From: an uncultured beta proteobacterium
Lineage (GTDB): Bacteria > Pseudomonadota > Gammaproteobacteria > Burkholderiales > SG8-41
Assembly: GCA_903889565.1 (NCBI GenBank)
Contig: CAISYC010000048.1
Coordinates: 65,680-129,679, forward strand
DNA length: 64,000 bases
Direction of reading: 5' to 3'
Part shown: piece by piece, positions 1 to 64,000 of the stretch
Numbering within the stretch: the stretch's first letter is position 1
Layout: each line of letters opens with the position of its first letter
The notes under the pieces: model-generated
Databases searched by the model: none
The model's input: only the letters and a program-made list of their open reading frames with translations
What the model was told of the DNA's origin: nothing
Position numbers and translations under genes: made by a program

Positions 1-252
1 ATTGGCGAAGACGTTCGGATTGGGTCGCGCCGAGGCGCTTAAGCGATCGGCCTCGGCGCCTTCAACGAGGCGGCGACCGAACTGCAGTTCGCGGTTGCGC
101 GCGGCAAAAAAAATCTCCGCCTGGCGCAGCGTTAACTGTTCCAGGTCGGAGCTTAATGAGGCCTGTGCTGCCGGCGGTTCGGCCGCAACCGCCGCAACAG
201 ACATACCCCCTAGGAGGAAAGCACAAACAAGACTGCGCAAGCCAAGCTGCAT
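1..252 (-). CDS. TolC-family outer-membrane efflux protein, N-terminal part (runs off left edge)
   Basis: Only the first 84 codons lie in the window. They begin with a signal peptide (hydrophobic core LVCAFLLGGMSVAAVAA) followed by the first helix of a TolC/CzcC-type protein: LTLRQAEIFFAARNRELQF, then an amphipathic stretch ending in SASARPNPNVF, the usual start of this family's periplasmic coiled coil. Such proteins form the outer-membrane channel of RND or ABC efflux pumps, so the pump genes are expected further left. An in-frame ATG 26 codons upstream (position 330, behind AAAGAAAG) is an alternative start; I prefer 252 because it gives a compact signal peptide. The gene is divergent from the two-component system, which may control it, though nothing here proves that. 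Confidence 0.72.
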   Translation of the reverse strand, partial: MQLGLRSLVCAFLLGGMSVAAVAAEPPAAQASLSSDLEQLTLRQAEIFFAARNRELQFGRRLVEGAEADRLSASARPNPNVFAN

Positions 253-547
253 CACGCCCCGGCAACCACGCAAACGACCCACGAGCAACCGTCTGCCACC
301 GCGACCTGACGTTTGAACAGTAGCAATCATTTCTTTCTTTGACCTTACGCTGGTGGATTATTTTTCAACCTGGCAGCCCGCAATCGGGGCGTTCACGGCC
401 CGCCGGCCGTGTATCTATCCACGCGAAGACGCCAAATCTACCATGTCCCGCGACCTTTGCCAGCAGGGTAAACTGCTATTTTTTCAGGCGTCCCCGTCAG
501 AAAGGCGCTGCAACGGCGAACTCGACGCCGGGGCAACGTGGAAAATC

Positions 548-1216
548 ATGCGCATATTGATAGTCGAAGACGATCCGGTACTCGCCGACGGGCTGGTGAA
601 ATCCCTGCGCGGCGCCGATTTTGCAGTCGACGTCGCCCACGACGGCGAGCAGGCTGACAGCATCCTGGCGGTCGAGAATTACGATCTGGTGATTCTTGAT
701 CTCGGCCTGCCGCGCATCGACGGCTTCGAGGTGATCAAGCGGCTCCGCCGCCGCGGCGGCACCGCGCCGGTGCTGATTCTGACTGCACGCGACGCACTGG
801 CCGACCGCGTCAAGGGGCTCGACTTGGGCGCCGACGACTATCTGAGCAAGCCGTTCGAACTGCCCGAACTCGAGGCACGCGTGCGCGCCCTGATCCGGCG
901 CGGACAAACCGGCAGCAGTTCGGTTCTGACCCACGGCCCGCTCACGCTCGATCTGGGCGGCCGCCGCGCCACGCTCGACGGCGCGCCGATCGAACTGTCG
1001 GCGCGCGAGCTCGGCGTGCTCGAAATCCTGATGCTGCGCAGCGGTCGTGTCGTCAACAAGGAACAGTTCGCCGAGCAGCTCTACGGGCACGACGAAGAAG
1101 TCGGCGCGAACGCCATCGAGGTCTATGTGCACCGCCTGCGCAAGAAGCTCGAACCCGCGGGCGTTGTCATTCGCACCATCCGCGGCCTCGGCTACCTGCT
1201 CGAGAAAAAGTCTTGA
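548..1216 (+). CDS. OmpR-family response regulator (TctD/QseB-like)
   Basis: 222 residues. An N-terminal receiver domain starts MRILIVEDDP, with phosphoacceptor Asp51 in LVILDLGLP and the conserved Lys in LSKPF. A C-terminal winged-helix DNA-binding domain ends with VYVHRLRKKLEPAG and IRTIRGLGYLLE. The ATG was chosen because the receiver fold begins exactly there, with GTGGAAAATC upstream; the frame is open further upstream but that part does not look like protein. The stop overlaps the start of the sensor kinase (TTGA), so the pair is translationally coupled. Receiver and output domain resemble the TctD/QseB/PmrA branch. Its targets are unknown; the operon it heads includes b561 and YceI genes. 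Confidence 0.95.
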   Translation: MRILIVEDDPVLADGLVKSLRGADFAVDVAHDGEQADSILAVENYDLVILDLGLPRIDGFEVIKRLRRRGGTAPVLILTARDALADRVKGLDLGADDYLSKPFELPELEARVRALIRRGQTGSSSVLTHGPLTLDLGGRRATLDGAPIELSARELGVLEILMLRSGRVVNKEQFAEQLYGHDEEVGANAIEVYVHRLRKKLEPAGVVIRTIRGLGYLLEKKS

Positions 1217-2634
1217 ACATAGCGGGCCGCGGCTCACGGTTGCGCCTGCCCGAGAACGCATCGCTGCGCGAACAGCTGCTGGTGCGGCTGCTCGTGCCGG
1301 TGCTGCTGGTGACCGTCATCAGCGCAGTCATCTCGTATTACTACGCGTTCAATTTCGCCACGCTCGCGTACGATTACTCGCTCTACGACTCGGCACTCGA
1401 CATCAGCCGCCAGGCAGTTGTGGTCAACGGACAGGTGCGGGTCGAATTGCCGCAGGCCGCGCTCGACATGCTGGAGTCGGACAAGCACGACAGCGTCTAT
1501 TACATGGTCAAGGATGCGCAGGACCGCTTTGTCACAGGCTACGGCGGCCTGCCGGCGCCGGTGAACGCCCCCGCTTCGGGCAAGCCGTTTTATTACGACG
1601 GCGTCTACGGTGAAAACCCGATCCGCGTCGCCGCCCTGTCGGTGCCGATCGCCGGCCTGCCCGCGGACCAGGATCACGTGCTGATCGTGGTGGCCGAAAC
1701 GCTCAACAAGCGGCACACGCTGGCGAGCGAAATCCTGCTCGGCATGCTGCTGCCGGAAATCCTGCTGGTCGGCCTGATCGGCCTGTTGATCTGGCACGGC
1801 GTCGCGCGCGGCCTGCGCCCGCTGGTCGAACTGCAGGCCGAAATCGCCAACCGCTCGTATCGCGATCTCGGTCCGCTGCCGGTGCAAAATGCGCCGGGCG
1901 AAGTGCGCGCGCTGGTCGGCGCCATGAACGATCTGCTGGGGCGGCTGTCGGCGGCATTGTCGGCACAGCAGCGCTTCATCGCCGACGCCGCGCACCAGTT
2001 GCGCACGCCGCTCGCGGGCCTGCGTACGCAGACCGAACTCGCCCTGCGTCAGGACGACCCTGACGAAGTGCGTCGCACGCTGCGTCAGATCGATACGGCG
2101 ACGGTGCGCACGACCCACCTTGTCAACCAGCTGCTGTCGCTGGCGCGCGCCGAGCCAGGCGCCAACCGCATTAACACGACCGCATCGCTGGACCTCGCGG
2201 AACTGGCGCGCGCCACCACTACCGAATGGGTACCGCGCGCGCTGGCGCGCAATATTGATCTCGGCTTTGACGGAGCCACCGGGGCAATAATCGAAGGTGA
2301 CCGCGTGCTGCTGACCGAAATGCTGAGCAACCTGCTCGACAACGCGATCCGCTATACCCAGACCGGCGGCCAGGTTACGGTGCGCGTCGGCACTACCGAG
2401 GCCGGCGTACAGCTCTGCGTCGAGGACAATGGCCCGGGCATACCGGTTGAAGAACGCGAACGCGTATTCGAACGCTTTCACCGCCTGCTCGGTAACGGCG
2501 CCGACGGCTGCGGACTCGGGCTCGCCATCGTGCGCGAAATCGCACAAGGCCACGGCGCCCGTGTGCGGCTTGAGCCGGGCGCCGGCGGCGGCACCCGCGT
2601 CACCGTTGAATTTCGACCGTCCCCGCCGGCATGA
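1213..2634 (+). CDS. TctE-like sensor histidine kinase
   Basis: 473 residues beginning with TTG, overlapping the regulator stop by four bases. Order: short cytoplasmic start, transmembrane helix about 27-48, periplasmic sensor domain of the TctE type (2CSK_N-like, with YDYSLYDSALDISR), second helix about 176-195, HAMP-like linker, then the dimerisation helix FIADAAHQLRTPLAGL with phosphoacceptor His261. N-box LLDNAIRYT and G-boxes DNGPGIP and GCGLGLAIV complete the ATPase domain. TctE proteins are known for sensing tricarboxylates; the ligand here is not deducible. The stop overlaps the next gene's ATG (ATGA), which puts the cytochrome b561 in the same transcript. Confidence 0.93.
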   Translation: MNIAGRGSRLRLPENASLREQLLVRLLVPVLLVTVISAVISYYYAFNFATLAYDYSLYDSALDISRQAVVVNGQVRVELPQAALDMLESDKHDSVYYMVKDAQDRFVTGYGGLPAPVNAPASGKPFYYDGVYGENPIRVAALSVPIAGLPADQDHVLIVVAETLNKRHTLASEILLGMLLPEILLVGLIGLLIWHGVARGLRPLVELQAEIANRSYRDLGPLPVQNAPGEVRALVGAMNDLLGRLSAALSAQQRFIADAAHQLRTPLAGLRTQTELALRQDDPDEVRRTLRQIDTATVRTTHLVNQLLSLARAEPGANRINTTASLDLAELARATTTEWVPRALARNIDLGFDGATGAIIEGDRVLLTEMLSNLLDNAIRYTQTGGQVTVRVGTTEAGVQLCVEDNGPGIPVEERERVFERFHRLLGNGADGCGLGLAIVREIAQGHGARVRLEPGAGGGTRVTVEFRPSPPA

Positions 2635-3188
2635 ACACAGCGCGCGGCGTCACCTACGCCGCACCCGCGATCGTCCTGCACTGGCTGGTGTTCGCGTTGA
2701 TCTGCGGCGGCTTCGCACTCGGCCTCACCATGACCGACCTGCCGTTTTCGCCGCTCAAACTGAAATATTATTCTTGGCACAAATGGACCGGCGTCAGTAT
2801 ATTCCTGCTCGCGGTGGCGCGCGCGGCCTGGCGCCTCGGACATCCGGCGCCGCCGCTGCCCGCCACGATGCCCGTGTGGCAACGACGCGCGGCCGCCGTC
2901 TCGCATGCACTGCTCTATGCGCTGATCCTTGTCATCCCCTTGTCCGGCTGGCTCTACAGTTCCGCCGCCGGCGTGACCACGGTGTATTTCGGCGTGCTGC
3001 CGCTGCCGGACCTGCTCGGTCGCGACAAGGCGCTGGCCGAAACACTGAAAAGCGTGCACATCACGCTGAACTACACGCTGCTCGTGCTGGTCGTAGTGCA
3101 TGCCGCCGCCGCGCTCAAACACCATTTTGGCGATCACGACGACGTGCTGGTCCGCATGCTGCCGTTTGTTAAACTGCGCGAAAAGTGA
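2631..3188 (+). CDS. Cytochrome b561 family protein
   Basis: 185 residues with four predicted transmembrane helices and histidines placed as in the bacterial b561 (CybB/YceJ) family: His17 in VLHWLVF, His50 in SWHKWTG, His92 in SHALLYA, His143 and His157 in the last helix. These proteins bind two b hemes in the inner membrane and pass electrons between quinol and periplasmic partners. It overlaps the kinase gene by four bases and is followed by two YceI genes. b561-YceI pairing is common (yceJ-yceI in E. coli), which suggests an isoprenoid/quinone-linked envelope redox role. Confidence 0.92.
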   Translation: MNTARGVTYAAPAIVLHWLVFALICGGFALGLTMTDLPFSPLKLKYYSWHKWTGVSIFLLAVARAAWRLGHPAPPLPATMPVWQRRAAAVSHALLYALILVIPLSGWLYSSAAGVTTVYFGVLPLPDLLGRDKALAETLKSVHITLNYTLLVLVVVHAAAALKHHFGDHDDVLVRMLPFVKLREK

Positions 3189-3195
3189 GTCCGTC

Positions 3196-3762
3196 ATGAA
3201 AATTGCCACCACCATCGGTCTTACCATCGCCCTGCTCGCCGCCGGCGCCGCTGGCGCCCATAGCGTGGTTTATGACAAAAGCCGCATCACCTGCGTGTCG
3301 CGCCAGATGAACGTGCCGGTCGAGGCGGTGTTTCGCAGATTCAGCGCGCAGATCGCCTTCGATCCGGCAAAACCGGAAACCGCCAGGGCGCAGATCGAAA
3401 TCGATGTCGCCAGCTTCGATCTCGACAACGCCGAGGCCAATGACGAAGCGCGCGACAAGCCGTGGTTTGATGTGCGCACCTATCCGAAGGCGACTTTCGT
3501 CGCCACTGCCATACGCGCGCTGGGCGGCGGCAAATTCGAGGCGCGCGGTCCACTGACCATCAAGGGCAAGACGCTCGACGTTGTTACACCCTTCACCTAC
3601 CGCGATGAGCCGGTTGGCGGCACGGTCGATGGCGCCTTCACCGTCAAACGCCTCCAATACAATATCGGCGAAGGCGCCTGGAAGGACACCGATACGGTGG
3701 CCGACGAGGTGCAGATCCGATACCACATCGTTCTCGCCGGCAAGCCGGCGGCGAAAAAATAA
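3196..3762 (+). CDS. YceI family periplasmic protein (first copy)
   Basis: 188 residues with a cleavable signal peptide (MKIATTIGLTIALLAAGAAGA). The body matches the lipocalin-like YceI beta-barrel: FDPAKPETARAQIEIDVASF, then KPWFDVRTYPKATFVAT, then LTIKGKTLDVVTPF. The ATG follows the b561 stop by seven bases. YceI proteins bind long isoprenoid or amide lipids in the periplasm. This copy carries the KPWFD..YP signature; the second copy 13 bases downstream is divergent, so they are not a recent duplication. Confidence 0.9.
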   Translation: MKIATTIGLTIALLAAGAAGAHSVVYDKSRITCVSRQMNVPVEAVFRRFSAQIAFDPAKPETARAQIEIDVASFDLDNAEANDEARDKPWFDVRTYPKATFVATAIRALGGGKFEARGPLTIKGKTLDVVTPFTYRDEPVGGTVDGAFTVKRLQYNIGEGAWKDTDTVADEVQIRYHIVLAGKPAAKK

Positions 3763-3775
3763 TCGCGGCGGCCTG

Positions 3776-4330
3776 ATGCGAGTCATTCTGCTTTTCGCCC
3801 TGTTGCCCGCCGCTGTGGCGCTGGCCGCGCCGGAAACCTACGTGGTCGACTCCAACCATACATTCCCGAGTTTCGAGGTGTCGCACGCCGGCGGCTTCAC
3901 CACCACGCGCGGCATGTTTCTCAAAACCACCGGCAAAGTCGTGATCGACCGTGCGGCGAAATCCGGCAGCATCGAAATCGTTGTCGATACCGCCTCGCTG
4001 ACCACCGGCCATGCGCGGCGCGACGACATCGTGCGCGAATCGTTTAGGACCGCCGAGTTTCCGCAGATGATCTACCGCGCCGAGCGGCTGCAGTTCAACG
4101 GCGACACGCTGAGCGGTGCCGACGGCGAACTGACGCTGCTCGGCGTGACCAAACCCGTCGCGCTGATGGTGACCTCGTTCAAATGCCGGCCGCATCCGGT
4201 AAACAAGAAGGACCAGTGCGGCGCCGATGGCAGCGCGCTGATCAGACGCAGCGACTTCGGTCTCAAGTCCACCGGCGGCACCGGCGACGAAGTGAAAATA
4301 CTGTTCCAGATCGAAACCTACAAGGAATAA
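3776..4330 (+). CDS. YceI family periplasmic protein (second copy)
   Basis: 184 residues. Signal peptide MRVILLFALLPAAVALA, then the typical YceI opening YVVDSNHTFPSFEVSHAGG. It also shows the internal RTAEFPQMIYRAERL and LTLLGVTKPVALMV strands. A C-terminal KKDQCGADGSALIRRSDFG segment is characteristic of this subfamily. It lies between the first YceI gene and the M48 peptidase with very short gaps, consistent with one operon. The start was chosen for the signal peptide; the frame is open upstream within the preceding gene. Confidence 0.93.
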   Translation: MRVILLFALLPAAVALAAPETYVVDSNHTFPSFEVSHAGGFTTTRGMFLKTTGKVVIDRAAKSGSIEIVVDTASLTTGHARRDDIVRESFRTAEFPQMIYRAERLQFNGDTLSGADGELTLLGVTKPVALMVTSFKCRPHPVNKKDQCGADGSALIRRSDFGLKSTGGTGDEVKILFQIETYKE

Positions 4331-4335
4331 CCGGC

Positions 4336-5160
4336 ATGCGGCTGGTCCTGCCTGCAGTCCTTGCTGCGGGTCTGCCGCTGTGGCTCACCGGCTGCACCTT
4401 GACCACCGAAGGCGGCGCGGTGCATGCCGAACGCAGGCAACTGCTGCTGGTGTCCGCGCAGGAACTCGACCAGGCAGCCGCCCAGGGCTATGCAAAACTG
4501 CGCGCCGATGCGGCGAAAAAGGGCGCGCTCAACGCCGAGCCCGCGCTGACGCGCCGCGTGCGCGCCATCGCCGCCCGCATCGAACCGGTGACCGGCGTGT
4601 TTCGCCGCGATGCGCCGGGGTGGAACTGGGAAGTCAACGTCATCAGCAGCGACGAACTCAATGCGTTCTGCATGCCCGGGGGCAAGATCGCGTTTTACTC
4701 GGGCCTGATCAGGCAACTCAGTCTGAGCGATGACGAAATCGCCATCGTCATGGCCCACGAAATTTCGCATGCGCTGCGCGAACATTCGCGCGAGCAGGTC
4801 TCTGAAGCAATGGCCGCGCAGACCGCGATCGGCGTCGGCGTCGCTCTGCTCGGTCTCGGCGACGCCTCGACCAGTGTCGCCGGCAGCCTGTACGAAGCGC
4901 TGCTCGCAACCAAATTCAGCCGCGTGCACGAAGCCGAGGCCGACCGCATCGGCCTGGAACTAACCGCGCGCGCCGGCTACAACCCGCAGGCCGGCGTGAC
5001 GCTGTGGCAGAAGATGATCAGGGCCAACAGCGGCGGGCACCCGCCACAGTTTCTCAGCACCCATCCGGCCGAACAGGAACGCGTCGAACAGATCCGCGCG
5101 CTGCTGCCCACGGTCCAGCCGCTCTACGAGGCAACCCGCCGGCGAGAAGAAAATCCCTGA
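4336..5160 (+). CDS. M48 family metallopeptidase, lipoprotein
   Basis: 274 residues. An N-terminal lipobox (LWLTGC) indicates membrane anchoring. The zinc motif is HEISH (His141, His145) inside IAIVMAHEISHALREH, and the third ligand is probably Glu199 in the HEAEADRIG segment. FCMPGGKIAFYSGL before it and LSTHPAEQERVEQI near the end are typical of the LoiP/YcaL/BepA-related M48 group, which degrades or assembles outer-membrane proteins in the periplasm. It is the last gene of the operon starting with the two-component system and converges with the ABC exporter, five bases away. Confidence 0.92.
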   Translation: MRLVLPAVLAAGLPLWLTGCTLTTEGGAVHAERRQLLLVSAQELDQAAAQGYAKLRADAAKKGALNAEPALTRRVRAIAARIEPVTGVFRRDAPGWNWEVNVISSDELNAFCMPGGKIAFYSGLIRQLSLSDDEIAIVMAHEISHALREHSREQVSEAMAAQTAIGVGVALLGLGDASTSVAGSLYEALLATKFSRVHEAEADRIGLELTARAGYNPQAGVTLWQKMIRANSGGHPPQFLSTHPAEQERVEQIRALLPTVQPLYEATRRREENP

Positions 5161-5165
5161 TGAGG

Positions 5166-7007
5166 TTACGGCGCCAACGCCAGCGCCGGCGCGGCGGGTG
5201 CCGCTTCCTCCTGCTGCTGCAGCGCCCACATCTCGGCATAGGCGCCCGCGCGTTCGAGCAGTTGACGATGCGTGCCGCGCTCGATGATGCGGCCGGCATC
5301 CATCACCAGAATCTGATCGGCATCCATCACCGTCGATAAACGGTGCGCGATGACCAGCGTGGTGCGGCCCTCGGCGATGCGCGTCAGTTCGGTCTGGATC
5401 GCCTGCTCGGTGGCCGAATCGAGCGCCGAGGTCGCCTCGTCGAAAATCATGATGCGCGGATTTTTCAGGATTGCACGCGCAATCGCCACCCGCTGCTTTT
5501 CGCCGCCGGACAGTTTCAGACCGCGTTCGCCGACGCGCGTCTCGTAGCCTTCGGGCAGCTTCAGCACGAATTCGTGGATATGCGCGGCTTGCGCGGCGGC
5601 GATCACCTCATCATGCGAGGCGTCGGTGCGGCCGTACTGGATGTTGTAGTAAATCGAATCGTTGAACAGCACGGTGTCCTGCGGCACGATACCGATGGCC
5701 CCGCGCAGGCTGGTCTGGCGCAGATCGCGAATGTCAGCCCCGTTGATGGTGATGCGTCCGCCGCCAACGTCATAGAACCGGTAAAGCAGACGCGCCAGCG
5801 TCGATTTGCCCGAGCCGCTGTGACCGACCACCGCGACCTTGGCGCCGGCCGGAATCTCGAAGCTCACCGCGTGCAGAATCTGCCGCTTCGGGTCGTAGCT
5901 GAAATCGACCTGCTCGAAGCGCACGGTGGCCGCCGTGCCGGCCAGCGGCGCCGCCCCGGGCTTGTCCTCGATCTCGCGGTTTTGCGCGAGCAGTTTGAAC
6001 ATGCGCTCCATGTCGGTCAGCGCCTGCTTGATTTCGCGATACACCATGCCGAGAAAATTAAGCGGTATGTAGAGCTGGATCAGAAGCCCGTTGATCAGCA
6101 CCAGGTCGCCCAGCGTCAGGCTCTTGTCGACCACGCCCTGCGCGGCAAGAATCATCAGCAAGGTCACAGCGATAGCGATGATGCAGCTCTGCCCGATGTT
6201 GAGCATGCCGAGCGAAGCTTCGTTCTTCACCGCCGCCGCCTCGTAGCTTTGCAGGTTCTCGTCGTAGCGCCGCGCCTCGAACTCCTCGTTATTGAAATAC
6301 TTCACCGTCTCGTAGTTGAGCAGGCTGTCAATCGCGCGCGTGGTCGCCCGCGAATCGAGTTCATTGGCCTGGCGCCGGATATTGATGCGCCATTCCGAGA
6401 CCGAGAAAGTGAAGCCGATGTAAACCGCCACCGCGATGAAGGTTATGGCAGCAAAGCGCCAGTCGAATTTCGTCAGCAGCACCGCCGCCACCAGGCCGAA
6501 TTCGAGCACTACCGGGATGATCGAGAACAGCATGTAGTTCATCAGCGTGCCGATGCCGCGGGTGCCGCGCTCGATGTCGCGCGTCATGCCGCCGGTCTGG
6601 CGGTCGAGATGAAAGCGCAGGCTCAGGCTGTGCAGATGGCGGAACACCGTCAGCGCGATGCGCCGGATCGCGCGCTGCGCCACGCGCACGAAAACGATGT
6701 CGCGCAATTCGGCGAACAGGGTGTTCGACAGGCGCAGCGCGCCGTAGCTGAGCAGCAGCATCAGCGGCAGCAGCGGCAGCGCCTGCTTTGCATCCAGTGC
6801 ATCGACGATTTCCTTCATCACCAAAGGCACGCCGACGTTGGCGAATTTCGCTGCCACCAGAAAGATCAATGCCAGCAGCACGCGACCGCGGTATTCCCAC
6901 AGATAGGGCAACACCATGGCGGCGGCGCGCCATTCGTTGCGCCGTGCGGCCGGCGCGGGTTGCACGCGCGCGCGGTCTTGCGTTGCAGTCGAAGAATGCG
7001 GATTCAT
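5166..7007 (-). CDS. Atm1-type ABC transporter, fused permease and ATPase
   Basis: 613 residues: a six-helix exporter domain in roughly the first 350, then an ATPase domain. Walker A is [15 protein letters not shown], the signature is [14 protein letters not shown], Walker B is [12 protein letters not shown], and a D-loop and switch His (VIAHRLST) are present. The segment [20 protein letters not shown] is the hallmark of the Atm1/ABCB7/HMT1 branch, whose bacterial members export glutathione-linked metals or persulfides. It is a single-gene half transporter that should act as a homodimer. Upstream it is followed at 86 bases by a glycosyltransferase gene on the same strand. Confidence 0.93.
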
Positions 7008-7093
7008 GGTGTCCGGTCTGCGCCGGCGGCAGGCGCCGCGGCCTCGGGGTCAGGGGTAATCGCCGTAACGGCCGCTATCCTAACACGCGCCGC

Positions 7094-8401
7094 TCATGCG
7101 CCCGCGCGGACAAGCGCCTGCTCGACCGCCCGCCGCACCGCCAACGCATCGACGCGGTAATCCGAATTGACATTGACCTCAGCCGCCGGCACCGCGTAGT
7201 CATCCGAACGAATGGTGATCACGCTGTGGCCGGTGGACAGCGACAGCTTGCGAAAAAGATTCATGTGCTCGATCGCGCCGCTGGTGATTTCGACGATGAC
7301 TGCGCCGGGCGGCGTGAATACCATGTTGGTGAGGCCGGCGCCGTGTGCAGCGACGATCACGCGCGCCGAAGAAAACGCCGCAATCTGTGCGGCCACCGTC
7401 ATTTCGCCCGGCACCACGCGCTCGAATCCGAGGGGCGCGAGCATTCCGAACAGTTGTTCTTCGTTGAGCAGGCGGCGGCGGCCGTTGTCGCGCCGCGACA
7501 GGAACAGCCGGCGCATCGCCTGCGCCGGCGGCGTGCTGACCGCCGCCATGCGCCCGCGCAGCCACTCGACGCCCTGCATGACGGCGCGCGTGCTCACATG
7601 CAGCGCCGGCACCAGCAGGCGCGAACAGCGAATCACGGTGTTGCGTTCGACCCTGATGGTCTGCGCCGGATCGTGGCCGAGCAACTGCAGGTATTCGAGC
7701 TGATAACCGCGCAGATCGGTGTTAACCAGCCACGGATAACGATGCAGCAGGCCGGCGTGATCGAGCGTCGAGAGCTTGAGCATGTTGCGGAACAGCCAGT
7801 GACTGTAATTGTCGTCGCCGCCCACCAGAATGCATTCCTGATCAATTGCCATCTGCGGCGCCGGCAGCGTGGCCAGCACCATTGCACCGTCGGCGCTGAC
7901 GCGACCGCGAACGAAGGGGCTGGTCGAAAGATTCTTGGCGTGCACGTCATCGTTGTAAATCACGCCGTCCTTGACGATGCTCCAGTAGGCAGTGTCGACA
8001 CGCACGTCGTTGAGCCAGCGACAGTAAGTTTCACCGATCCGCGCGCGTTCGATGTCGAGGTGCCGTTTGACCAGCACTTCCGGGTCGGCGCTCGCCGCGC
8101 CGTCGAGGCGGTCGAGGCGACCGAAACAGGCCGCCGCTTCTGCGCCACGCCCTGCGTCGAGCAGCAAAAAGGCCAGGCGTCCCAGTGCGTCGCGGTCGTC
8201 CGCCGCGACCACAAGGCGGCTGCGGCACAGTCGCTCGGCCGCGGCGACCCCACCCGCCGCCAGCAGGCGGTCGAGCACATCGTGAAAAGCAACCGCCCCG
8301 CCGCCCCGCCGCAACAGCGCCAGCCGGCCGAGGGCGGCGGCCAATCCGGGCCAGCCGGCGGCGGCCAAACGGCAGGCGGTGTTCTGCAGAAATTCAGTCA
8401 C
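7094..8401 (-). CDS. Glycosyltransferase family 61 (DUF563) protein
   Basis: About 435 residues. The C-terminal half carries the GT61 core: NYSHWLFRNMLKL, RRLFLSRRDNGRRRLLNEE, and the diagnostic ARVIVAAHGAGLTNMVFTPP followed by VVEITSG. Family members add sugars in capsule, LPS or glycoprotein synthesis. The N-terminal part is helical and tetratricopeptide-like in composition. The start is uncertain: I chose GTG at 8401 (VTEFLQN) because residues encoded further upstream (to an in-frame TTG at 8491) look non-protein, but no clear Shine-Dalgarno sequence supports either. Confidence 0.8.
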   Translation of the reverse strand: MTEFLQNTACRLAAAGWPGLAAALGRLALLRRGGGAVAFHDVLDRLLAAGGVAAAERLCRSRLVVAADDRDALGRLAFLLLDAGRGAEAAACFGRLDRLDGAASADPEVLVKRHLDIERARIGETYCRWLNDVRVDTAYWSIVKDGVIYNDDVHAKNLSTSPFVRGRVSADGAMVLATLPAPQMAIDQECILVGGDDNYSHWLFRNMLKLSTLDHAGLLHRYPWLVNTDLRGYQLEYLQLLGHDPAQTIRVERNTVIRCSRLLVPALHVSTRAVMQGVEWLRGRMAAVSTPPAQAMRRLFLSRRDNGRRRLLNEEQLFGMLAPLGFERVVPGEMTVAAQIAAFSSARVIVAAHGAGLTNMVFTPPGAVIVEITSGAIEHMNLFRKLSLSTGHSVITIRSDDYAVPAAEVNVNSDYRVDALAVRRAVEQALVRAGA

Positions 8402-8507
8402 GGTCAAACCATAACACGACGGCAGCCACGGTGAGCGCACAGGCGAACAGCTTGCGATCAATCGACAGCGCCGGCGCATGTGCGACGGCAATTCTGCGCA
8501 CGCTTTT

Positions 8508-9680
8508 TTACCGGAACTCGCGGGCGCGGCCGTACGACGACCAGCCGCTCAGAAAACGCACCAGTTCGTAGCACACCCAGGTCATCAGGCGCATCGGCAG
8601 CGAATGGGACTGACGCTGCCAGCGCGCCGCCTGCACCGGCTGCCCGCCGAGTTCGATCGCCTCGCCGAGACTTGCGCGCAGTTCGCGCGCGAACGCGGCG
8701 TCGTCGATCAGCACATTCGCCTCGCGCGCCAGCAGCAGGCTCATCGGGTCGATGTTCGACGAACCCACCGTCGCCCAGCGGTTGTCGATCACCGCGACCT
8801 TGGCATGCAGAAAACTGCGGTGATACTCGACGATCTCTACGCCGGCGTTGAGAAAATGCAGATAGAGCGCGCGCGAGGCGTAATGCAGCAGCATGTATTC
8901 GACGCGCCCCTGCAGCAGCAGCACCACGCGCACGCCGCGCGTTGCCGCGTCGATCAGTGCGCGGCGAAAGGTACGGCCAGGAAAAAAATATGCGCAGGCG
9001 ATGACGATTTCGTTGCGCGCGCCGGCGATCGCCTCAAGATAGGCGTTCTCGATGTCGTTGCGATGACGCAGGTTGTCGCGAATCACAAACGCCGCGCGCT
9101 GCCCGCCGCGCGGCTCGACACAGGGCGGCAGCGGCCGCTTGTGCGGCGCGCGCTCGTGCATTTGAGTCCAGCTGACCAGCTGCCACAGCGCGGTCGCCGA
9201 GTGGTGGATTGGCGCCAGCAACGGACCCTCGATGCGCACCGCGTAGTCAAAACGCGGCGGCACCTGCCGCGGCGTGTGCATGTCGTCGATCACATTGATG
9301 CCGCCGACGAACGCGATACTCGCATCGATCACCGCGATCTTGCGGTGCAGGCGCCGCAGGCGCTGGCGCTTGAGTGTCCACGGCGAGATATCGGGCCGGT
9401 ACTTGAGCATGTGAACGCCGGCAGCGCGCAATTCGTCAATCAGTGCCGCGGCAAGTTCCTTCGAGCCGAAGCCGTCGATCAGCAAACGGGTTGGCACGCC
9501 GCGCCGCGCCGCGCGCATCAGGGCGGCGGCCACGCGACGGCCGGTTTCGTCGTCTGAAAATATATAGGTCTCAAGATGAATCTCGATGGCCGCCGCGTCA
9601 AGCGCTTCGATCAGCGCCGGAAAATACTCGCTGCCGGTGCGCAGCAGCCGTATCAGGTTGCCGCCGCAGAAGGTGTTCAT
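8508..9680 (-). CDS. clsB: Cardiolipin synthase B-like phospholipase D protein
   Basis: 390 residues with two HKD catalytic motifs: HRKIAVID followed by VGGIN, and HAKVAVID followed by VGSSNID. There are no N-terminal transmembrane helices, which fits ClsB (YbhO) rather than ClsA. The ATG lies seven bases after the stop of the YbhP-like gene, reproducing the ybhP-clsB pairing known in enterobacteria. It should make cardiolipin from phosphatidylglycerol and a second phospholipid at the inner membrane. The frame is open upstream inside the neighbour, but that part has no homology features. Confidence 0.88.
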   Translation of the reverse strand: MNTFCGGNLIRLLRTGSEYFPALIEALDAAAIEIHLETYIFSDDETGRRVAAALMRAARRGVPTRLLIDGFGSKELAAALIDELRAAGVHMLKYRPDISPWTLKRQRLRRLHRKIAVIDASIAFVGGINVIDDMHTPRQVPPRFDYAVRIEGPLLAPIHHSATALWQLVSWTQMHERAPHKRPLPPCVEPRGGQRAAFVIRDNLRHRNDIENAYLEAIAGARNEIVIACAYFFPGRTFRRALIDAATRGVRVVLLLQGRVEYMLLHYASRALYLHFLNAGVEIVEYHRSFLHAKVAVIDNRWATVGSSNIDPMSLLLAREANVLIDDAAFARELRASLGEAIELGGQPVQAARWQRQSHSLPMRLMTWVCYELVRFLSGWSSYGRAREFR

Positions 9681-9687
9681 GCGCAAC

Positions 9688-10440
9688 TCACAGGCGGCGC
9701 AGCGTCGAGGACAATGCCGCGTGATCGGAAATGCGCGCCCATGGCTGGCCGTGATGCACGCGCGCCTGCCGCACCTCGAATCCGCGCACGTAGATGCGGT
9801 CGAGTTGCAGCACCGGCAGCGCCGCCGGGAAACTGCGCGCCGGCCGGCCGTGCGCCGACTCGAAGGCCTCACGCAGATTGAGCGCGCGGGCGAGCCCGTC
9901 CTGGGCGTTGCGTGTCCAGTCGTTGAAATCGCCGGCGATGATCAGCGGCGCCGAAGGCGGCACCAGTTGTTCGATGCGCGTCTGCAGCGTGCGCATCTGG
10001 ACGTTGCGATGACCGGCGCTGAGCGCCAGATGCACGCACACGCAATGCAGCAGTTGCGGCCAGCCCGGCACCGCGATTTCGCAGTGCAAAAGACCGCGGC
10101 TCTCGAAACGGTGGCCGGAGATATCCTGATTGTCCCAGCGCTGGATCGGAAAGCGGCTGAGGATCGCGTTGCCGTGATGACCGTCGTCGTAAACCGCGTT
10201 GCGGCCGTAGGCGAAGTCGGGCCATACCGAATCGGCGAGAAATTCGTATTGGGGTTGCGTCGGCCAGTTGTGAAAATGCCGCGCATGCCGCGCGTGAACG
10301 CCCTGCACTTCCTGCAGAAACACGAGGTCGGCATCAAGCAGGCGCAGATTCTCGCGCACATCGTGAATCACCATGCGCCGGCGGAAAAACGAAAAGCCCT
10401 TGTGAATGTTGTAGGTGGCGACCTCCAGCGCATCGCTCAT
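9688..10440 (-). CDS. Endonuclease/exonuclease/phosphatase family protein (YbhP-like)
   Basis: 250 residues. EEP-fold signatures are seen in order: VATYNIHKG near the start, LVFLQEVQ (metal-binding Glu), NAILSRFP, VCVHLAL, LIIAGDFNDW, LQLDRIYVRG and ISDHAALSSTL at the end. This is the DNase I/inositol-phosphatase fold; the substrate of YbhP is not established. The gene's ATG overlaps the stop of the upstream START-like gene (ATGA), and clsB follows, so the three form one operon. Confidence 0.9.
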   Translation of the reverse strand: MSDALEVATYNIHKGFSFFRRRMVIHDVRENLRLLDADLVFLQEVQGVHARHARHFHNWPTQPQYEFLADSVWPDFAYGRNAVYDDGHHGNAILSRFPIQRWDNQDISGHRFESRGLLHCEIAVPGWPQLLHCVCVHLALSAGHRNVQMRTLQTRIEQLVPPSAPLIIAGDFNDWTRNAQDGLARALNLREAFESAHGRPARSFPAALPVLQLDRIYVRGFEVRQARVHHGQPWARISDHAALSSTLRRL

Positions 10441-11006
10441 TTGGGCGGCTCCGCACAGGGCTGGACGGCGGACTGACGCCGCTCGATTTCGCGCACGACG
10501 CCCGCGATCTGGCTGGCGATATCGCGGCGCAGTACGAGCGGACCGATCACCGGCGGCACCCAGAACGCCGGCGCCAGTTCGGCCTCGTACAACAGCAGAA
10601 TGCCGTGCGCGGCGGGCTCAATGCGCCATTCGCCCTGCATGCGCCGCATGTTGCCGCGGGTCGCGCGAAACGCGAGGCGTTGCGGCGGCGTCTCGGCGAT
10701 CGCGAGTTCGACATCGATAACGAACTTGAAAAGCAGAAAACCCGCCTCGCCCTGCTGCTCGATGCGCCGCGCTTCGCCGGGCGCGCTCACCACGCGGCTC
10801 ACCCGCATGTCAGGCACAAAATCGGCGAGCCTGTTGTAATCGCTGAGCACCTGCCAGGCCACCGCGGTGTCTGCCGCAATCGCGCTTTCGACCCTCACGA
10901 GGTAGGCGTCATCCTGGCGCACGACCTTGACCAGCGGTTCCGCGCGCAACGCCAGCGGCAGCAACAGCGCAGAAACGAAGACGAAATTCTGCAGACACCC
11001 GCGCAC
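10437..11006 (-). CDS. SRPBCC (START-like / polyketide cyclase) exported protein
   Basis: About 189 residues. A signal-peptide-like N-terminus (LQNFVFVSALLLPLALRAEP) precedes a Bet v1/START fold: the VLSDYNRLADFVPDMRVSRV segment is typical of the SRPBCC cyclase/dehydrase group. The family binds hydrophobic ligands; an exported member next to clsB and ybhP hints at lipid handling (inference). The start is set at GTG 11006 because nadA ends just upstream and this gives a signal peptide; no strong ribosome site is seen. The stop overlaps the YbhP-like start. Confidence 0.75.
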   Translation of the reverse strand: MRGCLQNFVFVSALLLPLALRAEPLVKVVRQDDAYLVRVESAIAADTAVAWQVLSDYNRLADFVPDMRVSRVVSAPGEARRIEQQGEAGFLLFKFVIDVELAIAETPPQRLAFRATRGNMRRMQGEWRIEPAAHGILLLYEAELAPAFWVPPVIGPLVLRRDIASQIAGVVREIERRQSAVQPCAEPPK

Positions 11007-11056
11007 GACGGGCGCCGGATTGAGCCGGAACTGCTGAAGAGATGCGGCGACGGTGC

Positions 11057-12154
11057 TCAGACGACTTCGAGCATGCGCTTGAGCGCGGCGCGCGCGAGTT
11101 CGGCTTCGCGAGCCGGCACCCGGATCGGATTGACGACCCTGCCCTCGACCAGATTTTCCAGCGTCCAGGCGAGATGCTGCGGATCGATGCGCGCCATGGT
11201 CGAGCACATGCAGACCGTCGGCGCCATGAACTGAATAACCTTGCCCTCGGGCTTCAACTGTTCGGCGAGGCGATTGACGAGGTTCAGTTCGGTGCCGACC
11301 AGCCAGCGCGTGCCCGGCTTCGCCTCCTGCAGCGTCTTCAGGATGAAATCGGTCGAACCGACGTAATCGGACAGCTTGCACACCTCGAAATTGCATTCCG
11401 GGTGCGCGATCACCATGCCGTCAGGATACTGATTGCGGAAGTTGAGGATGTGCTGGGCCTGGAACATCTGGTGTACCGAGCAATGCCCCTTCCACAACAG
11501 GATTTTCGCACGCCGGATCTGCTCGGGCGTGAGCCCGCCCAGCGGCTCGTCGAAATCCCACACCAGCATTTCGTCGGGCTTGATGCCATTCATGTAACCG
11601 CTCCAGCGGCCCAGATGCTGGTCGGGAAAGAACAGCACCTTTTCACGGCGCGCGAACGCCCAGTCGAGTATCGCCTGCGCGTTGCTCGAGGTGCAGACGA
11701 TGCCGCCGTGTTCGCCGCAGAACGCCTTCAGGTCGGCGGCCGAATTGATGTAGGTGATCGGCGTCACATACTCGTCCGCATCGAGCACCGTGCCGATTTC
11801 GCGCCAGACGCGCTCGACCTTGGCGAGATTCGCCATGTCGGCCATCGAGCAGCCGGCGTTCATGTCGGGCAGGATCGCGGTCTGCTCCGGCTTCGACAGG
11901 ATGTCGGCGACTTCGGCCATGAAATGCACGCCGCAAAACACGATGTATTCGGCATCGGTCTTCGTCGCCAGCCGCGACAGGCCGAGCGAGTCGCCGCTCA
12001 AATCGGCATGCTTGTAGACATCGGCGCGCTGGTAATGATGGCCGAGTATGACCGCGCGCCTGCCGAGCGCGGCCTTGGCGGCGACGATGCGGCTTTCGCA
12101 CGCGTCGTCGCGCAACGGTTTGAAACGGTCAAATGCAATGGCTGCGGTCTGCAT
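11057..12154 (-). CDS. nadA: Quinolinate synthase NadA
   Basis: 365 residues, normal length for the 4Fe-4S NadA. It shows ILGHHYQRADVYKHAD near the start, the three cluster cysteines in NAGCSMADM, HPECNFEVC and TVCMCSTM, and the substrate segment FPDQHLGRWSGY. It condenses iminoaspartate with dihydroxyacetone phosphate to quinolinate in NAD synthesis. AAAGGTGG precedes the ATG. nadB and nadC are not in the window. The 50-base gap to the START-like gene allows co-transcription. Confidence 0.97.
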   Translation of the reverse strand: MQTAAIAFDRFKPLRDDACESRIVAAKAALGRRAVILGHHYQRADVYKHADLSGDSLGLSRLATKTDAEYIVFCGVHFMAEVADILSKPEQTAILPDMNAGCSMADMANLAKVERVWREIGTVLDADEYVTPITYINSAADLKAFCGEHGGIVCTSSNAQAILDWAFARREKVLFFPDQHLGRWSGYMNGIKPDEMLVWDFDEPLGGLTPEQIRRAKILLWKGHCSVHQMFQAQHILNFRNQYPDGMVIAHPECNFEVCKLSDYVGSTDFILKTLQEAKPGTRWLVGTELNLVNRLAEQLKPEGKVIQFMAPTVCMCSTMARIDPQHLAWTLENLVEGRVVNPIRVPAREAELARAALKRMLEVV

Positions 12155-12263
12155 TACGGCCCACCTTTTGGCCTGACAACGGACGGGAACTTAAAACATT
12201 ACCACAATATGACAGAAAATCCAGCCGAAGATTCAATCGGCAAAACATGCGGCTGATGTGGAT

Positions 12264-12719
12264 TTAACGCGCGCCTCTGGCGCGCGACGGCAGTTCGCGG
12301 ATCGCTTCGGCATTGCTCCACGAAAAAACCTTGTCTGCCGCATCACGCCACGGCAGCCACGCGTATTGCAGGTGCTCGCGCGGCGCCAGCGTCACCGGCC
12401 GTTTTGACGGCAGGCAGAGGCTGAATACATGCTCGGTGTTGTGCGTCACACCGGGCGCATAGCGGGCGCGCCAGTGCTGATAGATTTCGTATTGATTCTG
12501 CTTGTGCCAGTCAAGCAGCGCGAAATGCGCAGCGTCGAGCCCGGTCTCTTCCAGCACTTCGCGGCGCGCGGTGTCGATCGGCGCCTCGCCCGGATCCTGG
12601 CTGCCGGTCACCGATTGCCAGAATCCGGGACGGTCGGCGCGTTCGATCAGCAGCACTTCGAGTTCCGCGGTGTGAATCACCACGAGTACCGAAACCGGAA
12701 GCTTGTACTGCGGCGTCAT
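12264..12719 (-). CDS. nudB: Dihydroneopterin triphosphate diphosphatase (Nudix)
   Basis: 151 residues. The Nudix box is complete: GSQDPGE, then ARREVLEETGL. The opening KLPVSVLVVIHT, the segment FWQSVTGSQ and the closing WLPWRDAADKVFSWSNAEAI are typical of NudB, which removes pyrophosphate from dihydroneopterin triphosphate in folate synthesis. The ATG lies five bases after the barstar stop, so it is read with the RNase/barstar pair. The frame is open upstream inside the barstar gene; MTPQYKLP is the natural start. Confidence 0.9.
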   Translation of the reverse strand: MTPQYKLPVSVLVVIHTAELEVLLIERADRPGFWQSVTGSQDPGEAPIDTARREVLEETGLDAAHFALLDWHKQNQYEIYQHWRARYAPGVTHNTEHVFSLCLPSKRPVTLAPREHLQYAWLPWRDAADKVFSWSNAEAIRELPSRARGAR

Positions 12720-12724
12720 CCTCG

Positions 12725-13156
12725 TCAGAGCGGCGGCAGCGGGTGACCGCCGCGGCTGGGCGCATCGAGCAATACCAGCAGCAGGCGCGAACGCTCCTGC
12801 CAGTAATTCGCTGCGGCGGTAAAAATTTCCAGCGCAGTGGACAGATCGTTGCGTGCGCGCCGCGCGAATTCGCCGCCGCCGCGCCAATGCAGAATGACAC
12901 CGGCCTCCGGCTGCCAAGACAAATCTTCGACATAATCGGCAAGCGCATCCCAGTTCTGACCGAAGTCATCGGGAAACTTCAGCGCGGCGGCGCAGCGCGC
13001 GAGAAACTCGCGATTGGCCGTCACGCCGGTGAGGTCAAGTTCGCACCAGGCGACGCCGGCTGCTGCTGCGGCGGCGCGCAAAGCGTCGAGCGCATGCGGC
13101 GCGACATAGACGCCGCTGGCGGCCGCCGTCAAATCATATTCGGTCGATTTATTCAT
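12725..13156 (-). CDS. Barstar-family RNase inhibitor
   Basis: 143 residues. The segment AALKFPDDFGQNWDALADYV matches the core helix of barstar, which plugs the active site of barnase-type RNases; it is followed by GVILHWRGGGEF and a final LLLVLLDAP strand. No signal peptide is seen, so it should be cytoplasmic. Its ATG overlaps the stop of the upstream secreted RNase gene (ATGA), the arrangement expected for a cognate toxin/inhibitor pair. Confidence 0.88.
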   Translation of the reverse strand: MNKSTEYDLTAAASGVYVAPHALDALRAAAAAAGVAWCELDLTGVTANREFLARCAAALKFPDDFGQNWDALADYVEDLSWQPEAGVILHWRGGGEFARRARNDLSTALEIFTAAANYWQERSRLLLVLLDAPSRGGHPLPPL

Positions 13157-13518
13157 TCGTTCACCCGCCGGAAACTCCGATAGTGGTCAGCCGTGTAATA
13201 AAACTCGCCCTCGCCGCCGGCGATGATGCGGCGCGCGCCGCGGTTGGCGGCACCCGGCGTCGGCACCGTGAATTCGTGATAATACCCGCGCGGATGCGAC
13301 GGCAGGCGGCGTTCGTAATTGCCGAAGACGACGCCGTCGCGCTGATAGGGATAAGGCCCGCCGCGCTTGATGAGTTCGACGGTGTGGCGGGCTTCGGCGG
13401 GCAATGCCGACAACGCAATGGTGCCAACGGCCGCCGGTGCGTCACTACGCCCCGCCGCGCTGAACGGCAGCCACAGGCCGGCCAGCAACAGGAGCAGCAA
13501 CGCGGAGGTGCGCAACAT
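13153..13518 (-). CDS. Secreted guanyl-specific ribonuclease (RNase Sa/barnase family)
   Basis: 121 residues. A signal peptide (SALLLLLLAGLWLPFSAAG) precedes a compact RNase domain that reads like RNase Sa: TIALSALPAEARHTVELI, GPYPYQRDGVVFGNYE, then GYYHEFTVPTPGA with the catalytic Glu, GARRII with the catalytic Arg, and YYTADHYRSF with the catalytic His. The mature part has no cysteine, so the disulfide of Streptomyces RNase Sa is absent. The inhibitor gene overlaps its stop. The substrate should be single-stranded RNA, cut after guanosine; the biological target is unknown. Confidence 0.88.
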   Translation of the reverse strand: MLRTSALLLLLLAGLWLPFSAAGRSDAPAAVGTIALSALPAEARHTVELIKRGGPYPYQRDGVVFGNYERRLPSHPRGYYHEFTVPTPGAANRGARRIIAGGEGEFYYTADHYRSFRRVNE

Positions 13519-13553
13519 TCAGGCTCGAGAGGACAGGCGCGGCGGGATTTGGC

Positions 13554-15332
13554 TCAAGCCGCCGGTTCCGTGCGGCGCAGCCGGATGTGCAGTTCGCGCA
13601 ACTGCTGCTCGGTGACGGCACTCGGCGCATTGACCATCAGATCCTGACCGCGCTGCGTCTTCGGGAAGGCAATGACTTCGCGGATCGAATCGGCGCCGGT
13701 CATCAGCGTCACCATGCGATCGAGTCCGAAGGCGATGCCGCCGTGCGGCGGCGCGCCGTACTGCAGCGCGTCGAGCAGGAAGCCGAACTTCGCGCGCGCA
13801 TCCTCGGGAGAAATGCCCAGCACCTCGAAAATCTTCGCCTGCACTTCGGCGCGGTGAATCCGCACCGAACCGCCGCCGATTTCCCAGCCGTTCAATGCGA
13901 CATCGTAGGCCTTGGCCTGCACCCGGCCCGGATCGGTCGAGAGCAATTCGATGTGTTCGTCTTTCGGCGAGGTAAACGGATGGTGCGCGGCGTTCCAGCG
14001 TTTCGCTTCTTCGTCGTATTCGAAGGCCGGAAAATCCACCACCCAGACCGGGCGCCAGCCGGCTTCGGCATGGCCTTTCTCGTGGCCGATCTTGACGCGC
14101 AAGGCGCCCAGCGCGTCGTTAACCACCTTCGCGCGGTCGGCGCCGAAGAAAATCAGGTCGCCGTTGACCGCCCCGGTCAGGCGCAGAATTTCGCCCAGCA
14201 CTTCCGGCGTCATGAACTTGACGATCGGCGATTGCAGCCCGGTCTCATTAAGTTGGCTCGCGTCGTTGACCTTGATGTAGGCAAGGCCCTTTGCACCGTA
14301 GATGGCGACAAAGGCCGTGTAATCGTCGATTTCCTTGCGCGACAATGCGGCGCCGCCCGGAATGCGCAGCGCGGCGACACGGCCGTCCTTCAGCGCGGCG
14401 GCCTGCTTGAAGACCTTGAAGTCGACCGCCTTCATCAGCGCGGTGAGTTCAGTCAGCTCGAGCTTTACGCGCAGATCGGGCTTGTCGGAACCATAACGCG
14501 CCATCGCCTCGGCATAGGCGATGCGCGGAAATTCACCGAGATCCACATCGAGCGCCGCCTTGAACATGTGGCGCACGAGGCCTTCCATGATGTCCTGAAT
14601 CTCGCGCTCGTTCAGAAACGAGGTTTCGATATCGATCTGCGTGAATTCCGGCTGGCGGTCGGAACGCAGATCTTCGTCGCGGAAACATTTGACGATCTGG
14701 TAGTAGCGGTCGAGACCGGAAATCATCAGCAGCTGCTTAAACAGCTGCGGCGACTGCGGCAGCGCGTAAAAAAAGCCGTCGTGGATGCGCGAAGGCACCA
14801 GAAACTCGCGCGCGCCCTCCGGCGTCGATTTGTACAGCATCGGCGTCTCGACATCGATGAAGCCCAGCTTGTCGAGATATTCACGCGCCGACATCGCGGC
14901 ACGGTGGCGCAGCTGCAGGTTGCGCTGCATCTGCGGCCGCCGCAGGTCGAGAAAGCGGTATTCGAGTCGGATGTTTTCCGAAATCTGCTCGTCGTCCATC
15001 ATGAACGGCGGCGTCAGCGACGGATTCAGGATTTCGATTTCACCGGCGAGCACTTCGATTTCGCCGCTGACCAGATTCTTGTTGACGGTACCCTCGGGAC
15101 GCAACCGCACCTTGCCGCTGATGCGGACGACGAATTCGTTGCGCAGCGATTCAGCGGTCTTGAAGGTCTCCGCGTTGTCCGGATCGCACACCACCTGCAA
15201 AAGGCCGGCGCGGTCGCGCAGGTCGATGAAAATTACGCCGCCATGATCGCGCCGGCGATGCACCCAGCCGAAGACGGTGACGGTTTGCTGCAGATGGGCG
15301 CGGTTGATCGAACCGCAATAGTCGCTACGCAT
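13554..15332 (-). CDS. aspS: Aspartyl-tRNA synthetase
   Basis: 592 residues, the usual length of the bacterial-type enzyme with an inserted GAD domain. The N-terminal OB fold opens [14 protein letters not shown] and contains [20 protein letters not shown]. Class II motif 2 is in [18 protein letters not shown]; motif 3 is [14 protein letters not shown]. Whether it is discriminating cannot be told here, since gatCAB and asnS are not in view. It lies between DUF502 (45 bases upstream) and the RNase gene (35 bases downstream), consistent with one long minus-strand operon. Confidence 0.97.
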
Positions 15333-15377
15333 AGTGGACCGAACCTTGAAAAATTGAATGTGCCGGCGGCGCGAAGG

Positions 15378-16019
15378 TTACTGGTTGACCGCCTGCTTCT
15401 GCGCCGCGCCGGCTTTGGGAACTGCACGGCCGGTTGCCGGCGCAACCACGCCCATCGAGATGATGTACTTCAGGGCCTCATCGACGCTCATGTCAAGCAC
15501 GATCACATCCTTCTGCGGCATCATCAGAAAAAATCCCGAGGTCGGGTTCGGCGTCGTCGGCACGTAGACGCTGACGTATTCGCCCTGCAGATGATTGACG
15601 ACATCGCCGCCGGGACGGCCGGTCATGAAGGCGATGGTCCACGAACCCTCGCGCGGATACTGTACGAGCAGCGCCTGGCGAAAGGCGTGACCGTTCGACG
15701 AGAACAGCGTGTCCGAAACCTGCTTGACGCTGTTGTAGATCGATTTCACCACCGGGATTCGGCCAAGCAGCGACTCCCAGAATTGGAGCAGGCGCTGGCC
15801 GATGAAATTGGCCGTGATCAATCCGGTCGCGAACAGAATCAGCAGCGACAGCAGCACGCCCATGCCCGGAATATGCACGCCGAACAGGTTTTCGGTCTGA
15901 TAGCGTTCCGGCAGCAGCAGCAGTGACTGGTCCATCGTGGTGACGAGCAGGTCCAGCACCCACAGCGTGATGCCGAGGGGAACCCATACCAGCAGACCCG
16001 TAATGAAATACTTCTTCAA
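15378..16019 (-). CDS. DUF502 membrane protein
   Basis: 213 residues starting with TTG behind GAGGACGAG; the start is supported by the family's usual opening KKYFITGLLVWVPLGITLWV. Two transmembrane helices (about 5-25 and 53-78) are followed by GRIPVVKSIYNSVKQV and a soluble domain containing VPTTPNPTSGFFLMM, the conserved core of DUF502. The function is unknown. The order fmdB-DUF502-aspS is common in betaproteobacteria. Confidence 0.9.
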   Translation of the reverse strand: MKKYFITGLLVWVPLGITLWVLDLLVTTMDQSLLLLPERYQTENLFGVHIPGMGVLLSLLILFATGLITANFIGQRLLQFWESLLGRIPVVKSIYNSVKQVSDTLFSSNGHAFRQALLVQYPREGSWTIAFMTGRPGGDVVNHLQGEYVSVYVPTTPNPTSGFFLMMPQKDVIVLDMSVDEALKYIISMGVVAPATGRAVPKAGAAQKQAVNQ

Positions 16020-16066
16020 CTCGTCCTCGTCAGTTCAACGCCATGCGCCGCGGGCTACGCGCGCGA

Positions 16067-16441
16067 TCAGCTGCCGCTCGTGCTCGTGGTGCTGCTGGAG
16101 GCGCTGCTGGACGGCGCGGATTCCACTTTCTTCGCGGGCGCCTCGGCAGCCGGCGCGCTGGCGGCAGCGGAACTGTCCGCTTTGCTTTCGGCCTTGGCTT
16201 CGGATTTGCCGTCGACTTTGGCCGCGCCTTTGGCAACACCGTCGGCCGCGGGCTTCGAGCCCTGCCTGAAATCGGTCACATACCAGCCGCTGCCCTTGAG
16301 CTGAAAACCCGCCGCGGTCACCATTTTGCTGAAGCTGGCATTGCCGCATTCCGGGCAATCGGTCAGCGGCGCGTCGCTCATTTTCTGCAGATACTCTTTC
16401 TGGAACCCGCAGGCGGCGCAACGGTACTCGTAAATCGGCAT
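16067..16441 (-). CDS. FmdB-family zinc ribbon protein
   Basis: 124 residues. The first 45 hold a zinc ribbon: MPIYEYRCAACG, then CPECGNASF, giving two CxxC pairs. GSGWYVTDF follows. The C-terminal third is a low-complexity tail rich in Ala, Ser and Lys, as is usual in FmdB proteins. The role is regulatory or unknown. It heads the DUF502-aspS operon. Confidence 0.92.
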   Translation of the reverse strand: MPIYEYRCAACGFQKEYLQKMSDAPLTDCPECGNASFSKMVTAAGFQLKGSGWYVTDFRQGSKPAADGVAKGAAKVDGKSEAKAESKADSSAAASAPAAEAPAKKVESAPSSSASSSTTSTSGS

Positions 16442-16551
16442 AACACGCCCCCAGTTTTAGAGGGCGGAATTATAGCGGAAAGAGGGAGTTACAGCGAGGC
16501 TTGCGGGTGGACATGCTGCCGCCGGGCACCCGGCGGCAGCTCGCGAATCGG

Positions 16552-17028
16552 CTAAAACGGGATATCGTCATCCATGTCGTCGAACGACGCGCCGCCGCCC
16601 TTCTTGGCTGCAGGTTTCGCCCCGCCGCCCGCCGCGGCAGCCGCCGGCGCCCGCGCCTCGCGGGGCTCGCCACGCGCCATCGGCTCGCCGCCGCCGCTGC
16701 GCGAACCGAGCATCTGCATGCGGTCGGCGACGATTTCGGTGGTGTAACGGTCGTGGCCTTCCTTGTCCTGCCATTTACGGGTCTGCAACCGGCCTTCGAT
16801 GTAGACCTGCGAGCCCTTCTTCAGATACTCGCCGCAGATTTCGGCGAGCTTGGCGAATGTCGACACGCGGTGCCACTCGGTGCGCTCCTGCTGCTCGCCG
16901 GTCTTGTCTTTCCATTTGTCGGTGGTCGCCACGCTGAAATTGCAGACCGCGCCGCCGTCGGGCAGATAGCGCGATTCGGGATCCTTGCCGAGATTGCCGA
17001 CCAAAATCACCTTGTTGACTGATGCCAT
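16552..17028 (-). CDS. ssb: Single-stranded DNA-binding protein
   Basis: 158 residues. OB-fold start [18 protein letters not shown], then [12 protein letters not shown] and [20 protein letters not shown], all standard for SSB. A Gly/Ala-rich linker leads to the acidic tail DDDIPF that binds partner proteins. A strong GGAGG precedes the ATG. Located next to an MFS gene and uvrA, a frequent arrangement in betaproteobacteria. No clear LexA box was found in the 89-base upstream gap. Confidence 0.97.
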
Positions 17029-17117
17029 GGATGCCTCCGAAATAAAGTCTGTTTAACGTTGAATCGTATCACGTTGCCGGCCGAAAACCGTCTGTGATGG
17101 AAGTGCCGATTGGCCGG

Positions 17118-18317
17118 TTAGGCCGGTGCCGCGCGCAGCGTCCGCGGTGCCTGCATGGTGAGCGCCAGCGACAGCCACGCCAAAAGTAATAGACCGCCAA
17201 AGGCGATGCTGCCGACGGCGCCGTAACGATGGTAGAGAAAACCGCCGCAGGCGGCCCCGACGAAGGTGCCGAGAAACTGGATACTGCTGAAAATTCCGGC
17301 CGCCGCGCCCTTTGCCTCCGGCGGCGCCATGCGCGAAGTGAGCGACGGCAGGATCGCCTCCAGCACGTTGAAGGCGCTGAAAAAAACCAGCAGGAAGCCG
17401 ACGATGGATGCGGTGCTGCCGAGCAGCCAGGACATTGCCATCTGCGCGACCAGCAGGGTGCCGACGGCGCCGATCAGCACCGCCTTCACGCGCCCCTTGC
17501 GCTCAGCCATGATCAGCGCCGGCCACATCGGCAAAAACGCAAACAGCATCACCGGCAGGTAAATCTGCCAGTGGTGATCGACGGCGAGCCCGTCGTCGCG
17601 CAGCGCCAGCGGCACGACTATGAACAGGGCCATCAGTACCGCATGCATGGTGAATATTCCAAGATTTAGCCGCGCGAGTTGCGGATTCAATGCCAGCCGC
17701 AGCAGGCTCGACGACCCGCCGGCGACGCGCACCGGCAACGGCGGCGCCGCCGGCACCACGGAGTGGACGAATGCGATCGCCATCAGGGCGAGCACGCCGG
17801 TGAGCGCAAAAATACCCGGCACGCCGATCAGATGGTTGAGCCACGGGCTCACCACCAGCGACAACGCAAAGGTGAGGCCGATGGTCGAACCGATCAACGC
17901 CATCGCCTTGGTGCGGTTACGGTCGCTCGTGAGATCGGCGGTCAGCGCGATCACCGCCGAGGAGATTGCGCCGGCGCCCTGCAGCATGCGGCCGACGATC
18001 ACGCCATGAATCGAATCGGCCGCCGCCGCATAGAAACTGCCGGCGGCAAACAATAGCAGGCCGCAATAGATCACGGGTTTGCGCCCGTAGCGGTCCGACA
18101 GCCAGCCGAACGGGATTTGCAGCACCGCCTGCGTCAGACCGTAGGCGCCGATCGCAATCCCGACCATCGTCACATCGTCGCCGCCGCGCAGTTGCTGGGC
18201 ATAAATGGCGAATACCGGCAGGATCACAAACATGCCGAACATGCGCAGGCCGTAGACCGCGGCGAGCGCGATGGTGGCGCGAACTTCCGGCGGGCTCATG
18301 CGGTCAGCAGAGGACAT
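17118..18317 (-). CDS. MFS transporter (YajR-like)
   Basis: 399 residues with about twelve transmembrane helices. MFS motif A between helices 2 and 3 is [14 protein letters not shown], and [17 protein letters not shown] matches helix 4 of drug/H+ antiporters. [17 protein letters not shown] at the start is typical of the YajR group. The substrate is unknown. It sits between ssb and uvrA, divergent from uvrA. ATG 18299 is an in-frame alternative start. Confidence 0.9.
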
Positions 18318-18397
18318 TGCACAACGGCATGGGAAAAGGCATGGAGGACGCGTATATTAGCAGGTTTGGCCGCGCCAACAGCGCCACAGGAAACACC

Positions 18398-21271
18398 ATG
18401 CCGATGCAAAGCCCCACCGTCGTCCGCTTGCAGCCGCCGGCACCTGCCTACAACAACGAGTGGATCCGCGTGCGCGGTGCGCGCACGCACAATCTGAAGA
18501 ACATCAATCTCGATCTGCCGCGCCAGCGTTTGATCGTCATCACCGGTTTGTCGGGCTCGGGTAAATCCTCGCTCGCCTTCGACACGCTGTATGCCGAGGG
18601 CCAGCGCCGCTACGTCGAATCGCTGTCGGCCTACGCGCGCCAGTTCCTGCAGCTGATGGAGAAACCCGACGTCGACCTGATCGAAGGCCTGTCGCCGGCG
18701 ATTTCGATCGAACAGAAGGCGACCAGCCACAACCCGCGCTCGACCGTCGGCACCGTGACCGAAATCCACGATTACCTGCGCCTGCTGTTCGCGCGCGCCG
18801 GCGAACCGCACTGCCCCGAACACGGCATCGTGCTGCAGGCGCAAAGTGTGGCGCAGATGGTCGATCACGTGCTGCAACTGCCGGAAGACACGCGGCTGAT
18901 GATCCTCTCGCCGTTGATCGTCGGCCGCAAGGGCGAGCAGGTCAATCTGCTCGACGAACTGCGCGCGCAGGGCTTCGTGCGCGTGCGCATCGACGGCAGC
19001 GTGCACGAAATCGACGCGCTGCCGAAATTGAAGAAAAACATCAAGCACACCGTCGAGGTGGTGGTCGACCGCCTCAAGGTGCGCGCCGAGATCAAGCAGC
19101 GGCTGGCCGAGTCGTTCGAAACCGCGTTGCGCCACGCCGACGGCCGCGCCCTCGCGGTTGAAATGGACAGCGGAAAAGAACACCTGTTCTCGGCCAAATT
19201 CGCCTGCCCGGTGTGCAGCTATTCGCTGCCCGAACTGGAACCGCGTCTTTTTTCATTCAACAACCCGATGGGCGCCTGTCCGCGCTGCGACGGCCTCGGA
19301 CAAATCAGCTTCTTCGATCAGAAACGCGTGGTCGCGCATCCGGAATTGTCGCTGGCCGCCGGCGCCATCCGCGGCTGGGATCACCGCAACCAGTTTTATT
19401 TCCAGATGCTGAAGAATCTGGGCAGCCATTACGGCTTCGAACTCGATACGCCGTACGAGCAGCTGCCGGCGGAAACACAGGAAGTCGTGCTCAACGGTTC
19501 GGGCGAGGAAAAAATCCGCTTCAACTACCTCGGCGAAAAAGGCAACAAGGTGGTGCGCGAGCATGCCTTCGAAGGCATCATTCCCAATCTCGACCGTCGC
19601 TACAAGGAAACCGATTCAGTGGCGGTGCGCGAGGAACTCGCCAAATACCTCAACAACCAGTCCTGCCCCGAATGCAAGGGCACGCGCCTGCGCCGCGAGG
19701 CACGCAGCGTGCGCGTCGGCGGCCGCACCATTTACGAAGTCAGCGCGCTGCCTCTTCGCAAAGCCACCGAATTCTTTTCCTCGATCAGCCTCACCGGCGC
19801 CAAGCTCGCAATCGCCGACCGCATCGTCAAGGAAATCGGCAACCGGCTGGCTTTTCTCAACGACGTCGGCCTCGAATATCTTTCGCTCGACCGCTCGGCC
19901 GACACGCTGTCGGGCGGCGAAGCGCAGCGCATCCGGCTCGCCAGTCAGATCGGCTCGGGTCTGACCGGCGTGATGTACGTGCTCGATGAGCCCTCCATCG
20001 GCCTGCATCAGCGCGACAACTCGCGCCTGCTCGACACCCTGAAACGCCTGCGCGACATCGGCAACACGGTGATCGTGGTCGAACACGACGAAGACGCGAT
20101 CGAAGCGGCCGACTATGTTGTCGATATCGGTCTCGGTGCCGGCGTGCACGGCGGCAGCGTGATCGCCCAGGGCACCCCCGCGGAAATTCGGGCCAATGCC
20201 GATTCGCTGACCGGCCAGTACCTCGCCGGCCGCCGCCGCATCGAAGTGCCGGGCCTCAGACACAAGCCCGATCCGCGCCGCGTGCTGAAAATCATCGGTG
20301 CGCACGGCAACAATCTGAAGAACGTTGAACTCGTGCTGCCGGTCGGACTCTTCGTCTGCATCACCGGCGTCTCCGGTTCCGGCAAATCGACGCTGATCAA
20401 CGACACGCTCTACACCGCCGCCGCGCAGCACCTCTACGGCAGCACCGAGGAACCGGCCGCGCACGAGGCGATCGAGGGGCTCGAACATTTCGACAAGGTG
20501 GTCAACGTCGATCAAAGCCCGATCGGCCGCACGCCGCGCTCGAATCCGGCCACCTACACCGGGCTCTTCACGCCGATCCGCGAAATGTTCGCCAGTGTCA
20601 CCACGGCGCGCGAGCGCGGCTATGGCCCGGGGCGCTTCTCGTTCAACGTCAAGGGCGGGCGCTGCGAAGCCTGTCAGGGCGACGGCATGATCAAAGTCGA
20701 AATGCACTTTCTGCCCGACATCTATGTGCCCTGCGACGTCTGTCACGGCATGCGCTACAACCGCGAAACGCTGGAGATTCAATACAAGGGCAAGAACATC
20801 AACGAAGTGCTCGACATGACGGTCGAACACGCCGCCGAATTTTTTTCGGCGGTGCCGATCATCGCGCGCAAACTGCACACCCTGCTCGATGTCGGCCTTG
20901 GCTACATCACGCTCGGCCAGAGTGCGACCACGCTGTCGGGCGGCGAAGCGCAGCGCGTCAAACTGTCGCTGGAGCTCTCGAAACGCGACACCGGGCGCAC
21001 GCTCTATATTCTGGACGAACCGACCACGGGCCTGCATTTCCACGACATCGATCTGTTGTTGCGTGTGCTGCACCGCCTGCGCGACCACGGCAACACGGTG
21101 GTCGTCATCGAGCACAATCTCGACGTCATCAAGACGGCCGACTGGATCATCGACTTGGGCCCCGAAGGCGGCGACGGCGGCGGTGAGATTATTGCCACCG
21201 GCGCGCCCGAGGACATCGTCAAAATCGAACAAAGCTACACCGGTCGCTACCTTGCCAAGGTGCTGGTCTAG
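18398..21271 (+). CDS. uvrA: Excinuclease ABC subunit A
   Basis: 957 residues. The two ABC modules have Walker A motifs [16 protein letters not shown] and [16 protein letters not shown] and signatures [12 protein letters not shown] and [12 protein letters not shown]. Zinc-finger CxxC pairs are at CPVCSYS..CPRCDG, CPECKG and CEACQG..CDVCHG. It recognises DNA damage and loads UvrB in nucleotide excision repair. The ATG was chosen for the AGGAAA seven bases upstream; the frame is open into the promoter gap. No LexA palindrome (CTG-N10-CAG) was recognised between it and the MFS gene. Confidence 0.97.
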
Positions 21272-21282
21272 AACGACGGCCG

Positions 21283-21365
21283 GCCACAGAGGTCACGGAG
21301 AACACAGAGCAATGCAAAAAGCACGCTCCGGCTATTTCTGCGCTTTCCTCTGTGTCCTCTGTGGC
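21283..21365. repeat. Imperfect inverted repeat after uvrA (CCACAGAGG-type)
   Basis: The left arm GCCACAGAGG..CACAGAG (21283-21309) and the right arm CTCTGTGTCCTCTGTGGC (21348-21365) are reverse complements apart from a nine-base insertion in the left arm. They enclose about 38 bases in the 111-base gap between uvrA and the glycerate kinase gene. The motif resembles dispersed extragenic repeats seen in many proteobacteria; it could act as a transcript hairpin, but no T-run follows, so I do not call it a terminator. Confidence 0.75.
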
Positions 21366-21382
21366 GAGTATCTTTCGCTTTT

Positions 21383-22657
21383 ATGAATCCCCGCGAATTG
21401 CTGCTCGGCAGTTTTCACGCGGCGGTGGCGGCCGCCGATCCCTTGCGGATCGTGCCGCCGCAATTGCCGACGCCGCCGCGCGGCCGCACTCTGGTGATCG
21501 GCGCCGGCAAAGCGGCCGCCGCAATGGCACTCGCGGTCGAACAGCACTGGCCGGCCGACGCGCCGCTCGCCGGCACCGTGATCACGCGTTACGGCCACGG
21601 CCTGCCGACCACGCGCATCAGGGTGATCGAAGCCGGTCATCCGGTGCCGGACGCCGCCGGCGAAGCGACCGCGCGGGAAATCTTCAATGCCGTCCAACAA
21701 CTCACGCCGGACGATCTGTTGCTGGCCCTGGTGTCGGGCGGCGGCTCCAGCCTGTTGTCGCTGCCGGTCGCTTCGATCAAGATGGCCGATCTGAAAGCCG
21801 TCACGCAGGCGCTGCTTCATTGCGGCGCGGCGATTCAGGAAATCAATTCGGTGCGCAAACATCTGTCGGCGATTCAGGGCGGTCGCCTTGCCGCAGCCTG
21901 TGCAGCGACGATACACGCGCTGGTGATTTCGGATGTCACCGGCGACGATCCGACGCATATCGCCTCCGGTCCCTGCGCGCCGGACCCGACTTCCTACGCG
22001 GATGCGCTGGAGATCCTTGCGCGTTATCACTGCGCGGCACCCGCAGCCGTGATGGATACTCTGCAGCGCGGCGCGCGCGGTGAATTGCCCGAAACGCCGA
22101 AACCCGGCGACGCATTGTTTGCGCGCACGGAGAACCGCGTCATCGCCACTGCGCAGCAGTCATTGCGCGCCGCCGCGGATTTTTTTGAACGCAACGGCAT
22201 TCCCGCCGTCGTGCTAGGCCACAGCGTGACCGGCGAAGCGCGCGAGATCGCCACGCTGCACGCCGCGCTCGCGCGCGAAATCAAATCGCGCGGCCTGCCC
22301 TGGCGCGCCCCGCTGGCGCTGATCTCCGGCGGCGAGTGCACGGTGACCGTCAAAGGCAAGGGCCGCGGCGGACGCTGCGCCGAATATCTGCTCGCGCTGA
22401 CGAAAGAACTGGCCGGCCTTGAACACGTGCACGCGCTCGCCGCCGACACCGACGGCATCGACGGCAGCGAAGACAACGCCGGCGCGATCACCGCACCCGA
22501 CACGCTGGCGCGCGCCGCCGCGCTCAATCTCGATGCTGCCGCGCATCTCGCCGACAACAATGGTTACGGATTTTTTGCCGACCTCGACGACCTCGTCGTC
22601 ACCGGCCCGACGCGCACCAACGTCAACGACTACCGTGCGATGCTGATCGGCGCCTGA
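21383..22657 (+). CDS. Glycerate 2-kinase (MOFRL/GckA-TtuD family)
   Basis: 424 residues. The N-terminal GCKA fold shows LVIGAGKAAAAMA, then LVSGGGSSLLSLPV, INSVRKHLSAIQGGRLA and VISDVTGDDPTHIASGP. The C-terminal MOFRL domain has LISGGECTVTV, RGGRCAEYLLAL, and AADTDGIDG. It phosphorylates glycerate to 2-phosphoglycerate. It converges with a 2-hydroxyacid dehydrogenase whose product could be glycerate; the two stop codons abut. Confidence 0.93.
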   Translation: MNPRELLLGSFHAAVAAADPLRIVPPQLPTPPRGRTLVIGAGKAAAAMALAVEQHWPADAPLAGTVITRYGHGLPTTRIRVIEAGHPVPDAAGEATAREIFNAVQQLTPDDLLLALVSGGGSSLLSLPVASIKMADLKAVTQALLHCGAAIQEINSVRKHLSAIQGGRLAAACAATIHALVISDVTGDDPTHIASGPCAPDPTSYADALEILARYHCAAPAAVMDTLQRGARGELPETPKPGDALFARTENRVIATAQQSLRAAADFFERNGIPAVVLGHSVTGEAREIATLHAALAREIKSRGLPWRAPLALISGGECTVTVKGKGRGGRCAEYLLALTKELAGLEHVHALAADTDGIDGSEDNAGAITAPDTLARAAALNLDAAAHLADNNGYGFFADLDDLVVTGPTRTNVNDYRAMLIGA

Positions 22658-23596
22658 TCAGGGCAGCGGCGAGAGCAACGGCTCGCCCGCAAAATGCGCG
22701 CGCAGATTCTCCAACACCATGCGCTTGCGCCCTTCGCGGATTTCAATCGTGGTCGAGCCGACATGCGGCGTCATCACCACGTTGTCCAGCGCGCGCAATG
22801 CGGCGGGCACCTGCGGCTCGTCGCGAAACACGTCGAGCCCGGCGCCGGCAATGCGTTTTTCCGTCAGCGTGGCAATCAAGGCGTCTTCGTCGAGGATCGG
22901 CCCGCGCGCGACATTGACGAGAAAACCATCGGCACCAAGCGCATCAAGCACCTTTGCATCAATCAGATTGCGCGTCGCCGGCGTCAGCGGACAGGTCACC
23001 ACGAGGCAATCGCTGGCCTGCGCCAAACTCGGCACATCTGCGTGATACGGCCAGGCGACACCGGCCTTGGGCCGCGGCCCTTGCCAGCGGATGCTCATGC
23101 CGCAGGCCACCGCGCGCTGCGCCACCGCGACGCCAATACGGCCAAGGCCGACGATGCCGCAAACCTTGCCGCGCACCTCGCGGCCGACCGGCGGCACGCT
23201 GGTCGGCCATGCGCCCGAGCGCACGAAGCGGTCGCATTCACCGATGCGCCGCATCGCCGCGATCATAAGCCCGAGCGCAAGATCGGCCACACCCTCGGAA
23301 ATCGAATCCGGCGTATTGGTGACCGCAATGCCGCGTTCGCGCGCGGGCGAGAGATCCAGCGTCTTGTTGCTGCCGAAGAGCGCGACGATTTCGAGTTTGG
23401 GCAGCGCATCGAGCTGCTCGCGCGTAAAGCCGATGATGCCGGGCGTAACGAGCGCGCGGATGCGCGGCGCAAGCTCGCGCAGAAATTGCGCGGGGTCCAC
23501 GGCCTGCCACAGCTTGTGCACGACATAATCGCGTTCGAGTTCCGCCACGGCCGGCGCATAAATTGCGCGAGTCAACAGAATTTCAGGTTTCGACAT
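22658..23596 (-). CDS. D-2-hydroxyacid dehydrogenase (glyoxylate/hydroxypyruvate reductase-like)
   Basis: 312 residues. NAD(P)-binding motif VCGIVGLGRIGVAVAQRA; catalytic Arg in VNVARGPILDEDAL, Glu in VFRDEPQVP and His in TPHVGSTT, as in the D-isomer 2-hydroxyacid dehydrogenases. Ligand signature ALFGSNKTLDL resembles the GhrB/hydroxypyruvate reductase group. ATG 23596 has TGGAA upstream. Gene context with glycerate kinase favours reduction of hydroxypyruvate or glyoxylate-derived tartronate semialdehyde, but substrate is inferred. Confidence 0.88.
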   Translation of the reverse strand: MSKPEILLTRAIYAPAVAELERDYVVHKLWQAVDPAQFLRELAPRIRALVTPGIIGFTREQLDALPKLEIVALFGSNKTLDLSPARERGIAVTNTPDSISEGVADLALGLMIAAMRRIGECDRFVRSGAWPTSVPPVGREVRGKVCGIVGLGRIGVAVAQRAVACGMSIRWQGPRPKAGVAWPYHADVPSLAQASDCLVVTCPLTPATRNLIDAKVLDALGADGFLVNVARGPILDEDALIATLTEKRIAGAGLDVFRDEPQVPAALRALDNVVMTPHVGSTTIEIREGRKRMVLENLRAHFAGEPLLSPLP

Positions 23597-23643
23597 GGTT
23601 CCAGATTTCAATCGGTTGGTGACACTGCGCCCTCACCCTCTAT

Positions 23644-23664
23644 CCCTCTCCCCAGGGGAGAGGG
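23644..23664. repeat. Perfect 10-bp-arm palindrome of a dispersed repeat
   Basis: CCCTCTCCCC, one A, GGGGAGAGGG, preceded by CCCTCACCCTCTAT. It lies in the 101-base gap between the dehydrogenase and a Bug gene. Related CTCTCCC/GGGAGAG palindromes recur at 25383, 26456 and within 35921-36046, so this is an extragenic repeat family rather than a gene-specific site. Confidence 0.8.
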
Positions 23665-23697
23665 AAGAAAAGTGTTCGCGACCTTGTTTCGGCTGGG

Positions 23698-24672
23698 TCA
23701 TTCGCCCTTGATACCGGCTTCCTTGATGACCTTGCCGAAACGCGCCGCTTCGCTCTGAATGAAGCGGCCGAATTCGTCCGGCGTGCTGGACAGCGGCTCG
23801 ACGCCGGCCTGCGCATAACGCGCTTTCATGTCCGGCGCATGCACTGCTTTCACCAGTTCGGCGTTGAGCCGGTTGATGATGTCGCGCGGCGTGCCTGCCG
23901 GCGCCAGCATGCCGTACCAGACGCTGATTTCGAAATTGGCGTAGCCCTGCTCCTTGGTCGTCGCAACGCCCGGATAATCGGCCAGCCGCTCCGGCGAAAG
24001 CACGGCGATCGCGCGCACGCGCTTCGATTGAACCTGACTCAGCGCCACCGATGCGGCGACCACTTCCATATCGACCTGCCCGCTGGCAAGACCGATCAGC
24101 GCGAGGCCGGAACCCTTGTAAGGCACATGCAGAATGTCGAGCTTTTCGAGACTCTTGAACAATTCGGGCGCGAGGTGGGTGGTGGTGCCGATGCCGCCCG
24201 AACCGTAGCTGAGGCTGCCGGGTTGCTTGCGCGCAATCGCGATCAATTCCTTGAGATTGTTTGCCGGCACCGAGGGATGCACGACCAGCACGTTGCGAAT
24301 GGCGCCGACCAGCGCGATCGGCGCGAGATCCTTCCACGGATCGTAATTGAGCTTGCCGTAGAGCAGCGGACTCAGGGCGATGACCGGCGAACTCAGGACG
24401 ATGGTGTAGCCGTCGGCCGGCGCCTTCGAAGCAATCTCCAGTCCGACGTTGCCGCTCGCCCCCGGCCGGCTGTCGGCCACCACCGACTGACCAATCTGCT
24501 CCGAGAGTTTCTGCGCGACGAGGCGGCCCACGACATCGGTCGGCCCGCCCGGCGGAAACGGCATCACCATGCGGATCGGCTTGGTCGGGTAGGTCTGTGC
24601 AAAGACGACACCACCGCAAAGCGACACCAACACGACCGCAACAGAAACTCGCACCCATCGCGCACTCAACAT
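23698..24672 (-). CDS. Tripartite tricarboxylate transporter substrate-binding protein (Bug), copy 1
   Basis: 324 residues. Signal peptide ending VVFAQ, then the Bug/TctC opening TYPTKPIRMVMPFPPGGPTD, RPGASGNVGLEIASKAPADG, HVPYKGSGLALIGLASG and the C-terminal AGTPRDIINRLNAELVKA. Bug proteins are periplasmic receptors for organic acids. No tctA/tctB membrane genes are near, so it is an orphan. AGGAG lies seven bases before ATG 24672. Ligand unknown. Confidence 0.93.
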   Translation of the reverse strand: MLSARWVRVSVAVVLVSLCGGVVFAQTYPTKPIRMVMPFPPGGPTDVVGRLVAQKLSEQIGQSVVADSRPGASGNVGLEIASKAPADGYTIVLSSPVIALSPLLYGKLNYDPWKDLAPIALVGAIRNVLVVHPSVPANNLKELIAIARKQPGSLSYGSGGIGTTTHLAPELFKSLEKLDILHVPYKGSGLALIGLASGQVDMEVVAASVALSQVQSKRVRAIAVLSPERLADYPGVATTKEQGYANFEISVWYGMLAPAGTPRDIINRLNAELVKAVHAPDMKARYAQAGVEPLSSTPDEFGRFIQSEAARFGKVIKEAGIKGE

Positions 24673-24765
24673 CACAATCTCCTCACCGCTTATTTGGACT
24701 TATGCAACTCAGCGACAAAAAACCGCCGTCTCCGCGAAGGCGAGGACCCGGCCTTCTTGTTCTGA

Positions 24766-24785
24766 ATTCCCGCCTTCGCGGGAAT
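24766..24785. repeat. Palindrome ATTCCCGC-CTTC-GCGGGAAT
   Basis: Perfect 8-bp arms with a 4-base loop, in the 185-base gap between the Bug and cupin genes. A related half (TCCGCGAAGGCGAGGACCC, from about 24730) lies just before it. The ATTCCCGCGAAGGCGGGAAT motif is a common dispersed repeat of betaproteobacterial intergenic DNA. It is not followed by a T-run in either direction. Confidence 0.8.
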
Positions 24786-24857
24786 GACGACAATGAGAAG
24801 ATCAGCCTGCAATTGGAATATTCTGCACGAGTCGTCAGCCCGCTTGCTTACAAAAGT

Positions 24858-25322
24858 CTAGTAATGTGACTTGAAGCTGATCGCCTCGCGATAGGCGAGA
24901 TCCTCGAGATCGATATAGGAACGCTTGGTCGTCTTGTCCACCGTGTACTGGATCTTGCGGTTGGTTTCGTTGGTCGCCCGGATGTCGAGCAGTTCGAGGT
25001 ATTCCTTGACCTCCCACTCGTGCGCGCCGGCGATGCCGGGCGGCGCGTATATCATCGAGCCCGGCCCGACCTCGAATTCCTTGCCGTTGAAATCGCGTAC
25101 CGTCGCGTGTCCGGCGATCACGTAGTAACAGGCCTCGATCGGATGCCAGTGCAGTTGTTCGTAGGTGCCCGGTTTGTAAGTCGCGCGCCCGAGGCGCACG
25201 CGGTCGGTCTGATTGACCTCCGGCCAGCCGATCAGGCGCTGATAGGTCTGCCCGTCGGTGACGCCGCGGCGCCCCGGACAATCGGCCTGATTGATCACCT
25301 GCAACGTCGATTTCACTTCCAT
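24858..25322 (-). CDS. Cupin-domain protein
   Basis: 154 residues forming a single beta-barrel cupin. Motif 1 is LHWHPIEACYYVIAGHATV, with the two His and the Glu that would bind a metal; motif 2 is GPGSMIYAPPGIAGAHEW. A strong GAGGAGG six bases before the ATG fixes the start. Small cupins of this sort include dioxygenases, isomerases and regulators; none can be chosen. It stands alone between two repeat-containing gaps near Bug and aldo/keto reductase genes. Confidence 0.85.
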   Translation of the reverse strand: MEVKSTLQVINQADCPGRRGVTDGQTYQRLIGWPEVNQTDRVRLGRATYKPGTYEQLHWHPIEACYYVIAGHATVRDFNGKEFEVGPGSMIYAPPGIAGAHEWEVKEYLELLDIRATNETNRKIQYTVDKTTKRSYIDLEDLAYREAISFKSHY

Positions 25323-25382
25323 TGCCGCCTCCTCGGTTGTTTGGATCCCGCATTCGCATAAGCGCATGCGGGCTGACCTCAC

Positions 25383-25401
25383 CCTCTCCCTCGGGGAGAG
25401 G
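25383..25401. repeat. Palindrome CCTCTCCC-TCG-GGGAGAGG
   Basis: Perfect 8-bp arms with a 3-base loop, within the 278-base gap between the cupin and aldo/keto reductase genes, preceded by GACCTCACC. It is the same family as the repeat at 23644. The rest of this gap shows no gene. Confidence 0.75.
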
Positions 25402-25600
25402 TCATAAGCTCACTGCAGCCTGCACACTCATGAATTTTTCAAGTCAGAGTGTAATCAATTCGGGCGCGAAGCGTGCGGCGCTTGGGCGCCACCTTGAAGT
25501 TGCGGCATAATCGCACGCGGCGCATCGCGCAGACGCGCCACCCCGAACAAACGATCAACCGGCTGCCGTCCGCGGCGCCGCCGACCCAGGACCCCCAAGC

Positions 25601-26425
25601 ATGATACCGACGTTAAGCGCGCACGGCGCGACCATTCCAAGCATCGGCTTCGGCACCTCGCAGCTCGGCGATTGCGCCGACGAAGTCGCCACCGCGCTGA
25701 AACTCGGCTACCGCCATATCGACACTGCGTGGAAATACGGCTCCGAACAGGGCGTCGGCGACGGCATCAAAAAATCCGGCGTCGCACGCAAGGATATTTT
25801 CCTGACTACCAAGGTCTCGCACGAATACCTGCGCGCCGCCGACTTCGCCCGCTCGGTCGAGGAGAGTCTCACGCGCCTGCAAACCGATTACGTCGATCTC
25901 CTGCTGGTGCACTGGCCGACCATCGACAACATTCCGCTCGAAGAAACCATGGGCGCGCTGGCCAAAGCCAGACAACAGGGCAAGACCCGTTTCGTCGGCG
26001 TTGCCAACTTCAATATAGCGCTGCTCGACGAGGCGATGCGCCTGTGCCCCGAACAGTTTTCGGTGCTGCAGGCCGAATATCATCCCTACCTTGACCAGAG
26101 CAAAATGCTCGCGCACTGCCGCGAAAAAGGGCTGATTTTCATGGCCTACTGCCCGCTTGCGCGCGGCGGTGTATTCAAGGATCCGGTGTTGGGTGAGATC
26201 GCGAAAAAACGCGGCAAGACCATCGCGCAGATCGCGCTGCGCTGGCTGCTGCAGCAGGAAATCGTCGCCCCCATTCCGCGCTCGGCGAATCCGCAGCACA
26301 TGGCAGAAAGCCTCGACGTCTTTGACTTCATGCTCGATACCGACGAAATGAAACGCATCCACGCGCTGAAGCGCGCCGACGGCCGCATCGCCAATCCGAA
26401 GGGCCGCGCACCGGCGTGGGATTGA
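25601..26425 (+). CDS. Aldo/keto reductase
   Basis: 274 residues, complete AKR barrel. The catalytic tetrad can be read as Asp in YRHIDTAWKYG, Tyr in the same segment, Lys in FLTTKVSHE and His in LLLVHWP. GVANFNIALLDEA and the cofactor-binding PIPRSANPQHMAE match NADPH-dependent AKRs. It is like the 2,5-diketogluconate reductase group in length and motifs. Substrate unknown. A Bug gene follows on the same strand after a large palindromic repeat. Confidence 0.92.
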   Translation: MIPTLSAHGATIPSIGFGTSQLGDCADEVATALKLGYRHIDTAWKYGSEQGVGDGIKKSGVARKDIFLTTKVSHEYLRAADFARSVEESLTRLQTDYVDLLLVHWPTIDNIPLEETMGALAKARQQGKTRFVGVANFNIALLDEAMRLCPEQFSVLQAEYHPYLDQSKMLAHCREKGLIFMAYCPLARGGVFKDPVLGEIAKKRGKTIAQIALRWLLQQEIVAPIPRSANPQHMAESLDVFDFMLDTDEMKRIHALKRADGRIANPKGRAPAWD

Positions 26426-26455
26426 TTGTTGATTGACCGATCGTGCGACAACCTT

Positions 26456-26494
26456 AACCCCCTCCCCTGCGCATGCAATGCGCGGGGGAGGGTT
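26456..26494. repeat. GC-rich inverted repeat between the aldo/keto reductase and Bug genes
   Basis: The left arm AACCCCCTCCCCTGCGCA and the right arm TGCGCGGGGGAGGGTT pair almost perfectly around a 5-base loop, giving a stem of about 16 bp. Same family as 23644 by its CCCTCCCC core. It fills part of the 111-base gap and could form a transcript hairpin between the two genes; no T-run follows. Confidence 0.75.
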
Positions 26495-26536
26495 GGGGTG
26501 GGGGCAAGCAGTCGCTGCAATGCCAAGGAGACCTGC

Positions 26537-27511
26537 ATGAATAAGATCTGCATTCCAGCAACCTTCGTCCTCCTGTCGGGCCTGTTCGCCGCGACTTTGG
26601 CAAGTGCCCAACCGGCCTTTCCGACGCGCAATGTGCAGTTGATCGTACCCTATCCGCCCGGCGGCTCGATCGACGTCTTCTCGCGCGCAGTGGCGCAACG
26701 CCTGACCGAATTGTGGGGCCGCAACGTGGTAGTGGACAACCGCGCGGGTGCGAGCGGCATGATCGGCACCGAAATCGCGTTGCGCGCGGAAGCCGACGGT
26801 TACACGCTGCTCGGCCACACGTCATCGTACCCGGCCACCGCCGCGGTGCGCGACAAGCTTTCATTCGACCCGGCACGCGCGATCGTGCCGGTGGCAATGT
26901 TTGCGCGCGCGCCGATGATACTGGCGATTCACCCCTCGGTGCCGGTGAAGAGCGTAAAGGAACTGGTCGCGCTGGCGAAAAAAAATCCCGGCACGCTCAA
27001 CTATTCTTCATCGGGCACCGGCGGTAACAATCATTTCTCCGGCGCGCTGTTCGCCGCCGCCGCCGGCATCAAGCTCGTGCACATTCCGTACAAGGGCGTG
27101 GCGCCGGCCGTCACCGCGCTCGCGGCAGGCGAAGTCGAACTGATCATCGCCAGCGCCGTCTCGCTCAATCCGCAATTGAAAGCCAACCGCATCCGCGCGC
27201 TCGCGGTCACCAGCGCGGAGCCGACGCCGCTGCTGCCGGGCCTGCCGGCGATCGCGCAATCGGGCGTGCCGGGCTACACCTATGAATTGTGGTGGGGCAT
27301 GTTCGCCCCGGCCGGCATTCCGGCCGAACGCGCTGGCGTCATCAATGCCGCCGTCAACAAGGTGCTGGCCCTGCCCGACATGAAAAAATTTCTCGACGGC
27401 GAAAGCGCCGAGGCGTGGATGCTGCCGCTGGCGCAGGCCGGCGACTTGCTGCCGAAGGAAATCGAGCGTTACCGGAAGGCGGCGAAGCTGGCGGGCGTGA
27501 CGGCACAGTAA
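26537..27511 (+). CDS. Bug/TctC substrate-binding protein, copy 2
   Basis: 324 residues. Signal peptide MNKICIPATFVLLSGLFAATLASA, then FPTRNVQLIVPYPPGGSIDV, RAGASGMIGTEIALRAEADG, GTGGNNHFSGALFAAAAGI, HIPYKGVAPAVTALAAGEVE. Standard periplasmic organic-acid receptor of the tripartite tricarboxylate family. AAGGAG precedes the ATG. No membrane components nearby. It may be co-transcribed with the aldo/keto reductase, but a strong hairpin lies between them. Confidence 0.93.
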   Translation: MNKICIPATFVLLSGLFAATLASAQPAFPTRNVQLIVPYPPGGSIDVFSRAVAQRLTELWGRNVVVDNRAGASGMIGTEIALRAEADGYTLLGHTSSYPATAAVRDKLSFDPARAIVPVAMFARAPMILAIHPSVPVKSVKELVALAKKNPGTLNYSSSGTGGNNHFSGALFAAAAGIKLVHIPYKGVAPAVTALAAGEVELIIASAVSLNPQLKANRIRALAVTSAEPTPLLPGLPAIAQSGVPGYTYELWWGMFAPAGIPAERAGVINAAVNKVLALPDMKKFLDGESAEAWMLPLAQAGDLLPKEIERYRKAAKLAGVTAQ

Positions 27512-27632
27512 CCGACCAAACCCAACGAACGAATGAACGCTGCCTGTCAGGAGACAGTTTAGAAGCTTGATAACGCTTTGGCTACGATCTCTGGTTTTAC
27601 CGGGGAATGTAAGTGAGAAAGAGACGGTGCGT

Positions 27633-27848
27633 ATGAAATCGGCATTTATCCCTCCACTACTACTTGCAGCACTGTCTCTCTCCGCCTGTTCCACAGAACG
27701 CCTCTACGACACGGCTCAGGCATACCAACAGAACCAGTGTGCCCGCATTATTGATAAATCCGAATATGATCGCTGCGTAGGCAACGCAAACACGAGCTAT
27801 GACTCGTATAAGCGACAGACGGAACTGGCGCAGAAACCAACTCAATAA
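27633..27848 (+). CDS. Small lipoprotein of unknown function
   Basis: 71 residues. A lipobox (LSLSAC) after a short hydrophobic stretch predicts a lipoprotein; the mature part has two further cysteines (QCARI, DRCVG) and is polar, with a C-terminal YKRQTELAQKPTQ. No family was recognised. Start chosen at the ATG giving a normal lipoprotein signal; the upstream ribosome site is weak. It converges with the molybdenum hydroxylase operon, whose terminator lies just after this gene. Confidence 0.7.
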   Translation: MKSAFIPPLLLAALSLSACSTERLYDTAQAYQQNQCARIIDKSEYDRCVGNANTSYDSYKRQTELAQKPTQ

Positions 27849-27864
27849 CCAGAGACCCAAAAAA

Positions 27865-27888
27865 AATGCCGCCCCTCAGGGCGGCATT
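27865..27888 (-). terminator. Rho-independent terminator of the molybdenum hydroxylase operon
   Basis: A perfect 10-bp stem, AATGCCGCCC and GGGCGGCATT, with a 4-base loop. Read on the minus strand it is followed by a run of eight T (27859-27866), giving a classic terminator 20 bases after the stop of the hydroxylase large subunit. On the plus strand no T-run follows, so it serves the minus operon. Confidence 0.88.
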
Positions 27889-27908
27889 GAATTGACAGCA
27901 ATAACGTT

Positions 27909-30110
27909 TCAGACGTACTTGGCGTTCTTCAGCGGCTCTGCGCGCACCGGCTTGCCGGTCGCCGCAAAAATCGCGTTCATCACCGCCGGCCGCACCACGC
28001 AAATGGTCGGTTCGCCGATGCCGCCCCAGAAATCGAAGGTCGGCACGATCACCGTTTCGATCTTCGGCATTTGCGCCAGCCGCATGACGGGATAAGCATG
28101 GAAGTTATCCTGCTTGATGCGGCCGTTTTCGACCGTCAGTTCCTCGAACATCAGCGCACTCAGGCCCATGACTGCACCGCCCTCGATCTGCGCCGCGATC
28201 TGGTGCGGATTGACCGCATGACCGGGGTTGACGCCGAGCACCATGCGGTGGACTTTCACCTCGCCCGTCGGGCTCACCGAGACTTCGGCGGTCGCCGCCG
28301 AATAGCTGCCGTAGCCCATGAACTGCGCGATGCCGCGGAACACGCCCGGCGGCAGCGGTTTGCCCCAGTCGCCCTTTTCGGCAACCGCATTGAGCACGCC
28401 CAGATGCTTGGGGAACTTGGCCATCATGCCGCGGCGGAACTCGAGCGAATCAACCCCCGCGGCGCGCGCCACCTCTTCGATGAAGCACTCCATGTAGAGG
28501 CCGTTCTGGTTGGTGTTGACACCGCGCCAGGCGCCGACCGGCACATGCGTGTTGCGCATCGCGTATTCGATGCGCAGATTGGGCACGCTGTAACCGAGTT
28601 GCGCGTCGCCGGGTTTGTAATCCCAGCCCTGCAACTGGCGGTCGTCCTTGTAGCCGTCGGGAATCGCCGAGGGATTGACCCAGGCGTTGATCGACTGCCC
28701 CGACACGCGCACATGCAGGCCAACGAGCTTGTTGTCGGCATCGAGACCGGCGGTGAGTTTGCACTGCGAGATCGGCCGGTAGAAATCGTGCGTCATGTCC
28801 TCTTCGCGGCTCCAGATCATCTTCACCGGAATGCCGGGGAACTGCTTGGCGATATCGACTGCCTGGCGCACGTAATCCTGCGGACCGCCGCGACGCCCGA
28901 AGCCGCCGCCCAGCACATGCTTGTAGACCTCGCACTTGTCGAGCGGCAGACCGGATTGCTCCGACAGCGCCGCCAGCGAAGCCTCGGCGTTCTGCGTTGC
29001 CACCCACACCTCGGCCTTGTCGGCGGTGATGCGCGCGGTGCAGTTCATCGGCTCCATCGTGATGTGCGGCACGAACGGCGTGGTGTAGACCGCCTCGACT
29101 TTTTTCGCCGCGCCCTCGATCGCCTTGGGCGCATCGCCCTCGTTGCGGAAGGCAAACACGTTGGTGGTTGCGGTAAGGCCTTCTTTCAAACGCTCGGCGA
29201 TGGTCGCGCTCGATTGGCTTGCATTGGGGCCCTCGTCCCACACCATTTTCAGCGCTTCAAGGCCCTTCTTCGCATGCCACCAGGTGTCGGCGACCACCGC
29301 GACGGTGTAGTCGTTGACGCGCACCGCGCGCTTGATGCCGGGCATCTTCGCGATCGAGCTCTCGTCGAAACTGACGAGTTTGCCGCCGAACACCGGGCAG
29401 GCCTTGATTGCCGCATTCAACATGCCCGGCAGCTTGAGGTCGATGGCGTAGACCAGCGAACCATCGAGACGCGTCGGCGTGCCGATGCGCTTGATCGGCT
29501 GGCCGGCCACCGTCCAGGTGCGCGGGTCCTTGAGTTTGATGCTCTTCGCATCCGGCGGCGTCAGCTTCGCCGCCGCGGCGGCGACCTTGCCGTAGGTGGT
29601 CGAGCGCTTGGAAGCCGCATGCGTAATCACGCCGTCGGCCACCGTCAGTTCGCCGACCGGCACTTTCCATTCATCGGCCGCCGCCTGCAACAGCATCAGG
29701 CGCGCGATGGCGCCGCCACGGCGCACGTAATCTTCCGAAGTACGGATGCCGCGGCTGCCGCCGGTGCCCATCTCGCCCCACACGCGCTTGCGCGCGAGGT
29801 TATTGCCCGGCGTGACGAATTCGGTGCGCACGTTTTTCCAGCCGCACTCGAGCTCTTCCGCCACCAGCTGGGCAAGGCCGGTTTCGGTGCCCTGGCCCAT
29901 TTCCGAACGCGCGATGCGGATCACGCAGGTGTTGTCGGGATTGATCACCACCCATGCATTGACTTCGGCGCCCGGCGCCGCGGCCTTGGTCGCCGCGTTG
30001 GCGAAGGGCAGATTAAAACCGACGGCGAGTCCGCCGCCGGCGGCCGCGGTGCTGATGATGAATTTACGGCGCGAGGCGTTGGCCGGCGCTGCTTGTTTGC
30101 GATTTTTCAT
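27909..30110 (-). CDS. Molybdopterin-binding subunit of a xanthine-oxidase-family hydroxylase (IorB-like), Tat-exported
   Basis: 733 residues. The N-terminus has a twin-arginine signal (SRRKFIISTAAAGGGLAVGF). The body matches the IorB/aldehyde oxidoreductase large subunit: IARSEMGQGTETGLAQLVAEE, GEMGTGGSRGIRTS, VLGGGFGRRGGPQDYVRQAV, VPVGAWRGVNTNQNG and the C-terminal GGIGEPTICVVRPAVMNAIF with the active-site Glu. GGAGGA precedes the ATG. It pairs with the small [2Fe-2S] subunit upstream; no FAD subunit is present, as in isoquinoline 1-oxidoreductase, so electrons probably go to a cytochrome. Substrate unknown. Confidence 0.92.
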   Translation of the reverse strand: MKNRKQAAPANASRRKFIISTAAAGGGLAVGFNLPFANAATKAAAPGAEVNAWVVINPDNTCVIRIARSEMGQGTETGLAQLVAEELECGWKNVRTEFVTPGNNLARKRVWGEMGTGGSRGIRTSEDYVRRGGAIARLMLLQAAADEWKVPVGELTVADGVITHAASKRSTTYGKVAAAAAKLTPPDAKSIKLKDPRTWTVAGQPIKRIGTPTRLDGSLVYAIDLKLPGMLNAAIKACPVFGGKLVSFDESSIAKMPGIKRAVRVNDYTVAVVADTWWHAKKGLEALKMVWDEGPNASQSSATIAERLKEGLTATTNVFAFRNEGDAPKAIEGAAKKVEAVYTTPFVPHITMEPMNCTARITADKAEVWVATQNAEASLAALSEQSGLPLDKCEVYKHVLGGGFGRRGGPQDYVRQAVDIAKQFPGIPVKMIWSREEDMTHDFYRPISQCKLTAGLDADNKLVGLHVRVSGQSINAWVNPSAIPDGYKDDRQLQGWDYKPGDAQLGYSVPNLRIEYAMRNTHVPVGAWRGVNTNQNGLYMECFIEEVARAAGVDSLEFRRGMMAKFPKHLGVLNAVAEKGDWGKPLPPGVFRGIAQFMGYGSYSAATAEVSVSPTGEVKVHRMVLGVNPGHAVNPHQIAAQIEGGAVMGLSALMFEELTVENGRIKQDNFHAYPVMRLAQMPKIETVIVPTFDFWGGIGEPTICVVRPAVMNAIFAATGKPVRAEPLKNAKYV

Positions 30111-30127
30111 GTTGTATCCTCCCCGGC

Positions 30128-30592
30128 CTAGGCTTTGGCTTTGGCCATATCGGCCGCCATGTGCACGGCGGCACGAATGCGCTGGTAGGTACCGCAGCGG
30201 CAGATGTTGGTCATCGCTTCGTCGATGTCCTTGTCGCTGGGGTTCGGATTCTTCTTCAGCAGCGCGGCGGCGGCCATCAACTGACCGGACTGGCAGTAAC
30301 CGCATTGCGGCACGTCCACTTCGAGCCACGCCTTCTGCACCGGATGCGAGCTGTTGCGCGAGAGGCCTTCGATGGTGACGATTTTGTCGGTCGGCTTGAC
30401 CGTCGATACTGGCACCGAGCAGGAACGCCGGACTTCGCCGTTGATGTGCACGGAACAAGCGCCGCACTGGGCAACGCCGCAACCGTATTTGGTGCCGGTC
30501 AGGCCGACCTGCTCGCGAATCGCCCACAACAGCGGCGTATCGGCCTCGACGTTGACGTCACGCGTTCTGCCGTTGATATTGAGTTTTGCCAT
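30128..30592 (-). CDS. [2Fe-2S] subunit of the xanthine-oxidase-family hydroxylase (IorA-like)
   Basis: 154 residues. The plant-type cluster cysteines are in YGCGVAQCGACSVHI and RRSCSVPV; the second, helical cluster has CGYCQSGQLM and NICRCGTYQRIR. This two-cluster layout is that of the small subunit of molybdenum hydroxylases such as IorA. AGGAGG precedes the ATG. The large subunit follows 17 bases downstream. It has no signal peptide, so it would be co-exported with the Tat-bearing partner. Confidence 0.94.
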   Translation of the reverse strand: MAKLNINGRTRDVNVEADTPLLWAIREQVGLTGTKYGCGVAQCGACSVHINGEVRRSCSVPVSTVKPTDKIVTIEGLSRNSSHPVQKAWLEVDVPQCGYCQSGQLMAAAALLKKNPNPSDKDIDEAMTNICRCGTYQRIRAAVHMAADMAKAKA

Positions 30593-30777
30593 GAAGACCT
30601 CCTGAATTCCGCCTGGGGCGGGCATTATTTGCATTATTTGTTTAGATGCCGCTCACGCAACATGGGCTACACCGTCCGGCCGCCACTGTGCGGAATCCGA
30701 CCGTGTACCGCAGAGAATCATAGCGCATCCGCTGCCGCGTGTGCGGCCGCCGGAAAACCCGCTATTCCGCTCTTCCG

Positions 30778-32184
30778 CTATGCCGCCAGCACGGCGGCGA
30801 GGTCGGCGACGTCACCGAGGGCCCCAAGATTCTCGATCATGGCCCGCGCCTGTTCCACCCGCGCCGCATCGAGCACCAGCCCCGCGCACTCGCGGAATTT
30901 GCCGACCACCTCGGCGTCGCTGAGCGGCCGCTCGCCGGCGCCGCGGAAATACTCGACCCGCGTCGAAAGCGTGCGGCCGTCGCGCAGACGGATTTCCATG
31001 GTCGCAGGGGCTGCCAACGCGTTGACCTTGCCGCGCAGCGCCTCACGGCTCAATTCCGGCGGCACCACGGTTTTCACGCGCGGCATCAGCGCGCGCACCG
31101 CCGGATCCTGCACCTTTTCGTCGGTGAACTGGGCGAGCCCCATCTTGCGGTCGATGATGGCGCGCGCCACGCAATACGGAATGCTGGTGCGCCCCTGCAA
31201 GCCGGTCTGCGGATTGACGTGAAACACGGTTTCCGGAATCAGGTAATGCACGCCGCAACTGATTTCGACGATGTCCTCGGGTTTGAGATCGTGCGCGTTG
31301 GCGAGCTCGATCGCGCAATCGATCGGCCGCTGCAGCGGAAAACCGCAGGGATAAAGCTTCAGCAGCAGATTGGGGCCGAGCAGCGCAAAATGGCGGCCAA
31401 GCCCGGCCACTGCCGCATCGAGTTTGGCAGTGCCGACGCCGTAGAGATTGCAGAATCCCATGCGCGCTTCGAGGATCGCCGGATCGGCGGTGAAACCGCG
31501 CTGTGCGAGCAGCGCAGCGGTGACGCCGTTGCGTGCCGCCACGCCCGAATGGAATGCCTGCATCATGGCGCCGAAATTCTGCCGCGAGCCGGCCGCCAGC
31601 GAGGTCGCGATGCCGAGCGCCATGCGCACGCGCTCTTCATCCAGCCCGAGCAGGCGGCAGGCCGCGGCGGTAGCGCCCATGGTGCCGACGGTCGCCGTCG
31701 CATGCCAGCCGCGTTCGTAATGATCGGGCGCAATTGCCGGCCCCAGCGCCGCCTCGATTTCGAAACCGACGATGTAGGCTTCGAGCATCGCCTGCCCGGA
31801 GAGATGACGCGATTCGCCGAGCGCCAGCAACACCGGCAGCAATGTCGCCGTCGCATGGCCCGGCATGATCAAACAGGTGTCTTCGTAGAGCAGCGCCGAC
31901 GACAGCATGCCGTTGGCGAGCGCGGCGTCGGGCGCCGAGGTGCGAAGCCCGGTGCCGACCACCGTTGCCTGCGGCGCGCCGCCGCAATCGCGGATGAAAT
32001 CGAGCAGCATTGCGCTCGAGGCAAAACGCGCGCCGGCGACCGCGCAACCGATGCAGTCAAGCAGCGCGATGCGCGCGCGCCGCAATGCCTCCGCAGGTAT
32101 TTCGTGTGCCGCCAGCGTCGTTACAAACCGCGCCACCGTTTCGGTCGCGCCTGCCGGCGCCACGCTGATCTCCCCCATTGCCAT
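30778..32184 (-). CDS. MmgE/PrpD family protein
   Basis: 468 residues matching the 2-methylcitrate dehydratase/cis-aconitate decarboxylase fold: ARIALLDCIGCAVAGA near the start, ANGMLSSALLYEDTC, GWHATATVGTMGATAAACRLLGL, NLLLKLYPCGFPLQRPID and a C-terminal MEIRLRDGRTLSTRVE. The family covers PrpD, iminodisuccinate epimerase and cis-aconitate decarboxylase, and the substrate cannot be told. No prpB or prpC is near, so propionate catabolism is not supported. ATG 32178 is an alternative start. Confidence 0.88.
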   Translation of the reverse strand: MAMGEISVAPAGATETVARFVTTLAAHEIPAEALRRARIALLDCIGCAVAGARFASSAMLLDFIRDCGGAPQATVVGTGLRTSAPDAALANGMLSSALLYEDTCLIMPGHATATLLPVLLALGESRHLSGQAMLEAYIVGFEIEAALGPAIAPDHYERGWHATATVGTMGATAAACRLLGLDEERVRMALGIATSLAAGSRQNFGAMMQAFHSGVAARNGVTAALLAQRGFTADPAILEARMGFCNLYGVGTAKLDAAVAGLGRHFALLGPNLLLKLYPCGFPLQRPIDCAIELANAHDLKPEDIVEISCGVHYLIPETVFHVNPQTGLQGRTSIPYCVARAIIDRKMGLAQFTDEKVQDPAVRALMPRVKTVVPPELSREALRGKVNALAAPATMEIRLRDGRTLSTRVEYFRGAGERPLSDAEVVGKFRECAGLVLDAARVEQARAMIENLGALGDVADLAAVLAA

Positions 32185-32376
32185 CCCCGCATCGATTGTT
32201 CGCGGATAAACCGCCAGCCGCGCACGCCGCGGTGAACATCACCCGCGCGCCGACGGCGAAGCATAGCCTATCCGGCCGGAAGCCGGATTCGGGCGAACAA
32301 CAACGCGGCGCGCCGCAGGTTGCCGGCGAAGGGGCGACGGATGAACTGGCGTCCACCCGTCGCAATCCACGCGCGA

Positions 32377-32583
32377 TTACGCTTCGGGGCTGCTTTGCTT
32401 CTTTTTCTTTTCGTTGCGCCACACCATGAACAGGAAGCCGCCGCTCAAGCCGAAAAAAATCACGGCAAATATGATGATGGCGCCCCAGTTCATGGTTTCC
32501 GGAATCGGCGCATCGTGAACCTCGGCCGCAGCCGCCACAAAGCACCACAAGAAAGGCAATGCACCTGCGATCATTTTTGACAC
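32377..32583 (-). CDS. Small single-pass membrane protein, unknown
   Basis: 68 residues if begun at GTG 32583, which has AGGAG eight bases upstream; ATG 32574 is the alternative. An N-terminal signal-like segment (GALPFLWCFVAAAAEV) is followed by a transmembrane helix (WGAIIIFAVIFFGLSGGFLF) and a short basic tail ending KKKKQSSPEA. No family recognised. It sits alone between the PrpD-like gene and fumarylacetoacetase on the same strand. Confidence 0.6.
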   Translation of the reverse strand: MSKMIAGALPFLWCFVAAAAEVHDAPIPETMNWGAIIIFAVIFFGLSGGFLFMVWRNEKKKKQSSPEA

Positions 32584-32752
32584 AGCAAATTCTCCTCTAC
32601 GGCTTGGCGTCGACCACAAGTCGAAACGAATGATGGAACCTTCAGCGCCGCGATGGGAATGCAGTTCGACGGCTCGACGTGACGCATGATGGCCCCTAAT
32701 GCTTACGGATGCCTTACGTGTCAACCTGCATTGCGCAAACGTTTGATCTGGC

Positions 32753-34075
32753 TCATGCCGCCGCCACAATCGTGCCGCGGCACTCGCCGAATCCGATCGC
32801 GACGCACCCGTCGCGGCGCGCATGCGCGCGCAGCAGCAATTCGTCGCCATCTTCGAGAAACGCACGCCGCTCACCCGAAACCAGCGTCAACGGCTGCATG
32901 CCCTCGGAACTCAGCTCGGCGAAACTGCCGTAGCCGCTGCGATCAGGACCGGAAATGGTGCCGCTGCCGAACAGATCGCCCGCCGCCAGATTGCAGCCGC
33001 CGCAAGTGTGATGCGCGACCATTTGCGCCACCGTCCAGTACAGGTGGCGCGTGTTGGACAGCGCGAGTCTCTGCGGCGACAGCTTTTTTTCGCGCAGTCC
33101 CGGCGTCATGATCAGCGCTTCGAGCTCGATGTCGAATGCACCGCTGCGTTGATCCGCCTCATCGAACAGATAGTCGAGCGGCGCCGGATCGCCGGCCGGA
33201 CGCGGCGGCTGCGCGATGCGAAACGGCGCCAGCGCTTCGGCAGTGATGATCCAACCTGACACGGTGGTGGTGAAATTCTTCGCCAGAAACGGACCCAGCG
33301 GCTGCGACTCCCAGCGCTGCACGTCGCGCGCCGACCAGTCGTTGAGCAGGCACAGGCCGGCGACCCGTTCGCCGGCGCGCGCGATCGGCACCGGCTCGCC
33401 AAGCGCGTTGCCCGGCCCGATCCAGACACCGAGTTCCAATTCAAAATCGAGTTTCACCGACGGCCCGAAACTCGGCGTCGTATCCGTGCCGAGCAGCCGC
33501 TGCCCGTGCGGACGCCGCACCGGCGCGCCCGACACCAGCACGCTGGAAGCGCGGCTGTGATACGCCACCGGCACGTATTTGTAGTTGGGTGTGAGCGGCG
33601 GATCCTTCTTCTGGCGCTTGCCGGCATTTTCGGCGTGGTAGATGCCGGCAAAAAAATCGGTGTAAGCGCCGATTGCCGCCGGCAGATGGAGCGTGCAGTC
33701 GGCGGCATCATGCAGAATCTTGTTTGCCAGCGCTTCGAGCTTCGCGCGTTCCGCACCTGCGGCGTCGAGCAATGCCGAGACGCGACGGCGCAAGGCGCGC
33801 CGCGGCGTGCTGCCGAGTGCGAGTAGCGGATTAAGCGTCGCACCCGCTGCGGCCTGCGCGGCCCGCTCGGCCTCGCCGCTGAACAAGCCCGCATCGAGCG
33901 CTGCCTTCAAGTCGAAAATTGAATTGCCGATCGCGATGCCGCCGCGCGGTGTGCCGCCGGCTGGACTGAAAATGCCCAGCGGCAGATTCTGAATCGGAAA
34001 TTCGCCGTGCCCCTGCGCGGAGGCGACCCAGCTCGTGCGTGCGGGATCATGCGTTTCGTCGATCGCGTTGTTCAT
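32753..34075 (-). CDS. Fumarylacetoacetase
   Basis: 440 residues, the full length of the FahA type with its N-terminal SH3-like domain (FPIQNLPLGIFSPAG). The C-terminal hydrolase domain has DFFAGIYHAENAGK, KYVPVAYHSRASSV, VKLDFELELGVWIG with the metal-binding acidic residues, LLNDWSARDVQRWE and GSGTISGPD. It would cut fumarylacetoacetate into fumarate and acetoacetate at the end of tyrosine/homogentisate breakdown. hmgA and maiA are not in the window. Its ATG overlaps the stop of the upstream MBL hydrolase (ATGA). Confidence 0.93.
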   Translation of the reverse strand: MNNAIDETHDPARTSWVASAQGHGEFPIQNLPLGIFSPAGGTPRGGIAIGNSIFDLKAALDAGLFSGEAERAAQAAAGATLNPLLALGSTPRRALRRRVSALLDAAGAERAKLEALANKILHDAADCTLHLPAAIGAYTDFFAGIYHAENAGKRQKKDPPLTPNYKYVPVAYHSRASSVLVSGAPVRRPHGQRLLGTDTTPSFGPSVKLDFELELGVWIGPGNALGEPVPIARAGERVAGLCLLNDWSARDVQRWESQPLGPFLAKNFTTTVSGWIITAEALAPFRIAQPPRPAGDPAPLDYLFDEADQRSGAFDIELEALIMTPGLREKKLSPQRLALSNTRHLYWTVAQMVAHHTCGGCNLAAGDLFGSGTISGPDRSGYGSFAELSSEGMQPLTLVSGERRAFLEDGDELLLRAHARRDGCVAIGFGECRGTIVAAA

Positions 34076-35061
34076 GCCGACTCCTTTTTTGGGCCGCGGC
34101 GCGGCGTGCCGCGCGCCTTGCGGATACGCGCCATGCGCGCGTGCATTTCCATCACATTGGCCTTGCGCGTGTCGCTGCTGAATTCGCGGTAAAGCGTGGC
34201 GACATTGACAATCACGCGCTCGCCGTCGATCCAGTCGCGAAATTCGCTCATCACGATGTCCTGCGCCGCCGCTTCGTCGCTCATGCCGGCGTCGTAACGT
34301 TTGCGCGCCTCGGCGGTGAGGTATTCGAAATACTGTTTGACCGCGCGCACGCCCGCCTTGCCGGTGACCGGGCCGTGTCCGGGCACGATGGTCTCGACGT
34401 CCCAGCCGAGGATGCGCTCACAGGCGGCGATCCAGTTCGAGATCGGCCCGTCCCAGGAAATCGGATGCCCGCCGATGAACAGAATGTCACCGGTGAACAC
34501 CGTGCGCTCGGCGGGCACATGCACCAGCACATCACCGCGAGTGTGCGCCGGGCCGACCATGGTCAGCCGCACTTCTTTCGCGCCGACGCGCAAGGTCATC
34601 GCATCGTCGAAAACCTCGGTCGGCGGCGTGTAAACAAGTCCCGAAAAATCGAACACGCCGTCGTAGAGTTCAAACCACGCCGCGCCGCCCTCGCCGTAGT
34701 TGCGCCAGTTTTTCATCATGGCGACACGCTCCTCCGGGCGGCGCTGCGCCATCTCCTCGGCGCAGGCGCGGCTGGCGATCATGCGTGCGCCGGCCAGCAA
34801 CTGGTTGCCGTAGGTGTGGTCGCCGTTGGCATGCGTATTGACCAGCGTGCCGATGTTTGCCGCCGCGGGCACCGCCGTGCGATAACCGCCGAGCATTTCG
34901 CGCGTGTGCGTGAGGTCCATCAGGGTATCGACCAGCAGCGTTTCGCCGCCGTCGGCAACCAGACCCGAATTGCTGTATCCCCAGCCGCCGTCCGGTTGCA
35001 GCCATGCATAACAACCGTTGCCCAGATCATGCAAGCCCCTGCGATAGTGCCGTTCCGCCAC
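34072..35061 (-). CDS. MBL-fold metallo-hydrolase
   Basis: About 329 residues from GTG 35061, chosen because GGAG lies upstream and the conserved part begins at RHYRRGLHDLGNGCYAWLQP. The metal motif reads NTHANGDHTYGN, so the usual HxHxDH has Asn in place of the second His; the other ligands look intact: GPAHTRGDV, TGDILFIGG and VPGHGPV. The family hydrolyses esters, lactones or thioesters. Translational overlap with fumarylacetoacetase suggests a shared catabolic pathway. The frame stays open upstream to 35256 but without recognisable protein. Confidence 0.82.
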   Translation of the reverse strand: MAERHYRRGLHDLGNGCYAWLQPDGGWGYSNSGLVADGGETLLVDTLMDLTHTREMLGGYRTAVPAAANIGTLVNTHANGDHTYGNQLLAGARMIASRACAEEMAQRRPEERVAMMKNWRNYGEGGAAWFELYDGVFDFSGLVYTPPTEVFDDAMTLRVGAKEVRLTMVGPAHTRGDVLVHVPAERTVFTGDILFIGGHPISWDGPISNWIAACERILGWDVETIVPGHGPVTGKAGVRAVKQYFEYLTAEARKRYDAGMSDEAAAQDIVMSEFRDWIDGERVIVNVATLYREFSSDTRKANVMEMHARMARIRKARGTPRRGPKKESA

Positions 35062-35285
35062 GCGCCGCTCCGCCAACCGGTTAAAAGGCTGGCAGCATAG
35101 CGCATTCGCGCATTTGCGCATTTGCGCCGGCGCGCCCGGCGTCGCGACGCGCGCACTTTGACGCCGATCAATCCAGCGGCGGCGCGACACCGGATCGGGC
35201 AGCGTATTGCGTTCGTCGCGGTTGTTCTTAATAATCACAACGTCATCCGGATCCAAAGCAACGTTATGAACTCTTTCCGCGCGCC

Positions 35286-35879
35286 ATGACCGGCAAACAC
35301 CTGCTCGTGGTATTGCTCGCCCTTTTCATCGCCAGCGGCGTGTATTGGAACTACCGTTCCAGCCAGGCCGCGAACGAAGCGCGGCTGCTCGAGGAAAAAG
35401 CGCGCGCGGCAAAAATGGAAGCGGAAATCGAGCGACTCAAAAATGAAGTAAATGCGCGCGACGACGTCGCCCGCGCGCGCATGCTCGAACAGCAGCAGGA
35501 CGCGACGGCGGCACAGCAGGCGCGCGAACTCGAACACAACCGCGCGCTGGCGGAACAGGTGACGGGCCGCAACGCGGCCGAGCAGGCACGCTTCGAACGC
35601 CAGCAGGAACTGGAACGCCAGCGCCTCGAAGCACAACGCCGCGCCGAAGACGCGCAGGCGCGCCGCCAGGCGCTGGACAGCGAGGCCGACGCCAAACGCC
35701 GCGCCGCGCAGGATGCGCAGGCGGTGCAGGCGCTCGAAAACGAACGGCTCAATGCGCGGCGACTACAGGAGCAGGACGCCCTGCGCCAGCAACAACAGGC
35801 GCAACAGGACGCGCAACGCCGCCTGCAACAACAGCAGATCGACGACCAGCGGCGGCGCGCGCAGCAGGGTGGCTTTTAA
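35286..35879 (+). CDS. Membrane-anchored coiled-coil protein, unknown
   Basis: 197 residues. A single N-terminal transmembrane helix (HLLVVLLALFIASGVYW) is followed by an almost uninterrupted coiled coil very rich in Gln, Glu, Arg and Ala (for example LEEKARAAKMEAEIERLKNE), ending QQGGF. The topology suggests an envelope-spanning rod facing the periplasm. No family recognised; composition alone cannot assign TolA- or LapA-like function. It stands alone, 224 bases from the divergent MBL gene. Confidence 0.75.
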   Translation: MTGKHLLVVLLALFIASGVYWNYRSSQAANEARLLEEKARAAKMEAEIERLKNEVNARDDVARARMLEQQQDATAAQQARELEHNRALAEQVTGRNAAEQARFERQQELERQRLEAQRRAEDAQARRQALDSEADAKRRAAQDAQAVQALENERLNARRLQEQDALRQQQQAQQDAQRRLQQQQIDDQRRRAQQGGF

Positions 35880-35920
35880 AAATTACCGAATTCATTACAT
35901 GCCGTAACCAAATTCAACGT

Positions 35921-36046
35921 TGCGCCCTCATCCCCACCCTTCTCCTCGGGGAAGAAACGCTTTTCTGCCCTCTTGAGGGATTGAGGGCAAGGGCGCATCA
36001 TTTTCTTTCCTCTCCCTTGGGGAGAAGGATTGAGGATGAGGGCGCA
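35921..36046. repeat. Compound palindromic repeat block
   Basis: This fills most of the 320-base gap after the coiled-coil gene. Outer arms TGCGCCCTCATCC (35921-35933) and GGATGAGGGCGCA (36034-36046) are exact reverse complements. Inside lie further members of the same motif family: CTCCTCGGGGAAG, CCCTCTTGAGGG and CTCTCCCTTGGGGAGAAGG. The remainder of the gap shows no gene. The block could fold into a long branched hairpin in RNA. Confidence 0.8.
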
Positions 36047-36199
36047 CTGTTATCCGACACGTAGTGCTCAATACCCGCCCGGCGGGCGGTCGAGAAAGCG
36101 CGGTCCGCAGTGAACGCGCATTGGCGCGGCACCGCCGCTGCGCCTACAATGCAACGCGACGCCCGCGACGACGGGCGCAATCACCGGAGGAGCCTCGAG

Positions 36200-37225
36200 A
36201 TGACCACAGTCCGCGATCCGTTTGCGCAATACAGTCTTGACCCGCAACGCCGGCGCCTGCTCGCCGCACTCGGCGGCGCCGGTGTCACCGCCGCGTTCGG
36301 CGGTTGCGCCACGCCGTCAGGCAATGATAGCGCGGGGCTTGCCCGCGCCACCGCCGTCAATCATCTGTCCTATGCGGTGACCGATTACGCGCGCACGCGC
36401 GATTTTTATGTCGATCTGCTCGGCATGAAGGTGGCCTGGGACAACGGCAAGATGTGCGGACTCGAATTCGGCGATCCGGCGCGCCCCGAAGGCATCTACA
36501 TCGTGCCGGCCAAAGCCGGTGAAAAAGCCGCGGTCACCCACATCGGTTATTCGATCGACGATTTCGTCGGCAACAAGGCGCGCATCGCCGCCGAACTCAC
36601 GCGCCAGCAGCTCAAATTCAAGGCCGATACCGAGTGGGGCTGGACGCTCGACGATCGCGCCGGCTACATGATTCACTTCATTTCCGAAACCGGCATCTTT
36701 CCGGGCGCCAGCGAGCCCTGCATGGTGATCAACTCCGACAAATGCAGGACGGCAAACGCCGCGGGCCTGAAAAATCTGGCGAGCGCGCCGCGACCCGGCG
36801 GCCGCGGCTTCACGGCCACCGCCTTCAGCCACATCGTGCTGTGCGTAGATGACATCGTGAAAACACGCGACTGGTACCAGCAGATGTTCGGCATGCGGCC
36901 GATCTATTACAAGGCCGACGAACCGAACGCGCAGGCGATGCTGCGCTTCGGCAACGACACGCTTTATCTGCGCAACAGCAAGCGCGCCGGCGGCAAGCCA
37001 TACGTCGATCACTTCGCGTTTGAAATCGAGAATTACGAACAGAACCGCGTCGAGACCGAACTCAAACGCCGCGGGTATAACCCGCTGCCGGATTCGAAAC
37101 TCGGCTGGACCATACAGGACCCGGAAGGCATGCGCATCGAAATCGCCGGCAAGGGTCTGCCCGAATACATTGCCACTCAATGCAAAGGGCGCGCGCCCGA
37201 TTGCCCGGGCGGCGCGCGCGGCTGA
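36200..37225 (+). CDS. Exported two-domain VOC (glyoxalase/dioxygenase superfamily) protein
   Basis: 341 residues. An N-terminal Arg-rich export signal (PQRRRLLAALGGAGVTAAF) ending in a lipobox-like FGGC suggests Tat export and possible lipidation. Two VOC domains follow: one from NHLSYAVTDYARTRDFYVDL to about residue 165, the second from FSHIVLCVDDIVKTRDWYQQ to KLGWTIQDPEGMRIEIAG. Paired VOC modules form one metal site in extradiol dioxygenases and glyoxalases. GGAGG lies nine bases before the ATG. Function unknown; an exported VOC protein is unusual. Confidence 0.82.
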   Translation: MTTVRDPFAQYSLDPQRRRLLAALGGAGVTAAFGGCATPSGNDSAGLARATAVNHLSYAVTDYARTRDFYVDLLGMKVAWDNGKMCGLEFGDPARPEGIYIVPAKAGEKAAVTHIGYSIDDFVGNKARIAAELTRQQLKFKADTEWGWTLDDRAGYMIHFISETGIFPGASEPCMVINSDKCRTANAAGLKNLASAPRPGGRGFTATAFSHIVLCVDDIVKTRDWYQQMFGMRPIYYKADEPNAQAMLRFGNDTLYLRNSKRAGGKPYVDHFAFEIENYEQNRVETELKRRGYNPLPDSKLGWTIQDPEGMRIEIAGKGLPEYIATQCKGRAPDCPGGARG

Positions 37226-37240
37226 AGCAGCAACGCCGTT

Positions 37241-39445
<2,205 letters not shown>

Positions 39446-39649
39446 CACTGTCTCCGTCGCCGCCCGTCTCGCCGCAAACCGCCGCATGCAATAGCGGCGC
39501 AGAGGGCCGCGGCAAAACAACGGTCCCCTGCGCGATTAACGGCAGCCCGGTGGCCCGACTTGAATTTCGGTCGCGGCCGCCCATCGCGCCTCTGTAATAG
39601 AGGCTAAAATCCGGCAAAACAATTTTGTCGCGCCCTGAGGAGAAAATCG

Positions 39650-40618
39650 ATGCGCCCCGTTCCGTCCGCCGCCGCGCTGCTTGTTGGCATCGCCGCCTGC
39701 TGTTCGTCGTTTGCGCAGAACTATCCGTCGAAACCGGTGCGCGTCATCGTCCCGTTCGCCGCCGGCGGCGGCCTCGACATCGTGCTGCGTCCGCTGCTGC
39801 AGAAAATGAGCGAAAGCATGCACCAGCAGTTCGTCATCGACGTGCGTGCCGGCGCCAACGGCATCATCGGCACCGAAATCGGCGCCAAGGCGCCGGCTGA
39901 CGGCTATACGCTGATCGGCGCCACCACCGGTTCGATCACCATCAATCCCAGCGTCTATCCGAAGCTGCCTTTCGACGTAAACCGCGATCTGGTGGCAGTG
40001 AGCAACGTCGGCGCCACCTCGTTCGTGATGGTGGTGCATCCCTCGCTCAATGTGCAGAACGTGCGCGAGTTCATCGCGCTGGCGAAAAAACATCCCGGAG
40101 AGCTGACCTACGGTTCGCCGGGCATCGGCGGCACCAATCACCTCGCTGCGGAATATTTTCTCCAGCAGACGGGCACGACGATGGTCCACGTGCCCTACAA
40201 GGGCAGCCAGCCGCTGATCGCCGACCTGATCGGCGGCCACGTCATCATGGGCTTCGATTCGATGATGGCAACCATGCCGCAGGTGCGCGCCGGACGCCTG
40301 CGCGCAATGGGTGTGGCCGCGGCCAGGCGCTCGCCGGTGGCCCCCGAAGTACCAACGCTGGCCGAGGCCGGCGGTCCTGCGCTCGTCATCGGATCGTGGT
40401 ACGGCCTGCTCGCACCAGCCGGCACGCCGCGCGAAATCATCGCAAAACTGAATGCCGAAATCACCAAGGCGCTGGCGATTCCGGAACTGCGCGAACGCTA
40501 TCAATCGACCGGACTTGAACCGATCGGCAATTCATCGGAACAGTTCGCCGTCGAAATCCGCGACGACACCGCGCGCTGGGGCAAGGTCGCGCGTACCGCC
40601 AACGTGCGCGCGGAATAA
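39650..40618 (+). CDS. Bug/TctC substrate-binding protein, copy 3
   Basis: 322 residues. Signal peptide MRPVPSAAALLVGIAACCSSFA, then NYPSKPVRVIVPFAAGGGLD, RAGANGIIGTEIGAKAPADG, HVPYKGSQPLIADLIGGHV and LLAPAGTPREIIAKLNAEI, all Bug hallmarks. GAGGAG lies upstream of the ATG. Divergent from the hybrid kinase, which might sense the same solute (inference only). Converges with a small lipoprotein gene. Confidence 0.93.
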   Translation: MRPVPSAAALLVGIAACCSSFAQNYPSKPVRVIVPFAAGGGLDIVLRPLLQKMSESMHQQFVIDVRAGANGIIGTEIGAKAPADGYTLIGATTGSITINPSVYPKLPFDVNRDLVAVSNVGATSFVMVVHPSLNVQNVREFIALAKKHPGELTYGSPGIGGTNHLAAEYFLQQTGTTMVHVPYKGSQPLIADLIGGHVIMGFDSMMATMPQVRAGRLRAMGVAAARRSPVAPEVPTLAEAGGPALVIGSWYGLLAPAGTPREIIAKLNAEITKALAIPELRERYQSTGLEPIGNSSEQFAVEIRDDTARWGKVARTANVRAE

Positions 40619-40626
40619 ACACCGGG

Positions 40627-40830
40627 CTATTTCGCTTCGTTGTCTTTTTCAGCGCGCTGCTGCATCTGCTGCATGGCGTCTTCGACCTTGGCCTGGGTGC
40701 GCTCCATGGTCTTCTTGCCTTCTTCGATTTCCTGCTTCTTGATCACCGCGCCAGTGGCGGCGGTGGTCGCGGTTTCGACGCCGCAGGCGGCCAGCGACAA
40801 CAACGATACGACGGCAATGGCGGTTTTCAT
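40627..40830 (-). CDS. Small lipoprotein of unknown function
   Basis: 67 residues. MKTAIAVVSLLSLAAC gives a clear lipobox; the mature part is a short charged helix (QEIEEGKKTMERTQAKVEDA) ending EKDNEAK, likely coiled coil. ATG 40830 has GGAG seven bases upstream; ATG 40836 is in frame just before. No family recognised. It lies eight bases from the end of the convergent Bug gene. Confidence 0.7.
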   Translation of the reverse strand: MKTAIAVVSLLSLAACGVETATTAATGAVIKKQEIEEGKKTMERTQAKVEDAMQQMQQRAEKDNEAK

Positions 40831-41059
40831 CGGCATGCTCCGCAAACTGGGCCGCGCCAATGGCGGCCGGTCAAACAGTGTAACGCTCAATCCGCTTCGA
40901 TGCGCGCGGCCCTGACCAGGCGGCGCCATTTCGCGAGCACGACCGCGAAGCACAGTAGCCGCACGGAAAACCCCGCCATCTCGCCAACGTCACGGTTACC
41001 GCAGGCGGGCTGGTATCGATTGCAATAACCGGCATGCGCTCATCGGTCCACCCCCGCGC

Positions 41060-42031
41060 CTATTCGACCTTGAGTTTCAACGAACGCACGATGCGGCCGT
41101 TTTTCTGCATTTCGCTGCGGATGAATGCATCGAACTCCGCCGGCGTCATCGCCCCCGCGGTGAGACCGATGCGCAACAGCGCTTCGTTGACCTCGGGCAG
41201 TTGCAGCGCGCGGCCGATTTCGACGCTGAGTTTATCGACCGCCGGCTTCGGCGTGCCGGCGCGCACCACCGCGCCGAACCAGTTGGTGGCATCGAAGCCC
41301 GCATAGCCGGATTCCGCCACCGTCGGCACCTGCGGCACCGCGGCCGAACGCGCCAGCGAAGTCACCGCGATCGCGCGCACGCGCCCCGAGGCCAGATACG
41401 GCGAACATTCGAGCACGTTGCCGACCATCATGCTGGTGTGACCGCCGAGCAGCGCGACGGTCGCCGGACCGCCGCCGCCGTACGGCACGTTGATCAATTC
41501 AATGCCGGCGGCTTCGCGAAACAATTCGCCGGCGATGCGCCCGCCACCGAGGATGCTGGCCACCCCCCACGTCAGCTGGCGCGGCCGCGCGCGGGCGAGT
41601 GCGACGAGCTCGCGCACCGTGCGCACCGGCAGCGACGGATGCACGCAGATGATGAGCGGGTTGTAGGCGACGCGGCTGACACCCGCAAAATCGTTCAGCG
41701 AATCGTACGGCAAGCCCGCATGCGCCGACGGATTGACGGTGAAACTGGTCGCCATCAGCAACAGCGTATTGCCGTCGGGCGCAGCGCGCGCGACCGCCTC
41801 GCTGCCGATCACCGTATTTGCGCCGGGCCGGTTGTCGATGACGAAATTCTGGCCCAGGCCGCGGCTCATCGGCGCCGACAGCGCGCGCGCCAGCGTATCG
41901 ACCGCGCCGCCCGGCGGAAACGGCACCACCACGCGCAGGGCTCTCACCGCATCCTGTGCGCCGGCCGGCGTCACACAGCATGCCGGCGCGATGAGCAGCA
42001 AAATTCCCGCGATACTATGCAGGCGTTTCAT
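41060..42031 (-). CDS. Bug/TctC substrate-binding protein, copy 4
   Basis: 323 residues. Signal peptide ending TPAGAQ, then ALRVVVPFPPGGAVDTLARA, RPGANTVIGSEAVARAAPDG, INVPYGGGGPATVALLGGH (the usual HVPYKG is altered to NVPYGG) and VRAGTPKPAVDKLSVEIGRA. Follows copy 5 on the same strand six bases downstream, so the two are an operon. The altered loop might mean a different ligand. Confidence 0.92.
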   Translation of the reverse strand: MKRLHSIAGILLLIAPACCVTPAGAQDAVRALRVVVPFPPGGAVDTLARALSAPMSRGLGQNFVIDNRPGANTVIGSEAVARAAPDGNTLLLMATSFTVNPSAHAGLPYDSLNDFAGVSRVAYNPLIICVHPSLPVRTVRELVALARARPRQLTWGVASILGGGRIAGELFREAAGIELINVPYGGGGPATVALLGGHTSMMVGNVLECSPYLASGRVRAIAVTSLARSAAVPQVPTVAESGYAGFDATNWFGAVVRAGTPKPAVDKLSVEIGRALQLPEVNEALLRIGLTAGAMTPAEFDAFIRSEMQKNGRIVRSLKLKVE

Positions 42032-42037
42032 CGCGGC

Positions 42038-43000
42038 TCAATCCGCTTTTGCACCCGCGGCTTTCAACACCTTGCCGCGGATCGCGATTTCATTGCGCAC
42101 CATCGCATCGAATTCGGCCGGTGTGGTCGGCCGCGCGGTGGCGCCGAGGCTGGCCAGTTTTTCGGTGATGTCGGGCAGGCGCAGGATGCGGCCGACCTCC
42201 TGCGCGAGTTGATCGATCACCGCCCGCGGCGTGCGCACGGGCGCGATCAGGCCGTACCAGCCGTCGTAATGAAATCCCGGCAGCGCGGCCTCCGCCACCG
42301 TCGGCACTTCGGGCAGCGCGGGCAGGCGCTCGCGCGTGGTGATCGCCAGCGCCTGCAGGCGGCCGCTCCTGACCAGCGGGATCGCCGGCACCACCGAGGT
42401 GACGACAAACTGGATGCGGCCGGCGATGGCGTCGTTGAGCGCCTCGGGCGTGCCTTTGTACGGCACGTGCACAATCTCGATGTGCGCCGCCAGTTTGAAA
42501 AACTCGCCGCCGACATGCGTGCCGCTGCCGATACCCGAGGAACCGAAATTGATCTGCCCGGGCTTCTGCTGCGCCAGCGCAATCAACTCGCGCAGCGTTT
42601 TGATACCGAGTGCGGGCGACGTTGCGATCAGCATCGGCGTGCTGCCGATCTGGGTGACGCCGGCAAAATCCTTCAGCGTGTCGTACGGCAAATTCGGATA
42701 CAGCGCGGCGCTGCCGGCAAACACCGAGGAGGCCAGCATCAGCGTGTGGCCGTCGGGCGGCGAGCCGGCGACGATGGCGCCGGCGACGGTGCCGCCGGCG
42801 CTCGCCCGGTTGTCGATCACCACCGGCTGCTTCCAGCTATCAACCAGTTTCGGCGCGAGCATGCGCGCAATCACATCGGTCGCGCTGCCCGGCGTGAACG
42901 GCACCACCATGCGAATCGGCTTGTTCGGGTAGCCGGCAACGGCCGGCAAGGGCGACAACAACAATGCGACCGCCGCCGCAACCAAAAAATTCCCTCGCAT
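42038..43000 (-). CDS. Bug/TctC substrate-binding protein, copy 5
   Basis: 320 residues. Signal peptide MRGNFLVAAAVALLLSPLPAVA, then YPNKPIRMVVPFTPGSATDV, RASAGGTVAGAIVAGSPPDG, HVPYKGTPEALNDAIAGRIQ and LIAPVRTPRAVIDQLAQEV. GGGGGA precedes ATG 43000. Tandem with copy 4 but clearly divergent from it. As with the others, no TctA/TctB genes are present. Confidence 0.93.
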   Translation of the reverse strand: MRGNFLVAAAVALLLSPLPAVAGYPNKPIRMVVPFTPGSATDVIARMLAPKLVDSWKQPVVIDNRASAGGTVAGAIVAGSPPDGHTLMLASSVFAGSAALYPNLPYDTLKDFAGVTQIGSTPMLIATSPALGIKTLRELIALAQQKPGQINFGSSGIGSGTHVGGEFFKLAAHIEIVHVPYKGTPEALNDAIAGRIQFVVTSVVPAIPLVRSGRLQALAITTRERLPALPEVPTVAEAALPGFHYDGWYGLIAPVRTPRAVIDQLAQEVGRILRLPDITEKLASLGATARPTTPAEFDAMVRNEIAIRGKVLKAAGAKAD

Positions 43001-43180
43001 CAATCCCCCATGGAGCGGTTGCCATCCGCGCAATCGTTCGCTTCAACCGGTGTTTTTTGCCTAGCTTACGCCCGGGGCGCCGGCGGCGTCCATGTTCGCG
43101 CGTGGTGCACGCCACGACGCACAGGCATACACTTGAACCCCGTCCGCATGATGATTGCGGACAAACGCAAGGGGGCGCGA

Positions 43181-43615
43181 ATGAAAACAATTGCCATGTT
43201 CTCCAGCAGCGTATTGGCCCTGACCCTGGCGACAGGCCTCAATGCCGCGAACAGCCGCGATGACGCCGCGGCCGGCGGTGTGAACTGGGCCTGCAATCAG
43301 GAGCACGACGCCTATTTCCATGTCTCCTGCGTGCCGCAGCGCACACGCGCGGACACCGCGACGGCGCCGGCCGATACACTGCGCGAGCGCGATGCCGCGC
43401 CGGTTGCGCATGGTCATGACATGCGACCGGTCACCTTGCGCGGCGAGGCCGAAGTATTTTCCACGCGCGCGTGGCGCATACCGCTGTATTCGCAACCGGC
43501 GAGCGCAGCCTCGGCAGCCGGCCTGCTCGAAACCGTGCTGTGCGGCGGCGCTGCAGACTGCCGTGTTGATTATGCGGACGATGGACGCACCAGCGCATCG
43601 CCCCGGGCTCAGTAG
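43181..43615 (+). CDS. Secreted protein of unknown function beside the cytochrome genes
   Basis: 144 residues. Signal peptide MKTIAMFSSSVLALTLATGLNAA, then a polar domain with four cysteines (WACNQ, VSCVP, VLCGG, DCRVD) that could form two disulfides. No heme motif and no recognised family. GGGGGCG precedes the ATG. It converges with the 12-heme cytochrome gene, overlapping its last bases by seven. Confidence 0.65.
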   Translation: MKTIAMFSSSVLALTLATGLNAANSRDDAAAGGVNWACNQEHDAYFHVSCVPQRTRADTATAPADTLRERDAAPVAHGHDMRPVTLRGEAEVFSTRAWRIPLYSQPASAASAAGLLETVLCGGAADCRVDYADDGRTSASPRAQ

Positions 43616-45282
43616 CTGCGTCCGTTGTGCGACTCGCCGTGACAGTTGAGATAGCACTTTCTGGCGACCGTATCGACATACAGCTTGGCGGCAGCACCGG
43701 TGCCGACCGGCGTGTTATCGGTGGTTGAAAGATTGATCAGCCGGCTGTTGTAAGTCGTATTGCCCTGTGTGCTGCTGATGCCGTGCGGGTCGTGGCAGGC
43801 CTTGCAGCCGTAGCGCAGGTGCTCCGAGCGGTTGTGCGGCGATTCGCGCGTGACCACCGTCTGGCTGTGGCATTTGTAGCAGATGTCGCCCGCCGTCGGC
43901 GCGGCGGTCAGCGCATGCGGCCTTTCGAGCAACGCAAAATTGGTCGAACCATGCGGACCGTTCGGTCCGGTGCCGCCGGCGCCCGGCCCCGCATTGTTGT
44001 TGTGGCAATCGCTGCACTTGATCACGCTGGCCGTATTCCACGGCGCGACCAGGCTCGGCACATTGGCGCTGCGGCCGGGCCCGGCCACCGGGTGAAATGA
44101 AGGATTGAGCGTGTCGAATTCGAGCCGCGTATTGGTCTGCGCGAGCTGGCGCGTCGTGTATGGCGCCGGCTTGCCGTTACTGTCGGCGTGACAACGCAGG
44201 CAGATCTGGTACTCGGCGGTCGCCGGATTGATTTCGCTGCCGGCGATGTTGACGCCGCGCACGCCCGCCAGCGAACCGGCCAGCACGCCGCCGCTCGCAT
44301 TGCTGGCATGCGGATTGTGGCAATCGACACATTCGACATGGCGCGACTGCACCACCGCGGGTTCGACCGGATCATGCACGCCGGTGGTCGATGCTACCGG
44401 ATGGAGCGACGACTTGGCGAATTCGGACTGTATGTTTTTCGCGGCAACATTGCCGTTGTGACAGGAATAGCAGTTGTTTTCCTCGGCAGCGTAGTTGAGA
44501 TTCCATTTTTTGCCGCCCGCGGTGTGCGGCCGGTGGCAGTTCTCGCAGGCGTTGACCGCCACGGTGGTGCCGCTGGTGTGCGGCCACGGATTGGTGCCGG
44601 CACCGTTCCACGTCTTGCCCGACAGCCGGTGATCGCTCAGGCTCCAGTAGTTCTTGACGTGACAGGTCTGGCACAACGCTGAGGCCTGATTGGGGATCAC
44701 CAGAAATTTTCCGTTGCTGTCGTCGTGGGCGTCGTGACAACTCGTGCACTGCAATTGCCCCGATGCGTCGAGCCTGACGCGTCCGGTCAGCGTCGATGGC
44801 GCCACCAGTTCGCCGCGGGTCGCCGCCAGCGCCGCGGTATAGGGGATCGAAACCGGATGATCGCCTGAAAGGTCGGTGCCCAGATTGCTCGCCGAACCGG
44901 CCGGCATGGTCGTCACGCCGCCGGCCATGGTAATGGTCGAGGCGCGGTTCAAGACATCACCGAGCGCAATGGTGCCGTCGTGGCAACTCAGACACAACAG
45001 CGAAGCCCCGGTGGGCTGGCCGGCGTTGGCCTTCGCGGTCGAACTGCTGTACGGCACATAGCTGCCGCCCGGCGTGCGACGATTCCACAACGGCGCGGTC
45101 GGACTGCTGTTGTGCGGCGCATGACAGAAAATGCAGACCTGCGCCTCGCCCGCCGCCTTGACCGTGCCCGGACCGCTCGCCGAAAGATTGTGTTTGCTGG
45201 TGGCGAGCGCCGCCAGCGCGCCGCCGGCGCCGCACCACGCTGACAACAGGAGCAAACCGGCAAGCCAATTACGCCACCTCAT
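43609..45282 (-). CDS. Multiheme c-type cytochrome (11 CXXCH plus one CXXXCH)
   Basis: 557 residues with a signal peptide (LAGLLLLSAWCGAGGALA). Heme motifs in order: CIFCH, CLSCH, CTSCH, CQTCH, CENCH, CYSCH, CVDCH, CLRCH, CSDCH, CYKCH, CKACH, and finally CYLNCH, which has three residues between the cysteines. The segment CHAPHNSSPTAPLW and CLSCHDGTIALGDV place it in the doubled-CXXCH/cytochrome c3-like group found in metal-reducing bacteria. The first four hemes match the separate tetraheme protein of this locus. The ATG overlaps the stop of the upstream NHL gene (ATGA). Likely periplasmic or outer-surface electron carrier. Confidence 0.93.
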   Translation of the reverse strand: MRWRNWLAGLLLLSAWCGAGGALAALATSKHNLSASGPGTVKAAGEAQVCIFCHAPHNSSPTAPLWNRRTPGGSYVPYSSSTAKANAGQPTGASLLCLSCHDGTIALGDVLNRASTITMAGGVTTMPAGSASNLGTDLSGDHPVSIPYTAALAATRGELVAPSTLTGRVRLDASGQLQCTSCHDAHDDSNGKFLVIPNQASALCQTCHVKNYWSLSDHRLSGKTWNGAGTNPWPHTSGTTVAVNACENCHRPHTAGGKKWNLNYAAEENNCYSCHNGNVAAKNIQSEFAKSSLHPVASTTGVHDPVEPAVVQSRHVECVDCHNPHASNASGGVLAGSLAGVRGVNIAGSEINPATAEYQICLRCHADSNGKPAPYTTRQLAQTNTRLEFDTLNPSFHPVAGPGRSANVPSLVAPWNTASVIKCSDCHNNNAGPGAGGTGPNGPHGSTNFALLERPHALTAAPTAGDICYKCHSQTVVTRESPHNRSEHLRYGCKACHDPHGISSTQGNTTYNSRLINLSTTDNTPVGTGAAAKLYVDTVARKCYLNCHGESHNGRSY

Positions 45283-46304
45283 CCGGCACCGCCGACATAA
45301 CGAAATACCTGCACCCGGCGGTTGAACGAATCGGCGACATAGATGGTGTCGTCGTCGCCGATAAAAATGCCGGCAGGCAGCCAGAATTCGCCGCGTTCGT
45401 GTCCGAGCGCGCCAACCGACAGCAGCAGTCGCCCCTGCTCGTCGAACACCTGCATGGCGTTAAACAGGGCGTCGATGACGTAGATATGGCCGGCGCGATC
45501 TGCCGCCACTCCCTTCTGTCGCAACTGGTCTCCCGCGCCGTCGCCGCTCTGTCCAAACTTGCCGACAAAGCGGCCCTGCGGATCGAACATCTGAATGCGA
45601 AAATTCAGCGAGTCGGTGACATACAGGCGCCCCTGCGCATTGCACCACAGCAGCGTCGGAAAATTGAATTCGCCGTCGCCGGCGCCGCGCGTACCGATCC
45701 GTTCAAGCAGTTCGCCGCTGCGGTCGAACATCAGCAGTTGATGCGCGGCGGTGTCAACGACATACAGCCCGCCCGTGGCCCGATCCACCGCAATGCCGGT
45801 GGGCTGCTTTAATGTCGCGCGCAACGCGATGCGTTCCGCCGCCCTGGCGCCGCGCTTGATGACGAACACCGCCGCCAGCACGGAATCGGTAACATAGACC
45901 TCGCCTGCCGCGCCGGCCGCCAGCCCGACCGGCGACGGCAATGCGCCGCCATCGACCGCATGCAGCAACGCGTAGTCGCCGCTGGCGCGATCGAATCGAT
46001 GCACGCCTTTGGCCCCCGGATCGGCGACGTAGATCACGCCCTCGGCCACGACCACCGCCATCGGCCGCTGCAGCCGCGATTCGCTGCCACCGAACAGAGC
46101 ATCGGCGATGCGCTGGAAAAAACCGCGCTGGATGCCGAGATCGGCGGGTTGCGCAAAACTCATGACATGGGCGATACGCGGCGGGTCCGGCGCCGGCGGC
46201 CACAACAGCGGCGCTTCGGCCACCGGCCTCGGCACAACCTCGGCGCAGGCCGCGAGCAACAGCGCAAACAGAAGCAATGCGATCCGCGCAGTGAATCCAC
46301 ACAT
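45279..46304 (-). CDS. NHL-repeat beta-propeller lipoprotein (second)
   Basis: 341 residues. Lipobox LLLAAC after MCGFTARIALLLFA. The body is a run of NHL repeats, each with a GIAVD..G.LYVVD-type strand pair: RPMAVVVAEGVIYVADPGAK, SPVGLAAGAAGEVYVTDS, QPTGIAVDRATGGLYVVDTA, NFPTLLWCNAQGRLYVTDSL, QKGVAADRAGHIYVIDALFN and LPAGIFIGDDDTIYVADSFN, i.e. a six-bladed propeller. It follows the barrel gene by two bases and overlaps the 12-heme gene. Lipid-anchored propellers in such loci probably act as scaffolds. Confidence 0.9.
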   Translation of the reverse strand: MCGFTARIALLLFALLLAACAEVVPRPVAEAPLLWPPAPDPPRIAHVMSFAQPADLGIQRGFFQRIADALFGGSESRLQRPMAVVVAEGVIYVADPGAKGVHRFDRASGDYALLHAVDGGALPSPVGLAAGAAGEVYVTDSVLAAVFVIKRGARAAERIALRATLKQPTGIAVDRATGGLYVVDTAAHQLLMFDRSGELLERIGTRGAGDGEFNFPTLLWCNAQGRLYVTDSLNFRIQMFDPQGRFVGKFGQSGDGAGDQLRQKGVAADRAGHIYVIDALFNAMQVFDEQGRLLLSVGALGHERGEFWLPAGIFIGDDDTIYVADSFNRRVQVFRYVGGAG

Positions 46305-46306
46305 GC

Positions 46307-48382
46307 TCAGAATTCCCGCCGTGCCAGAATCTGCACCAGCGTGCGCGAGCGGTCGAGCGCCGCCTGCGTTTCCCGCGTATGCCCCAGATCGAATGTGAGG
46401 CTGGCCTTGCGGTAACGCCATTGCGCCTTCAGCGAAGCGGTCACGCGGCTGCGCTCGACCGGCGTGCCGGTATCGACTTCGTAGCCGGCATCGGCCGAAA
46501 CATCGAGACCGAACCAGTGGCGCGACCAGTAACGGAAATCGTAACCGGTCAGATTGATGTTCTGGATCGAATTCTCGTAGTCGACCCGCAGCCGGCGCGT
46601 CGAAAAACGCAGCGTGCCGGAACTGAACAGCGGTTCTTCCGTCTGCACATAGGCGTCCTCGGCAATGCGCCGGTATGGCGAGATCGTCTCACGCCGGTCT
46701 TCCAGTTCCCAGCCGCCGCCCACCATCAGCTCGAATGATTTCGCCAGCGGCAGATCGGTGCGCGCGCCGAACAGATTGCTGCGTATCGTGTTGAGCTGGA
46801 AAGTCGGCGCGCCGGAAGTCAGTTGCGATGCCGAATCGTAGAGCCGGTAGTAGAGATTGAGATAGCTGCGCAGGTTCCAGCCGAGATTCATTGTTTGATC
46901 GGTCTGCGTGTAGGCATAGGTGCCGCCGACGTCGTAGCTGTAATCGACCAGCACGTCCTGTCCATCGAGAATGTTGCCGCCGATCAAACGCTGCACGCGC
47001 GTCTCGAGGCCGACCACCGTCAGCGTGTAGTCATGGCCCTCGATGAAGGTCTGCGTGCGCGTCAGATTGCTCAGCGTCACGCTGCCGGCGGTCACATGCT
47101 GGTGCGCCAGCGCGCTGTAGGTGGTGCCCGTCAGCGTGATGCGTTCGCCGAGCACCGGCGTCTGACTGGCCACCGCGTGCTGATCGTGCAGGTCGTAGCG
47201 CACGCCGTAACTGGCCTGCGCGGTGCCGCCGGCCAATGCGTGCTGGTAGCGCGCGGAGCCGTCGACGCCGTAGAGCTGCGCCGAAAACTGGTTGGTCTGG
47301 TTGTCCTCGCCGCGCACGCCCAGCGTGGTGGTCAGATCCTTAGCGATCGTATAACTCAATCCGGCCGAGGCCGCATTCAGCGCCGACACAATTTCGCCCT
47401 GACTGCTGGCGCTGTAGCTGTAGTTGCCGAAGGTCTGCAGGCTTTCCGACAGCCGGCCGCGCAGATCGAACAGCACGCGCAGATCCCGGCGATCCGGAAT
47501 TGCTCCCTGTTCCAGCGCATAACTCTGCGTGTTGTAGTTGAGCAGGTTGACGAGGTCGTACTGGCGTGCGCCGCCGAACTGGAAGCGTGAATCGAGACTG
47601 AAGCCCTGGCTGGCGGCGGCGCTCGACTGGATCGGTATATTGGGGCTGCCGCTCATCGACTCCTGATGCGTGTTCTGGTACTGGAACTGGGTCGAACCGA
47701 GCGCGCCGAAGGAACGGGTCGCGCGCAGGCCGACGCGGTCGACCTGATCGTCGATCACGCGGTCGGCGCCGCGGCCCTGAAAATGCGAACGCGTGGCGTC
47801 GATGTAGAGCGGCACCGGCGTTACCGGCGCAAGCAGGGCGAAATCAAAACCGTAGCGGGTATTCTGCTGAGTCAACACCTGCCCCGGCGACACGCTGACG
47901 GTCGGATTCAGATGATCATAGAAGACCGATCCGCGATACGGTTTGTCGCGCAGAAAATTTGCGCGGCCGGTAAAGTTGTAGAGTGCCCCCTGCGACTGCG
48001 CATCGCCCGAATCGGCGGTGAAACTCTGCCGCTGCAGGATCGGCCCGCCGCCGATGTCGAGGCTGACGAAGCCCGGGTGATAGGCGTAACTGTGGGTCAT
48101 GAAAAACACCTCCTGACGCAGATCGGATTGCATCTGCCGCGATGGCGCGCCGCCGGGTTGCGCGGTCACGATCTCGTCGCGCAGAAACCGTGTGGTGGCC
48201 GAGCCTTCCACACCGGTAAGCCGGAATGGCGCGATCTCCTCCGCCGCGTTGCCGCCACCGGCGCCCAGCGAGAAAAGAACTGCACCGGCGATACGCCGGA
48301 CCACGTTACCGAAGTAACCGGCGCGCGACATTCGCCGTGCCGCGCGAGCAGACGCGGCAGGTTGCCGATTCGTTTGCTCCAT
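46307..48382 (-). CDS. Outer-membrane beta-barrel protein of the cytochrome locus
   Basis: About 691 residues. After a basic N-terminus and signal sequence (ending GGGNAAEE) the whole chain is alternating, aromatic-rich strands (for example FFMTHSYAYHPGFVSLDIGGG, NLGWNLRSYLNLYYRLYDSA) ending in ILARREF with the terminal Phe of outer-membrane barrels. No cysteine is present, so it lacks the CXXC of MtrB. Length is comparable to porins of porin-cytochrome conduits. The start is uncertain: ATG 48382 is used, with ATG 48331 and TTG 48412 as options. Flanked on both sides by NHL lipoprotein genes. Confidence 0.82.
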   Translation of the reverse strand: MEQTNRQPAASARAARRMSRAGYFGNVVRRIAGAVLFSLGAGGGNAAEEIAPFRLTGVEGSATTRFLRDEIVTAQPGGAPSRQMQSDLRQEVFFMTHSYAYHPGFVSLDIGGGPILQRQSFTADSGDAQSQGALYNFTGRANFLRDKPYRGSVFYDHLNPTVSVSPGQVLTQQNTRYGFDFALLAPVTPVPLYIDATRSHFQGRGADRVIDDQVDRVGLRATRSFGALGSTQFQYQNTHQESMSGSPNIPIQSSAAASQGFSLDSRFQFGGARQYDLVNLLNYNTQSYALEQGAIPDRRDLRVLFDLRGRLSESLQTFGNYSYSASSQGEIVSALNAASAGLSYTIAKDLTTTLGVRGEDNQTNQFSAQLYGVDGSARYQHALAGGTAQASYGVRYDLHDQHAVASQTPVLGERITLTGTTYSALAHQHVTAGSVTLSNLTRTQTFIEGHDYTLTVVGLETRVQRLIGGNILDGQDVLVDYSYDVGGTYAYTQTDQTMNLGWNLRSYLNLYYRLYDSASQLTSGAPTFQLNTIRSNLFGARTDLPLAKSFELMVGGGWELEDRRETISPYRRIAEDAYVQTEEPLFSSGTLRFSTRRLRVDYENSIQNINLTGYDFRYWSRHWFGLDVSADAGYEVDTGTPVERSRVTASLKAQWRYRKASLTFDLGHTRETQAALDRSRTLVQILARREF

Positions 48383-48439
48383 ATCACTCGACGATCCGGC
48401 GGCGATGCGCAAAGGCGCGCCATTGCAATTCGCCGGCGC

Positions 48440-49570
48440 TCAATGGCCACCCCGCGTCGGGGCGGTCGCCCGCGCATCCGGCGCGTAATCCATGCCGCGC
48501 ATTTTTCCGAAACCGAACACGTCGATCTTGTTGGGCCCGAACTGGCTCGCCACCAGAATCAGGTATTCGATCGAAAATCCCGGATCGGCATAGCGGCGGA
48601 ACAACTCGACGTTGTCGTAATCGATGCTGACGCCGGCCGGCAGATTGAGCCCCTCGGCGCGATCGCCGGGCTGACCAAAGTAGAGCAGCAGCTTGCCGCT
48701 GTTGTCGAATATCTGCACGTTTTCGAATGCCGAGTCGCCGACATAAAGCCGACCGGCGCGATCCACCGCGATGCCCTTCGGTCTGCTGAAGGTGCCAAAC
48801 TCGGCGCCGACCTCGCCGTAAACACGCACCGGCTTGCCCTCGGCGGTAAAGCGCTGCACGCGGTAATTGCTGGTTTCGACGACATAGATGTCGCCGTCCG
48901 GGCCGATCGCGATATTGGTCGGGTGAAACAATTCGCCGGGCGCGGAGCCGGGCTCGCCGAAGCGGAACAGCAGGCGCCCGCTGCGTTTGTCGAGCACCTG
49001 CACCTGATGATGCTTGATATCGACAACATAGAGGCGCTCGCCGGCGATCGCCGTATCGACGGGCTTGAACTGGCCTTCGGCGCCGAAAGCACCGACGAAA
49101 CGTTCGTTACGGTCGAAGATCAGCACCTGGTCGCGTCCGGTATCGGTGACGTACTTGGTGCCGTCGGCATCGATGGTGACATTGATCGGCCGCTTCATGC
49201 GCCCGTTGCCGGAACCGGATACCAGCGTAAAACTGCGCTGGTTCAGATCGAATACAGCGAGGCCGGGCGCGCGGCTGTCGGCGACGTAAATCTTGCCGTC
49301 GAACACGGCGACGCCGTACGGCTGGCGCAGGCGCTGCGCATTCGGATCGTCGCCAACGATGAATTTGGCGAAGCCGCTGGCCGGCGCGCTGATGTCGCGA
49401 TCGCTGGCGATGGTGGTCAGGTGCTGGATGCGCGGGGCATTCGGCAGCGGCGGATAAAACACGCCCGCCGCCGGCAGCGGCGACTTGGCGCCTGGTGCCG
49501 CGCACGCGCCCAGCAGCATCGCCGCCAGAACCGGCATCAGCTGTATTGCAAGTCGTTGGAATGGATTCAT
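48440..49570 (-). CDS. NHL-repeat beta-propeller lipoprotein (first)
   Basis: 376 residues. Lipobox MLLGAC. NHL repeats: RQPYGVAVFDGKIYVADSRA, RPINVTIDADGTKYVTDTGR, KPVDTAIAGERLYVVDIKHH, HPTNIAIGPDGDIYVVETSN, RPKGIAVDRAGRLYVGDSAF, and a weaker last blade near NLPAGVSIDYDNVELFRRY. GGAGA lies five bases before the ATG. It resembles the second NHL protein of the locus in layout but differs in sequence throughout. Confidence 0.9.
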   Translation of the reverse strand: MNPFQRLAIQLMPVLAAMLLGACAAPGAKSPLPAAGVFYPPLPNAPRIQHLTTIASDRDISAPASGFAKFIVGDDPNAQRLRQPYGVAVFDGKIYVADSRAPGLAVFDLNQRSFTLVSGSGNGRMKRPINVTIDADGTKYVTDTGRDQVLIFDRNERFVGAFGAEGQFKPVDTAIAGERLYVVDIKHHQVQVLDKRSGRLLFRFGEPGSAPGELFHPTNIAIGPDGDIYVVETSNYRVQRFTAEGKPVRVYGEVGAEFGTFSRPKGIAVDRAGRLYVGDSAFENVQIFDNSGKLLLYFGQPGDRAEGLNLPAGVSIDYDNVELFRRYADPGFSIEYLILVASQFGPNKIDVFGFGKMRGMDYAPDARATAPTRGGH

Positions 49571-49605
49571 TGCGATCTCCGGAAGTTTGTGCGGAATGCG
49601 CTGCG

Positions 49606-50058
49606 TCATGCCTGCGCCAATTTGCACGCGGCAATAAATTTGCGGCCGGTCTGCTCATCGACGCGATGCAGGCTCGAACGCGGCTTCCACACGCCCACCC
49701 TTACCTCCTGCCAGATGTAGTACGACTTGCCGGGCTCCGCATCGAGCGTCAAGGCCGAGGCATCCTCGGCGTGGGAACTGATCTGGTGGCGGCCCGGCTC
49801 GACTTCCCACATGACGTAGGTCTGCGCGACAGTGCGGCCACCGGTGTACCCGTCGAGCTTGACCGTGATCGGCACTGCAAAGCCGAGCGATTCATGGCGA
49901 TATACGAAGATCTGCGCCTTGCCCGGCCTCACGGCGGCGGTCTTTGCACGCCAGTCATCCTGCGGCGAACCCAGCGACACCGGCGACGATTGACAACCCG
50001 CAAGGCAAAACGCCGACATGAGCACGATGCATAAGCCGATTCTTTTGATGCAATTCAT
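49606..50058 (-). CDS. DUF2846-type lipoprotein
   Basis: 150 residues. Lipobox CLAGC after MNCIKRIGLCIVLMSAF. The core (KAQIFVYRHESLGFAVPITV, then KLDGYTGGRTVAQTYVMWEV and PGRHQISSHAEDASALTLD, with GKSYYIWQEVRVG) matches DUF2846, a small beta-sandwich domain of unknown function. GAGGAGG precedes the ATG. It is ten bases after another small lipoprotein gene and upstream of the NHL gene, so it belongs to the cytochrome operon. Confidence 0.85.
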   Translation of the reverse strand: MNCIKRIGLCIVLMSAFCLAGCQSSPVSLGSPQDDWRAKTAAVRPGKAQIFVYRHESLGFAVPITVKLDGYTGGRTVAQTYVMWEVEPGRHQISSHAEDASALTLDAEPGKSYYIWQEVRVGVWKPRSSLHRVDEQTGRKFIAACKLAQA

Positions 50059-50068
50059 TGTTGCCTCC

Positions 50069-50431
50069 TCAGGAGCACGGCAGACTGTGGCCGCTGGCAT
50101 TCGGGAAATAGCAGGCGCGTTCAAGCCAGGCCGGCAGCCGCGGCGGGACTGCGTTTCCCGCCACCTGCACATCGGACTCGCGCAACGCCGGCGGCGGGGT
50201 CGATACCACAGTGAGGATCGCCTCGTCGTCATCCTTCCCTGCGAAGGCGACATTGCGTATCACGCCCACCGTACTGCCGCCCATCACAGCGCCATTCGCA
50301 TAACCGCCCACCACCGTGCTTGCCATTGACAGCGCAAGCAATTGCGGCGCCGAAAAAACGCCGCAGCCCGGCAACAACGCCGTCAGCAGCAACATTATCG
50401 GCACCCGCCGCAAACCACTCTTCCATTTCAT
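50069..50431 (-). CDS. Small lipoprotein of the cytochrome operon, unknown
   Basis: 120 residues. Lipobox LLPGC. A Gly/Ala-rich hydrophobic stretch (LALSMASTVVGGYANGAVMG) follows, then a polar tail with two cysteines (RACYFPNASGHSLPCS). No family recognised. It is the first gene of the tightly packed lipoprotein-NHL-barrel-NHL-cytochrome run. The 225 bases between it and the tetraheme gene contain no gene I can support. Confidence 0.7.
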   Translation of the reverse strand: MKWKSGLRRVPIMLLLTALLPGCGVFSAPQLLALSMASTVVGGYANGAVMGGSTVGVIRNVAFAGKDDDEAILTVVSTPPPALRESDVQVAGNAVPPRLPAWLERACYFPNASGHSLPCS

Positions 50432-50656
50432 CGTTCGCTCGCTTTCAGACGACGCCGTGCCTGCCCGCGCCGGTATCGCGGCGCATGCACTGCGTCTGGG
50501 TTAAATGGATCGTCGGTCGACGGCGGCCGCACACAACCGGAACCGCTGAGCACATTGCGGATTCAGTCGTGATGCCCTCGCGGAGGCCGCCTGCCATGGC
50601 CGTCCGCCCCGCCTCACAGCCGCCGGCGATCTTCGCTGCAGCGCCCCGCCGGCGCG

Positions 50657-51310
50657 CTATTTGTTGTGACAGGAAAGGCAGATCTGGCTGCCCGCCTCCG
50701 GCAACTTGACCAGGTGACTGGTGCCGACGGTAAACGTGTTGTGCACGTCATGACAGGACGAGCATTCGAGTTTGCCGTTGAACAGCAGCAGTGAGGCGAT
50801 GGTGCCGGATTTGGTCTGGCTGCCTGAGCCGATCGTCACCGCCTTGGTCGACGGATCGAACAACGCGCCGTCGGCGGTGGCGAGCGCCGTGTTGTAAATA
50901 AAACCGATCGGATGATCGTCGGCGAGCGAGGTGCCGAGGTTATTGACCGCCGAAATCTGCGTGGTACCGGTCATGCCGCCGAAGCTGTCGACCGCGACCG
51001 TCCCGTCGTGACAGGACATGCAGAGCTTCGACAGGCCGCTTGGCTGCGCCAGCGGCCCAGCGTTCAGCGTCGGGCTGCTGTAGAGCGTATAGGTCTGCGT
51101 GGAATTCGTGTGACTCCACAGCGGCGCGTCGGTGACGCTGGTATCGGACTTGTGCGCCACATGGCAGGCAATGCAGATACGGCCGCCGGACCAGTTTTTG
51201 CTCGTGAAGTCGTGCAGCGAACCGGTGATGGTCCCCGCCAGCAGCGATTGCGCAGCCAACAGCAGCAGCGCTCCCAATGACAATCGTATAGGCGTACGTA
51301 GTGAGCTCAT
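50657..51310 (-). CDS. Tetraheme c-type cytochrome
   Basis: 217 residues with signal peptide ([15 protein letters not shown]). Four motifs: CIACH, CMSCH, CSSCH, CLSCH. The spacing and flanking words (CHVAHKSDTSVTDAPLW, LCMSCHDGTVAVDS, DDHPIGFIYNTAL, CSSCHDVHN) align with the first four hemes of the 12-heme protein, so the two are paralogues. GAGGG lies before the ATG. It is the gene nearest the palindrome-rich divergent promoter region and may be made as its own transcript or lead the operon. Confidence 0.92.
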   Translation of the reverse strand: MSSLRTPIRLSLGALLLLAAQSLLAGTITGSLHDFTSKNWSGGRICIACHVAHKSDTSVTDAPLWSHTNSTQTYTLYSSPTLNAGPLAQPSGLSKLCMSCHDGTVAVDSFGGMTGTTQISAVNNLGTSLADDHPIGFIYNTALATADGALFDPSTKAVTIGSGSQTKSGTIASLLLFNGKLECSSCHDVHNTFTVGTSHLVKLPEAGSQICLSCHNK

Positions 51311-51764
51311 GAGTCCCTCTCATTCGTCATTGCTATGCAAACAATGCCCCTCTCTCCAAGGACACTTGTGCACAAGGCATAACTCCTGTGCAAAGCGCTT
51401 GTAGTGTTGTCCGCATTTCAAAACGAGGTCACGTGCAAAAATCACGCTTGCGAAATTTATTTCGCATGAACTGTGTGTTTGTTCACGCCTGCATCCATGA
51501 TTTCGTCATTACTCATCAGTACGTAATTTATTTTTATGCATGATGACAATTATATTTTGTCACACGTAATGACATTTGCATTACATAAAAAAGCACTCTA
51601 CGGACACGCCGTATGCATGCGGCCACACCGGCGAGTCGCCGAATACAATCACTGCGAACGGAGAAACGTGCGAAATGTCATAACGCGATTGGCCACAGAA
51701 CATTATTCTTCCGCATCATCAGAACGGCCCGCGCGCCGCGCGTTCCTTATCACCATCGGCGACC
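51311..51764. other. AT-richer divergent spacer between the two cytochrome gene sets
   Basis: This 454-base gap has no supportable gene. It is visibly richer in A and T than the surrounding DNA, above all from about 51430 to 51600. Besides the cluster listed separately it holds CTTGTGCACAAG (51365-51376) and GCGAAAT-TT-ATTTCGC (51450-51465), both perfect palindromes. It should contain both divergent promoters; a perfect TATAAT on the minus strand lies at 51549-51554. Confidence 0.7.
51544..51584. promoter_or_regulatory. Tandem 6-7-6 palindromes, candidate operator
   Basis: Two perfect palindromes with the same geometry: TGACAA-N7-TTGTCA (51544-51562) and GTAATG-N7-CATTAC (51566-51584). Their centres are 22 bases apart, about two helical turns. 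A third, TGTCA-N7-TGACA (51558-51574), bridges them. The minus-strand TATAAT lies inside the first. I infer a dimeric regulator binding cooperatively; its family is unknown, and the sites do not match the Fnr (TTGAT-N4-ATCAA) consensus. Confidence 0.55.
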
Positions 51765-52637
51765 ATGAGCCAGCAAGCGACAATCAAACCGACGACAGCC
51801 GCACTCAACTTTGCCGCACCGGCACGTCGCACCATCGTCTATGCCGCCTGCCTTGCTTTGCTCCTTCTGGTCTGGCGCGTCGTCATCGGCAGCCCGTACT
51901 CATCCGGCGCGGGTATCGGCTACCTGATGGGAATCGCCGGCGGTTCGCTGATGCTGATCCTGCTGCTCTATCCGCTGCGCAAACGCATCCGGTTGATGCA
52001 GAACTGGGGCGCCCTCAAACACTGGTTTCGCCTGCACATGATCGGCGGCGTCGCCGGCCCGCTGCTCGTGCTGTTTCATTCGACTTTTCGCGTGGGCTCG
52101 CTGAATGCCGCAGTGGCGCTCGGCTCGATGCTGCTGGTGGTCGCCAGCGGCTTGATCGGAAGATTTCTCTATCGCAAGATTCACCGCGGGCTTTACGGCA
52201 GCGAGCTGACGCTCAAGGAATTGCAGCAGACACTGCAGCGGGACCTGCAGACGCTGGCGCCGCATCTGCGCGCACTGCCGGATGTCCACGCCGAAATCGA
52301 CCGCTTTGTCGCCCTCGTTGCCGCACCGCCGCCGGGCTGGCAACAGCGTACGACGCATTTTCTTTCGCTCGGCTGGAAGCGCTGGCAGGTTCACCGCCGG
52401 GTGCGGCGCGCGCTGGCCGCAACGGCGTCGCCTGCCGGCGGCCACGCGGATTCAACCCGCGCCGGCTTGCAGGCGCTGCTGCGCACCATCGATGCTGTTC
52501 TGCGCGCCGCGCAGCAGGCCGCGCAGTTCTCGACCTACGAGCGCCTGTTCTCGCTCTGGCACGTCGTGCATCTGCCGTTTCTGTGCATGCTCGTCATCAC
52601 CGCGATCATTCATGTCGTGGCTGTACACGTTTACTAG
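51765..52637 (+). CDS. Inner-membrane protein with b-heme-like histidines
   Basis: 290 residues. Five hydrophobic segments: about 23-43, 52-70, 92-108, 113-135 and 268-289, with a soluble helical loop between the last two. Histidines at 86, 91, 105, 266, 269, 283 and 288 lie in or at the ends of helices, which suits a di-heme b-type protein of the ferric-reductase/b561 kind. No family was firmly recognised. Its last 26 bases overlap the start of the 24-heme cytochrome gene. Likely role: passing electrons between the membrane Fe-S/flavoprotein or quinone and the periplasmic cytochrome (inference). Confidence 0.78.
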   Translation: MSQQATIKPTTAALNFAAPARRTIVYAACLALLLLVWRVVIGSPYSSGAGIGYLMGIAGGSLMLILLLYPLRKRIRLMQNWGALKHWFRLHMIGGVAGPLLVLFHSTFRVGSLNAAVALGSMLLVVASGLIGRFLYRKIHRGLYGSELTLKELQQTLQRDLQTLAPHLRALPDVHAEIDRFVALVAAPPPGWQQRTTHFLSLGWKRWQVHRRVRRALAATASPAGGHADSTRAGLQALLRTIDAVLRAAQQAAQFSTYERLFSLWHVVHLPFLCMLVITAIIHVVAVHVY

Positions 52638-54447
52638 ACGCCCGCTTGCGGCGGCGGTTCTTGTCACAGCTTTCATGTTCTCGATGCCGGCGCACGCTGC
52701 ACAGAATCTCGAAACGGCGATCATGCCCGGGCGCCTGATCGAGGGTCACGCCAAACTGGAGGTTGATTGCGCGAACTGCCACGTGCGGATGGACCGCGCC
52801 GCACAACCCCGGCTGTGCATGGACTGCCACAAACCGGTGGCTGCGGACGTGCGCAGTGGCAGCGGTTATCACGGCCGCATGCGGCCGCAGGAATGCAGAA
52901 CCTGCCACACCGAACACAAGGGGCGTGAGGCGAAAATTGCCGCGTTTGATCAAAACCGCTTCGATCACGCCATGACCGACTTCGCGCTGCGCGGCAAACA
53001 CGCGGCGGTGACCTGCGCCGCCTGTCACCGGCCGCGCGTCAAGCACAGCGAAACACCAGCCGCCTGCGTCAACTGCCATCGCAAGGACGACCGGCACAAG
53101 GGCGGCCTCGGCGAAAAATGCACGGGTTGCCATGACGAGCGCGGCTGGAAGGAGGCGCGCTTCGATCACGCGACCACGCACTTCCCACTGCTGTCCGGCC
53201 ACCTGCGCGTCAAATGCGAGGAATGCCATATCAACCAGCGTTACGCCGGCACGCCGGCCGAATGCGTAAGCTGCCATCGCAAGGACGATGCGCACAAGGG
53301 CCAGTTCGGGGGACGCTGCGAAACCTGTCACGACAGCGGCAAATGGAAAGCCCCGACCTTCAGTCACGATATCGACACGCGGTTTGCCCTGCGTTACCGG
53401 CATCGCAGCGTGAAGTGCGAAAGCTGCCACCGCAGACCGCCGCTGCAGGAGAAACTCGCGACCACGTGCGCGAGCTGTCATCGCAAGGACGACGTGCACA
53501 AGGGTGCGCTTGGCGACAAATGCGAGAGCTGCCACGCGGAGCGCGGGTGGAAAGGCAGCCTGTTCGACCATAACCGCGACGCGCGCTTTGCCCTGCGCGG
53601 CAAACATCGCGACACGAAATGCGCGAGCTGCCACAAGGACAGCGGTTTCCGCGATCCGCCGCCGATGACCTGCGCCGCCTGTCACGACAGCGATGACCGC
53701 GAAAAGGGACACCGGGGACAATTGGGCAAACAATGCGAAAACTGCCACAACGAACGCGGCTGGCGCGGCACCAGCTTCGATCACAAACAATCTGAATTTC
53801 CGCTGCTCGGGCGCCACGCCCAGGCGCAATGCCGGCAATGCCACACCGACAACCGCTTCAAGGATGCGTCACGGGATTGCAGTTCCTGTCACACCAAGGA
53901 CGACCAGCATAAGGAAAAACTCGGCCCGCGCTGCGCTGACTGCCACGACGCGCGCGGCTGGAAACCGGGCCGCTTCGACCATGACAAAACCGGTTTCAGG
54001 CTCGATGGCAGCCACGCAAAGGCGACCTGCCTGTCCTGCCATACGGTGCCGGTGAAGGACAAATTTACGCTTACCGCCGATTGCGGCAGCTGCCATGCCA
54101 AGGACGACCCGCACCGCGCGCGCTTCGGCGGGCGCTGCGAAAACTGCCATGATTCCCGTTCGTGGAAGTTGCCCGTGTTTGACCACAACCAGCGCAGCCG
54201 TTTCAAACTCGATGGTGCGCACAGCAAGGTCGGCTGTTATGCCTGCCACAGCACGGCGGTCACCGACAAGCCTGTACTGGCGGTCGAGTGCGCGAGTTGC
54301 CACGCAAAAAAGGATGATGTGCACTTTGGCAGCTACGGCAACCAGTGCGAACGCTGCCATGTCGCCGAGGGCTGGCGCAAAATCATCGATGGCCAGCGCA
54401 ATCCACAGCCTGCGCGCGCAGCGGGTAGCGGGGCACGCCAGCCATGA
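52612..54447 (+). CDS. 24-heme c-type cytochrome made of tandem three-heme repeats
   Basis: 611 residues with a signal peptide (PLAAAVLVTAFMFSMPAHA). I count 24 CXXCH motifs, one per 25 residues. After a first group of three, a unit of about 67 residues recurs roughly seven times, each with three CXXCH plus the words RKDDxHKGxxG, GWKxxxFDH and FxLxGxH. These supply three extra histidines per three hemes, so bis-His coordination is expected. Start at ATG 52612 gives the signal peptide directly and overlaps the upstream gene. The stop overlaps the next gene (ATGA). Probably a periplasm-spanning wire; I do not recognise a named homologue. Confidence 0.93.
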   Translation: MSWLYTFTRRPLAAAVLVTAFMFSMPAHAAQNLETAIMPGRLIEGHAKLEVDCANCHVRMDRAAQPRLCMDCHKPVAADVRSGSGYHGRMRPQECRTCHTEHKGREAKIAAFDQNRFDHAMTDFALRGKHAAVTCAACHRPRVKHSETPAACVNCHRKDDRHKGGLGEKCTGCHDERGWKEARFDHATTHFPLLSGHLRVKCEECHINQRYAGTPAECVSCHRKDDAHKGQFGGRCETCHDSGKWKAPTFSHDIDTRFALRYRHRSVKCESCHRRPPLQEKLATTCASCHRKDDVHKGALGDKCESCHAERGWKGSLFDHNRDARFALRGKHRDTKCASCHKDSGFRDPPPMTCAACHDSDDREKGHRGQLGKQCENCHNERGWRGTSFDHKQSEFPLLGRHAQAQCRQCHTDNRFKDASRDCSSCHTKDDQHKEKLGPRCADCHDARGWKPGRFDHDKTGFRLDGSHAKATCLSCHTVPVKDKFTLTADCGSCHAKDDPHRARFGGRCENCHDSRSWKLPVFDHNQRSRFKLDGAHSKVGCYACHSTAVTDKPVLAVECASCHAKKDDVHFGSYGNQCERCHVAEGWRKIIDGQRNPQPARAAGSGARQP

Positions 54448-55742
54448 GTGAATTTCCACTCTGGGCGATTTATGCGCTGCCGCTGGCATGCATCCTGTGC
54501 CTTTATCTGCTCGCGCGCCGACGCCGCGAAATTCGCGCACGCGACACCATGCGACGCGCAGAGGCCGCCGGCCTGACCGACCCGCCCAGCCTGCATCCGG
54601 TCGTCGATCACACGCTCTGCATGGGGTCCGGCGCATGCGCGCGCGCCTGTCCGGAAGGCACCATCGGCGTGGTCAACGGCAAGGCGCACCTGATCAATCC
54701 GACCGTGTGCATCGGCCACGGCGCCTGTGCCGCCGCCTGCCCGGTTGAGGCGATCAAACTGGTATTCGGCACCGAACGACGCGGTGTTGATATCCCTTTG
54801 GTCAAACCGAGCTTTGAAACCAATGTCGCCGGCGTTTATATCGCCGGCGAACTCGGCGGCATGGGACTGATCCGCAAGGCCGCCGAACAGGGCCGTCAGG
54901 CCATGGAGTCGATCAGCAAGACACCCGGCACGCACGACCAGCTCGACGTATTGATTGTCGGCGCCGGACCGGCGGGGCTCGCGGCGACGCTGGCGGCAAT
55001 GGAAAAGAAATTGCGCTTTGTCACCATCGAGCAGGAAGATTCGCTCGGCGGCACCGTCTATCACTATCCGCGCAACAAAATCGTCATGAGCCAGCCGGTT
55101 ACGCTGCCGCTGGTCGGCAAAGTGAAGCTGGGAGAAATTTCCAAGGAATCGCTGCTCGCGTTCTGGCAGGATATTGTCGATCGCGTCGGCATGCCGATCC
55201 GCTATGGCGAGCGCCTCGAAAAAATCGTATTGATCGACGACGGATTTGCAGTCAGAACCGCAGGCGCCGATTACCGCACGCGCAATGTGCTGCTTGCGAT
55301 CGGCCGGCGCGGCACTCCGCGCAAGCTTGCCGTGCCGGGTGAAGACCTGCCGAAGGTCGTTTACCGTTTGGTCGATCCGGAACAGTACCGCGGCAAGCGC
55401 GTGCTGGTGGTCGGCGGCGGCGACAGCGCCATCGAGGCTGCGGTTGCCATCGCCGGCGAAACAGGCGCACACGCCACGCTCTCCTATCGCGGTAATGCCT
55501 TCGGTCGCGTCAAACCACAGAACCGCGAGCGGCTGGCCGGCGCCGAGAAAAGCGGCAAGCTCAAGGTCATGTTCGAATCAAGCGCAGTCAGCATCGACCA
55601 GGGGCACGCCGTGCTTGAACACAATGGCGGCACCGTCACGATCGACAACGATGCCGTCATCGTCTGTGCGGGCGGCATACTTCCGACACCGATGCTGAAG
55701 GACATTGGCGTCATCGTCGAAACCAAGTACGGCACCGCTTAG
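54444..55742 (+). CDS. Membrane-anchored Fe-S/flavin oxidoreductase (thioredoxin-reductase-like, NAD(P)-binding)
   Basis: 432 residues. An N-terminal transmembrane helix (PLWAIYALPLACILCLYLLA) is followed by a ferredoxin domain with CMGSGACARACPEG and CIGHGACAAACPVEAI: in each motif the second Cys of CxxCxxCxxxCP is replaced, by Ser62 and His92. Then comes a segment with VAGVYIAGELGGMGLIRKA, an FAD site (VLIVGAGPAGLAATLAA) and an NAD(P) site (VLVVGGGDSAIEAAVAIAG), as in thioredoxin-reductase-like enzymes. It lacks the CxxC redox disulfide of thioredoxin reductase. Co-translated with the 24-heme gene, it should link NAD(P)H and the cytochrome chain. Confidence 0.88.
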   Translation: MSEFPLWAIYALPLACILCLYLLARRRREIRARDTMRRAEAAGLTDPPSLHPVVDHTLCMGSGACARACPEGTIGVVNGKAHLINPTVCIGHGACAAACPVEAIKLVFGTERRGVDIPLVKPSFETNVAGVYIAGELGGMGLIRKAAEQGRQAMESISKTPGTHDQLDVLIVGAGPAGLAATLAAMEKKLRFVTIEQEDSLGGTVYHYPRNKIVMSQPVTLPLVGKVKLGEISKESLLAFWQDIVDRVGMPIRYGERLEKIVLIDDGFAVRTAGADYRTRNVLLAIGRRGTPRKLAVPGEDLPKVVYRLVDPEQYRGKRVLVVGGGDSAIEAAVAIAGETGAHATLSYRGNAFGRVKPQNRERLAGAEKSGKLKVMFESSAVSIDQGHAVLEHNGGTVTIDNDAVIVCAGGILPTPMLKDIGVIVETKYGTA

Positions 55743-55757
55743 GGCGCCACGCCACGC

Positions 55758-56855
55758 TCAGGCAATGCGCAATTTGGCGAGCAGCGCAGGATCGGGCTCG
55801 ACGCCAAGCCCGGGGCCCTGCGGTATTGCGATGCGGCCGTCGGCACCGGGGTTGATTGCATCGTGCAGCGGATTCTCGGCGAAATCGGCGTCGTAACACT
55901 CGACCAGGGTTTCCTTCGCCATCGCGGCAATGCAATGAATCGACGCCAGCAGGCCCGGCCCGTAATACGCGGAGTGCGGCACCACATCGACGCCGAAGGC
56001 CTCGGCCAGCGCGATCACTTTGCGCATTTGCGTAATGCCGCCGACCTTGGTCACGCTCGGCTGCGCATAGGCGATCGCGGCGCGCTCGAACATGCTTTTG
56101 AATTCCGGCAGCATCGCATTTTCGCCGGCCGCCGTGGGTATGCCGCCGGCCGTTCGCACGCGGGCGAGGCCGCGGTGATCCTCCGGCGGCCAGATCGGTT
56201 CTTCCAGCCATTTCAAATTCAGCGGCGCGAGTTTGTGCGCCATCGCAATCGCCTCGTCAACGGTCCACGGGCAGTTGCAATCGACCATGATCGGAATGTC
56301 CGCGCCGGCGACCTCGCGCGCCGCCGTGATAGGCGCCGCAGTGATTTCGTGCAGCTTGATGTGCTTGTAGCCGCGTTTCAATGCGCGCTCGGCGTAATGG
56401 ATAACGGCACGCGCCTCGCCGTAACGCAGCAGGCTGGCATAGGCCGGCAAATCGCGCCGCGGCGAGCCGCCGAGCAGGCGGTAGAGCGGCTGGCCTGCAA
56501 TCTTGCCGGCGATATCCCATAGCGCGATGTCGATCGCCGACAGCGCATACATCGCCGGCCCGTTGCGGCCGACGCCGCCGAGATTGCGCTGCAGCTCATC
56601 GACCAGCACGCTGATCTCGGTCGGATCGCGGCCGATACACATCGGCGCGATGAATGAATCGAGCGCGGCTTTGGTCGCCGTGTAAATGCGATGACCGAAG
56701 CCCTCGCCCCAGCCGGTAATGCCGTCGTCGGTATCGACACGCACGAACAGCGTATCCATGCGTGTGCGCGTAACACCGCTCGCCTTCGGCAGCACGTCGC
56801 CCTCGATCAGCATCGGCATGCCGACGACGATGGTTTCGATTTTTGTGATTTTCAT
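55758..56855 (-). CDS. Mandelate racemase/muconate lactonizing enzyme family protein
   Basis: 365 residues of the enolase superfamily. Capping domain (ITKIETIVVGMPM) and barrel with YKHIKLHEI (catalytic Lys region), metal ligands Asp in IMVDCNCPW, Glu in KWLEEPIWPPED and Glu in TAAGENAM, and His in VVPHSAYYGPG. Acid-sugar dehydratases and racemases share this set; the substrate cannot be assigned. It converges with the flavoprotein gene, 15 bases away. The ATG was chosen for the family start MKITKIET. Confidence 0.9.
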   Translation of the reverse strand: MKITKIETIVVGMPMLIEGDVLPKASGVTRTRMDTLFVRVDTDDGITGWGEGFGHRIYTATKAALDSFIAPMCIGRDPTEISVLVDELQRNLGGVGRNGPAMYALSAIDIALWDIAGKIAGQPLYRLLGGSPRRDLPAYASLLRYGEARAVIHYAERALKRGYKHIKLHEITAAPITAAREVAGADIPIMVDCNCPWTVDEAIAMAHKLAPLNLKWLEEPIWPPEDHRGLARVRTAGGIPTAAGENAMLPEFKSMFERAAIAYAQPSVTKVGGITQMRKVIALAEAFGVDVVPHSAYYGPGLLASIHCIAAMAKETLVECYDADFAENPLHDAINPGADGRIAIPQGPGLGVEPDPALLAKLRIA

Positions 56856-57025
56856 CGGGGTTCGCCTGTGGATACGCGGAAATTGAAAGGCGCAGCCTAT
56901 CACGCGGCGGTATCCGCTTAGCACCGGCAGCGGCACCGCGCCCGCATGGCTGTCGTCGCTTGATCCAGGTCACCCTCTGCTCAAATAAGATGCACGGCCG
57001 GCTGCGGCAGCAGTAGACTTTTCGC

Positions 57026-58771
57026 ATGGACAAGCCATTTTCCGCGGAACCGGGCACGGCTGATTTCGGCACGGTGATCTCGAATTGGGCCGGACAGGCA
57101 GCCAAGCTCGACAAGTCGATTGATCCGTTCGGCGTCGCCAAGTCCTTCGGCAAAGTGGCCGAGGGCTGGCTGACCCACCCTGCCGATTCGGCGCTGGCGG
57201 TGGCGGACCTCGTGCGCGAACTGCAAAGCCTGCAGCTTCACGCGTGGCTGACCGCGACCGGGCTGCAACCCGCACCGTCAGTCAAAATCCACGCCGACGA
57301 CGCGCGCTTCGCCGATCCGCTGTGGAGCCAGCTGCCGGCGGCGTCGATGCTCAAGCAATATTACCTGCTGTATACGCACTGGCTGCAGGAAACGCTGTTT
57401 GAAACGCCCGGCGTGCCGGCCAGGGAACGGCGCCGCGCCTCGTTCTGGGCGCGGCAATGGCTGAATGCGGTAGCGCCGACGAATTGCCTGTTCACCAATC
57501 CGGTGGCACTGCGCAAGCTATGGGAGTCCGGCGGTCAGAGTCTCGCCAACGGGCTGAAGCTGTGGCTGGACGATCTGCGTACCGGCGACGTGCAGATGGT
57601 CGACCGCTCGGCCTTTCATGTCGGCCAGAACCTCGCCACCACGCCGGGCGCGGTGGTCTATCGCAACGAATTGATGGAACTCATTCAGTACGCCCCGACC
57701 ACCGCTTCGGTGCGCACGATGCCGCTCGTCGTCATCCCGCCATGGATCAACAAGTTTTACATACTCGACCTCACCGAAAAGAAAAGCCTGCTGCGCCATC
57801 TGGTGAGCGAGGGTTACACCGTCTTTGTTGTGAGCTGGAAGAACCCCGCGGCCGGACAGGCCGACACGACGTTCGACGACTATATGATCAAGGGCATGCG
57901 CCAGGCGATCGACGTCGCGCGCGCGATCTGCGCGGTGCCGCAGGTGCACGCGGTCGGCTACTGCATCGGCGGCAGCGGGCTTGCCGCGCTGATGGCCTGG
58001 CTCAACCGCGAGCATGGCGACGCCGCGGCGATGCCGGTCGCGCACTGGACGCTGCTGGCAACACTGGTCGATTTCTCCCGTCCCGGCGGCATCGAGGTAT
58101 TCATCGACGAGGATACGGTCAATACCATCGATCAGATGATGGCGCAGCAGGGCTATCTCGACGGCCGCGAAATGAGCCGCGCATTTCGCATGCTGCGCTC
58201 GAACAGCCTGATCTGGCATTACTTCGTGCATAACTATCTGTACGGTGAAACGCCGCCGTCATTCGACGTGCTCTACTGGAACACCGACGTCACGCGGATG
58301 CCGCGCGCGATGCACAGCTTTTATTTGCGCGAGTTTTACCTCAACAACAAACTGATCCGCAAAAACGGCCTCACCCTCGCCGGTCATCCGATCGATATCG
58401 GCGCCATCGTGCAGCCGCTCTACGCGGTGGGTTGCGAGGAAGATCATATCGCCCCGTGGAAAGCGACTTTTCACATTGCCCGCCATGTTGCCGCGCCGGT
58501 GAGCTACACGCTGTCGTCCTCAGGGCACATTCTGGGCATCATCAATCCGCCGGTTGACCCGCCCAAGCGCAGCTACTGGAACGGCGAAGCGAAGCACGAT
58601 ACGCCCGAGGAGTGGCTCAAGCACCAGCGCAAGGTCGAGGGCAGCTGGTGGGAAAACTGGACCGCCTGGCTGGCCCGGCGCTGCGGACCGAAAATTGCCG
58701 CCCGCCCGCTCGGTAGTGCCGACCACCCGGTACAGAGCACGGCGCCCGGCAGCTACGTGCACGAACATTGA
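57026..58771 (+). CDS. phaC: Class I poly(3-hydroxyalkanoate) synthase
   Basis: 581 residues, normal for class I PhaC. The lipase-like box is GYCIGGSG with nucleophile Cys313; the catalytic Asp and His lie in VGCEEDHIAPW and LSSSGHILGIINPP. PPWINKFYILDL and SWKNPAAGQADTTFDDY are standard PhaC words. It polymerises hydroxyacyl-CoA on the granule surface. phaA and phaB do not follow; the next gene is DUF488 on the other strand. The ribosome site is weak. Confidence 0.95.
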   Translation: MDKPFSAEPGTADFGTVISNWAGQAAKLDKSIDPFGVAKSFGKVAEGWLTHPADSALAVADLVRELQSLQLHAWLTATGLQPAPSVKIHADDARFADPLWSQLPAASMLKQYYLLYTHWLQETLFETPGVPARERRRASFWARQWLNAVAPTNCLFTNPVALRKLWESGGQSLANGLKLWLDDLRTGDVQMVDRSAFHVGQNLATTPGAVVYRNELMELIQYAPTTASVRTMPLVVIPPWINKFYILDLTEKKSLLRHLVSEGYTVFVVSWKNPAAGQADTTFDDYMIKGMRQAIDVARAICAVPQVHAVGYCIGGSGLAALMAWLNREHGDAAAMPVAHWTLLATLVDFSRPGGIEVFIDEDTVNTIDQMMAQQGYLDGREMSRAFRMLRSNSLIWHYFVHNYLYGETPPSFDVLYWNTDVTRMPRAMHSFYLREFYLNNKLIRKNGLTLAGHPIDIGAIVQPLYAVGCEEDHIAPWKATFHIARHVAAPVSYTLSSSGHILGIINPPVDPPKRSYWNGEAKHDTPEEWLKHQRKVEGSWWENWTAWLARRCGPKIAARPLGSADHPVQSTAPGSYVHEH

Positions 58772-58834
58772 TTTGCGGCGCCCCCCGCGGGTGTGCGCTG
58801 AGCGCAGCGCGCAGACGGCGTGCCGCCATGGGCC

Positions 58835-59422
58835 CTATTTGCCCGGCGCCGGTTCGTTCAGACCAAGACCGAGCTGCACGCAGGCGTCATAGACCAGCCC
58901 GCCGTCGGGCAGCAGGCGCGCGCCTTCACTCAGGGCATGACGGCGCACGTCATTCAGATCGATCAGGTGCCGGATCTCCGCGCCGGCCAGCATCAGGGCG
59001 TCGGCGATGAAGGCGCGATGGCAATGGCGAGGTTCGCGCTCGGCGCACATCAGGGCAAGCGGGGCATCGGCGGCAAGTTTGAGAATGCGCGCGACTGCCT
59101 GCCGAAACGAGTTGTCCGCCATGTGGTCGGCGAAACCGCGGAAAGCCGGATCGTTGAGCGCGGTATGCAGCGATGCGTCGAGCGGACGGCGCATGCCGCC
59201 GAGCGCCTCGCCCTCCCACAGGTAACGGATACCGGCGCCGCGCAAAGCGGTCTCGAGCGCCATTCGCGTGTATTGCGGGTGCCGCTTGGAGGCCGGATAG
59301 GCACGCACATCGACCACACAGCGCACGCCTGCAGCGGTGAGTTGGGAAAGAAACTCGGTGACACCGCGATTGCCGTGGCCGATCGAGTGGATGACCGGGT
59401 TGCCGGTCGTGCTGTCGTTCAT
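58835..59422 (-). CDS. DUF488 family protein
   Basis: 195 residues. VIHSIGHGNRGVTEFL at the start, VVDVRAYPASKRHPQYT, then LMCAEREPRHCHRAFIADAL are the conserved DUF488 words; the last contains the Cys/Arg/His cluster of the family. Function unknown. ATG 59422 is chosen as the family start; the ribosome site is weak. It follows the terminator of the ribosomal operon on the same strand, so it probably has its own promoter or depends on read-through. Confidence 0.85.
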   Translation of the reverse strand: MNDSTTGNPVIHSIGHGNRGVTEFLSQLTAAGVRCVVDVRAYPASKRHPQYTRMALETALRGAGIRYLWEGEALGGMRRPLDASLHTALNDPAFRGFADHMADNSFRQAVARILKLAADAPLALMCAEREPRHCHRAFIADALMLAGAEIRHLIDLNDVRRHALSEGARLLPDGGLVYDACVQLGLGLNEPAPGK

Positions 59423-59434
59423 TGCGGGCGATAA

Positions 59435-59459
59435 AAAAGCCGGCACGCGGCCGGCTTTT
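59435..59459 (-). terminator. Rho-independent terminator of the alpha operon
   Basis: Perfect 10-bp stem, AAAAGCCGGC and GCCGGCTTTT, with a 5-base loop. On the minus strand it continues into a T-run (59433-59438). It lies 20 bases after the rplQ stop and just before the DUF488 start. Confidence 0.9.
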
Positions 59460-59479
59460 GAAGTTTACCTGTTATTGTT

Positions 59480-59878
59480 TTACGCCGCTTTGGCCGGCGC
59501 TTTGCCGTCCTCGGCCTGTTCCGGGCGATCGAGCAGTTCAACCAGCGCCATCGGCGCATTGTCGCCCTTGCGGAAACCGTATTTGAGTATGCGCAGGTAA
59601 CCGCCGTTGCGTTTGGAATAGCGCGGGCCGAGATCGCCGAACAGCTTGGTCACGATGTCGCGGTCGCGCAGGCGGTTGAAGGCGATGCGGCGGTTGGCCA
59701 GCGACGGCTTCTTGCCGAGCGTGATGATCGGCTCGACGACGCGGCGCAATTCCTTGGCCTTCGGCAGGGTGGTCTTGATCACTTCGTGCCGCAGCAGCGA
59801 AACGGTCATGTTGCGCAGCATCGCGAGGCGGTGGCTGCTGGTACGGTTGAGTTTCCGTAATCCGAGACGATGACGCAT
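59480..59878 (-). CDS. rplQ: 50S ribosomal protein L17
   Basis: 132 residues. [20 protein letters not shown] and [21 protein letters not shown] are universal L17 sequence, and [20 protein letters not shown] closes the core. The tail ([10 protein letters not shown]) is short and Ala-rich. Last gene of the alpha operon; nine bases after rpoA. Confidence 0.98.
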
Positions 59879-59887
59879 GATTTCCTC

Positions 59888-60886
59888 TTAGGCTTTCTCA
59901 AGACCGGCCGGCGGCCAGTTCTCAAGGCGCATGCCGAGCGTGAGAGCGCGCGAGGCGAGCACTTCCTTGATTTCGTTAAGCGACTTGCGGCCGAGATTCG
60001 GCGTTTTCAGCAGTTCGGTTTCGGTGCGCTGAATCAGGTCGCCGATGTAGTAGATGTTTTCCGCTTTGAGGCAGTTGGCCGAACGCACGGTCAGTTCCAG
60101 ATCGTCAACCGGACGCATCAGGATCGGATCGATCTGCTGCGCCTTCGGCACTTCGGCCTGCGCCGGCGTGCCCTTGAGATCGGCAAACACCACCAGCTGG
60201 TCGACGAGGATGCGCGCCGCGTAACGGATCGCCTCTTCCGGCTCGATCGCGCCGTTGGTTTCGATGTCGACGATCAGCTTGTCGAGGTCGGTGCGCTGTT
60301 CGACGCGTGCCGAATCGACCTGGTAGCTGACGCGGCGCACCGGGCTGAACGAGGCGTCGAGCACGATGTTGCCAACCGCGCGCGAGGTGGTCGCTTCGAG
60401 CAACGGATCGCCGCGGTTGGTGCGCACGGTGCCCGGCACGTAGCCGCGGCCGTGTTCGACCTTGATCTGCATGTCGAGCTTGCCGCCGGCCGACAGATGG
60501 GCGATGACGTGATCGGGATTGACGATCTCGACATCGTGCAACTGTTCGATATCCTTGGCGGTGACAATGCCCTCGCCGTCCTTCTTCAGGGTCAGCGTGA
60601 CTTCGTCGCGGTTGTGCAGTTTCAGCACGATGCCCTTGAGGTTGAGCAGCAGATCGACGACATCTTCCTGCACGCCGTCGATGGTCGAGTACTCATGCAG
60701 CACGCCGCTGATCTTGACTTCGGTCGGCGCGTAGCCGGGCATCGAAGAGAGCAACACGCGACGCAGCGCGTTGCCGAGCGTGTGGCCGTAGCCGCGCTCG
60801 AAGGGCTCCATCGTCACCTTCGCGTGAAACGGCGATATGTTCTGCACATCGATAATGCGAGGCTTGAGAAAAGTGCTGCTTTGCAT
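59888..60886 (-). CDS. rpoA: RNA polymerase subunit alpha
   Basis: 332 residues. The N-terminal dimerisation domain contains [20 protein letters not shown]; the C-terminal DNA-binding domain has [19 protein letters not shown] and [16 protein letters not shown]. Start at ATG 60886 ([10 protein letters not shown]) is supported by AGAGGAA upstream and by the betaproteobacterial form; an in-frame start six codons earlier is less likely. A 101-base gap separates it from rpsD. Confidence 0.98.
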
Positions 60887-60987
60887 GGCCTGTTCCTCTG
60901 ACAATTAGGCGGTCATCGATAACCTGATCGAACAACCCTGCCGCAAATGCGGTGCGCGGAAAATATTGCCTCCCGCGCCTCCCATCG

Positions 60988-61614
60988 CTATTTCGAATAA
61001 AGTTCGATCACCAGCGATTCATTGATCGTCGACGGCAAATCGCTGCGCTGCGGCAGGCTCTTCAGCGTGCCCTTGAGGGCGGCGCTGTCAACCTCGAGCC
61101 AGTCCGGGAAACCGCGACCGGCGCCGGCTTCCGAGGCGGCCTTGATGCGCAGATGCGCCTTGGCTTTCGCCGCCACCTCGACCACGTCGCCGGCGCGCAG
61201 CTGATACGACGGAATATTCACGCGCTTGCCGTTGACCAGGATGCCGTTGTGACGGACGATCTGGCGCGCTTCGTTACGCGATGCCCCGAAGCCCATTTTG
61301 AACGTGATGTTGTCGAGCCGCGACTCGAGCGCTTGCAGCAGGTTTTCGCCCGCGTTGCCCTTTTGCTGGTCGGCTTTCTTGTAAACCGTGCGGAACTGGC
61401 GCTCGAGCAGGCCGTAGATACGGCGCAGCTTCTGCTTTTCGCGCAGCTGCACGCCGTAGCCGGACAGGCGGCTGTTCTTCTGGCCGTGCTGGCCCGGCGG
61501 ATAGTTGCGGCGCTCAATCGCGCATTTGTCGGTAAAGCACTTGTCGCCCTTGAGGAACAATTTCTCGCCCTCGCGGCGGCACTGGCGGCACTTTGGATCT
61601 AGATTTCTGGCCAC
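60988..61614 (-). CDS. rpsD: 30S ribosomal protein S4
   Basis: 208 residues. It opens MARNLDPKCRQCRREGEKLF, so it keeps the zinc-type cysteines (CRQC, with another Cys in KCFTDKCA), and holds the S4 domain with RLDNITFKMGFGASRNEARQ and ILVNGKRVNIPSY. In other bacteria S4 represses the alpha operon; the mRNA target is not visible here. Confidence 0.98.
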   Translation of the reverse strand: MARNLDPKCRQCRREGEKLFLKGDKCFTDKCAIERRNYPPGQHGQKNSRLSGYGVQLREKQKLRRIYGLLERQFRTVYKKADQQKGNAGENLLQALESRLDNITFKMGFGASRNEARQIVRHNGILVNGKRVNIPSYQLRAGDVVEVAAKAKAHLRIKAASEAGAGRGFPDWLEVDSAALKGTLKSLPQRSDLPSTINESLVIELYSK

Positions 61615-61626
61615 AGCCGGTTCTCC

Positions 61627-62016
61627 TTAGATGCGGCGCCGCTTCGGCGGGCGGCAACCGTTATGCGGGACGGGCGTCACGTCGGCGATACTGGTGATCT
61701 TGAAACCAAGCGCGTTCAACGCGCGCATGGCTGACTCGCGACCGGGACCAGGCCCCTTGATGCGCACTTCGAGATTTTTCACGCCGCACTCCTGCGCAAG
61801 CTTGCCGGCATGCTCGCCGGCGATCTGCGCTGCAAACGGCGTCGATTTACGCGAGCCCTTGAAACCGCCCGAGCCCGACGTCGCCCACGACAGGGCATTG
61901 CCCTGGCGGTCGGTGATGGTGATGATGGTGTTGTTGAAGGAAGCGTGAATGTGGGCGATACCTTCGGCCACATTCTTCTTGACCTTCTTGCGAACCCGCG
62001 TGTTTGCCTTTGCCAT
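61627..62016 (-). CDS. rpsK: 30S ribosomal protein S11
   Basis: 129 residues. [37 protein letters not shown] and the C-terminal [18 protein letters not shown] are invariant S11 sequence. Twelve bases upstream of rpsD in transcription order. Confidence 0.98.
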
Positions 62017-62046
62017 GTTTTTCCGCTTTCCGCTCTCAGCGCTGCA

Positions 62047-62424
62047 TTACGCTGTGACTGCTTTCATGAGTTTCACCGCCGCCTTGCGCGGTCCCTTGCG
62101 TGTACGCGCGTTGGTGCGGGTACGCTGACCGCGCACCGGCAGACCGCGACGGTGACGCAGACCGCGCCAGGTGCCGAGATCCATCAGACGCTTGATATTC
62201 ATTGACACTTCGCGGCGCAGATCGCCTTCGGTCGCAAACTTGCCTACCTGCTCGCGCAGCTTGTCCATTTCAGAATCGGACAGATCCTTGACCTTGGTCA
62301 CCGTCTTGATGCCGGCGGCTGCGCAGATCAAACGGGCGCGGCTGCGGCCAACGCCATAGATCGCGGTCAGCGCGACTTCAACGTGCTGGTGATTGGGAAT
62401 ATTTACGCCACCGATACGTGCCAT
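62047..62424 (-). CDS. rpsM: 30S ribosomal protein S13
   Basis: 125 residues. [37 protein letters not shown] and [20 protein letters not shown] identify S13. A 104-base gap with a possible promoter separates it from rpmJ. Confidence 0.98.
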
Positions 62425-62485
62425 GTTCGTCTACCTTCCTGCGTGCGGCGCAACCGAAAACGCGCCAAAAAAACGAAAGCCTGAA

Positions 62486-62491
62486 ATTATA
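62486..62491 (-). promoter_or_regulatory. Possible internal promoter -10 element upstream of rpsM
   Basis: A perfect TATAAT on the minus strand lies in the gap between rpmJ and rpsM, 62 bases before the rpsM ATG. No convincing -35 hexamer is found at 16-18 bases. A short palindrome TTCGG-N6-CCGAA (62506-62521) lies just upstream of it. Confidence 0.3.
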
Positions 62492-62528
62492 ACCTGTTAA
62501 TTTGATTCGGCATATACCGAACCTGCAA

Positions 62529-62642
62529 TCAACCCTGGCGCTGCTTGTGACGCGGGTCCTTGCAAATGATGCGCACGACACCCTTGCGACGGATGACCTT
62601 GCAATTGCGGCATACTTTTTTTACCGAGGTGCGTACTTTCAT
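62529..62642 (-). CDS. rpmJ: 50S ribosomal protein L36
   Basis: 37 residues. It starts [20 protein letters not shown] and ends [13 protein letters not shown], with the CxxC and Cys/His zinc ligands of the standard L36. It lies 27 bases after infA and carries its own stop TGA. Confidence 0.97.
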
Positions 62643-62669
62643 GATCTGCTCCTTGCTGTTCCGTCATTC

Positions 62670-62888
62670 TCATTTCGCGCGGAAGGTGATCCGGCAGCGC
62701 GTCAAATCGTAGGGTGAAACGTCAACCGTCACCTTGTCGCCGGGCAGGATGCGGATGTAATGCATGCGCATCTTGCCGGAAATGTGGCCGAGAACCGTGT
62801 GGCCATTTTCCAGCTTGACCCGGAATGTTGCGTTGGGCAGGGTTTCCACGATTTCCCCCGCCATTTGTATCGTTTCCTCTTTTGCCAT
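62670..62888 (-). CDS. infA: Translation initiation factor IF-1
   Basis: 72 residues, the standard length. [38 protein letters not shown] and [20 protein letters not shown] are IF-1 sequence. Cys in LTRCRITF replaces the usual Gly or Lys. Its ATG directly abuts the secY stop codon. Confidence 0.97.
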
Positions 62889-64000
62889 CTAGCGCGCCGG
62901 AAATATGCCGCCGGCCTTGAAGTTCGCCTTCTTCAGCAGGCTCTCGTACTGGTGGCTCATGATGTAGTTCATGACCTGCGAACGGAAATCCATGGTGACC
63001 ACAACAATGATCAGCAGACTGGTGCCACCGAAGTAGAACGGCACCTGTTTCCACACGATCAGGAATTCGGGCAGCAGACAGACCAGCGTAACGTAGACCG
63101 AACCGACGAGGGTCAGGCGCAGCATGATCTTCTCGATATAGCGCGCGGTCTGTTCGCCGGGACGGATGCCGGGCACGAAGGCGCCGCTTTTCTTCAGATT
63201 GTCAGCGGTCTCTTTCGGGCTGAACATCAGCGCCGCGTAAAAGAAGCAGAAGAACACGATGGCCGCGGAATACAGGAACACGTAGATCGGCTCGCCGGGA
63301 CGCAGCGTGCTGGCGATATCCGACAGCCAGCGCATCTCGTGACCGCTGCCGAACCAACTGCCGAGGGTCGCCGGGAACAGAATGATGCTGGAGGCGAAGA
63401 TCGGCGGAATCACGCCCGACATGTTGAGTTTCAGCGGCAGATGCGAGGCCTGCCCGCCGTAGATCTTGCGGCCGACCTGGCGCTTCGCGTAGTTGATCAG
63501 GATGCGCCGTTGGCCGCTCTCGACGAAGCAGACCAGCGCGGTGACGCCGACCACCAGGAAGGCGATGACAAAAATGAACAGGATCGAAAACGCACCAGTG
63601 CGTTGCAATTCAAGCGTGCCGGCGACGGCATGCGGCAGGCCGGCGGCGATGCCGCCAAAAATGATCAGCGAAATGCCGTTGCCGAGACCGCGCTCGGTAA
63701 TCTGTTCGCCTAGCCACATCAGGAACATGGTGCCGGTGACCAGCGTAATCATGGTCGTCAGCCGGAAGGCAAGGCCGGGTTCCAGCACGAGGCCGCGCTG
63801 CGATTCGAGCGCAATGGCAATGCCGAGGCCCTGGAAGGTGGCCAGCGCGGTTGTGCCGTAGCGTGTGTACTGGGTAATCTTGCGGCGGCCCGATTCGCCT
63901 TCTTTTTTCAGCGCTTCGAGCGCCGGCGACACCACGGTCATCAACTGCATGATGATCGAGGCCGAGATATACGGCATGATGCCGAGCGCGAGTATGGTGA
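62889..64000 (-). CDS. secY: Preprotein translocase SecY, partial (N-terminus beyond right edge)
   Basis: About 370 codons of the C-terminal part lie in the window; roughly the first 70 residues are missing. [39 protein letters not shown] and [20 protein letters not shown] are diagnostic SecY words, with eight or nine membrane helices visible. It is the channel of the Sec translocon. The order secY-infA-rpmJ is usual in betaproteobacteria. Confidence 0.97.

Follow-up and report, generated by a model that had tools for sequence, protein, structure and literature searches.

The window analyzed here, a stretch of DNA 64,000 nucleotides in length, codes on its forward strand for three overlapping genes: a 290 aa five-helix inner-membrane protein (hereinafter MEM; 51765..52637), a 611 aa secreted cytochrome c with 24 CXXCH motifs (52612..54447) and a 432 aa membrane-anchored Fe-S/FAD/NAD(P) oxidoreductase (hereinafter FES; 54444..55742), the last recognized through Pfam/NCBIfam matches, PDB relatives and genome co-occurrence. 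The first two ORFs overlap by 26 nt and the last two by 4 nt; the coordinates and motif counts confirm the first-pass annotation's trio of a membrane protein, a 24-CXXCH protein and a ferredoxin-FAD-NAD(P) protein. While its three genes stand, that annotation left out of its module an outer-membrane cassette lying just upstream.

MEM, whose five helices were counted by hydropathy, has no significant family in Pfam or NCBIfam, no match to Pfam Ferric_reduct (PF01794) at E<=1 and no PDB relative by sequence, the only hit being a kinesin coil (E 0.92). A phage origin was rejected as it has no match in PHROGs. The seven histidines previously noted in or near its helices (H86, H91, H105, H266, H269, H283 and H288) are all present, but invariance extends to only five of them: H91, H105, H266, H269 and H283 are each conserved in 42/42 aligned homologues, while H86 is a histidine in 17 of the 42 and H288 is unconserved. 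Two pairs show a spacing of 14, namely H91/H105 on helix 3 (forward strand, codons at 52035..52079), predicted to ligate heme b on the cytoplasmic and periplasmic sides, respectively, and H269/H283 on helix 5 (forward strand, 52569..52613), the predicted partner ligands. Four invariant, correctly spaced histidines on two helices fit a di-heme cytochrome b, which we predict MEM to be. Each pair is part of a WX3HX13H motif (W87/H91/H105 and W265/H269/H283), and an SGxxG motif spans S128-G132; across the 85 MEM loci surveyed (L078 was dropped from the motif count as a duplicate of L002), 74 have both WX3HX13H motifs and 84 the SGxxG. In a tree of MEM sequences, built without the short or redundant L013, L024, L036, L144, L147 and L148, the window version groups with L062, L002, L063 and L003 within the Proteobacteria/Acidobacteriota half.

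All 48 cysteines of the cytochrome are inside its 24 CXXCH motifs, whereas 27 of its 51 histidines are outside them, enough for bis-His ligation of its hemes. It displays eight triheme-like blocks at 25 residues per heme (611/24), matches the Cytochrome_C7/CIII families of Pfam and begins with what, judged by eye, resembles a signal peptide. By sequence it has no match in the PDB, and against TIGR03508 (DmsE/MtrA) it scores 13.2 bits, below the 192.2 cut-off.

The text of He et al. 2017 (PMC5566968) describes a putative porin-cytochrome complex 3 (PCC3), whose inner-membrane protein of ~300 aa has five helices, with SGXXG on helix 4 and WX3HX13H on helices 3 and 5, motifs that also mark the PCC4 protein. 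The window MEM agrees with this in size, helices and both motifs, and is thus of the PCC3 type. The PCC3 periplasmic cytochrome has a median of 21 hemes at 22–39 residues per heme (text of PMC5566968), with 21, 24 or 27 motifs in Gallionellaceae (text of PMC10734462). The window protein, with 24 hemes in 611 aa, fits such a periplasmic wire, and its location would accordingly be periplasmic. The first-pass annotation, which did not recognize its three-gene combination as a described system such as MtrCAB, MtoAB, CbcL or ExtABCD, was thus only half right: MEM with its PCC3 signature, together with a 21–27-heme periplasmic cytochrome, constitutes the inner half of PCC3, in print since 2017.

The FES flavoprotein and the divergent cassette

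FES combines a hydrophobic N-terminal helix with Fer4_10 (residues 52-100) and Pyr_redox_3 (170-420) domains. Motif parsing delineates a two-cluster Fe-S domain (forward strand, 54597..54764) in which the second cysteine is replaced in both motifs, by Ser62 and His92. Among the 66 sequences that could be parsed (one of the 67 in the set could not), His occupies the second position of motif II in all, while that of motif I varies (C in 32, S in 24, T in 9 and V in 1). The FAD- and NAD(P)-binding part (forward strand, 54942..55739) matches Pyr_redox_3 (2.6e-41) and the YpdA family TIGR04018 (3.4e-44), the latter at 150.9 bits, under its cut-off of 339.9. Its PDB relatives are the YpdA structures 7a7b and 7a76, with the FES profile scoring 157 bits against 7a7b. 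The main match covers YpdA 3-273, and the stretch directly after it, YpdA 277-293, is matched by a displaced C-terminal segment of the flavoprotein fold encoded at 54792..54923 (forward strand); alone this match is weak (5.2 bits), and rejoining the segment raises the profile scores. These profile matches make FES a flavoprotein of the YpdA/thioredoxin-reductase-like kind in circularly permuted form. The absence of an acidic residue after its second NAD(P) strand (LSYRG), along with R349, R355 and K357, kept in 31 of 32 aligned sequences, would favor NADP(H).

Given that the nearest families are the YpdA bacillithiol disulfide reductase and the TrxR-like ferredoxin-NADP reductase (FNR), FES could itself be a disulfide reductase or ferredoxin-NADP reductase serving a thiol/ferredoxin circuit, with its neighborhood incidental. 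We regard this as very improbable: FES has its own Fe-S domain and tracks MEM across genomes (see below); the cysteine of the YpdA GGGPCG motif, which we take to be catalytic, is replaced by A177, with Ala in 30/32 aligned FES; and the flavoprotein part of the window FES has no CXXC, the one CILC being within the membrane helix. The replacement of YpdA's cysteine led us to reject a disulfide reductase function in particular.

The upstream cassette is encoded on the reverse strand, divergent from MEM, and comprises a tetraheme cytochrome (50657..51310; four CXXCH; 46–54% identity in six other cassettes and 80–88% in two genus relatives), two NHL propellers (48440..49627 and 45279..46421; NHL Pfam matches) flanking a predicted porin-like β-barrel protein (46307..48412), and a UetJ-like undecaheme cytochrome (43609..45282; 11 CXXCH plus one CX3-4CH; paired CXXCH Pfam matches). 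The order of propellers and barrel is conserved, as read by tblastn across genomes. The barrel protein has no Pfam family and has homologues in 7/321 genomes of the class, its own genome counted. In both of the other genomes of the genus that carry MEM, the cassette is likewise upstream of MEM and divergent from it. A tetraheme cytochrome, a barrel, two NHL proteins and an undecaheme cytochrome also make up the Uet (undecaheme electron transfer) system, alongside three triheme cytochromes and the peptidyl-prolyl isomerase UetB (text of PMC10734462). Between 43 and 56 kb of the window there is no ORF of at least 90 aa with three CXXCH, and no peptidyl-prolyl isomerase was recognized among the cassette proteins run against Pfam; we term the cassette Uet-like, with respect to the proteins named in Ca. 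Tenderia electrophaga, on the basis of shared composition and order.

Co-occurrence of MEM and FES

The first-pass annotation had made its reading depend on the three genes being neighbors in related genomes, and MEM and FES are indeed at most 1.5 kb apart in 58 of the 66 loci with both. A cytochrome lies 3′ of MEM in 77/85 loci, with 18–27 CXXCH in the 74 complete ones; most of the eight loci without it are at contig ends. FES also adjoins MEM in Bacteroidota and Ignavibacteriota, and across the loci surveyed (L012 and L013 share one MAG, and the MEMs of L019 and L021 are identical) the association of MEM with FES, a large cytochrome or both is repeated in four phyla, which is more than chance.

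In a class-wide draw of 321 genomes, each at least 80% complete, FES (E<=1e-60) is found in 37 of 38 MEM-positive genomes as compared to 2 of the 283 others (Fisher p 6e-45, uncorrected for kinship), with MEM called at E<=1e-30, a cut-off set in hindsight, within the gap that separates 6e-37 from 2e-20. By family, MEM is found in 30 and MEM with FES in 29. Among 60 relatives, MEM (E<=1e-50) and FES are present in exactly the same five, and the class genomes with two MEMs (E<=1e-40; G090, G093, G154 and G348) have two FES each. Even when not part of the MEM locus, FES is still present in 9/10 such genomes searched, and it is absent where only a weaker paralogue of MEM is present, namely in eight genomes of the class and eleven of the relatives.

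Some genomes depart from this pattern. The genome search found no FES in one MEM-positive MAG (G380, locus L007). G244 has an intact MEM frame adjoined by only a short piece of FES (a 115-aa ORF; residues 5-97), while FES is split in two pieces in G091 and cut by contig ends in G124 and G363. The Bacteroidales MAG Zod_Metabat.155 (L012, L013) has two MEM loci and one FES match, with the second MEM at a contig end. Conversely, of the two FES-positive, MEM-negative genomes, both kept in the count, G153 has a 3.5-kb contig that bears FES together with fragments of cytochromes, and its MEM may be unassembled; in G192 the match is a different, 777-aa protein.

A proposed outward electron path

That FES accompanies MEM almost throughout the genomes examined points to NAD(P)H, and not the membrane quinone pool, as the source of the wire's electrons. 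The best explanation, which we consider probable, is an NADPH-oxidase-like path in which electrons run outward from NAD(P)H via FAD and Fe-S clusters to two b hemes and the 24-heme wire. The three genes would then specify both the cytoplasmic electron input and the inner half of a trans-envelope conduit of the PCC3 type. Anchored at the cytoplasmic face through its N-terminal helix and docked on MEM, FES would oxidize NAD(P)H on its FAD and send electrons one at a time through its two Fe-S clusters to the MEM b heme on the cytoplasmic side (H91/H269). From there they would move via the periplasmic-side b heme (H105/H283) to the 24-heme wire, which would hand them to a conduit in the outer membrane; in the window, the divergent Uet-like cassette probably fills this role. 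The module would resemble an NADPH oxidase or ferric reductase in which multiheme cytochromes take up the electrons outside the cytoplasm, its likely purpose being the disposal of excess reductant or the reduction of extracellular acceptors. The first-pass annotation's path from nucleotide through the membrane to a periplasmic heme wire survives in that motifs and co-occurrence indicate that the unit could run so; its heme binding and direction we infer. We also count for this reading the MEM-like paralogue L077, which has an 8-heme cytochrome on one side and an unrelated FAD/NAD/2Fe-2S reductase on the other and may be the same circuit with another flavoprotein.

By textbook energetics, the membrane potential favors outward electron flow. 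The host genome, however, also codes for RuBisCO and, elsewhere, an MtrB/PioB porin, a complement suited to electron uptake as well as export. This accords with the original PCC3 model, wherein electrons are exchanged between MEM and the quinone pool, as proposed in the text and figure legends of PMC5566968, and an extracellular donor, Fe(II) or another, supplies the conduit, leaving FES as a side partner or feeding another step. MEM might indeed bear a quinone site. PCC3 is reported in 26 complete and 11 partial Gallionellaceae Fe(II)-oxidizer genomes (text of PMC10734462), and in CL21 one PCC3 inner-membrane gene is up with Fe(II)-oxidizing ability (text of PMC12442390). Yet, a quinone-only scheme does not predict that a cytoplasmic NAD(P)H flavoprotein should be a near-obligate genome partner, and the text of PMC8788666 reports both PCC3 clusters of ES-1 as down on Fe(II) relative to thiosulfate; we consider this model unlikely. 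RuBisCO would equally suit the same circuit running inward, with extracellular electrons passing through the wire and MEM to FES for direct NAD(P)+ reduction in CO2 fixation, as would a Uet-like cassette, a type reported from cathode-oxidizing Tenderiales. By textbook energetics, Fe(II)-level donors are too oxidizing for this and inward flow costs membrane potential, and no coupling subunit is seen; we consider this reading improbable, more so than the quinone-linked model.

Returning to the outward path, we lean somewhat toward a broader proposal: PCC3-type conduits, from Proteobacteria/Acidobacteriota to Bacteroidota/Ignavibacteriota, might be NAD(P)H-fed trans-envelope oxidases, with FES, permuted and bearing a His-ligated Fe-S cluster, as their missing core subunit. 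PCC3 would accordingly act as a valve for exporting reductant and not as an Fe(II) oxidase linked to quinones, its inner half pluggable into either the PCC3 porin and extracellular wire or Uet-like cassettes. In the texts seen, PCC3 has since 2017, and still in 2025 and 2026 papers, been treated as a conduit for iron oxidation that is predicted and untested, and whose inner-membrane protein has an inferred function. With a cytoplasmic NAD(P)H flavoprotein as near-obligate partner, its electron source and flow direction can be tested directly. If true, the proposal would bring an NADPH-oxidase-like principle into extracellular electron transfer, and it suggests modular exchange of inner and outer conduit halves.

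Relationship to known systems

The module shares with MtrCAB/MtoAB the logic of a trans-envelope heme conduit. However, its cytochrome and the cassette barrel match neither the DmsE/MtrA nor the MtrB families, and an MtrCAB-like assignment was rejected for want of a family match. With YpdA/TrxR-like FNR flavoproteins FES shares the FAD and NAD(P) domains, while differing in its circular permutation, added Fe-S domain, membrane anchor and the Ala in place of the GGGPCG Cys. NADPH oxidases and ferric reductases (FRD, PF01794) have in common with the module two HX13H motifs on helices 3 and 5, a cytoplasmic NAD(P)H-FAD module and outward electrons, the last a predicted feature of the window version. 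In contrast to these, the window MEM has no PF01794 match, the flavoprotein stands apart as a permuted Fe-S protein of TrxR-like type and the acceptor is a multiheme cytochrome.

One difference from PCC3 is the outer half, which in the window is Uet-like. The PCC3 extracellular multiheme cytochrome is absent from the window cluster: no ORF with CXXCH occurs from FES downstream to the window end, and no second cytochrome is found in L002 or L062. Elsewhere, a second cytochrome is present downstream in 52/59 MEM loci with at least 5.5 kb of downstream sequence; of the other seven, two are the window's genus relatives and five may reflect an ORF-picking effect. The divergent tetraheme and undecaheme cytochromes are of another type than the PCC3 extracellular cytochrome, and no PCC3 porin was recognized in the cluster, the nearby barrel belonging to the Uet-like cassette. 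FES goes unmentioned in the PCC3 passages seen, although some other cytochrome/inner-membrane protein clusters and PCC4 contain another redox protein (text of PMC5566968). The literature text found names no flavoprotein partner of PCC3, and neither do the portions seen of PMC10734462, PMC12442390, PMC8788666, PMC5371394, PMC13386937, PMC7399161, PMC13322032, PMC13390432 and PMC6344600; the figures and supplementary tables of PMC5566968 might still show FES. Thus, MEM with its cytochrome is the already known inner half of PCC3, and FES is the partner added here.

Anatomy of the module and its flavoprotein

The coordinates, overlaps and motif counts that the first-pass annotation had assigned to the three-gene module were all correct on recount. 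The first gene (51765-52637) encodes MEM, an inner-membrane protein with five hydrophobic stretches by hydropathy and five histidines conserved in every one of 42 aligned sequences; its basic residues suggest that the N-terminus and the long helix 4-5 loop would be cytoplasmic and the C-terminus periplasmic. It is followed by a secreted cytochrome (52612-54447) with 24 CXXCH motifs in eight blocks of three, at 25 residues per heme, and by FES (54444-55742), in which an N-terminal helix and then RRRR precede a ferredoxin domain with two clusters and the FAD/NAD(P) domains.

The nearest solved relatives of FES are YpdA (7a7b, 7a76); TrxR-like proteins and ferredoxin-NADP reductases come next. 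In profile comparisons, FES columns 173-438 match 7a7b residues 3-273, and 7a7b residues 277-293 match columns 126-142, N-terminal to the FAD domain, a match that is weak alone (5.2 bits). Moving this segment to the end of FES raises the YpdA model score from 144.7 to 159.2 bits and carries the TrxR model match to position 297 of 300, previously 204 (60.8 to 69.0 bits). Given this order and the score gains on rejoining, FES is best read from its sequence as a circular permutant of the flavoprotein fold. The isolated 48-residue segment matched flavoprotein C-termini only at E values of 0.21 or higher, and one of its ten matches was an unrelated ATP synthase. FES has an alanine at the cysteine position of the YpdA GGGPCG motif. 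The second ligand position of Fe-S motif 1 varies across the parsed FES sequences (Cys 32, Ser 24, Thr 9, Val 1), and that of motif 2 is histidine in all 66; this invariant histidine predicts a 3Cys-1His [4Fe-4S] or a [3Fe-4S] second cluster.

A 777-residue protein (L162:5908-8241) shares the permuted flavoprotein part and has its Fe-S domain at the C-terminus; this 16-kb locus holds no MEM match. Elsewhere, an ankyrin-repeat protein of about 660 residues adjoins FES (L108:10459-12471, L128:11480-13471, L006:3976-5946), with Sel1 too in two of the three, and ORFs of about 660 residues occupy that place in many class loci.

FES as the genomic partner of MEM

Scanning a single genome from each species recovered MEM relatives at 42 loci, which is no census since the patterns were drawn solely from the window's protein; where known, the phyla are Pseudomonadota, Acidobacteriota (one), Bacteroidota and Ignavibacteriota. 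Within short flanks, a cytochrome ORF with at least 18 CXXCH motifs is present in 39 of these loci, one of the 42 (L043) having a MEM fragment only, and FES in 31. One of the 11 loci initially scored as lacking FES (L027) has a piece of it, and searches of the genomes of the other ten found it elsewhere in nine, the single miss being G380 (locus L007).

Among 321 genomes drawn from the class, each at least 80% complete, 38 encode MEM (E<=1e-30), 37 of them together with FES (E<=1e-60), which passes its cut-off in only 2 of the other 283. Likewise, across 60 relatives MEM (E<=1e-50) and FES occur in the identical five genomes, three of them from the window's genus (15 members in this set). FES is absent from every genome with a weaker MEM paralogue only (11 of the 60 relatives, 8 of the 321 class genomes). 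The exceptions are G380, without FES, G244, with a short FES piece, G091, with FES in two pieces, and one MAG with two MEM (L012, L013) and one FES match. Both genes are present in 66 of 86 loci and lie at most 1.5 kb apart in 58 of the 66; they share a strand in 30 of the 66 and are on opposite strands in the other 36. As the linkage survives changed order and strand, it points to a common function instead of the inheritance of a single operon.

MEM paralogues also occur in other settings. At L077 (5363-7717), a MEM-like paralogue has an 8-heme cytochrome on one side and a FAD/NAD/2Fe-2S reductase on the other; this is an independent case of an NAD(P)H reductase beside a MEM-type protein and, by analogy, would form a comparable NAD(P)H-b-c circuit with a flavoprotein unrelated to FES. 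At L065 (5560-12129) and the similar loci L066-L076, the paralogue adjoins a protein that combines ten CXXCH motifs with an FHA-like domain, L065 additionally encoding HbpS-domain and SH3-domain proteins; FES is absent from the eleven relatives whose MEM matches are of this weak kind.

The outer half

Among the 59 MEM loci that extend 5.5 kb or more downstream, 52 have a second multiheme cytochrome there; the window and both of its genus relatives lack one. Large proteins come next in many of these loci; Pfam searches on four detected SPOR (L004, L108) or weak TPR matches (L006, L007), and these four may be the porin of PCC3 (putative porin-cytochrome complex 3). In Bacteroidota loci such as L029, L034 and L035, the order is MEM, FES, a 20-heme cytochrome, a second cytochrome (16, 16 and 13 hemes, respectively) and a protein of about 540 residues that appears outer-membrane-barrel-like by eye and whose family recurs in 14 loci; these genes may form one operon for a conduit spanning the whole envelope.

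Divergent from the window's module, on the minus strand (43609-51310), is a putative outer-membrane cassette encoding tetraheme, NHL, predicted barrel, NHL and undecaheme proteins, the composition listed for Uet (undecaheme electron transfer) in the relevant passage of PMC10734462. By tblastn, the same five genes recur in the same order in all six other barrel-bearing class genomes, where their neighbours, by eye, include further cytochromes and, in some genomes, a protein resembling cytochrome b. In both other MEM-positive genomes of the window's genus the cassette lies beside MEM, with all five genes in L062 and four in L078, whose examined sequence stops before the undecaheme gene. The arrangement resembles the inner half of a PCC3 coupled to a Uet-like outer half.

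Proposed electron path and relation to PCC3

In its anatomy the module corresponds to an NADPH oxidase divided into separate parts. Electrons would pass from NAD(P)H via FAD to the Fe-S clusters of FES, and thence through the cytoplasmic and periplasmic b hemes of MEM to the 24-heme wire. Outward electron flow is favoured by the membrane potential and would here proceed without energy conservation; for these reasons we favour reductant disposal or the reduction of external acceptors. The RuBisCO and MtrB/PioB genes of the host genome would also suit the inward direction, electron uptake.

As described in the PCC3 passages of He et al. 2017 (PMC5566968), that complex comprises a porin, an extracellular cytochrome, a periplasmic cytochrome and an inner-membrane protein (IMP), a four-component definition restated in those of PMC10734462, PMC12442390 and PMC8788666. 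The IMP is marked by five helices, SGXXG and two WX3HX13H, and these motifs are present in MEM. As in ferric reductases and cytochrome b, the IMP was proposed to carry two b hemes, and quinone electron exchange was suggested as possible (PMC5566968). In Gallionellaceae, the periplasmic cytochromes of PCC3 carry 21, 24 or 27 motifs (PMC10734462). PCC3 function is untested according to PMC12442390, and PCC3 and UetJ are termed predicted clusters in PMC13386937. The PCC3 passages of these five accounts contain no mention of FES; in PMC5566968, an Fe-S gene (pfam13247) belongs to PCC4, a separate type, and some further cytochrome/IMP clusters hold another redox protein. The module is real and conserved, and its membrane protein and wire are of the PCC3 type. 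Lacking the extracellular cytochrome, it is not to be classed as a complete PCC3; its new part is the flavoprotein partner FES, a partnership from which a different electron source for PCC3 can be proposed and tested.
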